64,000 bases of DNA from Methanomassiliicoccales archaeon (GTDB lineage: Archaea > Thermoplasmatota > Thermoplasmata > RBG-16-68-12 > SOIM01). Shown one piece after another: positions 1 to 64,000 of the stretch. The position numbers were made by a program, and so were the translations under genes. The stretch is taken from the NCBI GenBank assembly GCA_030593295.1, contig JAUVHO010000004.1, positions 1-64,000 on the forward strand. The letters are read 5' to 3'. Under the pieces are notes generated by a model, which was given only the letters and a program-made list of their open reading frames with translations, was not told where the DNA came from and searched no databases. Position 1 is the first letter of the stretch. The number at the start of each line of letters is the position of its first letter.

Positions 1-79
1 TACTGGACAACGACGGAGAACCCTAGCTCTCCCCATCCGTCAGATCCTTCAAATCAAAATAGAACTTCCTGATCCACTT
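1..79. repeat. 79-bp segment identical to 19808-19886 (3' end of a NosD-type gene plus 3' end of a convergent gene)
   Basis: Base-by-base comparison: tactggacaacgacggagaaccctagctctccccatccgtcagatccttcaaatcaaaatagaacttcctgatccactt occurs at both places; divergence starts at 80 / 19887. Confidence 0.95.
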
Positions 80-783
80 GCCCAGATATTCGTGAAAACG
101 TGATTACAATCATTGCATTTACCAGACCCATCGGGGAATACCGCTATATTCTCTGAATCGCAGTTCTCGCACTTCAGACCCTCAGTTCGGTCATCCTGAA
201 GCTCAGCCCTGGGGAGATCCTTGACGACAGGCTTCCATATGAATTCCTTATGGCTCAGGCCAATCAGAATCAGAATCGCGCCATGCACCAGAATGTGGAA
301 GGCCACCTCCACCGTACCAAGAACATCGGATACCGAGAAAGACACGAAGAACGACAACAGGTACATCGAGAGAGCAATGGGGACCAGGATGAGGGTTCCG
401 TAGTATGCCCATTCATGCCTGTCAAGAATACCAAACCCGAAAGCCATATACAGCCCACCGAAAACCAGAAACGGCCAGAAGAGCAGGAGGGAAAAGACTC
501 CCAGTCCGGACACAAGAATAGCTATCACTCCTAAGGCAAGGTTGATCAGTCCGTATACCACCAAGACCCCAGCGGCAAGTGTTATGACCGCCCCTCGCAC
601 ATCACTTGAAATGTCCCTCACCCAGGATGAGAATCTGATAGTGCCTATTAAGGATTTTGACAGAAGCATTATAAATGGACAGATGGCTTTCCAATTGAGG
701 ATGCTGAGGGATGAAAAGCCGAAGGTTAGGACTTCTAATCGGAGTTCTGGTCGTCTTGAGCTCGTTCTGCACGATAATAACAA
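49..783 (-). CDS. Multi-pass membrane protein with C-terminal zinc ribbon (CENCDSENIAVFPDGSGKCNDC); true start probably internal
   Basis: Hydrophobic segments, CxxC...CxxC ribbon; paralogous in layout to 3528..4094; the C-terminal ~10 residues run into the duplicated segment at 1-79. Confidence 0.6.
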   Translation of the reverse strand: MLLSCRTSSRRPELRLEVLTFGFSSLSILNWKAICPFIMLLSKSLIGTIRFSSWVRDISSDVRGAVITLAAGVLVVYGLINLALGVIAILVSGLGVFSLLLFWPFLVFGGLYMAFGFGILDRHEWAYYGTLILVPIALSMYLLSFFVSFSVSDVLGTVEVAFHILVHGAILILIGLSHKEFIWKPVVKDLPRAELQDDRTEGLKCENCDSENIAVFPDGSGKCNDCNHVFTNIWASGSGSSILI

Positions 784-2864
784 CGGTGCCTCAAAACGCA
801 GGAGCCATCACGCACCATGTAGGAGGATCAGGACCGGGCAACCACACGTCCATATTGAGCGCGGTACTTATCGCAGACCCGGGTGACACCATATACGTCC
901 ACAGCGGGTGGTATGGGGAACAGTTTGATGTCACCAAACCACTGACCATAGTGGGAGAGGATAGAGACACAACTGTGATCACAGGAGACGGATGGTCTCC
1001 CACGATCATAATAACCTCGGATTGGGTGAACATCTCAGGTTTCACTATCGCCAAACGTGTGACCGGTCCCGGATCTACTGCATTTGAACTCACTGGAACG
1101 GATCACTGCAACATCTCCAACAATGTCATCCTAGAGAACGAGTTCGGATTCAATCTGTTCTTTGCGAACCACACAGTCATCATCGACAATGTGATGAAAG
1201 ATGGGGAGTATGGAGTATACAGCCTTCACTCTAACAACCTCACAATCGCAGACAACAACATCTCCTCGAATGACATTGGGATGATGTTGTTCGATTCTGG
1301 CAACAGCACAATTCAGAACAACGACTTATGGTTCAATGCCGACTACGGCATTTACTTCGCTCATAACCATGGCAACGTCATTGAAGGCAACCGCATCTCG
1401 TCGAGTGCTGATGACGGCATTCATCTGTACAGGTCGGACCGCAATGCTGCAAATGACAATTGGGTGTCCGGCAGTGGGGAAGCCGGCATGACGCTGTACC
1501 TCTCCAACTTCAACGATGTCTCGTCCAACAATGTCTCCAACAACTGGTGGGGAATTTCGCTTTGGGGGTCGGACAACAACACGCTTTCGAACAACACTGC
1601 TTCTGATTGCTCTGCTGGCATCTTGCTCGAGAAATCAAGCAATGATACTCTTGCCGACAATACGATGGTTGGAGGAGGGATCTACTTCAGCCTGGAGGAT
1701 GATAAGCTCAGGTACTGGAATACTCACTACATTGAGACAACAAACACTGTCAACGATAAACCGGTAGTCTACAGGAAGAACCAATGGAGGGGGAGCGTCC
1801 CCCGCAATGCTGGTCAAGTAATCCTGGCCAACTGCACCGACATGACGATTAGCGGCCTCCATATCACTAATGTCTTTATGGCATTGGCCGCAGGGTACTC
1901 AGACTATAACACTTTCACTTACAACAACATCTCAGACAACAACGTTGGCATGTTTCTGACATACTCGGACAGGAACACGGTGAGAAACAACACGTTGTCG
2001 TTCAACCATGACTTCGGAATCTTGCTCACATACTCCAAGAAAAACAACATATATCACAACAGTTTCATCGAGAATGGAAATCAGTCAAGCGAGGCCGAGG
2101 GGAACAACTCCTGGGATTGGGGATATCCTGCAGGTGGGAACTACTGGAGCGACTACACGGGTGTTGATGTGATGAGAGGCCCGGGTCAGAATCTCACGGG
2201 CAGCGACAATATAGGTGATGTTTCTCGAAACATCCCATTTGGCCCCAACGTTGATCGATATCCCCTGAAGATACCGTTCACTTTCTTGCCATCCGAGCCT
2301 TTGGTCGTAACGGCACTGGTGTACGCTGGACAGCATGGGGAAGTCGTATTGTATTGGCACGAACCACAATATGATGGAGGCCACACTATCACCAATTATA
2401 GGATCTATCGAGGTGATGCCTCAGGTGAAGAAGTCTTCCTCGTGGAAGTGGGAGACGTTCACACATATAATGACACGGGGTTGAAGAACGGTCATACATA
2501 CTACTATTTCGTGACTGCGGTCAATGAAGTGGGAGAAAGTGTGGAATCGAGGGAAGTGTACGCGACACCGGAAGGGGACACACAACCACCACAGATCTCA
2601 TGGTTTAGGGTAGGTATCCTAGTTTCTGCAATTGGCGCGATTGTTGTGGTAATTGTCGCGGTCTTCATAGTGATCAAAGAGTGGAGAAGGAAGAGAGAAG
2701 GCGAGCCATCTGAACCTATTCCAGAGGAGCCGATTGAACCGTCTTTGGAGGAAGAAGTGGAAACGACTTCGGAAGAATCGTCCTATCTATTCCCCATCCA
2801 TCAAATCCTCCAACTTCTTCAGCAGATCCTTAGTTCTGATCGCGCGGTCCACTTTTCTCAATAA
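711..2864 (+). CDS. NosD/PbH1 right-handed beta-helix surface protein with FnIII-like domain and C-terminal TM
   Basis: Signal peptide, HHVGGSGPGNHTSILSAVLIADPGDTIYVHSGWY, many NxISxNxxGI rungs, NSWDWGYPAGGNYWSDYTGVD signature, TM near C-terminus. Confidence 0.85.
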   Translation: MKSRRLGLLIGVLVVLSSFCTIITTVPQNAGAITHHVGGSGPGNHTSILSAVLIADPGDTIYVHSGWYGEQFDVTKPLTIVGEDRDTTVITGDGWSPTIIITSDWVNISGFTIAKRVTGPGSTAFELTGTDHCNISNNVILENEFGFNLFFANHTVIIDNVMKDGEYGVYSLHSNNLTIADNNISSNDIGMMLFDSGNSTIQNNDLWFNADYGIYFAHNHGNVIEGNRISSSADDGIHLYRSDRNAANDNWVSGSGEAGMTLYLSNFNDVSSNNVSNNWWGISLWGSDNNTLSNNTASDCSAGILLEKSSNDTLADNTMVGGGIYFSLEDDKLRYWNTHYIETTNTVNDKPVVYRKNQWRGSVPRNAGQVILANCTDMTISGLHITNVFMALAAGYSDYNTFTYNNISDNNVGMFLTYSDRNTVRNNTLSFNHDFGILLTYSKKNNIYHNSFIENGNQSSEAEGNNSWDWGYPAGGNYWSDYTGVDVMRGPGQNLTGSDNIGDVSRNIPFGPNVDRYPLKIPFTFLPSEPLVVTALVYAGQHGEVVLYWHEPQYDGGHTITNYRIYRGDASGEEVFLVEVGDVHTYNDTGLKNGHTYYYFVTAVNEVGESVESREVYATPEGDTQPPQISWFRVGILVSAIGAIVVVIVAVFIVIKEWRRKREGEPSEPIPEEPIEPSLEEEVETTSEESSYLFPIHQILQLLQQILSSDRAVHFSQ

Positions 2865-3218
2865 TTCCTTGTCACCTGTCAGGAGAAAATCCGCATCAGT
2901 GTATTCGAAGCCAGTCCAGATGTGGGCGTCGTCCTTGTCGTCCAGCAACTGAGATATTCTCCTCACGGTCTTAACATCTGGTTTCCCGAGGATCAGAACC
3001 TCCTCTTGGAGCGTGCTCAGGAGACTCTCAATCTCTGACCTTTCAAGACCGAATTTGTCGTCATGAAGAGCCTCGCTGACCTCTTCCAGGACCACGGTCG
3101 TAATCAGAAGCTCTATTGCTCTGAGAGCGCCAAACTCCAGAATCTGCGATTCATTACCTTTGAAAAGCAGTCCGCTCACTATGACGTTCGAGTCCAAGAA
3201 TACACGCATTAAGGACAA
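2787..3218 (-). CDS. PIN-domain ribonuclease, VapC-like toxin
   Basis: MRVFLDSNVIVSGLL N-terminus, DDKDDAHIWTGFEYTDADFLLTGDKEL acidic PIN motif; paired with AbrB-type gene upstream. Confidence 0.85.
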   Translation of the reverse strand: MSLMRVFLDSNVIVSGLLFKGNESQILEFGALRAIELLITTVVLEEVSEALHDDKFGLERSEIESLLSTLQEEVLILGKPDVKTVRRISQLLDDKDDAHIWTGFEYTDADFLLTGDKELLRKVDRAIRTKDLLKKLEDLMDGE

Positions 3219-3226
3219 ATCCTAAG

Positions 3227-3484
3227 TCACCGTCCATATCCTCGCTTCTTGCGGACTTCCTCGACGATCTCCATGGCCCTTTCCCGTGTCATTCCCAGGC
3301 GTCGTATCTTGGCTCGAATAGCATCCAACTTGACTCTGTTCGCTTTCATCTTCTGCATGAGCACAGCGTCCCCTATCTGTCTGAACTCGACGAGGTCCTC
3401 CTCGCTCAACTCCAGCACTTCTCTGACCTTCTTGGGTATGGTGATCTGTCCGGCGGATGTTACCTTGCTCACGTAGGTTGCCAT
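3227..3484 (-). CDS. AbrB/SpoVT-type antitoxin (VapB-like)
   Basis: VTSAGQITIPKKVREVLELSEEDLVEF swapped-hairpin signature; immediately upstream of PIN gene. Confidence 0.85.
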   Translation of the reverse strand: MATYVSKVTSAGQITIPKKVREVLELSEEDLVEFRQIGDAVLMQKMKANRVKLDAIRAKIRRLGMTRERAMEIVEEVRKKRGYGR

Positions 3485-3527
3485 GTAACAAATAAGGATT
3501 CCTTAGATAATAAGACTATCGGTGTGA

Positions 3528-4094
3528 TCAACCCCCGACTGGGAATGAGACCAACTCGCCACAGAAGTTACAGTAACCTTCGCCAGGCCGAATCTCTTGA
3601 ATGCTGTGCGACCCGCAATTGTGACAGACAACTTCTTTCGAAGAACGCCTGTCCAGCAACATTTGCCAGAAGGGCTTCTGGACGGTCCCAGATTCGACCT
3701 CCCGGTATCCAAACGCCACAAACAAGAGGATCATGAAGTTCACCGCGATGAGTGATGTAACTAACATGACGGCAGCTGGCTCGCGAATCACAAGAATAGA
3801 TGCGCTGTGGTAGAGCATCATCGCAGTCACCACGCCGATCGTAAGGAAGTACAGAGGACGAAAGCCGCGGCGGAGAGTCAGACCGAGAACGACGTAGAGC
3901 AAATGTATGGAAGCGAAAAGCCACATAGCATTGAAGATTGAGGGCGATTCACCCAAGGGATAGCTGGGAGATGTTAGCCCGATGACGATGGCTGCATCAG
4001 AGGTAATTACAGTCATGATTCCGCCGTAGATGACTAGAATGCCAGAGGCGATTAGCAGAGAAACTTCCCCTCCACGTATCGGAGCACGTTTCAT
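3528..4094 (-). CDS. Multi-pass membrane protein with C-terminal zinc ribbon
   Basis: Hydrophobic helices and CHNCGSHSIQEIRPGEGYCNFCGE; divergent from a NosD gene. Confidence 0.65.
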   Translation of the reverse strand: MKRAPIRGGEVSLLIASGILVIYGGIMTVITSDAAIVIGLTSPSYPLGESPSIFNAMWLFASIHLLYVVLGLTLRRGFRPLYFLTIGVVTAMMLYHSASILVIREPAAVMLVTSLIAVNFMILLFVAFGYREVESGTVQKPFWQMLLDRRSSKEVVCHNCGSHSIQEIRPGEGYCNFCGELVSFPVGG

Positions 4095-4182
4095 CTGGGT
4101 CCATTATGACTTGTGGAATCTTAAGGGTTTTGACAGAAGAGTTATTAACATCCAAGTTGCTTTGGATTCAAGGGAGTGAGGG

Positions 4183-6888
4183 ATGACGGGAAAGAAGGAG
4201 TGCTTTGCAGTTACCGCTCTGATGCTAGTGGGTTCTTTCTCAATTGCTCTAACATTACTTCCAGAGAATGTGAAAGGGGCCACTCTCTACGTTGGTGGGG
4301 GAGGTCCGGGCAACTACACGAGCATTCAGAATGCGATAATGGCGGCGACACCGGGAGACACGGTTTTCGTGTTCAGCGGAATGTACTCTGAGGTTCTGGT
4401 GGTGGACAAGCCGATCTCGTTAGTGGGCGAAGGCAAGGAGACAACGGTGATCATGGGAGATGGGATAGATGCTGTCATACACGTGAAGGCGGACTGGGTG
4501 AACGTCACTGGGTTCAATATGACGAACGGGGGGCCGGGTTTCTTTAATGATGCCATAGTGCTTGATAGAGTGAGCAACTGTCGAATCACCCACAACAGGA
4601 TGATCAACTTGAATGGAAACGGTATCTATCTGCACCGTTCGGACTTCAACGTAATCGCATTCAACGATATTCAGATCAATTCGTATGGCCTGTACCTTCG
4701 AAACTCTGAGAGTAATTCAATAAACAACAACAATGTCTCAAACGGCTCCTCCGGCATCAGCCTTTCCGATTCTTCACCAAATAACCGGATCTTCAGTAAC
4801 AAGGTGCACTCCAATAGATGGAGCGGAATATCAGCGTACAAATCGAATGAAACCACCATACTCAACAATGAGATTTCATTCAACCAGGTTGCCATTGTCC
4901 TATTATTGAGCGAGAATAACTCAATCAGGTTCAATGATATGATCGAGAATGGGATCTTGATGTATGGAGATTCACTTGGCGACTGGAACAGTCACATCAT
5001 AGATACCACAAACACGGTCAACAACAAGCCAGTTCAATATTGGAAGAACGTGACCGGAGGGAAGGTTCCAGAAGGAGCTGGTCAGGTGATACTCGCCAAC
5101 TGCTCGGACATTCTGGTCGAAAACCAGAATCTGAGCAATGCAACATCCGGGCTGCAGGTGGCATACTCCAGAGGCGGCGCAATCAAGAATAACACTGCGA
5201 TGGGGAATCGCGTGTACGGCATCGATATACTTGATTACGACCATGGTTCATTCGACAACAATCACGCTTCTGAGAATCTCTATGATATTCGATTCCGCTA
5301 TTCAGACAACAACACAATGGCAAACAATTCTGTCGTGAACCAACCAGGAGGAGGCTGGTTCGGCATCAACGTTCTGTATTCGAACGGGAATGAAATCTCC
5401 GGGACCAATGGATCAATTGTCTTGGGTTACTCAGACCACAATACAATAGTCAATGGCACATCTTCGGGAGCGATATACGGGGTTCTTATAGCCAGTTCCG
5501 AGAACAACACATTGGCGTACAACAAATACACTGACAATCTGTACGGGATACACGTGGTTAACGCGGCGAACAACACTGTATTCGGAAATAGAGTTGCGTT
5601 CAGTTTCTGGGGGATTTGGCTGGAGAATTCAAGCAACATTTGGGTTTATCACAATAACATCCACGACAATACGGACCCGGCTCAGGACGATCGAACGAAC
5701 TTCTGGGACAACGGCTACCCGTCAGGAGGTAACTATTGGGACAGGTACATGGGGCCGGACCAATGCAGCGGACCGAACCAGGACGTCTGTCCAGATCCGG
5801 ATGGAATCGGCGACATTCCATATGTGATAGACCTCGATAGTCAGGACAATTATCCTCTCATGGCACCCCCTCCTGATCCTTTCCCACCAATTGTCTCCAT
5901 TTCCTATCCAATCGAGGGACAGAACTTCGGTTATTCTCACATTAATGTGACCGGAATGGCGTCAGATACAGGATGCAGCGGACTTCGGAACATAGAGGTG
6001 CGTTTGAATGGGGGACCGTGGTGGAATGCAACGGGAGCGGAGTCCTGGAACACATCTCTCGACCTGGTCCCAGGTTCGAACACTATTGAGGCTCAAGCCT
6101 GGGATCATGGCGGAAACCCGTCGGAGATAGCAGTGGTGAACGTAACCCTTGCCATCATGCCCGAGCCGTTATACAGGCCAACTGCATCGTTCACGGTATC
6201 TCCAGCTTCGGGGAACGTGAGCGCTCTCTTTGACGTTGATGCATCGTCATCCTCTGATATCGAAGACACCATTTCGGCACTGGAGGTTCGATGGGACTGG
6301 GAGAATGACGGTGTGTGGGACACCGGGTGGTCAACCGGAAAGACGGAGCAACATCAATACGCGAATCCTGGAACTTACACAATCCGACTTGAGGTCAGGG
6401 ATACTGATGGGCTTTCTGACAACACAACAAGGCAAGTGATAGTCACACCAATGGAGAATTTGCCTCCGCTGTGCAGCATCATCGACCCAATCGCGGGAGA
6501 GACAATTAGTGGCACATATACGATAACAGGAGAAGCATCCGATCCTGATGGAACGGTCCAATCAGTGGAAATCAGAATCGACAACGGTGCGTGGGTCCAA
6601 GCTACGGGGACCACAAACTGGAATCTCACTTGGGACAGCAATCAAGTCACAGACGGAGAACACAGAATCTATGCCCGATCGTTTGATGGGACGGATTACT
6701 CATCCGAGGTGAATGTGACGGTATTTGTGGACAATACCCCTCCTCTGCGTCCGTATGATTGGACCTGGATTGTCATTCTCATAATCATCGGGGTGTTGGC
6801 CGTGATACTGCTGTGGATTGTAGCGAGGAGAAGAAAGAAAACGGAAGTTGAGGAACCGCCAGGACCCCCTCAAGAAGAACCATTATAA
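4183..6888 (+). CDS. NosD/PbH1 beta-helix surface protein with Ig/PKD-like domains and C-terminal TM
   Basis: LYVGGGGPGNYTSIQNAIMAATPGDTVFVFSGMY; DNGYPSGGNYWDRYMGPDQCSGPNQDVCPDPDGIGDIPY; PTASFTVSPASGNVSALFDVDASSSSD (PKD); TM plus RRRKK. Confidence 0.88.
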   Translation: MTGKKECFAVTALMLVGSFSIALTLLPENVKGATLYVGGGGPGNYTSIQNAIMAATPGDTVFVFSGMYSEVLVVDKPISLVGEGKETTVIMGDGIDAVIHVKADWVNVTGFNMTNGGPGFFNDAIVLDRVSNCRITHNRMINLNGNGIYLHRSDFNVIAFNDIQINSYGLYLRNSESNSINNNNVSNGSSGISLSDSSPNNRIFSNKVHSNRWSGISAYKSNETTILNNEISFNQVAIVLLLSENNSIRFNDMIENGILMYGDSLGDWNSHIIDTTNTVNNKPVQYWKNVTGGKVPEGAGQVILANCSDILVENQNLSNATSGLQVAYSRGGAIKNNTAMGNRVYGIDILDYDHGSFDNNHASENLYDIRFRYSDNNTMANNSVVNQPGGGWFGINVLYSNGNEISGTNGSIVLGYSDHNTIVNGTSSGAIYGVLIASSENNTLAYNKYTDNLYGIHVVNAANNTVFGNRVAFSFWGIWLENSSNIWVYHNNIHDNTDPAQDDRTNFWDNGYPSGGNYWDRYMGPDQCSGPNQDVCPDPDGIGDIPYVIDLDSQDNYPLMAPPPDPFPPIVSISYPIEGQNFGYSHINVTGMASDTGCSGLRNIEVRLNGGPWWNATGAESWNTSLDLVPGSNTIEAQAWDHGGNPSEIAVVNVTLAIMPEPLYRPTASFTVSPASGNVSALFDVDASSSSDIEDTISALEVRWDWENDGVWDTGWSTGKTEQHQYANPGTYTIRLEVRDTDGLSDNTTRQVIVTPMENLPPLCSIIDPIAGETISGTYTITGEASDPDGTVQSVEIRIDNGAWVQATGTTNWNLTWDSNQVTDGEHRIYARSFDGTDYSSEVNVTVFVDNTPPLRPYDWTWIVILIIIGVLAVILLWIVARRRKKTEVEEPPGPPQEEPL

Positions 6889-6907
6889 GTAGCCAAGAAG
6901 CTTCAGA

Positions 6908-9733
6908 ATGATTGAAGTTGGAGAGGAGAGGATGAAGAAAGCCAGCCTGATTGCGATTTCCATCCTGCTAATTAGCAGTTTCTGCATTTCCGTTTCCATA
7001 CTACCCAGGAACGCAAGCGCGGCCACACTTTATGTGGGAGGAGGGGGGCCAGGCAACTACACCACGATCCAAGACGCGATAAACACTGCAAACCCTGGAG
7101 ACACGGTATATGTGTTTGCGGGAACTTACAACGAACAGATTTCGATTGGCATACCTCTCTCTTTGCAGGGGGAGAGCAGGGATACGACCACAATCAACGG
7201 CGGAGTGTCGAGCTATGTGGTAAATGTCACCGCTGACTGGGTGAACATAACGGGTTTCACCGTGAGAGGTAACTGGTCCACCCCCTACAATGTGGGAATT
7301 GAGCTGTATTATGTCCAAAACTGCCTCATAACCGACAACATCATCACGTACGCAGAGTACGGTGTGCATCTTTTCCACTCGAACAACAACGAGGTCTCAC
7401 ACAACTCATTTGACAACAGTTCGTATGGCACCTACCTCACTTCTTCCACAGGAAATACAATCACGATCAACTTCTTCCGAGATCTCTGGTACGGAATCTT
7501 CCTTTACGAGTCCGACGGGAACACGTTGTCAAGCACCGCCGCAGTCGATTTGGGGTACGCCATCAGACTTGAGCTCTCGAATCAGAACGATATCTCTTTC
7601 ACACAAATCCCAATTGGCTATTACGGTATCTACCTATATTACTCCAACAACAGCACGATAAGCTTCAGTTTCTTAACGGATACCTTGGCGGGAATATGGC
7701 TCGAGAACTCAGTGAACATCACACTCCTGGCGAATACTATGACTAGGACTGGAATCTATGTCGAAGGCGACCTCCTGGAGCATTGGAACACTCATACCAT
7801 TGGCACTTCTAACTTTGTCAACGGAAAAGAAGTGCGATACAAGAAGGACATTTCAGGCGGAACAGTCGGACCCGGCGCGGGCCAGGTGATACTCGCAAAT
7901 TGCCAGAACATGTTGGTGGAGAATCAGCGTGTCAACAACGGCACCGTTGGCATAGAGTTGGGTTTCTCATCAAACAACATAATCAACAACAACGACGCAT
8001 TCTCGAACCGTCGAGGTGGCATTCACCTCAGCCACTCTCAAGACAACATGGTCTCAGGCAATGTGATCTCGTCGAACATCTATTCTGGCATTTCTCTATT
8101 ATACTCGGACCTCAACACAATCATCGAGAACACGGTATTGTCCAACTTGTGGAGAGGAATAGACCTTCTCTACTCCGAGAACAACACAGTGGAGAACAAC
8201 ACAATCGACATGAACGATGACTACGGCATCTACGTGTACCGCTCGCACAACAGCACCATCATCAACAACACTGTATCCGCCCATGATCAGCACGGAATCC
8301 GCCTTTCTGCCTCTGACTACAACATCATAATGGGCAACTTCCTCTCGGTCAACAGACGGGGCATGAGCATTTCCAGCTCAGATAATAACCTCATCATAGG
8401 AAACAATCTGTCAATGAACACCGATTACGGTGTGTACATGGACATGAGCAATGACAATAAGATCTACCACAACGTCTTCTGGTACAACTCAAAACAGGCC
8501 AGGGAAAGTTGGAGCAATGACCAGTGGGACAACGGATATCCATCCGGAGGGAATTACTGGAGCAACTACTTTGGAATCGATGAGAAGAGTGGCGTGAATC
8601 AAGACCAGCCGGGTTTCGACGGGATAGGAGATACGCCCTATTTCATCCCGACAGCCGACAGGAGGGACAGATATCCTTACATGAGCCCTTCAATAACCCC
8701 AACTGCTCCATCACCGCCCTCGGAGCCATTGAACCTCTTCGCCACATCTGGCGACAAGCAGGTGACGCTGACATGGGACGAGCCTACATTCGACGGAGGG
8801 ACGCCGATCATAAACTACAAGATCTACAGGGGGACCTCACCAGGTGCTGAGACTTTCCTTGTTGAGATTGGGGTTGTACTCAGCCACACAGACACTGGCT
8901 TGACAAACGGACAAACCTACTACTACCAAGTGAGCGCCGTCACCGTTGGAGGAGAGGGCCCCAGGTCCCAGGAGGTCAGTGCAATCCCTATGGGCCTACC
9001 TGGAGTTCCAATTGATGTTTTGGCAATAGCGGGGAACGAAAGAGTGACCCTGCAGTGGTCCGCACCGCTTGACAACGGAGGTTCACCCATTACGAACTAT
9101 CTGATCTACAGGCAAAACGGATCAGGTCCATTGGCATTCCTATTGGAGGTTGGGGATGTTCATACATACACTGACCTCGGACTGATGAACGGAGAAACTT
9201 ACAACTATTCGATCGCTGCGAAGAGTGTGAACGGGGAGGGTCCCCAATCGAGTTTGGTGAGTGCCACGCCGGCATCGACGCCTGGTAACTCACCTCCAAG
9301 CTGCAGCATAACAACCCCGACATCAGGGGAGTCGGTATCTGGTTCTCTGTCAATAACTGGAACTGCAACAGACCTGGATGGAACGGTTCACAAAGTAGAG
9401 ATCAGAATAGACGAGGGCGCTTGGATCCAAGCCTCGGGAACATCATTGTGGAGCTACGACTGGAACACACAAACGGTTCCGGATGCAGAACATGCGATTC
9501 ACGCAAGGTCCTTCGATGGATTGGACTATTCGGACGAGGTGGAGGTTGTTGTTGTGGTTTCAAACCCCGCTTCGCCTGGAGGGGATCAAGACGGGTCTGA
9601 GTTAGCAACGGTGGGGATTCTTGCGGTCATAATCCTAATACTGACCGTACTGCTCATTCTTGCCTGGAAGGGGAAGAGGAAGCCCGAAGAAGAAGTCCTT
9701 GAACCCTCTGAAGAGGAGGTCGAACAGGGGTAG
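6908..9733 (+). CDS. NosD/PbH1 beta-helix surface protein with two FnIII domains and C-terminal TM (start may be 6932)
   Basis: LYVGGGGPGNYTTIQDAINTANPGDTVYVFAGTY; beta-helix rungs; PSEPLNLFATSGDKQVTLTWDEP FnIII; TM. Confidence 0.88.
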   Translation: MIEVGEERMKKASLIAISILLISSFCISVSILPRNASAATLYVGGGGPGNYTTIQDAINTANPGDTVYVFAGTYNEQISIGIPLSLQGESRDTTTINGGVSSYVVNVTADWVNITGFTVRGNWSTPYNVGIELYYVQNCLITDNIITYAEYGVHLFHSNNNEVSHNSFDNSSYGTYLTSSTGNTITINFFRDLWYGIFLYESDGNTLSSTAAVDLGYAIRLELSNQNDISFTQIPIGYYGIYLYYSNNSTISFSFLTDTLAGIWLENSVNITLLANTMTRTGIYVEGDLLEHWNTHTIGTSNFVNGKEVRYKKDISGGTVGPGAGQVILANCQNMLVENQRVNNGTVGIELGFSSNNIINNNDAFSNRRGGIHLSHSQDNMVSGNVISSNIYSGISLLYSDLNTIIENTVLSNLWRGIDLLYSENNTVENNTIDMNDDYGIYVYRSHNSTIINNTVSAHDQHGIRLSASDYNIIMGNFLSVNRRGMSISSSDNNLIIGNNLSMNTDYGVYMDMSNDNKIYHNVFWYNSKQARESWSNDQWDNGYPSGGNYWSNYFGIDEKSGVNQDQPGFDGIGDTPYFIPTADRRDRYPYMSPSITPTAPSPPSEPLNLFATSGDKQVTLTWDEPTFDGGTPIINYKIYRGTSPGAETFLVEIGVVLSHTDTGLTNGQTYYYQVSAVTVGGEGPRSQEVSAIPMGLPGVPIDVLAIAGNERVTLQWSAPLDNGGSPITNYLIYRQNGSGPLAFLLEVGDVHTYTDLGLMNGETYNYSIAAKSVNGEGPQSSLVSATPASTPGNSPPSCSITTPTSGESVSGSLSITGTATDLDGTVHKVEIRIDEGAWIQASGTSLWSYDWNTQTVPDAEHAIHARSFDGLDYSDEVEVVVVVSNPASPGGDQDGSELATVGILAVIILILTVLLILAWKGKRKPEEEVLEPSEEEVEQG

Positions 9734-9757
9734 CATCAAACATGAATAGGTGATTCA

Positions 9758-12187
9758 ATGTATGCCAGGAAGAGTCTGGTTGTCACGTTTCTAATTCTAG
9801 TGAGTGTTTCTTCATACGTTCTCACGGAACTCCCAATAAACGCGGCAGCTGGTATCCTCTATGTAGGTGGGGCGGGTCCAGGGAACTACACAAGCATTCA
9901 AGCGGCAGTCGATGATTCAACTCCGGGGGACACCGTTTTCGTGCACAGTGGAACCTATATGGAAGTAGTTGTGATAACCAAGACGCTATCTTTGGTGGGG
10001 GAGGACAGAGACAATACCAGAATCCAGTCTGACACGTTCAATGCAGTCTATGTTGGGGCCGATTGGGTGAATATCACAGGGTTCAATGTAACGACTACTG
10101 GCTTCAGCAACCCATACGGAATAAGACTCGATTCCGTCCAGAACTGCAGAATCGAGGGCAATTCGGCATTTGATTTTCACTATGGGATTGCCCTCCGGTA
10201 CTCTGAGAACAACACTATCACGAGCAACCTGCTTGGCGACAACGAATATGGATTATCTGTTCAAGCTTCAAGCAATAATACCTTCATCGGGAACATACTG
10301 ATCGAAAGCGGGATCGTCATCGGTGGGGATCGGGTAGAACACTGGAACACTCACATAATAGACACATCGAATACCGTGAACGGAAGACCAGTCTATTACT
10401 TGAAGGACCTTTCCGATGGGAATGCTCCAACGGACGCGGGACAGATTATCATCGCTAACTGTCACAACATGATAATAGAGGACCTGAACGTCATAAACGC
10501 CCACCCAGGCATTCTGCTTGGATTCTCACATTGGAATTCGATCTCAAACAACAATGGAAGCTTGAGCATAGCCTGGTCCAACAACAATACGATTTCGCAC
10601 AACAAGGCTTCAATTGGTGGCAACGGCATCAGACTCCATCATTCCATGGACAACAGCGTGGGAAACAACACCCTCTTTGGAGGTCGTATCTATGTCGGTT
10701 ACTCCACGAACAACGTTGTCGACAACAACACTGGCACAGGAACGAGTGGAGTCCGGATTCATGAATCATTTGACACTACGGTCACGCATAACTTCTTCTC
10801 GAATGGCTTCGACGGCATAGTCTCTTTGGCCTCCGATTCCAGCTTGATTGCCTATAACACGATACTTCAGTCCGGATTGATGGGCATATACATGGACATG
10901 GACTCGGAATGGAACATAATCCATCACAACAACATAATGGACAACGAATATCAAGCCTATGATGATAGTTGGTCGAACTACTGGCATGACGGGTATCCGT
11001 CGGGTGGGAATTACTGGAGCGACTGCAACTGCATTGACCAGTTCAGCGGGCCAAGCCAGGACCAGCCCGGGAGTGATGGGATCAGCGACAACTATTACAG
11101 CATTCCAGGATTGTGGAATGGGGATCCATATCCTCTTATGAGTCCGATCCCGGTTCAGCCGTCAGAACCTCGAAATCTGCAGGCCACCGCAGGGAATCAG
11201 CAAGTGGCACTCACATGGACCCCGCCCGAATTCGATGGTTTCTATCCTATCATTGGCTACAGGATATACAGAGGTACAGCCTCCGGAGGGGGATCTTTTC
11301 TCACAGAGATTGGGAACACATCAACCTACATCGACGCAGGACTTACCAACGGCCAGACATATTACTACACAATCAGCGCACTGAATTTCGAAAAAGAGGG
11401 CCCGAAGTCTGAGGAAGTTGACGCGACACCAGGCGGCCTTCCCGGAGCTCCTGTTGGACTGGCGGTAACCCCAGGAGATCAAGAAGTGACACTGAACTGG
11501 TCCGCTCCACTTGATGACGGTGGTTTCCAGATCAACAGTTACAACATATACAGAGGAATCGCACCAGATGGAGAAACGCTGCTGACAGCAATTGGGAATC
11601 TTCTTGGACTCTTGGACACTGGCTTGACGAATGGGGTCACATACTACTACAGAGTCTCTGCAGTGAACAGTGTGGGAGAGGGGGCACGATCCAATGAGGC
11701 AAGTGCGACGCCGACGCACTCAACAAACCAAGTCCCATCCTGCTCGATAACAGAACCATTCGCAGGAGCCATCATATCAGACACCTACCCCATCACAGGC
11801 AGTGCCACAGATTCTGACGGAATGGTACAGAGGGTGGAAATCAGAATAGATGAAGGCGGATGGATCGAGGCTTCAGGGAATTCATCATGGATTTACCTTT
11901 GGGATACCACAACGGTCGAAGACGGGGAACACACAATCCATGTACGTTCTTTTGATGGAGAGTTCTATTCAGCAGATGTATTTGTGACAGTGAAGGTGGA
12001 CAATCCCATCTCAGATGGACCTGATGATTGGCTGTTCGTCGCTGTTGCTCTTTCAATCGTCTTAGTCGTGGTGGTGGTGATGCTCGTTTACAAACTCTTC
12101 AAGAAGAGAAGAATCAAAGGAGAAGAGGAGTCAAACGAGCCACCTTTGGAGGAACCGCCAGAACCTCCTCCACAAGAACCATTATAA
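9758..12187 (+). CDS. NosD/PbH1 beta-helix surface protein with FnIII domains and C-terminal TM
   Basis: LYVGGAGPGNYTSIQAAVDDSTPGDTVFVHSGTY; FnIII repeats; TM; PPQEPL tail. Confidence 0.88.
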   Translation: MYARKSLVVTFLILVSVSSYVLTELPINAAAGILYVGGAGPGNYTSIQAAVDDSTPGDTVFVHSGTYMEVVVITKTLSLVGEDRDNTRIQSDTFNAVYVGADWVNITGFNVTTTGFSNPYGIRLDSVQNCRIEGNSAFDFHYGIALRYSENNTITSNLLGDNEYGLSVQASSNNTFIGNILIESGIVIGGDRVEHWNTHIIDTSNTVNGRPVYYLKDLSDGNAPTDAGQIIIANCHNMIIEDLNVINAHPGILLGFSHWNSISNNNGSLSIAWSNNNTISHNKASIGGNGIRLHHSMDNSVGNNTLFGGRIYVGYSTNNVVDNNTGTGTSGVRIHESFDTTVTHNFFSNGFDGIVSLASDSSLIAYNTILQSGLMGIYMDMDSEWNIIHHNNIMDNEYQAYDDSWSNYWHDGYPSGGNYWSDCNCIDQFSGPSQDQPGSDGISDNYYSIPGLWNGDPYPLMSPIPVQPSEPRNLQATAGNQQVALTWTPPEFDGFYPIIGYRIYRGTASGGGSFLTEIGNTSTYIDAGLTNGQTYYYTISALNFEKEGPKSEEVDATPGGLPGAPVGLAVTPGDQEVTLNWSAPLDDGGFQINSYNIYRGIAPDGETLLTAIGNLLGLLDTGLTNGVTYYYRVSAVNSVGEGARSNEASATPTHSTNQVPSCSITEPFAGAIISDTYPITGSATDSDGMVQRVEIRIDEGGWIEASGNSSWIYLWDTTTVEDGEHTIHVRSFDGEFYSADVFVTVKVDNPISDGPDDWLFVAVALSIVLVVVVVMLVYKLFKKRRIKGEEESNEPPLEEPPEPPPQEPL

Positions 12188-12223
12188 AGCCGGACAAACC
12201 TTCCACAAAGGGGGTGATGAGGG

Positions 12224-14365
12224 ATGAAAACAAAAGGGGCATTCTTCTTAGCTTCAATCCTACTAACAAGTGGATTCTGTCTTGCCGTAACGGTTCTCCC
12301 ACAAAACGCACTTGCCGCCACGCTATATGTGGGCGGAGTGGGACCGGGAAATCACACATTGATACAAGACGCAATAGACGCAGCCTTCCCTGGGGACAGC
12401 ATATACGTCTACAGCGGAACGTACTATGAGCACCTGACGATCCCCAAGCGCCTGTCCTTGATCGGAGAGGACGAGACCACGACAATCATAGACGGCGGCG
12501 GAACCTCGACGGTTGTGAGGATAAGCGATGACGGAGTGGTCCTCACGGGATTCACCGTGAGAAACAGTGGCTCAGGTATCGGCGATGAAGGAATATACCT
12601 GGGCATGGTTCAGGATTGTCACATTGAAGGCAACATCGTTAACAACACCGAATCTGGAATCTTCCTCTGGAATTCTAACTACAACACGATTGCGAACAAC
12701 ACGGTTCAGAACAGCGATGACGGGATCTTCCTCTCATTATCCGACCACAACACAGTCTCGAACAACAAGGCTTACAACAACACCTACATGGGGATAAATG
12801 CAGGTGGTTCTGCCTACACGCAGATTACGAACAACTACGCATCCGGCAGTTTGTGGGGAATCTCAATTGGTTACGCTGACGGCGGCATTGTGTACAACAA
12901 CACAGCCGAGAACAACGGTGACGGAATCCATTTGGCCTTCTCAAGCAACATAACCGTCCAGAACAACTACGCCGAAGGGAACGAGTATGGCATCGCCGTA
13001 TGGTATGAATTCAACAACACGATAACAGACAACACGATGATCAGGAACACCAAGGCTGGTCTCTACACACATAAAACGAATAACAACACCATCATGCACA
13101 ATACTGCAATCGACAATGACTACGGCTTCAATCTGGCATACTCGGATGACAACCTCGTGATGTACAACGATGCCTTCGACAATGACAACACCGGCTTGTC
13201 GCTGTATTCATCGAATAGGACTTTGATAGTGGAGAACAACGTGTCCGATAACGACGGTGTCGGCTTCAAAATCTGGATGTCCTGGTTCAACAATATCTAC
13301 CACAACACCATCGCAGGCAATCACGACATCGAAGGTATCAACTTTATGGGCTACAACTACTGGGACAACGGATATCCTTCGGGAGGGAACTACTGGGGAG
13401 ACTACCGCCACGATGATGAGAGGAGCGGACCGGACCAGGACCAGCCCAACCATGACGGAATAGGGGACCTGCCTTACAACATGTCAGGCAGTAACATCCA
13501 GGACAGGTATCCTTTGATGAATTCTCCCATGACATCGCCTCCATACCAACCCTACGTGCCAAGGGATTTGACAGCGAATGGAAGCAACAACAGGGTCCTG
13601 CTCACTTGGAATGCGCCGGCATACGACGGCGGGTCACCCATCACGAACTACATAATCTACCGGGACACGTCAATCGGAGGCATAAAATTCCTTGCCGAGA
13701 CTGGGAACGTCCTGGAATACACAGACGATGATGTCACCAACGAGCAGAACTACTACTACAGAATCAGTGCGAAGAACGCGGTGGGCGAGAGCAAGTGGAC
13801 CTATTGGGTGAACGTAGCCCCAGATAACCAGGAACCCACTTGTGAGATCTTGACACCTGAGTCGGGAATGGAAGTCTCTGGAACGTGCAAGATCGAAGGC
13901 TCATCATCAGATTCGGATGGGACTGTTCAAAGGAATGAGATAAGAATTGATGACGGTAGCTGGGAGACTGTCTCGGGAACCGATTCGTGGTCCTACAACT
14001 GGGACACCACGAGAGTGTCGAACGGGGAGCACACGATCCAAATTCGTTCATACGATGGTGAGGATTATTCCGAGACTTCATCGATTCCAGTCACTGTGAA
14101 CAATCCTGACAATCCCATTCTAGCCTGGGGCTGGACACCACTTCCTCTCTTGATAGCGCTGATAGCGATCGTCATTGTTGTCGCGGCACTTATGCTCAGA
14201 AGGAGAAGGAAGATGCGAGAGTATGCCCAACAGGGTCCTCAACTGGAAGAACCAGAAGAACTTCCACCTCCACCACCAGTAATGCCTGAAGAAGAACTGC
14301 CACCGCCTCCGCCGGATTTCGAGGAGGACATTCCACCACCACCGCCTCCACAAGAACCATTATAA
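12224..14365 (+). CDS. NosD/PbH1 beta-helix surface protein with FnIII domain, TM and Pro/Glu-rich cytoplasmic tail
   Basis: LYVGGVGPGNHTLIQDAIDAAFPGDSIYVYSGTY; DNGYPSGGNYWGDYRHDDERSGPDQDQP; tail EELPPPPPDFEEDIPPPPPPQEPL. Confidence 0.88.
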   Translation: MKTKGAFFLASILLTSGFCLAVTVLPQNALAATLYVGGVGPGNHTLIQDAIDAAFPGDSIYVYSGTYYEHLTIPKRLSLIGEDETTTIIDGGGTSTVVRISDDGVVLTGFTVRNSGSGIGDEGIYLGMVQDCHIEGNIVNNTESGIFLWNSNYNTIANNTVQNSDDGIFLSLSDHNTVSNNKAYNNTYMGINAGGSAYTQITNNYASGSLWGISIGYADGGIVYNNTAENNGDGIHLAFSSNITVQNNYAEGNEYGIAVWYEFNNTITDNTMIRNTKAGLYTHKTNNNTIMHNTAIDNDYGFNLAYSDDNLVMYNDAFDNDNTGLSLYSSNRTLIVENNVSDNDGVGFKIWMSWFNNIYHNTIAGNHDIEGINFMGYNYWDNGYPSGGNYWGDYRHDDERSGPDQDQPNHDGIGDLPYNMSGSNIQDRYPLMNSPMTSPPYQPYVPRDLTANGSNNRVLLTWNAPAYDGGSPITNYIIYRDTSIGGIKFLAETGNVLEYTDDDVTNEQNYYYRISAKNAVGESKWTYWVNVAPDNQEPTCEILTPESGMEVSGTCKIEGSSSDSDGTVQRNEIRIDDGSWETVSGTDSWSYNWDTTRVSNGEHTIQIRSYDGEDYSETSSIPVTVNNPDNPILAWGWTPLPLLIALIAIVIVVAALMLRRRRKMREYAQQGPQLEEPEELPPPPPVMPEEELPPPPPDFEEDIPPPPPPQEPL

Positions 14366-14401
14366 GATTGGACACAAGTTTCGCAAGGGGGATACTGAGG
14401 G

Positions 14402-17400
14402 ATGAAGAGGAGAAAAGCTAGCCTCGTAATTGGCTGTCTTGTAGTGATAAGCTCATTTCATCTTGTCTTGACAGTGTTGCCCACGAACGTGACCGCCACA
14501 GACTTGTTCGTCGGTGGAGGTGGGCCAGGGAACTTCACAACGATACAAAGTGCAGTGAACGCTGCAAACCCTGGAGACACGGTATACGTGTTCAGTGGAA
14601 CCTATCATGAGAACGTACTGATAGAGAAACCCCTGTCCCTGGTAGGAGAATACAACCACACCACAATAATCGATGGTGACGCTAATGAGGCAGTCATCGA
14701 CGTCGATGTGAGCTGGGTGAATATCTCGGGTTTCACAATCACGAACGGAACCGATTGGACGCGCGATGGCATCAGGTTGAATACAAGGTCGCACAACCAC
14801 ATATTCGACAACATCCTGATGAGAAACCGTAGGGGAATGGTCGTAAGCGGGAGCTACAATACAATAGAGAACAACATCGCATACTCACTTGAGAGCTTTG
14901 CGATCGACCTGATAGGTACACATTACAACATACTGAGACGAAATGTCATGACAGGGAGTGGAATAAGGCTCCACGGATCCGATGTGGAGGAATATACCTC
15001 TCATGAGATTGACACCTCGAACACTGTGAACGGAAAGCCTGTCTACTACTGGAAGAACATAACCGGGGGTACCGTTCCGTCAGGTGCGGGACAGGTTATT
15101 CTTGGCAATTGCACGAACGTGCTCATCAATGGACAAGACCTTAGGGACGGGTCCGTAGGTATCACTCTTGGCCTCTCATCGAACAACACGATCATCAACA
15201 ACGATGTCTCCGGGAACAATGCATATGGCTTCATTTTGAGGAGATCGGACGGGAACACGGTTTCAGACAACCAAGTGTCTTCGATTAATGGAACTGCTTA
15301 TGACTTGTACTACGCAGACAGCAATAGGATAGAGAATAACACAATAGCGGAGAACCGCTGGGGCATCAGAATCATGGATTCAGATGGGAACTTGATAGCC
15401 AACAACACAATCAAGGATAGTGCTGAGTATGCAGTGCGCTTGTGGCATTCGGACTACAATGAGTTGATTTTCAACGAAATCACAGATAATCTTGATGGCA
15501 TCATTCTCGAACGTTCCTTCCGCAACTTGATGAATTACAATAACATCACGAATAATGAGGATGGTATCCGTCTTCTGGATGCCTCCTATTACAACTCAAT
15601 AGGGAACTCAACCTTGACTTACAATAAGCAGATAGGTTTGGACCTCGACTGGGCCCTGTATACCATTGTCTCAGATAGCAACATCTCGTTCAACACCAAC
15701 AACGGACTGAAACTGTACGATTCGAGTAACAGCAAGATTCTCGACAACATCATCTCATCGAACGGAGAACCTGGAGTAACAATCAGTAGGTCCCCCCGCA
15801 TGACCCTCTCGGGCAATAATCTCACTGGTAACAGCGTTCTCATCATCGGACACAAGCTGAGCCACTGGAACACACATGACATCGACACTACGAACTCAGT
15901 GAATGGAAATCCTGTGCACTACTGGAAGGACGTAACCGGCGGAACAATTCCTTCGGGGGCCGGGGAAGTGATACTAGCAAACTGCACATTTGTGACAGTC
16001 ACGAACCAGAACTTGAGCAACGTGATTGTGGGAATGCAAATCGCTTACTCATCCCAGATCACAATCTCGAACAATGAAGTGTCGGATACAACCAAGTACG
16101 GCATCCGCCTGGAGAGAACTGATAACAGCACAGTATCTGATAACTCATTCTCACGAAACATGGAGAGCCTGGTCTTCTACAGAGACTGCAATGACAATGC
16201 AATAGTCCGCAACGCGTTTTCTCAGAACTATGAGGGTGTCGAGATATACCGTTCGTCTTTCCGGAACACGGTGAGGGAAAACACATTCACAGACAACGAC
16301 GTAGGTATGTATGTTCGTTTATCTGACAACAACACGATCACTCGCAACACGTTCTTCTCACAGAACAACTACGGTCTGGGATTGTTCGATTCCTACAACA
16401 ATGAGGTCTATCACAATGACTTCGTCACGAACAAGAAGCAAGCGATAGATGAGGTAAGAGCTAGCGATTGGGACGACGGATATCCTTCAGGTGGCAATTA
16501 CTGGAGCGACTATGATGGATATGACAACTGCAGCGGGCCCAGTCAGGACATATGTCCAAATCCTGATGGAATAGGCGACACGCCGTACCTCGTGGGAGGC
16601 ACAAGAAGAGACAACTATCCGCTAATGGCAGCAGTCGGTGGTGACGTGTACCCGCCGATTGTGTCCATAGACACACCAGCGAATGGGGAGATCTTCCCTT
16701 ACGTTCCCATAGATGTAAGCGGAACCTCCACAGATCCGGGAGGAAGCGGTATTCAACATGTCGAGGTTCGTGTCAACAATGGTTCTTGGCAGAACGCTGT
16801 CGGCACATCGGCGTGGAGCGCATCTGTTGGTCTGGTTAAAGGTCCCAACTATGTCGAAGCAAGGGCTTGGGACAATGCGGGGTATTCCTCCGAGATTGCA
16901 GCGATTATTGTCATCTACAGTTCTCGCCCAGTGGCCTCCTTCACCGTGTTGCCCGAAAATGGTGAGGTTGGAACTACCTTTGAGATGGACGCGTCTTCAT
17001 CATCCGATCTAGAGGATTCTGCTGCGGCTCTGGTGGTCCGATGGGATTGGGAGAATGACGGGACCTGGGACACGGCATATTCAACGGAGAAGACAGCCCA
17101 ACACCAGTACCCATCTCCTTGGACCTACACAATCCGGCTGGAGGTCAAGGATACAAGCGATTTGACAGACACTACAACAAGAAATGTTGAGGTCGAGAAC
17201 CAGACTGAACCATCACACTTGCCCGTACCGACCATCAACAGCCCTTCACCTGATGAGACTGTTTCTGGGGATTACACCATACGTGGAGAGACCCAGGACC
17301 CGTTTGGGACAGTTGAAAGAGTTGAGATTCAGATCGATGAGGGTGGTTGGACAGAGGTCTCGGGAACCACTTCCTGGAGCTATAATTGGGACACAACTTC

Positions 17401-17698
17401 AGTGCCGAACGGGACGCACACCATTCACGTCAGGTCATTCAATGGAACGAACTACTCTGATACCTCCGCGATCACGGTATCGGTTGAAAACCCACCTTCG
17501 CCTCCGCCTCCAGATGGGTGGGCCATTGAGTGGTACGTATTAGTCGTGCTACTGGTGATTGTCACCATGGATATCATTTTGGCAGGCGTGATATTATGGA
17601 GACGAAAGAAGGGACAGAAGAAGGCACCTCCTGAAGAACCGTTGGCTGAGATTGAAGAAGACGAAAGTCGCATGGCTGGTGAGGAGATGGATAGATGA
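14402..17698 (+). CDS. NosD/PbH1 beta-helix surface protein with duplicated beta-helix block, Ig/PKD-like domains and C-terminal TM
   Basis: Two copies of the IDT(S/T)N(T/S)VNGxPVxYWKxxTGGTxPSGAGxVILxNC block; PKD-like ASFTVLPENGEVGTTFEMDASSSSD; TM. Confidence 0.88.
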   Translation: MKRRKASLVIGCLVVISSFHLVLTVLPTNVTATDLFVGGGGPGNFTTIQSAVNAANPGDTVYVFSGTYHENVLIEKPLSLVGEYNHTTIIDGDANEAVIDVDVSWVNISGFTITNGTDWTRDGIRLNTRSHNHIFDNILMRNRRGMVVSGSYNTIENNIAYSLESFAIDLIGTHYNILRRNVMTGSGIRLHGSDVEEYTSHEIDTSNTVNGKPVYYWKNITGGTVPSGAGQVILGNCTNVLINGQDLRDGSVGITLGLSSNNTIINNDVSGNNAYGFILRRSDGNTVSDNQVSSINGTAYDLYYADSNRIENNTIAENRWGIRIMDSDGNLIANNTIKDSAEYAVRLWHSDYNELIFNEITDNLDGIILERSFRNLMNYNNITNNEDGIRLLDASYYNSIGNSTLTYNKQIGLDLDWALYTIVSDSNISFNTNNGLKLYDSSNSKILDNIISSNGEPGVTISRSPRMTLSGNNLTGNSVLIIGHKLSHWNTHDIDTTNSVNGNPVHYWKDVTGGTIPSGAGEVILANCTFVTVTNQNLSNVIVGMQIAYSSQITISNNEVSDTTKYGIRLERTDNSTVSDNSFSRNMESLVFYRDCNDNAIVRNAFSQNYEGVEIYRSSFRNTVRENTFTDNDVGMYVRLSDNNTITRNTFFSQNNYGLGLFDSYNNEVYHNDFVTNKKQAIDEVRASDWDDGYPSGGNYWSDYDGYDNCSGPSQDICPNPDGIGDTPYLVGGTRRDNYPLMAAVGGDVYPPIVSIDTPANGEIFPYVPIDVSGTSTDPGGSGIQHVEVRVNNGSWQNAVGTSAWSASVGLVKGPNYVEARAWDNAGYSSEIAAIIVIYSSRPVASFTVLPENGEVGTTFEMDASSSSDLEDSAAALVVRWDWENDGTWDTAYSTEKTAQHQYPSPWTYTIRLEVKDTSDLTDTTTRNVEVENQTEPSHLPVPTINSPSPDETVSGDYTIRGETQDPFGTVERVEIQIDEGGWTEVSGTTSWSYNWDTTSVPNGTHTIHVRSFNGTNYSDTSAITVSVENPPSPPPPDGWAIEWYVLVVLLVIVTMDIILAGVILWRRKKGQKKAPPEEPLAEIEEDESRMAGEEMDR

Positions 17699-19833
17699 AG
17701 ATAGGATTAGTCATCCGTTCATTGACTCTCATGATTCTGATAACGCTGGGACTCCTCACACCTCTCGTGTCGATACCCAGAAGCGCTTCGGCGTACATCC
17801 CACACGCACCTATCCAGATATCTGCTGACGGAGATTTCACGGTAGCAAACGGCGTGACTGGTGGCAGCGGGACTTTAGGTGACCCCTTTATGATCGAGGG
17901 ATGGGAGATCAGTGGGTTTCCCCAATATGGCATACACGTCTACGGAACCACAGCTCATTTCATCATTCGGGACGTGTACGTCCACTCTGGACCTTCGAAC
18001 TGGTATGCTGTCTACCTCAATGGAGCAGATAACGCCCACATATGGAACTCAACCATAATAACAAGTGATATTGGAATCAGAATCCGTAACTGCGAGAATG
18101 TCACACTGGTGGACAATGACGTATCTCAGAACCTCTTGGGTCTTTCTGTGTATCTCGCCACGAACCTGACGATTTCGGACAACAGGATAGAGGGAAACTC
18201 TGAAGGCATGTCAATGGGCGATTCCGATGGAGTATTCATCAGTGGAAACCGTTTTACTGACAACAGGCTCTCTGGAATATTTTTCACTCCTTCGACAAAC
18301 GTTCTCATCATGCATAACAACTTCAGCAACAGCCAATACAATGGCGTATCCGTAAGCCACGGAGAGGGGCTCATAATCGAGGACAACGAATTCTACAACA
18401 TTTACGGTGGTGCAGGGATTAGGACTTATGAGAGCACTAACTGCATCTTCAGAGGGAACACCTTTTCTTACAGCAAATACGGAGTTAACCTAGGTTATCT
18501 GTCTCAAGGCAATCGCATCTATCACAACAATTTCATTTTCAACACCATTCCTGGGGACAACAGGAATGCATTGACAACAAACTACTGGGACAACGGATAC
18601 CCAAGTGGAGGCAACTATTGGTCCAACTACACGGGAATCGACAACTGTCGCGGGGTAGACCAGAACATTTGCCCTAGCCCAGATGGGATCGGTGACATTC
18701 CGAATCCCATTGATCCAAGTTCAATAGCCGACTACTATCCGCTCATGGGCCCTTATGTTGACAGGGTTCCTCCAACCGTCTCGATAACTTCCCCCAACGA
18801 TGGTGCTGTCTTTGACTTCTCTCCCGTGAATGTTGAGGGTACGGCATCGGATCCTGGAGGCGGAGGTCAGATACGCGCGGTTGAGGTCAGGGCCAACACA
18901 GGCATTTGGAAGATGGCAACAGGCACTGCCTCATGGAACGCTTTGGTCAGTCTGAAGCAAGGCTTGAACCTGATAGAGGCCAGGTCCTGGGACTATGCTG
19001 GGAACCCATCGGTCATAGATTCGACAAGCGTCGTATACAATCCTCCTGTAAACAACCCACCTGTGGCCTCCTTCACCGTTTCGCCATCCACAGGCAATGT
19101 GACCATGACCTTCACGGTGGACGCATCCTCTTCTTCCGACCCGGAGGATCCGATTTCAGTACTGGAGGCCCGCTGGGACTGGGAGGACGATGGCATATGG
19201 GATACAACATGGTCCACAACGAAGACAGCCACGCAGAAGTACACAGAAGAGGGCACATATACGATAACACTGCAGGTGAGGGACACAGGCGGAATGACTG
19301 ATGAGACTTCTGAACAGGTCATCGTGGAAGCCTTGATACCTCCACAGAATGAACCACCGACCTGCGGGATTATGGACCCGATATCGGGAACGGAGATCTC
19401 GGGAACCTACGCGATACAAGGCACAGCATCAGACGCGGACGGGAATGTCCAGATTGTTGAGATAAAGATAGATGGCGGCCCGTGGATGGTAGCCGAGGGA
19501 ACATCCTCTTGGACCTACATATGGAACACTTCCTTGGTCGATGATGGGCAGCACACCATACAAGCAAAATCGTTCGACGGAGAGGACTATTCAGGTCTGG
19601 TAAGCATGACAGTACTCGTGGACAATACTGAGCCTCCCCCTGATGGTCATCAGGATGGATTCCTGACGAGTTCGGTCATTGTCTGGATGTCCATTGTCAT
19701 CGCTGTGGTGGTTCTATTAATCCTAATCATTTTCCTCTTGTTAGGAGGTAGAAGGAGAGTGGATGAAGAGCCTCATGGCCAATCTCAACAAGAGCCACTT
19801 GAAGAACTACTGGACAACGACGGAGAACCCTAG
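17695..19833 (+). CDS. NosD/PbH1 beta-helix surface protein with PKD-like domain and C-terminal TM
   Basis: ATGA overlap with previous gene; GGNYWSNYTGIDNCRGVDQNICPSPDGIGDIPN; TM. Confidence 0.85.
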   Translation: MKIGLVIRSLTLMILITLGLLTPLVSIPRSASAYIPHAPIQISADGDFTVANGVTGGSGTLGDPFMIEGWEISGFPQYGIHVYGTTAHFIIRDVYVHSGPSNWYAVYLNGADNAHIWNSTIITSDIGIRIRNCENVTLVDNDVSQNLLGLSVYLATNLTISDNRIEGNSEGMSMGDSDGVFISGNRFTDNRLSGIFFTPSTNVLIMHNNFSNSQYNGVSVSHGEGLIIEDNEFYNIYGGAGIRTYESTNCIFRGNTFSYSKYGVNLGYLSQGNRIYHNNFIFNTIPGDNRNALTTNYWDNGYPSGGNYWSNYTGIDNCRGVDQNICPSPDGIGDIPNPIDPSSIADYYPLMGPYVDRVPPTVSITSPNDGAVFDFSPVNVEGTASDPGGGGQIRAVEVRANTGIWKMATGTASWNALVSLKQGLNLIEARSWDYAGNPSVIDSTSVVYNPPVNNPPVASFTVSPSTGNVTMTFTVDASSSSDPEDPISVLEARWDWEDDGIWDTTWSTTKTATQKYTEEGTYTITLQVRDTGGMTDETSEQVIVEALIPPQNEPPTCGIMDPISGTEISGTYAIQGTASDADGNVQIVEIKIDGGPWMVAEGTSSWTYIWNTSLVDDGQHTIQAKSFDGEDYSGLVSMTVLVDNTEPPPDGHQDGFLTSSVIVWMSIVIAVVVLLILIIFLLLGGRRRVDEEPHGQSQQEPLEELLDNDGEP

Positions 19834-20237
19834 CTCTCCCCATCCGTCAGATCCTTCAAATCAAAATAGAACTTCCTGATCCACTTCGCCAGTTTCTTTT
19901 CCTCGTCATCAGGAGCGTCCATCTTTCCTTTCACGCCAACAAGAGTGGTCGTGTTCCCCCGAAACAACTGGGCGCTCAGACGAAGGTACTCGTAAGGTGG
20001 ATTTATCGGTATGTTCCCCGAGATCGTCCCCTCGTCCAGATTGCACTCGGTGACATCTAGCTCATAGTCGTTGAAGACCTTCAGGGTGTTCTCGAAGGCC
20101 TCCTCGTAGGTTCCATCCTTGAAAAGAACCATGCACTGTTGGGCTCGATAGGGGTTCATGGCGCCTGTTCCACGTGTCCAAACTGATAATAGTGTTAGGT
20201 CAAGAATATCACTGATGATAATCAAGTCTGATAGCAC
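19830..20237 (-). CDS. Small hypothetical protein
   Basis: Intact ORF between convergent NosD gene and aminotransferase; no family recognised; start may be internal. Confidence 0.5.
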   Translation of the reverse strand: MLSDLIIISDILDLTLLSVWTRGTGAMNPYRAQQCMVLFKDGTYEEAFENTLKVFNDYELDVTECNLDEGTISGNIPINPPYEYLRLSAQLFRGNTTTLVGVKGKMDAPDDEEKKLAKWIRKFYFDLKDLTDGES

Positions 20238-20253
20238 ACTGGCATGCCCATCG

Positions 20254-21342
20254 TTAGAAGTCCTTGAGAGCCTTGGTTAGGTTCGCCAGACCCTCTTGAA
20301 GAGCTTCAGTGTTCATCCCGAAGCCCAGGCGGAAGTGTCCAGGAAGACCGAAGAACCGCCCTGGTCCGACTATGGCGTTGTGCTTCTCCGCAGCTACCTT
20401 GCCGAATTCCAGATCATCGATTCCGTTCAACCTGGGGAAGCAGAAATGCGTCCTGCTCTTGGCGTTGTACTCTACCAGATCGCTGCTTTCCAGCCACTCG
20501 TCCACAATTGGTCGGTTGGTGTTCACGAAACTCCAGGCCCTTTCAAGGATCTCGTCCTTCCTTTCGAAAGCCCACTTGGCCATCTCCTCGCTTGCTGAGG
20601 AGACCGCGACCGTCGTGTACTCTCTGAGGGTCTCGAACTTCTCCATGAGCTCCGGATTGGCCACTACCCACCCGAGCCTGAGCCCCGCCATGCTGAAGAC
20701 CTTGGATATGCTGGCTGTAACGATCATCCTGTCCGAGATGGATATCGCCGATGGTGAGGGGTCCTTCATCACATCCTTGAATATCTCGTCCACAAGAACG
20801 TACGCATCGTGCTCTTCGGCGGCCTCTGCTATTCTCTTGAGGTCCTCTTCGGGGATATTGACGCCGGTCGGATTGTGCGGGTTGCAGATGAGGGCATACT
20901 TCGCGCCTTTCCGTATCAGTTCCACAAGACCATCCGTATCGAACCCGAACCCATCCTCATATCTCCTCTCCAGAACGTCCACCTCGTACCCCAGACCTTT
21001 CGGTATCTCGGCAAGGGGCTCATAGGCGGGGTTCTCCACGACGAATCTCTCACCCTTCTCGAACAAAGCCATGCATACCAGGAAGTTGGCCTCTGAAGCT
21101 CCGACGGTGACCATCACGTTCTCCGTCTGAACGCCGTACTCCTTGGCCAGTGTCTCCCTCAAGGAAGGTTCGCCGAACGGGTACGCGACCGCGAGGTTCA
21201 TGTCGTCGAACTGCCGGCCGAACTCGGAGAATCTGTATCCCTCGATGTTGCTGGTGCAAACGTCAATCGCACCAGCCTTCCAGTAGTGCTCCAGCCACCT
21301 GAGGAGCCTGAAAGGGGGGAAGTTCATGCGGTGGGAAATCAA
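20254..21342 (-). CDS. PLP-dependent class I/II aminotransferase
   Basis: CNPHNPTGVNIPEEDLKRI, VDEIFKDV, SISKVFSMAGLRLGWVV (PLP lysine region). Confidence 0.9.
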   Translation of the reverse strand: MISHRMNFPPFRLLRWLEHYWKAGAIDVCTSNIEGYRFSEFGRQFDDMNLAVAYPFGEPSLRETLAKEYGVQTENVMVTVGASEANFLVCMALFEKGERFVVENPAYEPLAEIPKGLGYEVDVLERRYEDGFGFDTDGLVELIRKGAKYALICNPHNPTGVNIPEEDLKRIAEAAEEHDAYVLVDEIFKDVMKDPSPSAISISDRMIVTASISKVFSMAGLRLGWVVANPELMEKFETLREYTTVAVSSASEEMAKWAFERKDEILERAWSFVNTNRPIVDEWLESSDLVEYNAKSRTHFCFPRLNGIDDLEFGKVAAEKHNAIVGPGRFFGLPGHFRLGFGMNTEALQEGLANLTKALKDF

Positions 21343-21389
21343 ATGAAAAGGGATTAAGGTTTCTCAACCGATCAAGAGGCCGAAATATC

Positions 21390-21405
21390 CTTTACAAACG
21401 TAAAG
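21390..21405. promoter_or_regulatory. Perfect palindrome CTTTAC-AAAC-GTAAAG upstream of copA (candidate metalloregulator operator)
   Basis: 6-bp arms, 4-nt spacer, about 60 bp upstream of the start codon. Confidence 0.55.
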
Positions 21406-21462
21406 AGGAATCGACATTTAGATAGGGAGTATTCTATATTCGGAGTAAAAGGAGGCCAGACC

Positions 21463-24003
21463 CTGCCCACCGAGAAGACGGACCTGAAGATCACCGGAAT
21501 GACCTGCGCCACGTGCGTCCAGACGATAGAGTCCAAATTGAGATCTACGCCAGGGGTGGAGAACGCCACCGTCAACCTGGGCACCGAGAGGAGCATGGCG
21601 GAGTACGATCCATCCATCACATCGCCGGAAGAGATAGTGAAGTCGATCGAGGAAGTGGGCTATGGGGTTCTGACCGAGGAAGTCACTCTCAACGTTGGAG
21701 GAATGACCTGCGCCACGTGCGTCCAGACCATCGAAGGGGTACTGAAGCAGACGCCTGGTGTGATATCGACAACGGCCAACCTGGCGACCGAGAAGGCTTG
21801 GGTCAAGTACAATCCAATAACCACCGGTCCGAAGGAGCTCATCAAGGCAATAGAGGCGGTCGGATACACTGCCAACCTGCCAGAGGACGAAGCGGTGAAG
21901 GACACCGAGAGGCTTGCGAGACAAATGGAGATCACCACCCAGAAGCGGAACCTGATAGTGGCGTTCATCATCATGCTGCCGGTGACGCTGATCAGCATGC
22001 GGACCGGGATGAGCGGCCCGTTCGAGGCCGTCGGTCTGGGGTTCATTCCGAATTACGACAACAATATCTGGTTCCTTTACGCCACATTCGTTCTTACCAC
22101 CATTTCGATGGCGTGGCCCGGAAGGCAGTTCTACGTCAGGGCCGCGAGAGGACTGAGGCACGGTAACGCTGACATGAACCTGCTGGTTGCGGCTGGCACC
22201 GGATCCGCATACGCTTTGAGCGTGGTGGCGACCTTCTTCGATCTTGGAGCTGGATACGAGCACGTCTACTACGACACGGCTGCAATGCTGATCATGTTCA
22301 TCATCCTGGGCAAGTACCTGGAGGCAATGGCCAAGGGGCGGACCTCGGACGCAATAAGGAAGCTCATCGGCCTTCAGGCGAAGACGGCCAGAGTGATCCG
22401 CGACGGCAAGGAGGCCGAGATCCTCGCGGAAGATGTGCTGGTGGGGGACATCGTCATAATCAAGCCTGGAGAGAAGATCCCTGTGGACGGCCTGGTCATC
22501 GAAGGACATTCCTCGGTCGACGAGTCCATGATCTCGGGAGAGAGCATCCCGGTGGAGAAGAAGGTCGGGGACGAGTGCATCGGTGCCACCTTGAACAAGA
22601 ACGGCCTGCTGAGGATACGCGCCACGAAGGTTGGAAAGGACACGGCTCTTGCCCAAATCGTGAAGCTGGTTGAGGATGCACAGACATCCAAACCTCCTGT
22701 TCAAAGGCTGGCCGACGTAGTTGCTGGACAGTTCGCGCTCACTGTGCTGATATTGGGTCTAGTTGCATTCTTCTTCTGGTTCTTCTATGGCTTTGGCGCC
22801 TACGGTGGATTCGGAACGCCATTCAGATTCTCTCTTCTAATATCCATAACAACGATAGTGATAGCTTGTCCATGTGCGATAGGACTGGCGACCCCAACGG
22901 CAGTGATGGTAGGAACGGGTCTGGGTGCTGAGAACGGGGTCCTCATAAAGGGTGGGGAAGCCCTGGAGAACGCCCACAAGCTGGACGTGGTCGTGTTCGA
23001 CAAGACCGGGACACTGACAGAAGGAAAGCCCTCCCTGACGGACGTTGTCATCTACGACAAGGGTACGACCGAGGCAGAGGTTCTGAGACTGGCCGCGGTC
23101 GCGGAGAAAGGATCCGAACACCCCCTCGGAGAGGCGATCGTGGAAGGCGCTGAGAAGAGGGGGATACAAGTTCACGATGCGGATGAGTTCAAGGCAATTC
23201 CAGGTAAGGGCGTCGAGGCTCAATTCGAAGGGAAGAGGATACTCCTGGGTACCAGGCATCTGATGGAATCCAATAACACTGATGTCAAGAACATGGAAGG
23301 ACAAATGTCCAAATTGGAGAACGATGGCAAGACCGTGATGATAGTATCGATCGACGACAGACCCACAGGCATAGTGGCGGTGGCGGATACGATAACGTCC
23401 TACGCCCCTGGGGCGGTCACTCAGCTGCAGAGCATGGGCATCGAGGTAGTAATGATCACAGGCGACAACCGGAGAACGGGAGAGGCGATCGCAAGACAAC
23501 TCGGTATCAAAAGGGTCCTCGCAGAGGTTCTCCCCCAGGACAAGGCAACGGAGATCAAGAGGCTGCAGAAGGGAGAGAAGAGAGTGGCGATGGTCGGGGA
23601 CGGCATAAACGACGCACCTGCGCTCACCCAGGCAGATATCGGGGTCGGGATAGGAAGCGGCACGGACGTCGCGATCGAGTCAGCTGACATCGTCCTCATC
23701 CGGAACGATGTGCGGGATGTGGTTTCAGCGATAAAGCTCAGCAAGAAGACCATGGGGAAGATCAAGCAGAACCTGTTCTGGGCTTTCGTCTACAATTCCG
23801 TGGGTATTCCAGTGGGCATGGGCATATTCTTCCCCGCGTTCGCATTCCTGGTCAACCCGGCACTGGCAGCGGCCTTCATGGCCATGAGCTCGGTGTCCGT
23901 GACTACTAATTCACTGTTACTGAGAAGGTACAAGGTCAGGGCGGCTGCGAAGAAGAAGAGGCCGAAAGCGGTCGGCGTTCCGGCGCCCGCACCGGGAGCG
24001 TGA
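21463..24003 (+). CDS. copA: Copper-translocating P1B-type ATPase with two N-terminal heavy-metal-associated domains
   Basis: Two [15 protein letters not shown] motifs, [42 protein letters not shown]; start extended to CTG 21463 behind AGGAGG because the ORF-track ATG (21499) cuts into the first HMA domain. Confidence 0.93.
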
Positions 24004-24242
24004 TGAACGTGAAGGAAGGAAGCGGCAAGAAGATTGGCAACCTGGTGGCAAGCCTGGTTCTATCGGTGATCATGGCTTTGGTGTTCTATCTGGGTGCGAC
24101 GCAAGTGGAAGGTTCGGAAGGCGTTGATTTAATCGGTGGAACGATCTACACATTGGTTCTCTCGCTCATAATATTCCTGGCACTGGTTCCAAGGATCGCT
24201 GCAAGGTTCTCCCGAAGGGGAAGCATGACCAGCAGTAACTAG
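24000..24242 (+). CDS. Small membrane protein
   Basis: ATG overlapping the copA stop; two predicted TM segments. Confidence 0.6.
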
Positions 24243-25570
24243 ACAAAGACCAGAAGGATTATCAGGCCTATCGCGACCATGGTGAGGCCGGAGAACAGTT
24301 TGATTTTGGAGGATTCCGATCTCTCCCAGTTGGTAAGCTTTCTGGCGACCGCCCTGTTGGATGTCGCAAAGAGGACGATAAGAAGGGGCAGTATGAACAT
24401 CAGATTGTAGACGTAAAGGTAGCTAATGCCCTCGAAGTAAGAGGTCTCGGACGCCAGCAGACCAAGAACTGCGACGTATATCCCACCCGAGCAGGGGAAG
24501 GTGCAAAGCCCGACCAGGAGCCCTGCAACGAGAGCAGAGGGAAGTGTCGCCTTGAATATCCAGGACTTGGCCCTCCCCCAGGTGCCCTTGGGCATGTGGA
24601 ACGAGAGAGGGAGGTTCGGGAAGAAGTACTGTGCCATGCTCAATGAACCCAGGATGATTAGCAGGTAGGACCCAACCATCGCCAACAGGTGCGGCTGCCC
24701 GCTGATGACTATCGCCCTAAGAAGACCAATCCCGATGAAGAAGTAAACAAAAAAGATGGCCAGAACATAGACCAACCCCATTTTCATGACGTTCAGCCGG
24801 GTCCGCCTGATCACGAACAAGAAGCTGATGAAGAAAAGGAGAACAGCGAACGCGCAGGGGTTGAGACCGTCCAAGAAGCCTGTGACCAGCACGAGTGGGA
24901 GGAGGTCCTCGTCCGCCTCGGAGGGACCTGTCCCAATATTCTTAGAGAACCACTGGAAGTATGTACTGATAGGTTCGTCTATCGGATACTCCTGAGCCTC
25001 CCCGTCGAACGCCCATGCCAGGTAGGTCGTGGGGTTCTTCATATCATCCTGGTAAACGAGTATCTTGTCGACGTTCAGCAGGCTGGAGTTCAGCAGTAGA
25101 TCATCGACCACATGCAGCGGGACATGCCCTTCCAGGACGAAGGTCGCATTCTTCTTGACGTAGGTCGCGATGTGGCTCTGGAGGTGGTTCGGCACACCCA
25201 GGTCCTCGTCCAAGGCGTTCATCTCCGAGCGGTACTTCCTTTCGTTGAGGTAGTCCTTCTTCACGACGTCGGTGATGCCGTCGTTCAGCAACGTCGGGAT
25301 GAGCTCATCGTCGATGTAGACGGCACATTCTCCGCATGCTTGGTTGTAGTATACCAGTGCCTGTCCTTCGTCAATGCTGACGCTCTCAGGCTCTTGAACT
25401 AGGTAAAAAGGGAGAATGGAGCCGGCGACCAGAATGGCAATCAAAGCTGTCACGATGACAACGAAAGTGAGGTTCTGGAATCTCTGGTCGGCCGGAGCCC
25501 GTTCAGCTTCGGTCCGTGAGGCTTCGCCCTCAATATCTTCGGGAACATCGTGGCAGGGTTCAGTGCTCAT
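24239..25570 (-). CDS. CcdA/DsbD-like transmembrane thiol-disulfide protein with extracytoplasmic redox-active N-terminal region
   Basis: YYNQACGECAVYI (CxxC), GLNPCAFAVLLFFISFLF and GLCTFPCSGGIYVAVLGLL CcdA cysteine motifs. Confidence 0.85.
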   Translation of the reverse strand: MSTEPCHDVPEDIEGEASRTEAERAPADQRFQNLTFVVIVTALIAILVAGSILPFYLVQEPESVSIDEGQALVYYNQACGECAVYIDDELIPTLLNDGITDVVKKDYLNERKYRSEMNALDEDLGVPNHLQSHIATYVKKNATFVLEGHVPLHVVDDLLLNSSLLNVDKILVYQDDMKNPTTYLAWAFDGEAQEYPIDEPISTYFQWFSKNIGTGPSEADEDLLPLVLVTGFLDGLNPCAFAVLLFFISFLFVIRRTRLNVMKMGLVYVLAIFFVYFFIGIGLLRAIVISGQPHLLAMVGSYLLIILGSLSMAQYFFPNLPLSFHMPKGTWGRAKSWIFKATLPSALVAGLLVGLCTFPCSGGIYVAVLGLLASETSYFEGISYLYVYNLMFILPLLIVLFATSNRAVARKLTNWERSESSKIKLFSGLTMVAIGLIILLVFV

Positions 25571-26259
25571 GTCATCACGTTTGCGGTGAGGTCCACCTGA
25601 ACCTCCGGGTTGAATGGATCGTTGCTCTTGATGTAGACGGCTCTTTGAACGGCTCCCGAATCAGGATGTAGGTCCGAATCGTAACGGACCTCGAGAATGG
25701 CACTTTCCCTGGGCAGGATGTTCATACTCCAGTCGCTCGGGTTGTTGTGCATGCCGAAGATCGGGCTGGTTATCCCTCGGTACTTGACGACCGCAGAAGT
25801 GCAGCCGCATGAAGTGGAGACGCCAGTAAGTTTCAGGTCAACGTCCCCGGAGTTCCATATCTGGAATGTGGCAGTGGAAACGCCCCTGGGTATGTTACCG
25901 AAGTCGTAATCGGTGGGACTGACCTCGATGCTCGGATGGTCAAGGGCCACATACCAAGTATAGAGGAGACCGATCGAGATGACCAATATGGCTATGATCA
26001 CTATCGCCGCGACAACCTTCTTGGCGCCAGGGGACATTGGAGCCTTGGAAGATCTCTTGCGCCGCAGCTTTTCCTCGACCATTCTGGAGTAGTCTTTTGT
26101 GGACCCGTCATTGGGATGGACGTTCTTCAGATGACGAGGCATATTGTCGACCTTCACGTTGATACCGCAAACGGGACACTCGTCATAGTCCATACAAATC
26201 CATCCCCAGGAGCCATTTGATTCAGAGCTGTTGGACCTCGAAAGGCCTCCTCCAACCAT
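25567..26259 (-). CDS. Membrane protein with N-terminal C2H2-like zinc finger and DUF1573-type Ig-like domain (start perhaps 26193)
   Basis: CPVCGINVKVDNMPRHLKNVHP; TM; PTDYDFGNIPRGVSTATFQIWNSGDVDLKLTGVSTSCGCTSA. Confidence 0.8.
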   Translation of the reverse strand: MVGGGLSRSNSSESNGSWGWICMDYDECPVCGINVKVDNMPRHLKNVHPNDGSTKDYSRMVEEKLRRKRSSKAPMSPGAKKVVAAIVIIAILVISIGLLYTWYVALDHPSIEVSPTDYDFGNIPRGVSTATFQIWNSGDVDLKLTGVSTSCGCTSAVVKYRGITSPIFGMHNNPSDWSMNILPRESAILEVRYDSDLHPDSGAVQRAVYIKSNDPFNPEVQVDLTANVMT

Positions 26260-26289
26260 TCAATGTGTTAGGATTTGATATGGCTTCTT

Positions 26290-26305
26290 CTTTACAATGA
26301 GAAAG
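26290..26305. promoter_or_regulatory. Candidate operator CTTTACAATGAGAAAG upstream of the DUF1573/CcdA genes
   Basis: 12/16 identical to the copA palindrome at 21390; additional GTAAAG half-site near 26330. Confidence 0.4.
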
Positions 26306-26396
26306 CCAGTTCCAACGTTCGTTGAAGTATGTAAAGCCGTATCGCAAAAGCTGCAGAACTGGCCAGATGTCCGATTCAAAAGGGAAGGCCGCTGGC

Positions 26397-26789
26397 CTAT
26401 CCCATCATCCCGCAACCATCATGATCTTCTTCGTGTTGATCTTCTTCGTGTTCCTCAGAGTGCTCATGCATCTCTTCCATGCAGTCTTCATGATGCTCTT
26501 GGTGTTCCTCGCACTCCTCATATTGATGTTCTTCGCATTCCTCGTTGTGCTCGTGTTCGTGATTGGCATGCGTGCCATCATGATCATGTTCCATACCGCA
26601 ATATCCGTCGCCCATGCCGTCCATCATGTCGCCGGTCATCATACCAGTACCCACCATACCAGTACCCACCATACCAGCGCCCGTCAGACCGCCACCGATC
26701 ATTCCTCCGTTCATAGCAACGGCTCCCGCGACAGCGCCGGCACTTAACACCGATCCCACGACGAGAGCTATTATCCAACCGCTTTGCAT
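26397..26789 (-). CDS. Secreted/anchored His-, Met-, Cys-, Glu-rich metal-binding protein
   Basis: Signal/TM N-terminus followed by GMMTGDMMDGMGDGYCGMEHDHDGTHANHEHEHNEECEEHQYEECEEHQEHHEDCMEEMHEHSEEHEE. Confidence 0.8.
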   Translation of the reverse strand: MQSGWIIALVVGSVLSAGAVAGAVAMNGGMIGGGLTGAGMVGTGMVGTGMMTGDMMDGMGDGYCGMEHDHDGTHANHEHEHNEECEEHQYEECEEHQEHHEDCMEEMHEHSEEHEEDQHEEDHDGCGMMG

Positions 26790-26864
26790 ATTTGGTCACC
26801 TCTGACCCGCGTCCTTTGACACAGGGTCCCATTACTATTTGCTGAACAGGTTTAAGTTCCCTTC

Positions 26865-26880
26865 GTGAAAGAGATTTCAC
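26865..26880. promoter_or_regulatory. Palindrome GTGAAA-GAGA-TTTCAC upstream of the His-rich protein gene
   Basis: 76 nt from the palindrome edge to the start codon (26789); matching element at 28946-28961. Confidence 0.5.
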
Positions 26881-26903
26881 TTTTCTGAGAAATGCCCAAG
26901 AAA

Positions 26904-27470
26904 TCACTTCCCTATGTCCTTCGAGACGCGCACCAGATTTGTCGATCCGAACCTTTCTCGGACGATCAGTCCCTTCCTCTCCAGCTTATCTAGCAACCGA
27001 GTGACCTTGGCCCTTGAGAAGACGCCCTCGGCCACCAAGTCCTTCTGGAGCACCTCGCCACCGGCATCCACGATCCTGCGGAACATCTTCCTTTCATCGC
27101 CTGCCAGAAGCCTCAGGGTGAGCCTGTGCATGTCCTCTTCGGTGACGTTCTCAGTTCCAACTTCGGTCTGTGGGTGTTGGTCAGGCACATAGGGCTGAGC
27201 CTGGGCGACCGGAGCCTCACGCGGCCTCGTCGCTATTATGAGAATGAGTGCGACAACGACAAGCAGCACGCCGAAAAGGGCGATGTAAGTGCCAACTGGA
27301 AAGCCTGTGCTCTCGTCCTGATGCATCATGCCCCCCATTATGCTCTCATTGTTCACCGAGGCCCATACGAGACCGACGAACACCAGGGCGATGGCGCCAG
27401 CCAGGAGAGATGGAAGTATCAAGTTGTTATTCCGATTCGAAACCTCAGCCATGGTTTCCCCACGTCTCAA
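26904..27470 (-). CDS. Membrane-anchored protein (two TMs) with C-terminal winged-helix domain
   Basis: Two hydrophobic helices then LAGDERKMFRRIVDAGGEVLQKDLVAEGVFSRAKVTRLLDKLERKGLIVRERFGSTNLVRVS; paralog of 28986..29549. Confidence 0.8.
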   Translation of the reverse strand: MRRGETMAEVSNRNNNLILPSLLAGAIALVFVGLVWASVNNESIMGGMMHQDESTGFPVGTYIALFGVLLVVVALILIIATRPREAPVAQAQPYVPDQHPQTEVGTENVTEEDMHRLTLRLLAGDERKMFRRIVDAGGEVLQKDLVAEGVFSRAKVTRLLDKLERKGLIVRERFGSTNLVRVSKDIGK

Positions 27471-27643
27471 TACTCAAGACCCGTACTTAAGCGTTGCAAT
27501 TCCCAAATGTGAAGGACGGAGCGGGTGAGAGGTTTTTCCCCTGGGGCCGGTGTGTATTACTCGCCCGTCGAGGGGGCGCGGCTCGGTCTAGTTCTGCCAG
27601 AATGGGACACAGATTGACATCCGTAAGGATTCCACCCCAACCT

Positions 27644-27660
27644 CTTTACAAAGGTTTAAG
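27644..27660. promoter_or_regulatory. Candidate operator/promoter CTTTACAAAGGTTTAAG upstream of the Lrp-TRASH gene
   Basis: Resembles the copA palindrome CTTTACAAACGTAAAG; overlaps a TATA-like TTTAAG about 30 nt from the ATG. Confidence 0.4.
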
Positions 27661-27685
27661 AAGGACGCCGAATCATCAAATAGGC

Positions 27686-28297
27686 ATGGAAATCGACGAG
27701 ATAGATGCCAAGATCCTTCTCATGCTGCAATCGAACGGCAGGCTCTCATTCCGAGATATCGCGAAAAAGACGGGGATCAGCACGCCCACGGTGAGCGCAA
27801 GGGTGAAGGGACTCGAGGAGCGGGGAGTGATAAGAGGATATTTGGCCGATATCGATCCGCAGACGATCAACGAGACGATATCGATAGTCACACTGCAGTG
27901 CAGACCCAAGGATCTGGAATCGGTCTCGAACCTTCTCTCAGAACAGGAGAATGTGAGAGAGGTCATGGTCCTGAGCGGTTCAAAGATCACGGCAAGGCTG
28001 GTGCTGGAGTCCGAGGGAAAACTGGATACATTCCTTGGTTGGCTGGAAAGTCTAGAGAACATAGACAACTACGATATAGAGAGGGGCATCAGAACGATAA
28101 AGAAAGAACCCGACGCGATCATCATGGAGGGTATTCAGATAGTGATACCTTGTTATGAGTGCCGGAAGCCGATAATGGACAATCCGGTGACCGAGAAGAT
28201 AGACGGAAGGGTCCATTACCTCTGCTGTGGATCCTGCCTGAAGCTCTACAAGGACAGATACCAGCATTTGAAGAAGGGGGCATCGATCTCCAAGTAG
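27686..28297 (+). CDS. Lrp/AsnC-type HTH regulator with C-terminal TRASH metal-sensing domain
   Basis: IDEIDAKILLMLQSNGRLSFRDIAKKTGISTPTVSARVKGLEERGVIRGY and CYECRKPIMDNPVTEKIDGRVHYLCCGSCLKLYKDRY. Confidence 0.88.
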   Translation: MEIDEIDAKILLMLQSNGRLSFRDIAKKTGISTPTVSARVKGLEERGVIRGYLADIDPQTINETISIVTLQCRPKDLESVSNLLSEQENVREVMVLSGSKITARLVLESEGKLDTFLGWLESLENIDNYDIERGIRTIKKEPDAIIMEGIQIVIPCYECRKPIMDNPVTEKIDGRVHYLCCGSCLKLYKDRYQHLKKGASISK

Positions 28298-28411
28298 AAG
28301 AGCGGTCGCCGAGAAGTGTTTCCCTGATCATCGTTTCTGTGTGGTCTCGAGGTTGGCTTCGAAGAAAAGAAGAAAGAAACGGGGCGTTAAGCCCCGATTG
28401 GTTCGACCGCA

Positions 28412-28870
28412 CTACGGGTCTTCGACCTGGCCAATCTGTTTCTTGTGTTTGAACTTGTACTTGGCGTCCTCGTCCATGTTCTCGTGCTTGTACTGGTACT
28501 TCTCCCCGTCCTGGTCGCCGTTCTCCTCCTTCAACTGAAACTTCTCGCATTCGCCGTCATGTGTTCGGTTCTGCTTCCTGTCCTGCAGGCGGTCCTGCTG
28601 CTGGAGAGGGTTCTCTTCGCACTCAGGGTCTCGATCTCGGTTGCGTTGTCTTGTCTGCTCCTGAGGCATGTCCCCCAGCCTGTATTCGTGCTGGTACTCC
28701 TCCCCATCTTGATCACAGACACCATCTCCCATGGGCGAGGTCTCAATCACCACATCATCCTGAGTGATGTAGTCCGTAGACTCCCCCACATCCATGGCAA
28801 CAGCGCCCACTATCGCGCCTCCTCCCAGTATCGCACTGAGCAAGAGGGCCCACATCCATGTAGTTCTCAT
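28412..28870 (-). CDS. Secreted/anchored low-complexity charged protein (Asp/Glu/Gln/Lys/Tyr-rich)
   Basis: N-terminus MRTTWMWALLLSAILGGGAIVGAVAMD resembles that of the His-rich protein 26397..26789; rest is QDGEKYQYKHENMDEDAKYKFKHKKQ-type. Confidence 0.7.
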   Translation of the reverse strand: MRTTWMWALLLSAILGGGAIVGAVAMDVGESTDYITQDDVVIETSPMGDGVCDQDGEEYQHEYRLGDMPQEQTRQRNRDRDPECEENPLQQQDRLQDRKQNRTHDGECEKFQLKEENGDQDGEKYQYKHENMDEDAKYKFKHKKQIGQVEDP

Positions 28871-28945
28871 TTCTCTTTCATCTCCTGCCCGCGCCTCACG
28901 CGCAGGGCATTTCATAATTAGGTTGAAACGGTACTTGGATTGTTC

Positions 28946-28961
28946 CTGAAACACGTTTCAC
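28946..28961. promoter_or_regulatory. Palindrome CTGAAA-CACG-TTTCAC upstream of the charged secreted protein gene
   Basis: 76 nt from the palindrome edge to ATG 28870, same spacing as at 26865-26880. Confidence 0.5.
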
Positions 28962-28985
28962 TTGGCTGAAATGTGGATGAAAAAA

Positions 28986-29549
28986 CTACTTCCCGAGGCT
29001 CTCCGATATGCGAATCTTGTTGGTGGAACCGTATCTTGACCTCACGACTAGATCCTTTCTCTCCAATTTATCAAGAAGCCTCGTAACCTTGGCCTTGGAG
29101 AACGTTCCTTCCGCCACCAGGTCCCTTTGAAGGACTTCCCCTCCGCCGTCAACAATCCTGCGGAACATCTTCCTCTCGTCGCCGCTGAGGAGCTTGATGG
29201 CGAGCTTCTGAGCCATTTCACCGGGCATCTGGGATGTGCCGACCTCGGCTGAAGGTGCTGGCTGAGGTGCTGCGACCGGTTGTGGAGCGGGGGTAGCTTT
29301 TCTGGATCTCAGCAAGATGCCCGCAAAAAGAAGTATGATGAAGAAGAGCCCTCCGAATATGAAGAGCGCCGTCCCGATAGGGAAGGATGATGTCTCTTCG
29401 TCTCCACTCCCACCATGTCCCGATCCTCCTCCGGTGACGCCGTCGCTCGGTGACAGCATCCAAACCCCCCCGACCACCATTATGATCAGGGCGACAGAGG
29501 CAATTGCCAGAATGATCAACTCAGGACCTCGACCAGACTTCTCCTTCAA
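28986..29549 (-). CDS. Membrane-anchored protein (two TMs) with C-terminal winged-helix domain
   Basis: LSGDERKMFRRIVDGGGEVLQRDLVAEGTFSKAKVTRLLDKLERKDLVVRSRYGSTNKIRIS, nearly the same as 26904..27470. Confidence 0.82.
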   Translation of the reverse strand: MKEKSGRGPELIILAIASVALIIMVVGGVWMLSPSDGVTGGGSGHGGSGDEETSSFPIGTALFIFGGLFFIILLFAGILLRSRKATPAPQPVAAPQPAPSAEVGTSQMPGEMAQKLAIKLLSGDERKMFRRIVDGGGEVLQRDLVAEGTFSKAKVTRLLDKLERKDLVVRSRYGSTNKIRISESLGK

Positions 29550-29653
29550 GTTTCTCCCATCAAAACATAGACTGGCAAATACTTAAGCATTACATCTGAA
29601 AAGACATCGTCGACCGAAAAATCTTTCACACCTGGCTGGATTCGAAGAATGAT

Positions 29654-30331
29654 ATGGGCGAAGAGGATATCAGGGAAACGGTCAGGCGGACCTTCGAGGC
29701 CATCGCAGAACATTTTGACGTGACCAGGTACAAGCCCTGGCCGGAGTCGGTTGAATATGTTGAATCCCTCCCGGAAGGAAGCAGAGTGCTGGACATAGGG
29801 TGCGGCAACGGCAGGAACATGATCCTACCGAGAAGGCTCGGTCATGAGGTCGTCGGAGTTGATTTCAGCATCAATCTGCTGAGGATCGCCCAAGAGAAGC
29901 TCAACATGAGGGAACTGGCGCATAGCGGACACATAATCGGTGGGGATGCGACATTTCTTCCTTTGAAGGATGATATCTTCGATGCCGCACTATACATAGC
30001 AACACTTCACCACATCCCGTCAGAAGAGGACCGATTGAGAAGCCTGAGAGAACTGGAGCGGGTGCTGAAGTCCGGCGGAACAGCGTTCATCAGCGTCTGG
30101 GCACTGGACCAACCTCGATTCGAAGAACTTCTGAAGAACAAGAGCAAGGACCCAGATTTCGCAGACATATTCCTACCCTGGACGCGATCCGACGGCAAGG
30201 TCTTCCAGAGGTTCTACCACCTCTTCGAGAAGGATGAATTGAAGGACCTTATTTCCCAAACGGAACTTGAGACGGAAAAGTACTTCTCCTCCAGCGACAA
30301 CTACTTCGCGAGAGTGAGAAAGGTTGGCTGA
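29654..30331 (+). CDS. Class I SAM-dependent methyltransferase (Trm9/ALKBH8-methyltransferase-like)
   Basis: HFDVTRYKPWPESVEYVESLPEGSRVLDIGCGNGRNMILPRRLGHEVVGVDFS. Confidence 0.85.
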   Translation: MGEEDIRETVRRTFEAIAEHFDVTRYKPWPESVEYVESLPEGSRVLDIGCGNGRNMILPRRLGHEVVGVDFSINLLRIAQEKLNMRELAHSGHIIGGDATFLPLKDDIFDAALYIATLHHIPSEEDRLRSLRELERVLKSGGTAFISVWALDQPRFEELLKNKSKDPDFADIFLPWTRSDGKVFQRFYHLFEKDELKDLISQTELETEKYFSSSDNYFARVRKVG

Positions 30332-30512
30332 CGGGATACTGGAGATGCTCGGCGAGATATTCCATCTTATACAGACCGACATCATGTGCATGGTCGGGAT
30401 CATGATCTTCGGCATAGCCCTGGCAATTCTGATAGTCATCTGGTACATGAGGCGGATAATGAACCAGGAGATATTCGTCCACGGGGGCAGGTGGGACAAG
30501 GAAAAAAAATAA
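30324..30512 (+). CDS. Small membrane protein
   Basis: One central TM; overlaps the 3' end of the methyltransferase gene. Confidence 0.5.
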   Translation: MADGILEMLGEIFHLIQTDIMCMVGIMIFGIALAILIVIWYMRRIMNQEIFVHGGRWDKEKK

Positions 30513-30554
30513 AGTCAGTTCTGCATTATCACTCCGAGGTTAGAGGTGGGGTAA

Positions 30555-30938
30555 ATGACTGATGTTCCTAAGGATCTCAAGTATATCGACACACACGAAT
30601 GGATTAAGGGTGAGGGAGACAAGGTCGTCGTTGGAATAACCGATTATGCGCAGACCAAGCTGACAGATATCGTTTACGTTGAGTTCGGCGATACTGGCCG
30701 AGAGGTGCAGAAGGGTGATGAGATAGGTACGATAGAGTCGGTGAAGACGGTCTCGGAACTGTATGCTCCGGTCAGCGGCACGGTGGAGGAGTACAACTCT
30801 GAACTGGAAGATTCACCTCAGCTGATGAACCAGGACCCGTACGGGAATGGCTGGTTCGTGAAGATAAAGATGAGCGACCCGTCGGAGATGGGGCAGTTGT
30901 TGGATCCCTCAAGCTACTCCAAGCTGGCGGAAGACTAG
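30555..30938 (+). CDS. gcvH: Glycine cleavage system H protein
   Basis: DLKYIDTHEWIKGEGDKVVVGITDYAQTKLTDIVYVEF and ESVKTVSELYAPVSG lipoyl-lysine region. Confidence 0.95.
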   Translation: MTDVPKDLKYIDTHEWIKGEGDKVVVGITDYAQTKLTDIVYVEFGDTGREVQKGDEIGTIESVKTVSELYAPVSGTVEEYNSELEDSPQLMNQDPYGNGWFVKIKMSDPSEMGQLLDPSSYSKLAED

Positions 30939-30979
30939 TCCAAGCCAGTCGAAGACGACTTAGAAACATATGCAGGACA

Positions 30980-31666
30980 TCAATCAGTGGATGATGTTTC
31001 ACTGGATGCCTTTTCTCCGAGATGTTTGTGGAATTCCCTCTCATGCCACCCCTTCAGCCACAAGGCGACACCTGCGAAAAGCGACCACAGAAAGACAAGG
31101 GGCATGCCTATACAAAGTGAATCTATCGACGAGTTCTTCAAGATTAGCCAGGATGTGAAGTTCAGACCCATTATGCTAAGGCCCACGATTAAGGATGTGA
31201 GCACGGTCTGCTTCAGAATGTACAAAACGGCAAAGAAGAAGGAGAGTTCGATCAGTATCAAACCTGTCAGAAGTAGATACGGATCATACAGAAGACTTCT
31301 AGTGTCATTTTGGAAGTCATAATGGTAATCCAGGCTTGAGATCACGTAGAAGTCGATGATTGCCCCGATGATAGTCAGTATGAGGACCGTCAACAGAACC
31401 AGAGGCAGAAAACGGTAAGGTTCGATTTTGTACACTCTGTTACGTTTCAACAAATGCGAGATGCGAATCAAGACCGTGACGGCCAGTAGATTGAGAGGCA
31501 AGTTCAGCAGAATCGTTAAGGCAATGGACATCCCTGGGTCATCGGGATCGATCAAGGGTGCCAAGTCAGCTACGACGTTCCTGGCTAGCAAAACAACAGC
31601 CACGAGAGGTAAGAACAGCACAAGAAGAATGCTGAGACTCCGATTGATCGTCACATCTTCTTCCAA
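30980..31666 (-). CDS. Multi-pass membrane protein of unknown function
   Basis: About six hydrophobic segments; no family recognised. Confidence 0.6.
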   Translation of the reverse strand: MEEDVTINRSLSILLVLFLPLVAVVLLARNVVADLAPLIDPDDPGMSIALTILLNLPLNLLAVTVLIRISHLLKRNRVYKIEPYRFLPLVLLTVLILTIIGAIIDFYVISSLDYHYDFQNDTRSLLYDPYLLLTGLILIELSFFFAVLYILKQTVLTSLIVGLSIMGLNFTSWLILKNSSIDSLCIGMPLVFLWSLFAGVALWLKGWHEREFHKHLGEKASSETSSTD

Positions 31667-31859
31667 AGTATCCCCCGTACCAACAACAGATGAAACTGCC
31701 GATTCTTATAGATGTTGTCCAAGAAGATCGAATGTCCCCAATAATACTCCAGGCGTGAAGAGAAGGTTGAGTTCAGCCACGCTTGTATCGATTTCCATCG
31801 AAAGTGAGGGGCTTTCTCGGAACTTTTAAGTCGATTCTCGCATTAGTATCGACCAATCG

Positions 31860-33047
31860 GTGAGCCATATGAACGAAGTCGTGATAGTCAGCATAGTAAG
31901 AACGGCTACCGGAAGGTACGGTAAGTCGCTTCTCCCCTTTTCCGCACAGAAGATTGGAGCGTTTGTGATACAGGAAGCCGTAAAGAGGGCGAAGGTCCAG
32001 CCATCTGAGGTTCAGGATGTCATCATGGGTAACGTCATTTCTGCGGGTCTGGGTCAGAACCCTGCAAGGCAGGCGATGATCCACGCGGGATTACCTGCAT
32101 CCGTCCCAGCAGTGACGGTCAACAAGGTGTGCGGCTCAAGCCTGAAGGCGGTCATGTTTGGGGCAGATGCCATAAAAGCAGGCAGCTCCGACACGATACT
32201 GGCAGGCGGAATGGAGAGCATGAGCAACGCTCCTTATCTCGATCCAAAGGCAAGATGGGGACACAGGATGGGGGACGGGAAGCTCATAGATGCCATGATC
32301 AACGACGGGCTCTGGGACGTCTACGAGAACTTCCACATGGGTCTGACCGGGGAGATAATCGCTGAGAAGTATGAGATATCCAGGGAACAGATGGACGAGT
32401 TCTCCTACCACAGCCACATGAAGGCCGCGAAGGCAACTGAAGACGGGCTGTTCAAGGAGGAGATACTGCCGATCGAGATTCCGCAGAGAAAGGGCGAACC
32501 GATAATCTTCGACAAGGACGAAGGAATAAGGAAGAACACAACGCCCGAGACACTGGCGGGATTGAGGGCCGCGTTCAAGAAGGATGGGATGCTGACGCCT
32601 GGCAACTGCTCCCAGCTGAGCGACGGCGGTTCTGCGGCCGTGTTGATGGATGCTGACAAGGCTCAGGAGAGGGGACTGGAACCCCTGGCGAAGATAACCG
32701 GATACCTGTCAAGCGGTGTTGAACCCAAGTATGTGATGGAGGCTCCGATACCCGCGGTGAAGATGCTCCTGGAGAAACTTGGAAAGACGGTTGATGACAT
32801 CGACCTGTTCGAACACAATGAGGCTTTCGCATCCGCGAGCTGTGCCGTGGCGAAGGGGTTGGAGATACCAATGGAGAAGCTCAATGTTCACGGCGGTGCA
32901 GTAGCACTGGGGCATCCGATAGGAGCCAGCGGAACGAGGATTCTCGCGACGCTGATATATGCGATGAAGAACCGTGGGGCGAAGACTGGCATCGCCACGT
33001 TATGTCTCGGCGGGGGCAACGCGGTCGCCATGTCGATAGAGATGTGA
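31860..33047 (+). CDS. Acetyl-CoA C-acetyltransferase (thiolase)
   Basis: [61 protein letters not shown]. Confidence 0.95.
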
Positions 33048-33051
33048 TAGC

Positions 33052-33900
<849 letters not shown>

Positions 33901-34029
33901 TCAGAATTGTCGATCCTCCAGTCTACAAGTGACCAGGTTCGAGGTCTTCGAGCGTACAAACCCCTTCATGAACTTACGCAGTAAGATATTTATCAAGGTC
34001 GAGGATTTGTCATCAGCGGCGAGGATAAG

Positions 34030-36891
34030 ATGCGTAGCAAAGCACTGGTCGTGGTACTCCTTCTATGCATAGGCATTTTCCAGCTTGGGCTGACCATCTT
34101 TCCAACAACCGTGAGCTCTGGAACCCTCTACGTGGGTGGCGCTGGCCCATTGAACTACACAGCGATACAGGACGCAATAAACGCTTCAAACCCGGGCGAC
34201 ACGATCTACGTGTTCAACGGAACGTACTATGAGAACGTGGTGGTTAACAAAACATTGACCCTCACTGGAGAGGACAGGCTTGCGTCCAGAATTGACGGTG
34301 GGAAGAATGGAATCGTGGTCAACATCACTGCTGAATGGGTCAACATCAGCGGGTTCACGATAACGGGAGGAGGCATAGCAGTTGAGGATGCTGGGATAAA
34401 GGTAGATCATGCAGACAACTGCACAATTGCCAACATCAATCTGTTCTGGAATTCAGGCCTGGGCATCCATATCTTCCATTCGAACGGAACGGTAGTCTCT
34501 GACACCAATCTCTCGTTGAACGGTCATACTGGCCTAGGACTCTCTTCCTCCTACAACAACACTATCCACAACGTCACGATCACCGAATCCTCTATTTACG
34601 CAGTCTGCCTTGATTCCTCTGGCTACAATACTTTCGACAACAACACGATGTACACCAATACGTACAACATCGGACTCCTTCTTTCAGATAACAACACTTT
34701 CTACGACAACACAGCACATACCACCATCTTCGGGTTCATCTTGAGGGAATCCAACAACAACACTATCGCATACAACAACGTTTCGGACTGTAGCCAATCT
34801 GGCCTGGTCCTCCAAGACTCGGATGAGAATGTCATTGACAGCAACAATATCCATTTGAATAGGGTTGAAGGAGTAATTCTGGGTTCTAGTGAGAATAACG
34901 TCGTATCCAACAACACGGTATCCAATAATGGGGTCGGTATCAGGAGCATTGGCTCTGACCACAACACCATCACCAGCAATACACTGTCGGGGAACACAAT
35001 CGGCATCCACCTCAACACCACTCAATACAGCACAATCGATAACAACACCCTGTCTGGCAACACAAATGAAAGCATCGCGCTCGTGACATCCCATTGGAAT
35101 GCTATCGAGAACAACACCGCCTCGAACAGCATTGTGGGTATCAATCTCGATTACTCCGATAACAATACCATCGTCGACAACAATGCATCGAACAACATGT
35201 ATGGCATCTTTCTCTGGACCCATTCTAACAACAACACCATAGACAACAACACAGCTTCTGACAATCTGGCCCCTGGCATATACATTCGAGATTACTCAAA
35301 CGAGAATAGGATCACGAACAACACCGCCTCGAACAATGACAACGGAATCTACTGCGCGTATGAATCCAACAACACAACAATCGTTGAGAACAACTTCTCA
35401 CAAGGCAACAGGGTAGGCATTCGTCTATACGACACTGGCTATAACTTGATCGCGAATAACAATGTCTCCTCAAATGTCAACCACGGCATATTGATCTTGG
35501 TTTCAGACAACAACACCATTTCCAAGAACGAGGCTACCTATAACGGTAATGATGGGATCAGTCTTCAGTCAGGGCACAACAACACCGTAGTTGAGAACAA
35601 TATCTCGAACAACTCCAACGGCATCTACCTTCTGAACTCCTTCATCAACCATATAGTCGGCAACAAAGTTCTCCGTAACCAGCACGGGATATACACGGTC
35701 ATTTCAAAGAAGAACACCATTGAATACAACGACTTCTCCCTCAACACTGGAACTGGTCTGTACATCACAAGCAGCCGTTTCAACACTTTCGCGCGTAACA
35801 ATGTCTCCTCGAACGCTGGGTATGGCATGTACTTGAGCTTCTCCTGGAGCAACACTATCTTCCACAACAACATCATCAACAATACGCAACAAGCTTTTGA
35901 CGATAGGGACACCAATCAATGGGATGACGGGTATCCTTCTGGTGGGAACTACTGGTCGAACTATACTGGAGTTGATATGTTCTCAGGCCCGAATTACAGT
36001 CTGCCAGGAAGCGACGGCTTCGGAGATACTCCGTTTGTCATAGACGCGGACAGTCAGGACAGATACCCGCTCATGTCACCATTTCCGCCAATCACACCGC
36101 TGGCACCGTCTCCAACGAACGCATTTCTCTCGGGTTTGGGCCTTGAAAATGTCACGCTCACATGGAGTTTGTCTCCCGATGATGGTCAGCAACCCAAATC
36201 TGTCGTTCGGTACGACATATACGGGAACACGAGCTACAATGCGGAAGGGACCGGCTACCCATATCTCGCTTCAGTTCCAAATGGTACTGCCCAGTACGTA
36301 GATGTTCTTGCAGGCGAAGGTGACCCGAACAACTATTTCTATCGGATCTGCGCAGTTGGAATTGACAATAGCTCGAGATGTGGTCTCCAACAACTCTCAA
36401 AATTCACGCGGCCTCTGGGAAAGGGACAGAATCTCATATCCATTCCACTTCAGCAATCCGATGAGAGCATAGGAATGGTTCTCCAAACCGTTCCTTTCGA
36501 CCGGGCCTGGTACTACGACTCTTCCGACCAAGAATGGAAATCCCTTGTGACGACCAAACAATATTCCAAAGGTCTTGGAACTGTGAACCTCACTATGGGG
36601 CTCTGGATTAACGTCTTGGGTGATTCGAATCTCACTGTTGCCGGACTTGTGCCCACGGTAACTGTTTCACAGCTATATGGTGGCTGGAACCTTGTCGGAT
36701 TCCCATCCTTCATGAATTATACTGTCGGGGATCTCGAAGCGGCTGTGGCGGCGGAAAGAATCGAATGTTTTGATGCCCTTGTTCCACTGTACCATCTGAA
36801 GGTTCCTCAGGGTTCCGACCCCCTCCTGGCAGGGCACGGTTATTGGGTCAAGGTCGCTGGGAACAGAACTTGGATTCTTTCGAATGCCTGA
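34030..36891 (+). CDS. NosD/PbH1 beta-helix secreted protein with non-TM C-terminal domain
   Basis: LYVGGAGPLNYTAIQDAINASNPGDTIYVFNGTY, beta-helix rungs, GGNYWSNYTGVDMFSGPN; C-terminus GGWNLVGFPSFMNYTV...LLAGHGYWVKVAGNRTW. Confidence 0.85.
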   Translation: MRSKALVVVLLLCIGIFQLGLTIFPTTVSSGTLYVGGAGPLNYTAIQDAINASNPGDTIYVFNGTYYENVVVNKTLTLTGEDRLASRIDGGKNGIVVNITAEWVNISGFTITGGGIAVEDAGIKVDHADNCTIANINLFWNSGLGIHIFHSNGTVVSDTNLSLNGHTGLGLSSSYNNTIHNVTITESSIYAVCLDSSGYNTFDNNTMYTNTYNIGLLLSDNNTFYDNTAHTTIFGFILRESNNNTIAYNNVSDCSQSGLVLQDSDENVIDSNNIHLNRVEGVILGSSENNVVSNNTVSNNGVGIRSIGSDHNTITSNTLSGNTIGIHLNTTQYSTIDNNTLSGNTNESIALVTSHWNAIENNTASNSIVGINLDYSDNNTIVDNNASNNMYGIFLWTHSNNNTIDNNTASDNLAPGIYIRDYSNENRITNNTASNNDNGIYCAYESNNTTIVENNFSQGNRVGIRLYDTGYNLIANNNVSSNVNHGILILVSDNNTISKNEATYNGNDGISLQSGHNNTVVENNISNNSNGIYLLNSFINHIVGNKVLRNQHGIYTVISKKNTIEYNDFSLNTGTGLYITSSRFNTFARNNVSSNAGYGMYLSFSWSNTIFHNNIINNTQQAFDDRDTNQWDDGYPSGGNYWSNYTGVDMFSGPNYSLPGSDGFGDTPFVIDADSQDRYPLMSPFPPITPLAPSPTNAFLSGLGLENVTLTWSLSPDDGQQPKSVVRYDIYGNTSYNAEGTGYPYLASVPNGTAQYVDVLAGEGDPNNYFYRICAVGIDNSSRCGLQQLSKFTRPLGKGQNLISIPLQQSDESIGMVLQTVPFDRAWYYDSSDQEWKSLVTTKQYSKGLGTVNLTMGLWINVLGDSNLTVAGLVPTVTVSQLYGGWNLVGFPSFMNYTVGDLEAAVAAERIECFDALVPLYHLKVPQGSDPLLAGHGYWVKVAGNRTWILSNA

Positions 36892-36971
36892 AGTTCTCAA
36901 TTTGTGGAGCCGAAGCCACAAACTTCTTTTAGCCCAAACACAATATTATCTGATTTCACATCAGTGAGAAA

Positions 36972-39900
36972 ATGATACGTAAGGTTAGAAAGCAACATTC
37001 GAAGCAGGAGATCCTCAATCTGCTAGAGCCGCTGGTTCGCCAATGGTTCGATACTTCTTTCGATGAGCTAACAGAGCCCCAGTCCTTCGCCGTGCCCCTG
37101 ATCCACGAGAGGAAGAACGTGCTTGTATCCTCACCCACAGGCTCCGGAAAGACGATAACAGCCTTCCTGTCCATCATCAATGAGCTCCTCAAGCTGCAGA
37201 AGAAAGGCAAGCTGGAGGACAAGATCTACTGTGTGTACATATCCCCACTGAAGGCACTGGCCAATGACATTAATCGGAATCTTACGACCCCGCTGGAGGA
37301 AATGAGACAACTTGCGCTCAAGGAAGGACTGGAACCCCCCGAGATCAAGGTCGCCGTCCGTTCAGGCGACACTTCACCCTCCGAGCGGCAGAAAATGGCA
37401 AGGAAACCTCCACACATCTTCATCACGACGCCTGAATCCCTCGCCCTTGTCCTAACAGCGCCCAAGTTCCGAAAGAAACTGGCCGACGCCAAATGGGTCA
37501 TCGTGGACGAGATCCACGAGATATGCTCATCCAAGAGAGGGGTGCACCTTTCATTGTCACTGGAGAGGCTTCGAGAACAGATCGGAAAGGACTTCACACG
37601 AATAGGGCTGTCCGCCACCATAGCGCCGATCAACGAGATCGCCAAGTTCCTGGTGGGTTACGAGAACGGCAAGCTAAGAGATGTGAACGTCGTTGAGGTC
37701 GAGGGGACCAAGAAGATGGACCTGGGTGTCCTTTGTCCGGTCCAAGACATGACCGTTCTCCCGTACGAGATCGTCAACGCAAGAATGTACGACCTGCTGA
37801 CCCAACTGGTGAACGACCACAGGACGACACTCATATTCACCAACACCAGGAGCGGCACCGAGCATGTTTCGTACAAGCTAAAGGAGAAGGGGATCGAGGA
37901 CCTGGCTGCCCATCACGGAAGCCTCAGCAAGTTCATCAGGTTGGACGTGGAGGAGAGGCTCAAGAACGGGGAGCTCAAAGCCGCGGTATCATCAACCTCA
38001 CTCGAACTGGGAATAGACATCGGTTACATCGATCTCGTGTGCCAGATAGGTTCTCCCAAATCCATTGCCAAAGGTCTCCAGAGGGTCGGAAGGTCCGGTC
38101 ATGCTGTGGGAGACACGAGCGTCGGCAGGATGATCGTGTTCGACAACGATGACCTGGTAGAATGCGCCGCACTCACCAAGAACGCCTATGACAACCACAT
38201 CGACCAGGTGGACATACCGACCAACAGCCTGGACGTGCTGGCACAGAACATAGTGGGCATGAGTTTGGTTAAGCGGTGGGAGGCCGAAGATGCGTTCAAA
38301 ATGGTCAAGAGGTCGTATCCATATCACAATCTCAAGAAGAAGGACTTCCACGATGTGCTGGACTACCTCGCACAGAGGAACCCGGACGTCAGGGTCTACG
38401 CCAAGATCTGGTACGACAGGGACGACGACAGGTTCGGACGGAAAAGGGGCAGCAGACTCATCTATTTCACCAATACTGGCACCATTCCTGAAGAAGGGTC
38501 ATACAAGGTCTTTTCTGAACGAGGACAGAAGATCGGGGACCTGTCGGAGAAGTTCGTGGAGTACCTGTCGAGAGGGGACGTATTCGTTCTGGGCGGGAGG
38601 ACGTACCAGTTCGACCGGGTCAGAGGCATGAGGGTCTTCGTGAAGGACGCTTCGGGCAGGCGGCCGACCGTTCCGTCCTGGAGCGGGGAGATGCTGCCAA
38701 GGACGTTCGATCTGTCCATAGAGGTCGGCAAGCTTAGAAGGGAGATAGTCGAGAGGCTCCCTTCGGGCGAGGGCAAGACCAAGAAATGGCTGAAGGACGA
38801 GTACAGGCTGGATGAAGGTTCGGCCCAGAGCGTGATGAGGTATGTTCAGGAACAACATGCGGTAATTCCCGACGTTCCAACCGACAAGAAGCTGCTGATA
38901 GAAGGCCACATCGACATGAAGGGCAACCGCAACGCCATCTTCCACTACAGTTTCGGGAGAAGGACGAACGACGCTTTGTCCAGGGCATACGCTTTCGCAC
39001 TGACCGAGAAGCTGGGATGCAACGTTCGGGTATCCATAACAGATGACAACTTCATGATCACCGCCCCCAAGAGATTCTCCCTGAAGAACATCCATAAACT
39101 GGTCACGAGCAAGACGCTGGAAGACATTCTGAGAAGGGCCATCAAGAATACGGAGCTCTTCAAGCAACGCTTCAGGCACTGCGCCACCAGGAGCTTCATG
39201 ATTCTGAGATCCTACAAAGGCAGAGAGATCTCCATGAACAGGCAGCAGATGCGGTCGGAGAAGGTGCTGGACTGGTTCCACGAGATCGAGGACTTCCCCG
39301 TCATCAAGGAAACGTACAACGAGATTCTGAACGAGGTCATGGATCTCAAACACGCCCACCAGGTGCTTGAGATGATCGAGAATGGGGAGATGGAGGTGGC
39401 AACGGCCGACTTCTCCAATCTGCCTTCACCGTTCGCGCACAATGTTGTTCTTCTCGGCATTTCCGACGTCGTCCTGATGGAGGACCGGAGCGCTTTGCTG
39501 AGGGACTTCCACCGGAAGATACTGAAGAGGGTCATCTCCGAGGACAGGATGGAGGAGTTCCAGTTCCAGGAGGAAGAGATAGAGAGGTTCTTCAGGAAGA
39601 AGATACCCAGGATCAAGAAGAAGGACGACGTGGTCAGTGTTATCAAGAGTCTGGGGGTTGCGAACGCGGCACAGCAAAAGGGTGTCAGCATCCACGACTA
39701 CTCCGATGTTGACTTCCCGACGCTGCAGAAGTGGAGCGAGAAGTTACTGCAGGAAAGCAAGATCGCGTCTGTGTGGACACCAAAAGGGGTCCTGCACTGT
39801 GCCAAAGAGGACGTTCCGCTCTTTATGTCCGTATACGCCCACAAAGGAAGGTTGGAGGATATCGAGAAGAAGATCCTGGACCGTCTGGCCAAGGAGAAAT

Positions 39901-42383
39901 CCACCACCAAGATGCTATCCAAGGAATTCAAGCTCGGCTTCAAAGAGGCGAGCGAGCACCTGAAGAAACTCGAGATGCACTATCTGATAGAGAGAGAAGG
40001 GTTGAAGGATATCACATGGAAGGCCAGGAAGACGGCCGCGGCTGAATTCGAATCATCACTTGACGCCATCGTGAAGACGTACCTCGGGTCCAAGGGACCG
40101 CTGACATTGTCAGAGGTCTCGTTCTTGGTGGATATGTCGGAGGACGTGGTCAAGGAAGTGTTGCAGGACCTCGAAAGGGAGGAGCGGGTATCATCTGGGA
40201 ACTTCGTGGTGGGAGAGGACTACCAGTACATGCTGACCAGAGACCTGATGCACCTGGAGACCGGGAAGGAAGAGGAACGTGAGGTGTTCGACGAGAAGCA
40301 GATAACCGGGTTCCTGCTGGAGAAACAGTTCAGGCAGATCGAGAGCATCGACGAGCACTTCGAGACCTTCCTGGAAGAGGGAATGGAATACGACATCTTC
40401 AACCGGGTCCCGTCGTTCAGCATGAGAGAGTGGAGCAGGAAGAGAAAGAACGGGGACATCCTCCAGGGACGTTTCTCGAACGGAAGGGTCTGCTACATCA
40501 CCAAGGAGGATGCACCGCTGTTCGTGAGCGCTTACAGAAGGGAGGAGCCCAGCGAGTTCGACGAGGAGGTCCTGGACGTCCTGCACACGAGCGACGGCAT
40601 GTCGTTGGCCGAGATCATCAGCAAGACCAAGGAAGAGCGGGACCAGATCAAGGAGAGCATCGACAACCTGGACAGGAACATGTACGTCGTCAGGAAGTAC
40701 CACTCACAGGAAGGTTGGGCATCGAAGAACATCTACGTCCCGTTCGAGGTCGAGGGTGATGTGGAGGACACGACCGAGAAGATCATACTGAGGTTCCTGA
40801 AGGGCTACGGTCCGTGCTCGCTTCAAGATATCAAAGGCGGGACCTCGTTCTATTACAGTGAGATCGAAACGATACTGCCTAGACTGCAGGAAGAGGGGCT
40901 CATCGAGAAGGTCTGGGTGGGCGACCTGGGAATGGAACTGTGGATACTGGCCGAGGAATTGGACGGGCTAAGGAAGACCGAGATAAAGGGTGTCCAGGAC
41001 AAGATGCGGGTGCTTTCGTTGTACGACCCGTGGATACAGCCCATGTGGTCCCAGCTGGTCAACAGGTACGGCGAAGGATGGTACTTCCCATTGGTCAAGG
41101 ACGGAAAGCTCTGCGGGATGATAGAGAAGTGGGAGATGTCCGGCTGCGTGGAGGTCAGGGAGATCGAACTCGAGGACGAGAAGATGATACCGGACCTCAT
41201 CGAGGCGCTGGACCACATGATGAGGTTCTTCAAGAAGAAGGGCGTGGAGATACTGCGCATAACGAGGGCATTTAGCGAGGATATCGCTGGATCAAAACAC
41301 CTTAAAAAGTTCCTGAAGAACGGTTACCACCAGATAGGGGATTTCATAGCCAAGGGCAAGTTCGAACCCGTTACCTTCGAACAGAGCCACATCATGAGCT
41401 ACATATTCTGGAAACAGGGCATCCACCAGGACACCAAGTTCGAGAACGTTCCAGATGCCATTGAAAAGCTCGGGGGGCTGAGGTCCACCTTCGAGGCCAA
41501 CCTCAAGACCAGGATACCCGTGCCTCTCCACAGGCTCTACGACCAGGGGTCCATATGCACAGGAAAGGCCATTCCAGACTACAGCACTTATACAACCATG
41601 GAAGAACTGGCGGTCTACAAGAAGGCCAAGAACAAGAAGCTGACCGATTACATGAAGACGGTCCTCGCAGTCGTGAAGGACCAGGAGCCGGTCGTCAGGA
41701 GGAAACTCTTCACTCTGTCGCCGTTGGGATACGGGAATACGACCGAATCACTTCACAAGCTCACCGACGGCCTGTACGTGGTGGGGGCGACGTCAAACGG
41801 AAAGGTGGCCTATCAGAGCGTTCCCGACAACGAGGAAATGACAACAACTGAAGCGAGGAGGTTCGTTCTGAAGCGCATAATAGACAGCTTCGGCATCTTC
41901 AGCGCGGAGAAGCTCTCCGAGTACACCGGTCATGAGTACAAGATGGAGGAGACCAGGAAGATATTGAGAAGGCTGGAAAGGGAAGGCCACCTGGTCAAGG
42001 GATTCTTCGTGGAAGGGAACGACACCCTGCACTGGATAGTCAAGGAGGACCTGGACAGGATAGGCAAGATAGATTTCGACGGCAAGTTCATCCTCACACC
42101 GAGGGACAACCTGGCGGTCTACCTCAGGCAGCACATCAAGGACAAGTGGAATTCCGGATACCGCATGGTGGCGTTCGACGGTCCGAATATGATAGCGGCG
42201 TTCAAGGTCAGGTTCAGGAAGAACGAGATAGTCATGACGGACTTCGACGGGGAAACGGCCGCGAGGAACATACTCAAGGACTTCTCCATACAGAACGACA
42301 TCAGGATAGTCGAAGAGAGGAGAGAGATGGACGACTGGGAACTCGTGATGTGGTACGACAAGATGCAGCCCAAGGAAAGATGA
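36972..42383 (+). CDS. lhr: Very large Lhr-like superfamily 2 helicase with long C-terminal winged-helix extension
   Basis: [109 protein letters not shown]. Confidence 0.9.
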   Translation: [1803 protein letters not shown]

Positions 42384-42386
42384 GTT

Positions 42387-43640
42387 TTGGCAAAGTTTAT
42401 TCAAGTTGAATCCATCATTGGGGGCATGACGCTCCAATCTGTTTTGGACAAGGTTGATAACGCGAGGGACGAGATGGTCAATTCCCTCATCGAGCTGTGC
42501 AAGATCCCGGCGGTCCATCCAGAGTCTGGCGGGGACGGCGAATCCAAGAGGGCGGAGTTCCTGAAAGGCCTGATAGAGAAACTGGGTCTGCCTGTTCGAT
42601 CGGTGGATGCACCTGATGACAGGGTCTCGAGCGGTGTGAGGCCCAACCTTATCGTGGAGGTGGACGGGGAGCAGAAGAAGAGGATCTGGATAGTGTCGCA
42701 CTCGGACATAGTCCCCGAGGGAGATCTCAAGAGCTGGGAAACCGACCCGTATGATCCAGTCGTGAAGGACGGGAAGATATTCGGACGGGGGACCGAGGAC
42801 AACGGTCAGGCGGTCATCGCTTCGCTTTACGCGCTCTGGGCAGTGAAGGAAGAGAACGAGAAGACTGAACTGAGCTCCGCATTGGCGATTGTGGCGGATG
42901 AGGAAACGGGGAGTGAAAAGGGGATACGGTACCTGCTGGAGCAGGGCATCTTCGATCAGGACGACCTCATACTGGTCCCGGACTTCTCCAGCCCCAAGGG
43001 GGATGAGATAGAGATAGCCGAGAAGAACATACTGTGGCTCAGGGTAAAGACCACCGGTAGACAGGCCCACGGAAGCCTACCTGACAAGGGGATAAATGCG
43101 CATAGGGCCGGTGCAACGTTGATGCTGAGAGCCGACAAGGAACTTCACGCCAAGTACGATCACAAGAACGATATGTTCGACGTGCCACTGTCGTCCTTCG
43201 AGCCGACCAAGAAGGAGTCCAATGTTCCCAACATAAACACCATTCCGGGGGAGGACGTGTTCTATTTCGATTGCCGGATCCTGCCCGATGTGCCTCCAGC
43301 TGATGTAAAGCAGATGGTGAGAACCTTGGCGGACGAGGTGGAGAACGAGTACAAGGTCAAGATAGAGATAGCGGTCATGCAGGAGGAGACCAGTCCACCG
43401 ACGAAGGAGGATTCAGAGATCGTTGTCAAGCTTGCTGACGCGATAAGAAGCGTGAAGGGGATCGAACCGAGGTTGGTGGGCATCGGGGGCGGCACGTGCG
43501 CCGCGTACTTCAGGCAAAAAGGGTTCAACGCGCCGGTCTGGACATCCGGCGACAAGATGGCTCATGACTCCAACGAGTACTGCATCATCGACAACCTGGT
43601 CAACGACGCTAAGGTGTTCGCTTCGGTTCTTCTGTCCTAG
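42387..43640 (+). CDS. M20-family metallopeptidase (DapE/ArgE-like); start may be 42426
   Basis: VSHSDIVPEGD, GRGTEDNGQAVIASLYAL, ADEETGSEKGIRYLL, GGTCAAYFRQKGFNAPVWTSGDKMAHDSNEYC. Confidence 0.9.
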   Translation: MAKFIQVESIIGGMTLQSVLDKVDNARDEMVNSLIELCKIPAVHPESGGDGESKRAEFLKGLIEKLGLPVRSVDAPDDRVSSGVRPNLIVEVDGEQKKRIWIVSHSDIVPEGDLKSWETDPYDPVVKDGKIFGRGTEDNGQAVIASLYALWAVKEENEKTELSSALAIVADEETGSEKGIRYLLEQGIFDQDDLILVPDFSSPKGDEIEIAEKNILWLRVKTTGRQAHGSLPDKGINAHRAGATLMLRADKELHAKYDHKNDMFDVPLSSFEPTKKESNVPNINTIPGEDVFYFDCRILPDVPPADVKQMVRTLADEVENEYKVKIEIAVMQEETSPPTKEDSEIVVKLADAIRSVKGIEPRLVGIGGGTCAAYFRQKGFNAPVWTSGDKMAHDSNEYCIIDNLVNDAKVFASVLLS

Positions 43641-43848
43641 GCACGGCCTTTTCCCGTACAACGGTGACGCTCAGGTCATCCAAAAGGATCAATGAATCAC
43701 ACTTGGGACACTTGACCCCGTTCCAGGAACCAATGTCCTCCCGGTCGTTCATCTCGATGCGGGAACTGATGCACTGGGGACATTCAAAACTGAGCTTAAT
43801 GTGCCTGTCTTTCATCCTGTCAAGAGGATATTTCTCTATTCTGCCCAC
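43609..43848 (-). CDS. Small zinc-ribbon protein
   Basis: CPQC-X19-CPKC; immediately downstream of the 43861..46125 gene on the same strand. Confidence 0.6.
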   Translation of the reverse strand: MGRIEKYPLDRMKDRHIKLSFECPQCISSRIEMNDREDIGSWNGVKCPKCDSLILLDDLSVTVVREKAVPRTEEPKRTP

Positions 43849-43860
43849 GATCTGCCTCCC

Positions 43861-46125
43861 TCAAATCTCAAGATAACATTCCGTCCTCCTGCCGTTCCTG
43901 GCCATGTGCACGAGCCCCTCTTGGTTGAGGATGCCTATGTGGTAGTTCACGGTCGGCGGCGTCAGGTTCACGTCGGATGCAATCTCCTTCTGTGATATGC
44001 CAGGGTTCTTCTTTATGATGCCAATGATCGTCTTCTGTATCTCGTTGATCTCGAACCGCTCTTCAGGAATCTGCATGTTCATGGGGTAGAACCTTCGGTA
44101 GATACCGAACCTCTTGGACTTGATGAATCCCTCCCTTTCCAGTGTCCTCAAGTGATGTGCAAGCGAACCGTTGGTCAGACCCAGGGCCTGCCTGATGGCA
44201 TTGTAGTGTTCACCCGGGTTTGCGAGGATATAACCATATAACTTACCCCTGACGAAGTGGTCGAGTACCTTCTCCCTCTTGATCTTGGTGTAGAGCGGGA
44301 CGAAGAGCAGGAAGAAACCGAACTTCAGGTTCTCGTTCCAGGCCATCAATGTTCCGATGAATAGCAGGATGGCGGTCACCGCGGCTCCGCTCAGGACGAT
44401 GGCTGTGGGGAACGCTTCCGGCTCGCCCACCCTTATGACGAAGCTCTGCTCCGCTTTTCCTCCGTAATTGTCCGTGACTATTACCGCGACCTTGAATTCC
44501 CCGTTCTTCTCGGGCGTCCAGGTCAGTTCCCCGCTGAAGGGGTTAATCTCCATACCTTCTGGTCCCCAAGCGAGCTCGAACTTGACGCGGTCGTTCTCTG
44601 GGAAGGTGTCCTCCACCATCATCTGGTAGATGTATTCCTCCCTAATCTCGCCTTGTTTGATCGGATAGGAGAGGATCCCCGGCACGTCGTTGACCCCGAC
44701 GATGAACTTGTTGCTGTGGATTATGTAATCGCCGTCCCAAGCGGCGACCTTGAACCTGGCAATTCCCACCCAGTCCGGTTTGGGGTAGAAGTCCAGATAG
44801 ACACCGTCCACGACCGCATGCAGCAGGTCCGGATCGGATTCGTATATGACGGCATACTGGAGAGAGGAATGGTCGTCCTTGATGTAATCGTTGAGCTTGA
44901 TCAGGTTGTCCCCGACCGTGTTCTTGTTGAAGTAGGTGCGAGATGGGATGTGATTGCTGTAGGGCGGGAAGTCGTCCTGATAGAAGATGGATATCGTGTC
45001 CGGGGTCCTGAGCACGATGTCGGTGTACGGGTCCCCGTTCAGCTCTCCAAGGGCAATGCGTCCGCCTGGCGCGGCCGTCTCACCGATGCTAAAGAAGGAG
45101 AACTCTGAACGTGTCCTTTCCCGTTGTATGTAGAGCAGGACGCTGGCGTCGCCGTCGGAGGCGACCGCGATGTCAGAGAGCTCGTCGTCATTGAGATCTC
45201 CCACGCTGAAATCGTCAGCCAGATGTTCATCCTCTATGGATTGCAGAAGTGCGAATCCGCCGTTCTCGTCCTGAGCGTAGATCTCGATGATACCGCCTGT
45301 TCCGTTGTTCGACCTTAGGACAACGATATCGTCCAAACCGTCTGAATTGAAGCGGCCCACGGCAATAGAAGAATGAGTGTAGGAGCCGTTCAGATCGATC
45401 GTGTGGTTGTACGAAAGGCCCTGGGCACCCTGTATGAATATGTGAATCTCATCTGGAGAGGAAACCGCTATGTCCAGCCCCTTGGACCCGCCGAAGTCCC
45501 CGAGGACAACATTGTCGCCGCCGGTGGCATTCCCGTAGGTTTCATTCAAGCTGAAGAAAGGAAGCGCAGAGTTCCGATAGAGCACCAAAGTATCCGAATC
45601 CCCAACGAGTACGAGGTCATCGCCCAGATCGCCGTTCAGATCTCCGATCTCGATCGCCCTAGGCACAAAAGGCAGCATGATCTCGCTCTTTACGAACACC
45701 CTTGCGGGATGCTGGAAGTTCAGGACGAGGGACTGGTCCGTGAAAGATGCGATGTCCCTCCTCTCATCCATGTCCAGCAAACCCGCAACCATCCCTTTGG
45801 CGACCGATGAATCCACGGTCGCCGTCACGTTAAAGGGGAAATCTTGGTCTAGAGGATCCTGAAAGTGAACGCTGAGATTGCCGTTTTCGTCCACCAGAAG
45901 GATATCGTTCCATCCGTCCCCGTCCATATCCGTGACCGAGACCGGTCCCAGGCCGGCGCTGGAGACCTCTTTGTTGACCTCGACAATGCTTGGAAATGCA
46001 GTCGCACCGGGAGCCCAAGCTAGAGCAAATGATAGAAGCAGAACCAAAGCGAAGAGCCTTTTGATTGGAGCTGCCCTTAGAGTATGACCGAACCGGGTCA
46101 AGCCCACAGCCATGGTATCCCTCAA
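43861..46125 (-). CDS. Transmembrane regulator: extracytoplasmic FG-GAP/VCBS repeats plus Ig-like domain, TM, C-terminal winged-helix domains
   Basis: Repeated DMDGDGWNDILLVD/DLNGDLGDDLVLVG/DLNDDELSDIAVASD; PFSGELTWTPEKNGEFKVAVIVTDNYGG; TM; NPGEHYNAIRQALGLTNGSLAHHLRTLEREGFI and NPGISQKEIASDVNLTPPTVNYHIGILNQEGLV. Confidence 0.85.
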   Translation of the reverse strand: MRDTMAVGLTRFGHTLRAAPIKRLFALVLLLSFALAWAPGATAFPSIVEVNKEVSSAGLGPVSVTDMDGDGWNDILLVDENGNLSVHFQDPLDQDFPFNVTATVDSSVAKGMVAGLLDMDERRDIASFTDQSLVLNFQHPARVFVKSEIMLPFVPRAIEIGDLNGDLGDDLVLVGDSDTLVLYRNSALPFFSLNETYGNATGGDNVVLGDFGGSKGLDIAVSSPDEIHIFIQGAQGLSYNHTIDLNGSYTHSSIAVGRFNSDGLDDIVVLRSNNGTGGIIEIYAQDENGGFALLQSIEDEHLADDFSVGDLNDDELSDIAVASDGDASVLLYIQRERTRSEFSFFSIGETAAPGGRIALGELNGDPYTDIVLRTPDTISIFYQDDFPPYSNHIPSRTYFNKNTVGDNLIKLNDYIKDDHSSLQYAVIYESDPDLLHAVVDGVYLDFYPKPDWVGIARFKVAAWDGDYIIHSNKFIVGVNDVPGILSYPIKQGEIREEYIYQMMVEDTFPENDRVKFELAWGPEGMEINPFSGELTWTPEKNGEFKVAVIVTDNYGGKAEQSFVIRVGEPEAFPTAIVLSGAAVTAILLFIGTLMAWNENLKFGFFLLFVPLYTKIKREKVLDHFVRGKLYGYILANPGEHYNAIRQALGLTNGSLAHHLRTLEREGFIKSKRFGIYRRFYPMNMQIPEERFEINEIQKTIIGIIKKNPGISQKEIASDVNLTPPTVNYHIGILNQEGLVHMARNGRRTECYLEI

Positions 46126-46374
46126 ACCGAAGGAGTCTCTCCCGCTCTCCTGAGATGTGATAGCACTGACCCCATCTTAAGATTTGGCATCATTGAGAGG
46201 TCTTGGCTATCCGGAGCGGCGAGCAAGAGATTTTCTGTCCTTTGCCACTATTAAGAAGATTGGTACGTTCTTCTAATCGATTTATAAGGAAGCTTAAACC
46301 TGGCCAGATGATCATTCATCCCCCACGTGTGTGAAAAGCCAGAACTTATTTAAACCGATAAAGCATTTCGTAAT

Positions 46375-46720
46375 ACTAGAACAGCACCCAAGAACGTTTC
46401 TCGCGATGACTCAACGAGCGAGATAATGTACCAAAAAGGAAGCGATCGGCCACTGGCAAGATTAATTCCGAGATGCACTTGACGCAATGGCTAAGGAAAC
46501 CTACCCACCAATATGGCGACCTTGGCGATCACGTTCGCATCCATGACGGTAAGATTGTTACCGCCATGCCGAGACGCTCATAAATCAGGGTCAGGGATTG
46601 GGCGTCCGTGGACGCCGGCCCTTCTGATTTTTGCCGTCCCCCGTTCAAACGAATGATTGCGAGGGAGGTGGAATACCGCGTTTGGCCTTCTTCCACCTGC
46701 CATGTTAGAATCGTTTTCTA
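46375..46720 (+). ncRNA. Candidate structured non-coding RNA of unknown class
   Basis: 665-bp gene gap; TATA-like TTATTTAAA at 46346-46354; hairpins 46399-46423 (TCTCGC/GCGAGA), 46547-46563 (CGGTAA/TTACCG), 46582-46630 (AAATCAG/CTGATTT with inner GGCGTC/GACGCC), 46666-46698 (AGGTGGAA/TTCCACCT), then a T-run. Confidence 0.45.
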
Positions 46721-46829
46721 GATATATAACAATTCGCTCGTTCTGACTGCCTGAGCACCGAAACGCATAAAGAACCGAATGGACTAGGCCATGTATTCGT
46801 TATTGTACATAGAGAACGGATGGACGTGC

Positions 46830-47414
46830 ATGAAGAAGAGATGCGTGTGGCCGGGGGACGACCCTCTGATGATCGAATACCACGACAATGAATGGGGCGT
46901 TCCCGAGCACGATGACAAGGGACTTTTCCAATTCCTGGTTCTCGGCGGAGCGCAGGCCGGATTGAGCTGGATGACCATACTGAGAAGGAGAGAGGGCTAT
47001 CTGAAAGCGTTCGAGGGCTTCGACCCCAGAGTGGTGGCAAGGTTCGATGAGAAGAAGATCGAAGAACTTCTCGAGGACAAGGGAATCATACGCAACAGGT
47101 CCAAGGTCTCATGCGCGGTTGCGAACGCCAGAGCGTTCGTGGAGATCCAGAAGGAGTTGGGCAGTTTTGATGAATACATCTGGAAGTTCGTGAGCTCCAG
47201 GCCCAAGAAGAACAGCTGGAAGGCGGACAAGGCCATTCCGGCCAGAACGGAAGAATCCGATGCCATGAGCGAGGACCTGAAGAGGAGGGGGTTCAAGTAC
47301 GTGGGCTCAACGATATGTTACGCCTTCATGCAGGCTACGGGAATGGTGAACGACCACATCGTGGATTGCTTTCGATATGACGAAGTCGATTCTGCAAACA
47401 TGACACCGAAATGA
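46830..47414 (+). CDS. tag: DNA-3-methyladenine glycosylase I
   Basis: KKRCVWPGDDPLMIEYHDNEWGVPEHDDKGLFQFLVLGGAQAGLSWMTILRRREGY; C-terminal YVGSTICYAFMQATGMVNDHIVDCFRY. Confidence 0.93.
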   Translation: MKKRCVWPGDDPLMIEYHDNEWGVPEHDDKGLFQFLVLGGAQAGLSWMTILRRREGYLKAFEGFDPRVVARFDEKKIEELLEDKGIIRNRSKVSCAVANARAFVEIQKELGSFDEYIWKFVSSRPKKNSWKADKAIPARTEESDAMSEDLKRRGFKYVGSTICYAFMQATGMVNDHIVDCFRYDEVDSANMTPK

Positions 47415-47448
47415 ATAGATATTCAAATCGCATTAGCAGGAAAGGTCC

Positions 47449-50409
47449 TTGGGGCAGAATTCTGGGAAGTTAAGGAGTAATGAGATGTTCGCTGGCATTG
47501 CTAGGGTCATTGTGAAGCATCACAAGAAGATAGTCGTTCTCTGGTTAGTTCTGCTACTGGCTTCTCTGTACCCTCTCCAGTTCGTTTCGGATGCGGTGGT
47601 GTACGAGGAAGCGGGTTTTGCGCCCGCCAACGTGGAATCCGTGAAGGCCCAGAACATCATCGATGAACAGTTCCCGCGCTCGAATGCCAACAGCACAGTG
47701 CTGGTTGTGGTGCAATCACCCGACATAGCATCCGAGGACGTGAGGGATTTCGCGATATCGGTCGAGGAAAGTGTGAGGGGCAGCTCGGAGGTCCAGGATC
47801 TGGAGGACTTCACATCGGTCTATTCGGTCTATGAGTACGCCTACGAGGAAACAGCGAGAGCGCTGGCACCGGAGATGTACGCGGCCGAGTTCGGGCTCCA
47901 GAGCGCCGCATTCATGTTCTTCAGCGGACCCAATCTCTACGCCCAGAGCTGGAACGGCTTTCCGGTCAATGATACGGTCTTCCAGGCAAGCTGGGACGCG
48001 TACTCGCTCATGATCCCCGACCCGAGCCTCACCGGTCTCCTCTACGCCTACTCGCTCTCATTCAGGGACACCTGGAACAAGACGTTCGATAACGCCTCCA
48101 TGGAGTACATTTCCACTTCGGATTCCCTAACAAGAGGACAGCACGCGATGAACTTCACCACCCCCATGTTCTTTGATTTCATTCCTCCGGTGAACGAGAC
48201 ACAGCAGCTCTACTACGCCGCCTGGAGCGGGTTGGACATCAACACCTGGAGCAACGCGAGCACGGTCCATTTCCTGTTATTGGGAATGATGCAGCAGTTC
48301 TCCGGAATGCCCCTTACACTGCTCGAATCGGTCTACCAGTTGGGTGCGGCCCCTTCCCAAGCTGACCTGGAGCAGTTCGCCCTGGACCAAGTTGGGATGG
48401 GCACGGTCAGTACCTATCCTCTGAGCCTTCCACCTGGTACGCTGGAGTTCCTGATGAACACCACCTCGGACACCATGTTGATGTTGATCTCGTTCTCGAC
48501 CCCATCCGGTGCCGCCGACGGGGACGGGAATAGCATCATGGGGAGGAACGTCGAACTGGTCAGGGAGGCGGTGGAGGATATCAAACGGACACTCAGTGTT
48601 CAGTACATAACGACGTACGTCACAGGTGATGTGGCGCTCGGAGCGGACATGGAAAGTGCCGCCTTCGAGGACGTTGAGAAGATAGATCCGATAACGATTG
48701 CGCTTGTGTTCATCATCATAGGCCTTTTCTTCATGTCGTTCGTGACTCCCGGCGTGGCCGTTGGCGGGATCGGGATTGCGGTGGTCATCAGCCAGAGTTT
48801 GATTGTCATCGTGGGGATATTCGTGGCCAAGGTTCACTTCAGCGTCCTCACATTGATGCTCACGGCCATGCTTGGCGCGGGCACGGATTATGCAATCTTC
48901 CTTATGGCCAGGTATAGGGAGGAACGTCTGAGAGGCAACTCCAAGGAGAAGAGCGTTGAGGAGTGCGTGAAATGGGCGGGAGAGAGCATCACAACGTCCG
49001 GGATCGCCGTCATGATAAGCTTCGGGGCGTTGAGCCTGGCCAGCTTCACGCTGGTCCGTACGATGGGACTGACGATAATGCTGGGGATTGGAATCGCCCT
49101 ATTGGTCGCCCTCACGTTCATACCCTCCGTCCTGATGTGGGTCGGGGACAGGGTCTTCTGGCCCGGATACAAGAAATGGGAGGAAAGGAGTAAGAAGAAG
49201 TCCGGTGCGTACACCAGGTACTTCAGGAAATCGGCCCAGATATCGGTCAAGTATGCCAAGTCAATTACAATCGCCGCGGTGGTGCTGACACTCCCAGCCC
49301 TCTACATGGTGTTCAATCTTGAGACCGGCTTCGACTTCCTCGCGGCGATGCCGGAGACTGAAGCGACGCAGGGAATAGTGGCCATGGGCGAGGGTTTCGG
49401 AGAGGGGAGGTTGACGCCCACCTCCGTTGTCATCCAGTCACCAACTCCCTTCAGAAGCTCCAGCAACGGCAACGTCACCTACGACATCTCCTTCATGGGA
49501 AGCGTGGAGGACCTCAGTAGCCAGATAAGCCAGATCGATAACGTTCAACAGGTCATTGGCCCGACGCGTCCGCAGGGTGTACCGATAGACTACACGGACA
49601 TGAACAACGCCACACTGCAGGAGGAGCTCGGGATCTACATCGAACCGACGATAGGAGAGGACAACGCAACCGTGCTCCTGACCGTCATCCTGAAGAAGGA
49701 GGCGTTCTCGCTCGAGTCGGTGGACACGATCACCCCCATACGCTCCTTGGTCAAAGAGGGGAACGAGAACGACCCCAACTTCCAGGGCGCGACCATGATG
49801 GTCGGTGGTGCCACTGCAAACGTCAGGGACATCAAGGATGTCCTGGACAGCGACTTCCTGCTGATGGTCGCGGTGGTCATCATCGCGGATTTCATCCTGC
49901 TGATGTTCGTCCTGGGCTCGGTACTGGTTCCGCTCCGGCTGATTCTCACCATCCTTCTGAGCATCTCTTGGACGCTGGCAATGACGGTTGTCATCTTCCA
50001 GATATGGCTACAAATCCCGATATTGTGGCTGATGCCCTGGATACTCTTTGTGATCGCGATGGGGTTGGGGATGGACTACGACATCTTCTTGACAACAAGG
50101 ATAAGAGAGGAGGTCGCCAAGGGTAAGAGCGACAAGGATGCCATTGTCACCGCGGTCGAGAAGACGGGAGGGATAATAACGGCAGCTGGATTGGTGATGT
50201 CAGGTGCATTTGCGACCATGATGCTCTCCTCACTCGGCTTGTTGCAGGAGTTCGGTTTCGCACTTGCATTCGTCATTCTTCTCGATGCGATGATCGTGAG
50301 GATCTACCTCGTGCCTTCGGTGATGATACTGCTCCAGAAATGGAACTGGTGGGCGCCCGGAAGGCTGCAGAGGGTCAGGAGAGAGGAGAAGAAGAGGAAC
50401 AAGAAGTAG
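47449..50409 (+). CDS. MMPL/RND-family membrane transporter
   Basis: 986 aa with two repeated RND membrane blocks: LGAGTDYAIFLMARYREE and GLGMDYDIFLTTRIREE. Confidence 0.88.
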   Translation: MGQNSGKLRSNEMFAGIARVIVKHHKKIVVLWLVLLLASLYPLQFVSDAVVYEEAGFAPANVESVKAQNIIDEQFPRSNANSTVLVVVQSPDIASEDVRDFAISVEESVRGSSEVQDLEDFTSVYSVYEYAYEETARALAPEMYAAEFGLQSAAFMFFSGPNLYAQSWNGFPVNDTVFQASWDAYSLMIPDPSLTGLLYAYSLSFRDTWNKTFDNASMEYISTSDSLTRGQHAMNFTTPMFFDFIPPVNETQQLYYAAWSGLDINTWSNASTVHFLLLGMMQQFSGMPLTLLESVYQLGAAPSQADLEQFALDQVGMGTVSTYPLSLPPGTLEFLMNTTSDTMLMLISFSTPSGAADGDGNSIMGRNVELVREAVEDIKRTLSVQYITTYVTGDVALGADMESAAFEDVEKIDPITIALVFIIIGLFFMSFVTPGVAVGGIGIAVVISQSLIVIVGIFVAKVHFSVLTLMLTAMLGAGTDYAIFLMARYREERLRGNSKEKSVEECVKWAGESITTSGIAVMISFGALSLASFTLVRTMGLTIMLGIGIALLVALTFIPSVLMWVGDRVFWPGYKKWEERSKKKSGAYTRYFRKSAQISVKYAKSITIAAVVLTLPALYMVFNLETGFDFLAAMPETEATQGIVAMGEGFGEGRLTPTSVVIQSPTPFRSSSNGNVTYDISFMGSVEDLSSQISQIDNVQQVIGPTRPQGVPIDYTDMNNATLQEELGIYIEPTIGEDNATVLLTVILKKEAFSLESVDTITPIRSLVKEGNENDPNFQGATMMVGGATANVRDIKDVLDSDFLLMVAVVIIADFILLMFVLGSVLVPLRLILTILLSISWTLAMTVVIFQIWLQIPILWLMPWILFVIAMGLGMDYDIFLTTRIREEVAKGKSDKDAIVTAVEKTGGIITAAGLVMSGAFATMMLSSLGLLQEFGFALAFVILLDAMIVRIYLVPSVMILLQKWNWWAPGRLQRVRREEKKRNKK

Positions 50410-50415
50410 ACCAGC

Positions 50416-51048
50416 TCACTTCTTTCTGATCAGCTGTATCCCATCTCTTACAGTGAGGAGAACATTCTCCACCCGATCGTCGGCAACAATCAGCTCGTTC
50501 ATCTTGGCTATGGCTCTGGCGGATTCTGTCTCAGGATTCACCACTTCCCCATCCCACAATGAGTTGTCGATAAGTATCAATCCGCCGGGGTTCAACATGT
50601 CCACAATGATGTCATAGTACTCTGGATAGCGATCCTTGTCCGCATCTAGAAAGACCAGGTCGGGCGTGAAATCCAGGTCCATGATGGTCTCCATAGCTTC
50701 CCCAAACTTGATCTCTATCTTGTTTCCATGAGGGCTCTGTGAGAAATAGTCCTCGGCGATTGCTTTGGCTTCTGGGTCCCTTTCGAGGGTCACCAACCTG
50801 CCATCCCCGGGCAACGCTTCGGCCATTGATAGGGCGGAATAGCCGGTGAAGGTCCCGAGCTCAAGGATATTCTTCACACCAGTTATCTGAACGATCATCT
50901 TCAAGAACCTGCCCTCGACCCTGCCGGTCAGCATGTCTGGATCTGGAGTGTTCTCACGCGTGTATTTCTCCAGCCGCTCAAGAAGCTCCGGCGCGGGCTG
51001 GGTGTGTTCGTGAACGTACCCTTCGACGGTCTCGTCTATAAACGTCAT
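50416..51048 (-). CDS. SAM-dependent O-methyltransferase (COMT-like)
   Basis: NILELGTFTGYSALSMAEALPGDGRLVTLERD, DLVFLDADKDRYPEYYD, GGLILIDNSLWDGEV. Confidence 0.9.
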   Translation of the reverse strand: MTFIDETVEGYVHEHTQPAPELLERLEKYTRENTPDPDMLTGRVEGRFLKMIVQITGVKNILELGTFTGYSALSMAEALPGDGRLVTLERDPEAKAIAEDYFSQSPHGNKIEIKFGEAMETIMDLDFTPDLVFLDADKDRYPEYYDIIVDMLNPGGLILIDNSLWDGEVVNPETESARAIAKMNELIVADDRVENVLLTVRDGIQLIRKK

Positions 51049-51082
51049 ATAAGATTCTTGATAGCCAGTTTGGAGTTAAATC

Positions 51083-52504
51083 TTGCCATGGTGGCCATGG
51101 GAGACTTTAGGTTCTAAGCAACATTACGAGTGGAGGATTGTCCAATTGGCCAAGGAAAGACCGAAGGGCATGCGAACTTTCACGACTATCTGGAGCGGCC
51201 AGATGGTCTCCTTCATGGGAACCACTATGACCCAGTTCGCACTTCTGATCTGGGTGTGGGGGAAGACCCATCAAGCGACCGCCACCGTGCTGATAGCCTT
51301 CTTCACCTTCGTGCCCCTGTTGGTCATGACGCCCATCGCGGGCGCGCTCGTGGACCGGTGGAACCGCAAGAGGGCGATGATCCTCAGCGACCTGAGCGCC
51401 GGGATGGGCAGTATTGTGATACTGCTCCTTTTCTTGTTCAATGGCCTCGAGATCTGGCATCTCTATCTGATCGGTCTTTTCGTAGGTGCTCTCAACGCCT
51501 TCCAGTGGCCTGCATTCTCGGCAGCGATCACAATGCTCGTAGACAAGAAGCATTATGCCAGAACCAGCGGCATGATGGGATTGACCGAGGCAACCTCGAT
51601 GATATTCGGTCCGCCGTTGGCTGCAGTTCTCCTTGTCACCGTGGGCATTTCAGGGGTCCTGATAATCGACATCCTGACGTTCACCTATGCTATAGCTGTG
51701 CTCCTCCCGATTCACATTCCGCAACCGCCTCCGCCAAAGGAAGAGGAAAAGATCAAGAGCATCTGGAAGGATTCGGTCTTTGGATTCAAGTACATATACG
51801 CCAGGAGGTCGCTGTTCCTACTCGTAATGGTCTTCTTCCTGTACAACTTCTTCGCCACATTCTCAGTGAGTATATTTGGGCCGATGGTCCTGGCCAGAAC
51901 TGGTGATAGCGAGATAGTCCTTGGGACCGTAATGTCAGTTCTCGGAATTGGAGGACTTGTCGGCGGCATCACAATTGCAGTGTGGGGAGGCCCTAAGAAG
52001 AAAATCAAAGGGTTACTGGGAGGAATGGCTATAGCTGGATTCGGCGGACTTGCGACTTTCCCGTCCGATCCCATCTTCTGGGCGATGGGCGGTTTTCTGT
52101 TCTTGTTCCTTGGACCAATCGTGAACGGCTGCAGTCAGGCCATCTGGCAAACGAAGACACCTCCGGGCGTGCAGGGTCGGGTGTTCGGGGCGAGGAGGTT
52201 CATAGCTCAAATATCAGGCACGTTCGGCTTACTCTTAGTGGGACCCCTGGCAGATTTCGTGTTCGAACCCGCTTTCAATCAGGGAGGAAGTCTGGCAGGT
52301 GCTTTCGGATGGTTGATAGAACCTGGAGCGGGATCGGGAATGGCATTCTTGGTCTTTCTGGGCATTTTCCTCTCCTCACTTGTTGCGGCCATAGCCTATC
52401 TGGTTCGGGACATCAGGGATATCGAGGAGATCCTACCCGATTTTGACGAAGGTCAGGAGCCCAAGGACAAGGAAAGCCCTTCTGAGAACACCAAAGAAGA
52501 TTAG
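51083..52504 (+). CDS. Major facilitator superfamily transporter
   Basis: About 12 TM segments; GALVDRWNRKRAMILSDL MFS loop motif. Confidence 0.85.
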   Translation: MPWWPWETLGSKQHYEWRIVQLAKERPKGMRTFTTIWSGQMVSFMGTTMTQFALLIWVWGKTHQATATVLIAFFTFVPLLVMTPIAGALVDRWNRKRAMILSDLSAGMGSIVILLLFLFNGLEIWHLYLIGLFVGALNAFQWPAFSAAITMLVDKKHYARTSGMMGLTEATSMIFGPPLAAVLLVTVGISGVLIIDILTFTYAIAVLLPIHIPQPPPPKEEEKIKSIWKDSVFGFKYIYARRSLFLLVMVFFLYNFFATFSVSIFGPMVLARTGDSEIVLGTVMSVLGIGGLVGGITIAVWGGPKKKIKGLLGGMAIAGFGGLATFPSDPIFWAMGGFLFLFLGPIVNGCSQAIWQTKTPPGVQGRVFGARRFIAQISGTFGLLLVGPLADFVFEPAFNQGGSLAGAFGWLIEPGAGSGMAFLVFLGIFLSSLVAAIAYLVRDIRDIEEILPDFDEGQEPKDKESPSENTKED

Positions 52505-52554
52505 GAGAGAGGCGAAGGGGCAAGGCTCTTAAACGCACTAGCTTCAGCGGTTCT

Positions 52555-52571
52555 TATTTACCCACATAATA
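52555..52571. repeat. Candidate attL core TATTTACCCACATAATA
   Basis: Exact match to 62829-62845, 54 bp before the integrase start. Confidence 0.82.
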
Positions 52572-52624
52572 TTGGGAATTCCTATCATTTTTTGTGGTTT
52601 AAATACTAGAACACAATTCTAATC

Positions 52625-53770
52625 ATGTCAAGGAAAAAGACAAAGGAAAAAGAGATAGACGAGAGAACCAAGAACCTGATTGAAAGGTATAGGGAGAAGG
52701 CAAATTCAGGGTCTTTGAGTGAATCCACAGTCATCAACACAATTAGTGCTGTGAAAACATTCAAGGTATTCTTGGGTGCAAAGCCACTGGACAGAGTGAC
52801 GGACAGGGACGTGGACAGGTTCTTTAGTTCCGAAAGGGTGAAGACACTCAAAGAGTCGAGTCAGGGTGTGCTCAAGTTGCGACTCAGAAGCTTTTACAGG
52901 TATTTGAATGGAGGCGAAACACCGGAATTTGTCAGTCATCTAAAGGTGAGGAAACTTGGGCAGAAGTCGCCAGTCAAACCAAAAGACATTCTTTCAGAAG
53001 AGGAGGTTCTCTCCATGATAAAAACGTGTCAAATCCCATTGGAGAGGGCAGTCATCTCAGTTTTGTATGAGTCTGCGTGTAGAAGGGGAGAGCTACTGAA
53101 CCTGACAATAGGAGATGTGATAATTGACGATAAAGGAGCTATCATACAAGTGGACGGAAAGACGGGAGAGAGAACCATTCGGCTCATTCACTCAGTCCCA
53201 TTCCTACAGCAGTGGCTAAATCACCATCCACAGGGAGATGACAAGAAGAATAAACTGTTTCCGTTATGGGAACCAGACCTTTTCTCACTTATCAAGAGAG
53301 CGTCCAAAGAGGCAGGAATAGAGAGAAGGGTTTGGGTTCATCTATTCAGACATAGCAGATTGACCCACCTGGCAAAACACCTCACTGAGTCGGAACTGAA
53401 GGTCTTTGCGGGGTGGAAAGCCCACTCTAATATGGCGAGCGTCTACGTTCACCTGAATGGGCATGATTTGGATGACAAACTGGTTAGCATAGCTCAGCAA
53501 GGGAGACCACCACCGAGGGAAGAAGCCGAGCCCTCGCCACTCAAACCGATGAAATGTTCACGCTGTGAGAAAGAGAATCCAGCAGATGCTTTGTACTGCA
53601 ATTGTGGAATGCACCTGCGAGTCGATAGGGCAGTCAAAGATGGGCTGAAACAGACAGAGTTTGAGCAGGTGGTCAAGGAGCTTGTTCAGAAGTTGGCCGG
53701 GGATAGCAATTTCCGAGAGGGGATAAAAGAAGCTTTAAGGATAGCCGAATCCTTCCCGGAACGGAGGTGA
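52625..53770 (+). CDS. Tyrosine recombinase/integrase with C-terminal zinc-ribbon-like CxxC motif
   Basis: SACRRGELLNLTIGDV, HLFRHSRLTHLAKHL, GWKAHSNMASVYVHL (R...HxxR...H...Y); C-terminal CSRCEKENPADALYCNCG. Confidence 0.93.
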   Translation: MSRKKTKEKEIDERTKNLIERYREKANSGSLSESTVINTISAVKTFKVFLGAKPLDRVTDRDVDRFFSSERVKTLKESSQGVLKLRLRSFYRYLNGGETPEFVSHLKVRKLGQKSPVKPKDILSEEEVLSMIKTCQIPLERAVISVLYESACRRGELLNLTIGDVIIDDKGAIIQVDGKTGERTIRLIHSVPFLQQWLNHHPQGDDKKNKLFPLWEPDLFSLIKRASKEAGIERRVWVHLFRHSRLTHLAKHLTESELKVFAGWKAHSNMASVYVHLNGHDLDDKLVSIAQQGRPPPREEAEPSPLKPMKCSRCEKENPADALYCNCGMHLRVDRAVKDGLKQTEFEQVVKELVQKLAGDSNFREGIKEALRIAESFPERR

Positions 53771-53774
53771 ATGT

Positions 53775-54065
53775 ATGCCTGACCATGAGGAAACTCTAAG
53801 ACTCGCTAAGAGAGTGCTTGAGAGAAGAGGCTATAGCGTTTGGGACACGAGGGACAGAAGGACCGTCATCGCCACACCGGAAGGGAACCCCGACCTCAGG
53901 GCCACCAAAGACGGCGAGACGCTTTGGATCGAAGTGAAGCGGGACACCCTACCGTTCGTCAAGCAGATCGAAGGCTATAGCAAACTGGAAGGAAAAACGA
54001 TATTGCTCCTCGGCATAGATACGAGCAACATTGAGCTTTGGGGAATACAAGATTTGGAAATATAG
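53775..54065 (+). CDS. Small PD-(D/E)XK-like nuclease domain protein
   Basis: GNPDLRATKDGETLWIEVKRD matches PD-Xn-ExK; directly follows the integrase. Confidence 0.65.
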   Translation: MPDHEETLRLAKRVLERRGYSVWDTRDRRTVIATPEGNPDLRATKDGETLWIEVKRDTLPFVKQIEGYSKLEGKTILLLGIDTSNIELWGIQDLEI

Positions 54066-54136
54066 TCTTCATAGTGGTAGCCAGTAGGTTTGGGCAAGGC
54101 ACAGTTCTATGTACTCTGATCCGTCAAGTAGGATAT

Positions 54137-54643
54137 TCATCTTCTTAATGGCCAATAGAAACCACAGTCACCCGAAATAATCTTATCCACTCCCTCGTGA
54201 TTATATGTGACATAAGAGAAAATGTGGTATTCGCCTTTTTCCCTGATCTTCCATTGGTCAGGAGTTCTTCTTTCACTTTCAAAGACCTGCTTCTCCTTCC
54301 CTGGTTCCAGAACCCAACTACGCTCATATCCCTTGCTAATCTGTAGCTTTCCCCCATGCATGACCTTGATTACATGGTAACTGACCCAAATGCGATTTTT
54401 TGTCTTGTTCTTGAAGTGATAGACTACACTCATGGCTCCGTTTCTGATGTTAGTCTTGATTGCCAGCTCAAGCGGTCTCTTCTCGCTGAAATACACGATG
54501 CAGAGAACGAAAAATGCTCCAATAGCCACTGACATTATGATGAATGCCAGAATTGTATCGATTGCATCCCCAGCCAATAGGGTCGCTACATTCGCTATCC
54601 ACATTGGTAGGAATATCTTCATCCAGTCTTGTTTCTTCACCAT
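54137..54643 (-). CDS. Small membrane protein, element-encoded
   Basis: Two N-terminal hydrophobic helices, otherwise unrecognised. Confidence 0.6.
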   Translation of the reverse strand: MVKKQDWMKIFLPMWIANVATLLAGDAIDTILAFIIMSVAIGAFFVLCIVYFSEKRPLELAIKTNIRNGAMSVVYHFKNKTKNRIWVSYHVIKVMHGGKLQISKGYERSWVLEPGKEKQVFESERRTPDQWKIREKGEYHIFSYVTYNHEGVDKIISGDCGFYWPLRR

Positions 54644-54780
54644 ATCCCTTATATCCTCAATTCTTCCGGTGAATAAAAGAGTTATCTCTTGGAGATTCTA
54701 TGGTGCACCAAAGTTAACTTACTGGATACCACTCAATTCAAACTATATCCTATATACTAAACCCTGTTTTATTGACAATC

Positions 54781-55275
54781 ATGAGGCAGTTAAATACCCC
54801 TGCAATAGGGTATGCCAGGAGTAGCGAAGGCAGAGAGCTAAGCCTTCAGACTCAAGTTGATGCCATAAAGAGAATCTGTGAGGCGAGAGGGATGGACCTG
54901 AAAGGAATCGTAGAAGAAGCTGGTTCCGCCTTTGATGGTTCGTACAGGGGACAGTTTCAGAAGATTCTGCAGGGGATAGATGGATGGGGCATATTGGTAG
55001 CGTACGACCTTTCTCGCATATCAAGGTCTTGGACAGAGTGGCTAGACATCCTCTCTCAGCTTGATGCGAAAGGGAAAAGGATTCTTACTTGTCAAGGGGA
55101 ACTCGACACGTCCACTGCCGATGGCTGGATGCTCGCCATGTTTCAGATAGTTCTGGCGTGCTATCAGTCACGGAAGATGTCCGAAACTATTCGGTCAGGG
55201 TTGGAGAGAACGAACAAGAGGATCGGGAGACATCCGAGGAACTGCCAGTGCGACAAGCATAGAAAGAAAAACTGA
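54781..55275 (+). CDS. Serine recombinase (resolvase/invertase catalytic domain)
   Basis: AIGYARSSEGRELSLQTQVDAIKRICEARG, VAYDLSRISRSWTEWLDILSQLDAKGKRILTCQGELDTSTADGWMLAMFQIVLACYQSRKMSETIRSGLER. Confidence 0.9.
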   Translation: MRQLNTPAIGYARSSEGRELSLQTQVDAIKRICEARGMDLKGIVEEAGSAFDGSYRGQFQKILQGIDGWGILVAYDLSRISRSWTEWLDILSQLDAKGKRILTCQGELDTSTADGWMLAMFQIVLACYQSRKMSETIRSGLERTNKRIGRHPRNCQCDKHRKKN

Positions 55276-55636
55276 GTGAAGATGGAGGAATTCTGGGCAC
55301 AAGAGCCAATGGCAGGTTGTTTATGTATCTGCTATCGCAGTTTGGGCAGTAATGCCCACCTACAGACAGTATATGGGCATCTAGACAGTGACTCACACCT
55401 AGAGTATGCCACTCAATCACCGTTTCTCAAGACCAGTTACCCTTTTGACCGAGAATGGACAGTCTATGATGTCCAGATATTACGCCAATGTATATGTCGC
55501 ATCTAAATACCGACACTTCATAATATTCAGCATGGAAAGAATTCGCCAGTCTGGAAACAGACAAAAGGAAACGCACAGAGGACTCGCTTAGATCCTTCCG
55601 GCTCTGAGCCTCTCCCATTCTTTTTTGGGTGAGAAG

Positions 55637-55819
55637 ATGAAAGAAACCGTCTATGAGAACCCCGCTGGAATACACTCCTATCTACTGCACGCACCGAAGT
55701 TCCTGTTTCGGAAGTTCAAAGAGCAGTGCAAGCAGGAAGGAATCAGCATGCAAGAATGTCTGGAGTCGTTCATGTCGGAATTTGTCTATGACGATGGTGA
55801 AGAAGATGTCGATGAGTAG
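55637..55819 (+). CDS. Small ribbon-helix-helix-like protein
   Basis: KFLFRKFKEQCKQEGISMQECLESFMSEFV resembles an RHH helix-turn-helix; short. Confidence 0.45.
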   Translation: MKETVYENPAGIHSYLLHAPKFLFRKFKEQCKQEGISMQECLESFMSEFVYDDGEEDVDE

Positions 55820-56069
55820 ACTAGCCTGGAGAGCACTTGCTAGACTGGGCACGTCCTTGATTGAGGAAGGAGTTCCTGAAGAATTAGTTAATTCGATTTT
55901 GCAGAAGGTGACACGGAAAGTGACACTGTATCACCAAAATCCTGAGAATTATGCCGACTCTGGCTACTCCGATTGGCAGAAAGATGGCAATGGTTGGCCC
56001 GAAGATGAGGATGACGAGGATGGTGAGGGTTTCGTGGATCAGGAAGATGAGGATGGTGAGGACGAATGA
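55806..56069 (+). CDS. Small protein with very acidic C-terminal tail
   Basis: Overlaps previous ORF; MSMSRLAWRALARLGTSLIEEGVPEELVNSILQKV...EDEDDEDGEGFVDQEDEDGEDE. Confidence 0.55.
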   Translation: MSMSRLAWRALARLGTSLIEEGVPEELVNSILQKVTRKVTLYHQNPENYADSGYSDWQKDGNGWPEDEDDEDGEGFVDQEDEDGEDE

Positions 56070-56224
56070 TTGCTGATGGTGAAGAACCGAGACCCACATA
56101 CTGCCCGAGCTGTGGAGGAACCAATTTACAGACGAGAATGCGAAAGAATACCACTTGGATCGGCTGTCTGGATTGTGCTCATGTCTGGAACCCGCTTTCA
56201 TCTGAGGAGAGGATGATGGTATGA
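56066..56224 (+). CDS. 52-aa zinc-ribbon protein (not in the supplied ORF track)
   Basis: My translation: MIADGEEPRPTYCPSCGGTNLQTRMRKNTTWIGCLDCAHVWNPLSSEERMMV*; ATGA overlaps at both ends. Confidence 0.65.
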   Translation: MIADGEEPRPTYCPSCGGTNLQTRMRKNTTWIGCLDCAHVWNPLSSEERMMV

Positions 56225-56508
56225 CGAAAGACTTTCTCCGTGACCTAATGCAGTCCGTTGCCAGCGAGTACGAACTCGAACCTGCAACGGACATCTTCAT
56301 TCTGCCTGAAATTGAGGAACCGACCTATTTTTTCGCAAGCAACTTCGTGGTTCTTCCAGACGATAGGGACTTGAAATCGGACATCGTTCACGAACTCCTC
56401 CATGCCACTTTTCCAGAACTATCGGAAAGCGAGGTTGAGGAAATTACGATGTGCCTTGAGGATGACGAAGATGACGAAGTCGAAGATGGTGCTCAGTTCT
56501 GCCTTTGA
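56221..56508 (+). CDS. Minimal HExxH-motif (metallopeptidase-like) protein with acidic tail
   Basis: SDIVHELLHATFPELSESEVEEI; ATGA overlap with the upstream zinc-ribbon ORF. Confidence 0.6.
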   Translation: MTKDFLRDLMQSVASEYELEPATDIFILPEIEEPTYFFASNFVVLPDDRDLKSDIVHELLHATFPELSESEVEEITMCLEDDEDDEVEDGAQFCL

Positions 56509-56647
56509 GCTTGGAATGGTCTATTTCAAGCCCTGCGACGCCAAGGAACTCCGTTCTGGCGAGTGGCTGGTCTTAGAGGTCTTGAAGGAGAAAGGGAATA
56601 GAACGATCTATCACATGCCAAAAAAGGGCACAGACTACAAGAATTGA
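56462..56647 (+). CDS. Small hypothetical element protein
   Basis: DAKELRSGEWLVLEVLKEKG, similar to the SGEWLVVE motif of 62514..62771; overlaps the previous ORF. Confidence 0.45.
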   Translation: MTKMTKSKMVLSSAFELGMVYFKPCDAKELRSGEWLVLEVLKEKGNRTIYHMPKKGTDYKN

Positions 56648-56665
56648 CGTGGAATCCCGTCCTCG

Positions 56666-57742
56666 TCACTCGTCCTCCGCCTTCGGAATCCACACTGCTT
56701 TCTTGCCCCTAAGGTCAGCATGCTTACTTGTCTTTGTCCACCGAGCTATCTTCAGTCCCAAGTCAGTCATAATTCTACTGAGTTCGGACTTCGACATAGG
56801 TGGAAGATGGTAAACCTGTCTAGAGTCATTCACGTCGGATATGAACTCGTCAATATGAACTGCTTCAGTCCCTGCTCCCTGGTATACTCGTACCACTCCT
56901 TGAACGTACATCTTCTCCATAGAAATTAACTCGGGAGCATACCTTAGAGTCTCTTGTCCATCTAACTTGACCCCGGCGAGTTTGGCGCACACTTGTAGGT
57001 ATTTCCAAAACTTATACCTTCTAGACCCCACTTCATCCATGAATTTTTGGTCGTCCTTGATGGAAGTGTAGACGGTGTCCCAGTCCTTTTTATCGAAGTC
57101 GGCATTGACTTTGGATGCTATTTTCTTTCCTATGTTATCTTCTTCGTCCCATGAGTCTTCTTCTCTATCCACTATGTCTATTCTATTGGACCGAGTAGAG
57201 CCAAATATTATGCCCCTATCCGCGTCATGGTCCGTAGGAACTTCTCTAGTAGGAACCAACTTGGAGCCGAACATCTCCTTCTCGTCGGACACCCAAGTTC
57301 CCCCGGATTGAACCATCTTTCGACGTGTGCTACTCGATGACCAAGATAGACGCACAATTCTCCAAAAGGCGTCTTTTTCTAGTAGAGAAAGAGACTCAAT
57401 TTCATCCATGCCTACTATCTTCCACTCAGCACACGCATTTAGAAAGTTTACTAAGGTCACTTCCGCAACCCACTTACCCTTCATGAGATGGCACAACGTC
57501 TCCATGAAGTACGACTTGCCACTTCTGAACTGACCATGGGCAATTATGTGCGGCGCCTTAGCTGTCCAACCTTGTCTTTGTGCTTCGGCCAGAATAGGTA
57601 GTAGACATGCTACATCTAGATTGTCTTTACTCAACCCATCTATTCTATGCTCGATGCGATCTCGCGCCTTCCCAACCCAGTCCTTCAAGGAATTTGCCTT
57701 ATTTGGTTTTCTAGAATTCTTTCCCTTTACTTTTTTTGCCAT
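56666..57742 (-). CDS. P-loop ATPase/helicase-like protein, candidate replication protein
   Basis: Walker A-like GQFRSGKSYFMETL, Walker B-like WKIVGMDEIE; adjacent to iteron region. Confidence 0.65.
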   Translation of the reverse strand: MAKKVKGKNSRKPNKANSLKDWVGKARDRIEHRIDGLSKDNLDVACLLPILAEAQRQGWTAKAPHIIAHGQFRSGKSYFMETLCHLMKGKWVAEVTLVNFLNACAEWKIVGMDEIESLSLLEKDAFWRIVRLSWSSSSTRRKMVQSGGTWVSDEKEMFGSKLVPTREVPTDHDADRGIIFGSTRSNRIDIVDREEDSWDEEDNIGKKIASKVNADFDKKDWDTVYTSIKDDQKFMDEVGSRRYKFWKYLQVCAKLAGVKLDGQETLRYAPELISMEKMYVQGVVRVYQGAGTEAVHIDEFISDVNDSRQVYHLPPMSKSELSRIMTDLGLKIARWTKTSKHADLRGKKAVWIPKAEDE

Positions 57743-57939
57743 GCTATCGACTCCTTCAACGCCCTACTAGGACGCGGCACTGTGCGTTAAAGGGTGGAGA
57801 CGGAGTTGCGCCAAGGTAGGGGCCCATTCCGTCTCCCACTGTTCCTGTAATTCAATATGTCAGTGGTGTTATAAGTAAACTTGGATAGTCATTACGGCCT
57901 CTGATTTGTGTGCGGTGTTTTGTGGGTAAATTCCACTTC

Positions 57940-58142
57940 AAGGACACAAAGGACACAAGAATTGCTACATATTAGGTGTAATTAGTGTGTTTGTGTGTTG
58001 TGTTTGTGTAGAGTAAGGTATCTACTCTAATAATGACACAACACAATTGGTGGTTTTAGGCATGGAATTGGTGTTAACTTGTGTATTTGTGTGAGTGGGT
58101 ACCAAGAAACGTGCAATGTCGAGAACACAAATGACACAAGAA
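57940..58142. repeat. Iteron-like direct and inverted repeats (ACACAARNGACACAAG family), candidate replication origin
   Basis: AGGACACAAAGGACACAAGA (57941-57960), AGAACACAAATGACACAAGA (58122-58141), inverted TTGTGTATTTGTGTGA (58079-58094) and GTGTGTTTGTGTGTTGTGTTTGTGT between. Confidence 0.65.
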
Positions 58143-58374
58143 CGCTATGCCATCTAATGCACTGCACCCCTTTCTGCAGTGCTACCTAAGGGCTCTTTGC
58201 GTTCTGATGTCTCTATGACCGTCAGTTGCTTCATCTGTCGTGTCAGAGAGCAAGTTTATGGATGGTTTTGGATGGTTGTTTGAAATTTAAAAGCAACTAT
58301 CTAGCAACCGTTCCAAAACCGTGTCAAACCGTGTGTCATTGATACATCCTGTTTTGTAGTTGCTTCGGTAGAGG

Positions 58375-58394
58375 GTGTATCAGAGTGTATCAGA
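58375..58394 (+). repeat. Tandem 10-bp repeat GTGTATCAGA x2, candidate operator
   Basis: Exact adjacent copies upstream of a small ORF; inverted half TGATACATCC about 35 bp upstream. Confidence 0.55.
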
Positions 58395-58428
58395 TGCACG
58401 TTTTTTTAATGTCTGTACATGAACCGAA

Positions 58429-58662
58429 GTGGCAGTTATCTCAAATGGAGATTCCCGTTCTCAGCGCCGTGAGGCACTTCGTAAGAATGACAGAGGATCG
58501 GAGAACAGCATTCTGTCGGCCTATGTGTGGTTTTCAAGAAGCCTTAACTGGCAACTTCGGTGTATGAAGAAAAAGGGGGTTCTGTCACGGATTCTGGGGT
58601 GGAACTGTTACCGATGTCATAAGACAACTTGGGCGCAATGTCTAGACTATGTTAAGCGGTAA
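58429..58662 (+). CDS. Small basic protein, possibly DNA-binding
   Basis: GTG-start ORF behind the repeats; C-terminal CYRCHKTTWAQC. Confidence 0.35.
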   Translation: MAVISNGDSRSQRREALRKNDRGSENSILSAYVWFSRSLNWQLRCMKKKGVLSRILGWNCYRCHKTTWAQCLDYVKR

Positions 58663-59368
58663 TGTTCATCACTAGTTTCTTCTGAGTTCCCTCACAGTTG
58701 TCTCCTGACGAAAAGCAAAGGAGTTCCTTCTTACCAACAATTGTGGAAGGCACATAGATATTAACTTGATGAATGAAATGATAATCGGGACGAAGGAGCT
58801 CGGAAGACACTAATACACGATGTCTTCCTTTGAACTCTCCATATGTGCCCACGGTATTCTCATAACCCTCTCCTTCCCTAGCCTCAGTATCCTTTGGCAA
58901 GATCAAATCAAAAAATGCGTTACGACACGGCAAACTGCCACTGTTCTGAAATAAGAGGGGAATAACCCTCTCCCCGTGAGACAGGGTAACCTCTTCTGTG
59001 CCATCGGTAAAAGCAACAATCAATTTGGGTACCTTTCCTGATTCACTTGCCATGACGTCTAATAGAGACAGTAATGTTTGCCCAAGCCTTTCCAAATTCT
59101 CATTCGATTCCGCAATTCTCCCTGACACCTTTACTAGTTGGTCTACGAACTTCTCTGATGAGTCAACAGATGCTCTCAGTTGTACAACAGCCACGTAGAC
59201 AGCAATGACCATAAGAAAAGCCAGGAAAATACTCACGCCTGCAGTGAAAACCAATCCCAAGTCGAGACCTAGACTATACGAGAAAGAGAATAACAGGACA
59301 ATTATGATGATACTCACTATCAAAGACCTGAGCATATCCAGTCCAAGGAGGAATCTTTTTCGAACCAA
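58652..59368 (-). CDS. Membrane protein with two TMs, coiled-coil and C-terminal beta-rich domain
   Basis: Hydrophobic N-terminus; uninterrupted ORF. Confidence 0.55.
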   Translation of the reverse strand: MVRKRFLLGLDMLRSLIVSIIIIVLLFSFSYSLGLDLGLVFTAGVSIFLAFLMVIAVYVAVVQLRASVDSSEKFVDQLVKVSGRIAESNENLERLGQTLLSLLDVMASESGKVPKLIVAFTDGTEEVTLSHGERVIPLLFQNSGSLPCRNAFFDLILPKDTEAREGEGYENTVGTYGEFKGRHRVLVSSELLRPDYHFIHQVNIYVPSTIVGKKELLCFSSGDNCEGTQKKLVMNITA

Positions 59369-59578
59369 CAGCTTCCACCCAGCTAGTATAATCGACCCTC
59401 CAGATAAAAAGATGATGGTGAAACCCCATCAATAGTCCATGAAGGTTTCCTGATTTTTTCAAAACAGTCAACAGGCGAGACCTTGGAAAAAATCTGAGAA
59501 CTGCTCGCCTTCCCTACGAATGAACCTAGGATTCTGTGGGTTAATTAGGATATTCCCAAAATACTGTCGGACAGAGAA

Positions 59579-59791
59579 TCATTCGCTCTCAGTGCGACCT
59601 ATTTGGTCTACGATATTGCCAGTCACAGTTGGTCTGTATTGACCTTCAACATATTCGCCAACCTTGGCTTCATAGTCTTTTATCGAGGAGGGAATCGCAA
59701 GCTCTAGAGTCTCACCACTTACATCGAGAATTTTTATTCTGTTTTCCAATATAGAGACAACTTTTCCTCCAAAACCTATGTTATCTGTCAA
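59579..59791 (-). CDS. Small hypothetical protein, OB-fold-like
   Basis: NIGFGGKVVSILENRIKILDVSGETLELAIPSSIKDYEAKVGEYVEGQYRP. Confidence 0.4.
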   Translation of the reverse strand: MTDNIGFGGKVVSILENRIKILDVSGETLELAIPSSIKDYEAKVGEYVEGQYRPTVTGNIVDQIGRTESE

Positions 59792-59932
59792 TTCGATCTC
59801 CTCCGAACCATGATTGTCGAGGTCGTATAAGATGGTTCGGGAAATGGTTATCTGTCACGTCAAGTAGGATATGTAGCTTTGGTTCAGTGCAGAAAAGGTG
59901 GGTGCTGAATCGGACAACTGGCTGACAGACTA

Positions 59933-60332
59933 CTATATCTCCCTCATTTTTCTAAGGAATTTTCTACCTTTAATTGTAATTGTAAATACTTTGGTATAGA
60001 TCCCCAAACCCTCACTTGTGACATCTATCAACCCCTCTTCCTCAAGGTAATCCAACGAGTCCGAAACCTCCTCCTTCGAGTATAGTCCTTGGAGAGTGTC
60101 TTCAACATATTCATCTTTCTCTGCCTCGCACTTCTCCCCGAATCTTTCCCAGATATGTCAATATCTCCAGTTTGGCTCCACCGATTTCAACCATGCTATC
60201 CCTCTCGAAGAGACCGCCCACCACTCTCACTATGTTGATGGCAAAGCGAGGGTGATTGGTGGGCATTGTATGATTCTTCACGACTTCCTGAATGTCACAG
60301 TATGGGTGGAGAGATATACTCATAGAACCCAA
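59933..60332 (-). pseudogene. Winged-helix-like protein split by an apparent 1-nt frameshift near 60150
   Basis: Frame 1 ...GGAKLEILTY joins frame 2 WERFGEKCEAEKDEYVEDTLQGLYSKEEVSDSLDYLEEEGLIDVTSEGLGIYTKVFTITIKGRKFLRKMREI* if one base is removed. Confidence 0.55.
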
Positions 60333-60429
60333 GGAAACGCCGTATATGATGAAGTGTGATGTTCGCCAACATCAATGATGTGGCCTCATTTCATTCATGC
60401 GGAAAAGGCCAATGGTGATTCAGGGTTGC

Positions 60430-61107
60430 TCAGCATGCAGGAAGTCCGGAGCCAACACCTGATGAAAACAGCAACCAAGCTCCAACTCCAAAGATAGCCC
60501 CAAAGGCAACAAGTAATCCAATTGCTCCGAAAATACCAAAACCGAGCAATGTCCCCAAAACTCCGGACCAGGCAAGGAGTACCAAGAGGATTATGCCAAT
60601 GATTATGAGACCCAACCCAAGAAGCAGATTATCATAATTCACCTCAACGCAAGGTACCAGTGTCTTCTGTGAAACGTTCCCTCTATCTATCAGAATCGCT
60701 TGGTCATCATAAGCTTCCACGACATATAGGTAGAGAGTGCCTTCGTCAAGCCCTGTGTCGACATACGACACCGCATCAGGGTCATTGAGGGTAGCCAAAA
60801 CAGAGAGGGAATCGTCTTCTCCTCCCTCTCTCCAAACGAGATAGTACTTCACGGAGCCCATAATTGGCTTGTCCCATTCGAATTTGACCACGGTCTGGCT
60901 CACGTCAGTTACATGGACGTTTAGGTCAGCAAGCGACTGATACGGGACTATCAATGCCATAACGAGGAACATGATCCCAATGAAACTTCCTACCCTCCGC
61001 ATGTCAACCGGAAAGTAATAGTGTGCATTCAACTTTAAGCTTTTCCTCAATTCAAACTGCTTTGGGATGTAGATGACAAACCAAGGGCAAACCTGCATTA
61101 TGCGCAT
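60430..61107 (-). CDS. Membrane protein with one FnIII-like ectodomain and C-terminal TM helices
   Basis: VHVTDVSQTVVKFEWDKPIMGSVKYYLVWREGG...YVDTGLDEGTLYLYVVEAYDD then hydrophobic Gly-rich helices. Confidence 0.6.
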   Translation of the reverse strand: MRIMQVCPWFVIYIPKQFELRKSLKLNAHYYFPVDMRRVGSFIGIMFLVMALIVPYQSLADLNVHVTDVSQTVVKFEWDKPIMGSVKYYLVWREGGEDDSLSVLATLNDPDAVSYVDTGLDEGTLYLYVVEAYDDQAILIDRGNVSQKTLVPCVEVNYDNLLLGLGLIIIGIILLVLLAWSGVLGTLLGFGIFGAIGLLVAFGAIFGVGAWLLFSSGVGSGLPAC

Positions 61108-61277
61108 TCCAGGTCGAGCTTGAAGGCTCCTGAGCCATAGAACAAGTCTGTCAAGATGATGGACAAAGGTCTATAGAAACCTTTAGATAATTGCATGGGG
61201 TTATAGGTATACGTGTGTTTACGGTGTATTACCGTAGCACAGACTCGGAGAGACTGGTTGACCTTCAAAAGTCAAAA

Positions 61278-61352
61278 GGAGAGGCGTGGATTCGAACCAC
61301 GATTACGCCTTTAGAGGGAGCTGGCGCGTACTGTCCTTTATACTACCTCTCC
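61278..61352 (-). tRNA. Atypical tRNA or tRNA-like gene with a 13-nt anticodon loop; apparent CUA in a CUCUAAA context
   Basis: GGAGAGG/CCTCTCC acceptor, GTAT/GTAC D stem with GG in the loop, CGTGG-TTCGAAT-CCACG T arm, GCGCC/GGCGT anticodon stem around AGCTCCCTCTAAA; TATA-like TTATATAC about 25 nt upstream; T-rich downstream. Confidence 0.6.
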
Positions 61353-61653
61353 GAGTACGATATCATTGGAATTGTATATAACCCTGCCTTTTCTGAGTGA
61401 GTTAAAGGAATTGGTTAAAGCTATTGTTTTGGTGGTTTGTCTTCGATAAGGGTATCCTGTGTTGAAGTTAAATAGCTTAGGATAAGGTGGGCGAAAGTAT
61501 TGCTGTTTGGTGATAACTGGGGGGTTTTGGAACCGTGTTGTATAGTTACGGGGTCGTGAGGAGGCTGTGGTTCTATTGGTGTATTGAGGATACTTGAAGG
61601 TTTGAGAGAATGTTTTTATTGTGGGAGGTTGTTGTTAGTTATGGAGGATTGAT

Positions 61654-62364
61654 GTGGTTAATGTAGTTAGTGTGTATTCAGTGATGATTGGTGTGTTGAC
61701 ATTATTGGTAGGTTTTTATTTTGTGATGATGGGTAGGATTATGGGGGGGCTGTCTGGGATGTTAGGTCGGGCGAGGGCAACGTCGGATGCTTGTGGTGAG
61801 TTTGTGAGTAGCGTTGAGGGGAAGTTTGTGTATTTGATGAGTGCTCTCGAAGGTGTTGGTAATGAGAAGGTTGAGGATGGAAAGGCGAAGGTGGAGATGA
61901 GTCGAAAAATGGATGATGTGCGACGGAGGATGAAACTGAGTGTGGATGCGGACAAGGTTAAGGCGGAGCGTATGAAGAAGGCTTGCGGTGAAGTGGAGGA
62001 GCTGTTGGGTGAGTTGAGGTCTCTTGAGATGGGTGTGACTTTGGTACTGTTTCCTGTTATTGTATATTTGTTGTTATTAATGACAGTATATAGTGGGGAG
62101 GTTTTGTGGGAGATAAATATGGCGTTGGTGAATGTTGTTGTCGGTTGGGGTATTTTTGTAATTGCTGCTGTATTTGTCGGTTGGCTGTTGGTGGGAATGT
62201 CGAGAGTCTCTGATATCGCGGTGGCTGTTGTGGCGGATGTTGATCTACGAATGGAGTGGTATATGGATGATGTATTTGCTACTGGTATCGGATGGTGTGA
62301 TAGGGAGTTGGATCGGCGGATTGGTGAAGTGCAAGTGAGGGCGTGGGTTAAGGAGGTGAGTTGA
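61654..62364 (+). CDS. Membrane/coiled-coil protein in a strongly C-depleted segment
   Basis: TM segments at N-terminus and centre, coiled-coil between; GTG/TTG-rich codon usage. Confidence 0.55.
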   Translation: MVNVVSVYSVMIGVLTLLVGFYFVMMGRIMGGLSGMLGRARATSDACGEFVSSVEGKFVYLMSALEGVGNEKVEDGKAKVEMSRKMDDVRRRMKLSVDADKVKAERMKKACGEVEELLGELRSLEMGVTLVLFPVIVYLLLLMTVYSGEVLWEINMALVNVVVGWGIFVIAAVFVGWLLVGMSRVSDIAVAVVADVDLRMEWYMDDVFATGIGWCDRELDRRIGEVQVRAWVKEVS

Positions 62365-62513
62365 GGGTGTTGTCGGTCTGTACTTTTTTCTCTGAGAGCG
62401 AGTTGTAGGGTATAACTCTTAATGGACGCTCTTCTTCAATAGTCTCTGGGATTGGTTCGGGTTTCCTCCTTGTCTGTTTTGACCAATGGGCCAGAACTGA
62501 GAAAAAAAGAGAA

Positions 62514-62771
62514 CTACTCGCCCTCTTTCTCGGTCTCCGCCTCAACGACTAGCCATTCGCCAGAGGCCAACTTCTTGACCAACTCGGTGGTCATGTATGA
62601 GATTGCTCGCGGCTCTTTGGCTCCGAAATAGCGCGTATAAGGCGCCCAGTCTTCGCTCTGGATGACGAGCATGTGTTTTGTGGGTGGCTTTCCCTCAACC
62701 TCAGGCGGTCGTTCAATCTGCTTGCGCACATCTACAGGTCTGGTTTCCAAATTTCTCACCTCAAAAATCAA
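62514..62771 (-). CDS. Small hypothetical element protein
   Basis: Intact ORF; LASGEWLVVEAETEKEGE shared with 56462..56647. Confidence 0.5.
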   Translation of the reverse strand: MIFEVRNLETRPVDVRKQIERPPEVEGKPPTKHMLVIQSEDWAPYTRYFGAKEPRAISYMTTELVKKLASGEWLVVEAETEKEGE

Positions 62772-62824
62772 TTGGAAAGTGGTATTAGAATTACCATCAG
62801 TGGATGTGATAATAATAGGATTTC

Positions 62825-64000
62825 TCAGTATTTACCCACATAATAGTAGTGAACCTTCCTGCCCTTCTTCTCCGTTCGGATCAAACCCCTCTCTTCGAGC
62901 TTGCTCATCTGGTAACTTACACTTGATTGATGGATCCCAAGCACCGACGCCATTTCCTTCTGGGTGATGCCTGGAAGGTCCTTCGCAGAGTCCGTTATCC
63001 TCTTCTGGACCTCGGTGAGCACCCCGCCATTGGTGACAGGTATCTGCGTGCCCCGGGTGTAGAACCTCCTGAACCTCCCGTCCCTCCTGGACTTGATCTT
63101 CTCACCCTGCTCCAGCACCCGGAGGTGATGGACCAGTGACCCGTTGGGAAGACCCAGGTCACGTTTGATCTGGTTGTAATGCTCTCCGGGATTTATCTCG
63201 ATGTACTGGTACACCCTGCCCCTGTCGTAGTTGTCCAGCAACTTGCCCTTCTTGAGCTTCATGTACAACGGCACGAAGAGCGATATGAGAGCGATCTTGA
63301 ACCCTTCGGATGCCAGGAATACTGCCACGCCCGCACTCAGGATTATTGAGGAGCCCAGAACAACCAGGAACTCGAACGGGATCCAGAACCCTGCGTCGGC
63401 CTGAGGTGGAGCGATGATTATGGAAAGCTGCTTGTCCTGTTCGATGGCATCTTCCACAGACCCAGTTAGGTCGTCCTTGACCGCGGATATGACGTGCGGC
63501 GTATGTGGCTCGCTTCCGTCGCTGGTGTCCACCTTCTGGGTGAGCATGAACTCGTCCGTCCATCCGTCGCCCCTGGTGAACAGCGATTTCACTTCATCCC
63601 CGAAGAAGTCGAGGACCGAGACCTTGGCCTGTTGGACCGGCTGGCCGTCTTCATCAAGAACATGGACCTTCAAGCGCCACTTCATGGTCATCGAGGACCT
63701 GGAGTCCAGCTCGACGTTCCCGAAGGTGCTGCTGACGCTTTCCAGCTCGGTATCGAGAAGGGAGACCTCATCAACCTGGGAATCCTCGACGTACACTGGA
63801 TCTCTCCCAACATCGTTGTCGATGATAGTGCCGTCAGTGCTTCCCACCAGGTGAATCGCGTCCTTGTCCGACCCGTCTATGACGTTCTTCTCGATCCGGG
63901 GTGAAGCGTTCTCGCAGTAGATGCCGTAGTCTGACCCAGTGATGGTGTTATGATAGATCAGCGAAGATGAATCCTCGCAGTATATGCCGATCTTATTGCC
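62825..64000 (-). CDS. Transmembrane regulator: beta-helix (NosD-like) ectodomain, TM, C-terminal winged-helix domains; 5' end beyond window
   Basis: Reading frame stays open to the window end (GNKIGIYCEDSSSLIYHNTITGSDYGIYCENASPRIEKNVIDGSDKDAIHLVGS...); TM; NPGEHYNQIKRDLGLPNGSLVHHLRVLEQG and LPGITQKEMASVLGIHQSSVSYQMSKLEERGLI. Confidence 0.85.
   Translation of the reverse strand, partial: GNKIGIYCEDSSSLIYHNTITGSDYGIYCENASPRIEKNVIDGSDKDAIHLVGSTDGTIIDNDVGRDPVYVEDSQVDEVSLLDTELESVSSTFGNVELDSRSSMTMKWRLKVHVLDEDGQPVQQAKVSVLDFFGDEVKSLFTRGDGWTDEFMLTQKVDTSDGSEPHTPHVISAVKDDLTGSVEDAIEQDKQLSIIIAPPQADAGFWIPFEFLVVLGSSIILSAGVAVFLASEGFKIALISLFVPLYMKLKKGKLLDNYDRGRVYQYIEINPGEHYNQIKRDLGLPNGSLVHHLRVLEQGEKIKSRRDGRFRRFYTRGTQIPVTNGGVLTEVQKRITDSAKDLPGITQKEMASVLGIHQSSVSYQMSKLEERGLIRTEKKGRKVHYYYVGKY
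62829..62845. repeat. Candidate attR core TATTTACCCACATAATA
   Basis: Exact match to 52555-52571; lies in the last codons of the 62825 gene. Confidence 0.82.

What the first reader, a model, noticed from the sequence alone, without database searches (positions are those of the whole stretch)
61278..61352. Element-encoded tRNA-like gene with an oversized anticodon loop and apparent amber-reading CUA
Acceptor, D and T arms are canonical (GGAGAGG/CCTCTCC, GTAT/GTAC, CGTGG-TTCGAAT-CCACG), and a TATA box plus T-rich end support expression. But the anticodon stem GCGCC/GGCGT encloses 13 nt, AGCTCCCTCTAAA. The only U33-compatible reading is CU-CUA-AA, i.e. a UAG anticodon preceded by 6 extra bases; variable loop is 3 nt. 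It may be a suppressor, a processed intron form, or a tRNA decoy.
Basis: partly seen in the sequence, partly recalled or inferred. Interest (0 to 1): 0.7.

Follow-up and report, generated by a model that had tools for sequence, protein, structure and literature searches.

The report
Mobile-element tRNA-Arg with broken anticodon loop
A small mobile DNA element in an archaeon carries an arginine-type transfer-RNA gene that keeps a perfect tRNA shape and its own promoter but has four extra letters in the loop that reads the genetic code, so it probably no longer reads codons; it is not a stop-codon reader.

Summary
A minus-strand tRNA gene (61352..61277) scores 43.7 bits with Rfam tRNA (cut-off 29) and has an oversized anticodon loop and a TATA-like promoter. 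It lies inside a 10.27-kb integrated element, 52555-62845. The element is bounded by a 17-bp repeat, and two same-genus genomes have the empty site, so the gene is element cargo and not an attachment-site tRNA.

The amber reading is not supported. A covariance model of this gene finds its best relatives among tRNA-Arg (9 of 10 genomic hits), headed by archaeal Arg(UCU), which align with a 4-nt gap inside our anticodon loop. Of 36 regular viral tRNAs with the same D arm, 33 are Arg. In that register the anticodon is UCU. The departures are 4 extra loop nucleotides, an A31·A39 mismatch, no U33 beside the anticodon, and U73. All 16 pairs of the acceptor, D and T stems are intact, a count reached by only 2 of those 36.

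No PylS was found, UAG is an ordinary stop, and 4-6 nt is too short for an archaeal intron.

Best reading: an AGA-supplying virus-type tRNA-Arg(UCU) that recently lost decoding. A folded, non-decoding decoy remains possible; with no second copy of the element, selection cannot be tested.

The parts
61277..61352 (-). tRNA-Arg(UCU)-type gene with a 4-nt expanded anticodon loop; the T of position 73 is at 61277
   Evidence: RF00005 43.7 bits; relatives are tRNA-Arg
61310..61322 (-). 13 nt between the two halves of the 4-bp anticodon stem: A31, an 11-nt loop GCTCCCTCTAA, A39
   Evidence: sequence; structure alignments with a 4-nt gap here
61374..61381 (-). TATA-like promoter box (TTATATAC), 22-29 nt upstream of the tRNA
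   Evidence: sequence; compared with host tRNA upstream regions
52555..62845 (.). integrated mobile element that carries the tRNA, with 17-bp direct repeats TATTTACCCACATAATA at both ends
   Evidence: two same-genus genomes have the uninterrupted site; repeat D18; junction sequences
52555..52571 (+). left copy of the att repeat
62829..62845 (+). right copy of the att repeat, at the 3' end of a host protein gene
52625..53770 (+). tyrosine integrase of the element
   Evidence: PF00589 1.5e-14; phrog_1 1.5e-28
54772..55275 (+). serine recombinase with a resolvase catalytic domain only
   Evidence: PF00239 3.4e-23
56666..57742 (-). 358-aa element protein; P-loop-like motif GQFRSGKSY seen by eye; no family match
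   Evidence: no relative in 399 genomes of the class
60430..61107 (-). fn3-domain, apparently membrane-bound protein; next gene downstream of the tRNA on the same strand
   Evidence: PF00041 1.1e-5

Best explanation
The gene is cargo of a small integrated archaeal element. It descends from a tRNA-Arg(UCU), an AGA-reading tRNA of the kind viruses often carry, and has gained four nucleotides in the 5' half of its anticodon loop. It also has an A31-A39 mismatch and U73. It is probably transcribed and folds as a tRNA, but it cannot present a normal anticodon loop, so it does not decode in the usual way. The most likely history is recent loss of decoding in a tRNA that the element once used to supply AGA-reading capacity. 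Shown: element location, tRNA fold, relatedness to tRNA-Arg, the lesions. Inferred: expression, loss of decoding, ancestral AGA supply.
For: tRNA model match 43.7 bits. Inside the element. Covariance model of this gene, E <= 1e-6: over 399 genomes of the class the five other places are all tRNA-Arg; over 392 of the phylum the top two are archaeal Arg(TCT) at 49.3 bits, aligned end to end except for a 4-nt gap in our loop, and of 10 distinct places in the two searches 9 are Arg and one is a tRNA in a phage-like array called Ile. The only IMG/VR hit for the near-exact D arm is a phage tRNA-Arg(TCT), 44.1 bits. Of 36 regular viral tRNAs with this D arm, 33 have Arg anticodons, 36 have U33, 36 pair 31-39, 35 have A/G73 and 4 have variable TAAT. 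A20, the main Arg determinant in bacteria, is present (PMC9976931). AGA is 23.4 per thousand codons in the element against 8.9 in flanking host genes. TATA-like box.
Against: All 16 acceptor, D and T pairs are intact, a count reached by only 2 of 36 regular relatives, so there is no sign of general decay: the loss must be recent or the fold is still selected. The AGA excess may partly follow from the element's lower GC. No second copy of the element was found. Archaeal Arg identity rules are poorly known (PMC9976931), so the meaning of U73 is uncertain.
Confidence: 0.5

Rival explanations
1. A maintained, non-decoding tRNA mimic. It keeps the tRNA body under selection but has a loop that enzymes acting on the anticodon (tRNA nucleases, ArgRS, modification enzymes) cannot process normally, so it works as a decoy or a cleavage-resistant tRNA.
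For: Perfect acceptor, D and T stems, with the lesions confined to the anticodon region and position 73. Other viral tRNA-Arg-like genes with the same D arm have abnormal anticodon arms: L065/L069 with a 3-nt loop, L146 with +2 nt. Phage tRNAs are proposed to evade anticodon nucleases through loop mutations (PMC10264068).
Against: The evasion described in that paper is by loop mutations in tRNAs held to support translation; the words insertion and decoy do not occur in its text. No defence-family protein was found in the element. No conserved copies exist to test selection.
Confidence: 0.22
2. A sequencing or assembly error inserted 4 nt into an ordinary tRNA-Arg(UCU) gene of the element.
For: A single fragmented assembly, 87.7% complete, 91 contigs; no second copy to compare.
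Against: A 4-nt insertion outside a homopolymer is an unusual assembly error, and the A31-A39 mismatch and U73 would remain unexplained.
Confidence: 0.1
3. A still-decoding tRNA-Arg that tolerates an 11-nt loop and reads AGA through UCU.
For: UCU followed by AA is preserved at the aligned position; AGA is enriched in the element.
Against: U33 next to the anticodon is universal in the 36 relatives and absent here, 31-39 is unpaired, and position 73 is U.
Confidence: 0.1
4. An amber (UAG) suppressor with anticodon CUA.
For: The letters CTCTAAA look like a standard loop with CUA, and ARAGORN with introns calls Pyl(CTA).
Against: The register needs a 5-bp stem that uses base 26 and a 3-nt variable region, against all relatives. 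Six unexplained loop bases remain. No PylS above cut-off. Two of 11 element genes end in TAG, as host genes do, and reading TAG through extends frames without restoring a recognisable domain.
Confidence: 0.04
5. An intron-bearing tRNA whose short intron is spliced out.
For: Several tRNAs of this genome carry introns.
Against: The excess is 4-6 nt, below the 11-129 nt range given for archaeal tRNA introns (PMC4090602), and a bulge-helix-bulge of two 3-nt bulges and 4 bp (PMC4033280) does not fit in 13 nt.
Confidence: 0.03

Closest known systems
Virus-encoded tRNA-Arg(UCU), for example on IMG/VR contig 3300002834_000024 (L058)
   Same: Near-identical D arm GTAGTATAA-GGACAGTAC, base 26 outside the stem, 4-nt variable region, A20, UCU in register
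   Different: L058 has a regular 7-nt loop CTTCTAA, a 31-39 A-U pair and A73
Cellular archaeal tRNA-Arg(UCU) of G647 and G609
   Same: Best match among 392 genomes of the phylum, 49.3 bits, aligned end to end
   Different: Regular loop and G73; a 4-nt gap opposite our loop
Phage tRNAs proposed to evade anticodon nucleases (PMC10264068)
   Same: Virus-borne tRNAs with changed anticodon loops
   Different: Those are proposed to stay active in translation; ours has an insertion that should stop decoding
tRNA-Pyl / CUA suppressor tRNAs
   Same: The string CTCTAAA only
   Different: Two bases between acceptor and D stem, 8-nt D loop with GG, 4-bp stem, no PylS; the Pyl features are from general knowledge

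Membership tests
tRNA (RF00005) | covariance-model score above gathering threshold over the full model | tested here: met
   43.7 bits against 29, positions 1-71 of 71
tRNA (RF00005) | 7-nt anticodon loop with U33 | tested here: not met
   11-nt loop in the family register; C precedes UCU
tRNA-Arg(UCU) | closest sequence relatives are tRNA-Arg | tested here: met
   33 of 36 D-arm relatives are Arg
tRNA-Arg(UCU) | A20 and C35 | tested here: inconclusive
   A20 present; C35 present only if the anticodon is taken in the aligned register
tRNA-Arg(UCU) | discriminator A or G at 73 | tested here: not met
   T at 73; A or G in 35 of 36 relatives; the archaeal rule is not established
tRNA-Arg(UCU) | arginylation and reading of AGA | not testable with these tools
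   needs biochemistry
CUA suppressor / tRNA-Pyl | CUA in a 7-nt loop on a 5- or 6-bp stem | tested here: not met
   loop longer than 7 nt in every register; family register gives UCU
CUA suppressor / tRNA-Pyl | PylS in the genome | tested here: not met
   only sub-cut-off matches of 36 bits against 178; genome 87.7% complete
CUA suppressor / tRNA-Pyl | in-frame UAG in element genes | tested here: not met
   TAG=Q reading adds no coherent extension; TAG ends 2 of 11 element genes
Intron-containing archaeal tRNA | intron of at least about 11 nt with a bulge-helix-bulge | tested here: not met
   4-6 nt excess
Attachment-site tRNA of an integrated element | tRNA sequence forms the att repeat | tested here: not met
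   att repeat is TATTTACCCACATAATA at the 3' end of a protein gene; no tRNA repeat in the contig

The most novel reading that the evidence does not exclude
Some viruses and integrated elements keep tRNA-Arg-shaped RNAs whose anticodon loop is unusable by design, as decoys for anticodon-cleaving defences or for ArgRS. This gene, with a perfect body and a +4 loop, and the phage genes with 3-nt or +2 loops would be members of that class.
Probability: 0.15. Interest if true: 0.75.

Novelty: new variant of a known kind. Interest (0 to 1): 0.33.

Why it matters
Why viruses and mobile elements carry tRNAs is an open question, with codon supply and defence evasion as the main answers. A tRNA-Arg whose body is perfect but whose loop cannot decode would separate the two, because it could matter only through something other than decoding. 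If it is merely a recent wreck, it is a caution against calling a suppressor tRNA from a CUA-looking loop.

Tried and rejected
Amber suppressor or Pyl: rejected by register, relatives, PylS search and UAG usage. Intron: too short. Attachment-site tRNA: rejected by the empty site and the non-tRNA att repeat. Searches that found no relative of the element or no copy of the tRNA: BLAST in 60 relatives, phage and plasmid records, IMG/VR with the integrase, the 358-aa protein and the fn3 protein, the loop string in IMG/VR and GTDB genomes (the five genome hits lie outside tRNAs), the 358-aa protein in 399 genomes. The integrase has only distant relatives, at about 30-40% identity. A complementary-target idea from a 12-nt match at contig position 75941 was dropped: about two such matches are expected by chance and the sense is wrong.

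Full report
**What is there.** The minus strand at 61352..61277 reads GGAGAGG TA GTAT AAAGGACA GTAC G CGCC AGCTCCCTCTAAA GGCG TAAT CGTGG TTCGAAT CCACG CCTCTCC T. Rfam's tRNA model covers it from end to end at 43.7 bits, above its threshold of 29, and the whole-genome search lists it as the weakest of 38 tRNA matches. It folds better than all 200 shuffles. ARAGORN misses it unless introns are allowed. A TATA-like box starts 29 nt upstream, close to where several host tRNAs have theirs, and a T-rich stretch follows. Expression is plausible but not shown.

**It is cargo of a mobile element.** Two genomes of the same genus match window 37.6-52.571 kb and 62.830-67.9 kb as one uninterrupted stretch at 92-94% identity. 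The interruption is flanked by the 17-bp repeat TATTTACCCACATAATA at 52555 and 62829; the uninterrupted genomes have one copy, differing in its first base. The element is therefore about 10.27 kb and sits at the 3' end of a host protein gene, not of a tRNA. It encodes a tyrosine integrase, a resolvase-domain protein, a 358-aa protein with a P-loop-like motif, and several small or membrane proteins. No defence-family match was found among the ten proteins scanned. That the host is an archaeon is inferred from the TATA-type promoters, the tRNA introns and the archaeal family matches.

**Which tRNA it is.** A covariance model built from this gene alone was run on 399 genomes of the class and 392 of the phylum, with some genomes in both. 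Of 10 distinct matches other than the gene itself, 9 are tRNA-Arg and one is a tRNA called Ile in a phage-like array. The best two, at 49.3 bits, are archaeal tRNA-Arg(UCU) that align throughout except for a 4-nt gap in our anticodon loop. The only IMG/VR contig with the near-exact D arm carries a phage tRNA-Arg(UCU) with the same alignment. Two looser D-arm scans gave 43 distinct viral tRNA-like genes. Of the 36 with regular length, 33 have Arg anticodons, all have U33 and a 31-39 pair, and 35 have A or G at 73. In this register our gene has G26, a 4-bp stem, A31 facing A39, four extra loop bases, UCU preceded by C, and U73. Its variable region TAAT is a form found in the family.

**Why it is not an amber suppressor.** The CUA reading pairs base 26 into the stem and shortens the variable region to 3 nt, against all relatives, and still leaves six loop bases unexplained. 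PylS matches only far below its cut-off. UAG ends genes in the element as in the host, and reading it as sense adds no coherent extension. The intron reading fails on length: archaeal tRNA introns range from 11 to 129 nt (PMC4090602).

**What it does.** The element uses AGA 2.6 times as often as flanking host genes (23.4 against 8.9 per thousand). This fits an ancestral role of supplying an AGA-reading tRNA, though lower GC may contribute. The lesions hit loop length, the base before the anticodon, the closing pair and the discriminator, so normal arginine decoding is unlikely. Yet all 16 acceptor, D and T pairs are intact, a count reached by only 2 of 36 regular relatives. General decay is therefore not seen. 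Either the loss is recent, which I think most likely, or the fold is kept for a non-decoding use such as a decoy for anticodon nucleases, a role related to the proposal for phage tRNAs in PMC10264068. With no second copy of the element found, selection cannot be tested here.

**Verdict.** A real, element-borne tRNA gene with a genuinely odd loop, and a variant of a known kind (virus-type tRNA-Arg). The suppressor and intron readings are not supported. The decoy reading stays open at low probability.

Noticed in passing
L071, L088, L091 (IMG/VR contigs of 106, 257 and 343 kb): tRNA-Arg-like genes with about 50 extra nucleotides between the D arm and the anticodon arm, partly conserved among the three (shared GGTTATCTT); L088 keeps a clear CTACGAA loop.
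   Followed up: partly
L065:4154-4221 and L069:10863-10930: Phage tRNA-Arg-like gene with a 3-nt anticodon 'loop' (GCGGA-GAG-TCCGT), near other odd tRNAs.
   Followed up: partly
L053 (G015 contig C94, 5.4 kb): An array of at least 16 tRNA genes, one with a CTA anticodon, on a small contig binned with an archaeal genome; looks like a viral fragment.
   Followed up: no
window 59940-60332, minus strand: What looks like a helix-turn-helix-type gene of the element split by a frameshift (read by eye).
   Followed up: no
own genome contigs C8, C22, C29, C64, C71: Related tyrosine integrases lie next to tRNA genes, whereas this element uses the 3' end of a protein gene.
   Followed up: no
window 61400-62400: A strongly G- and T-rich strand with a 236-aa open frame (61654-62364) that matches no family.
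   Followed up: no
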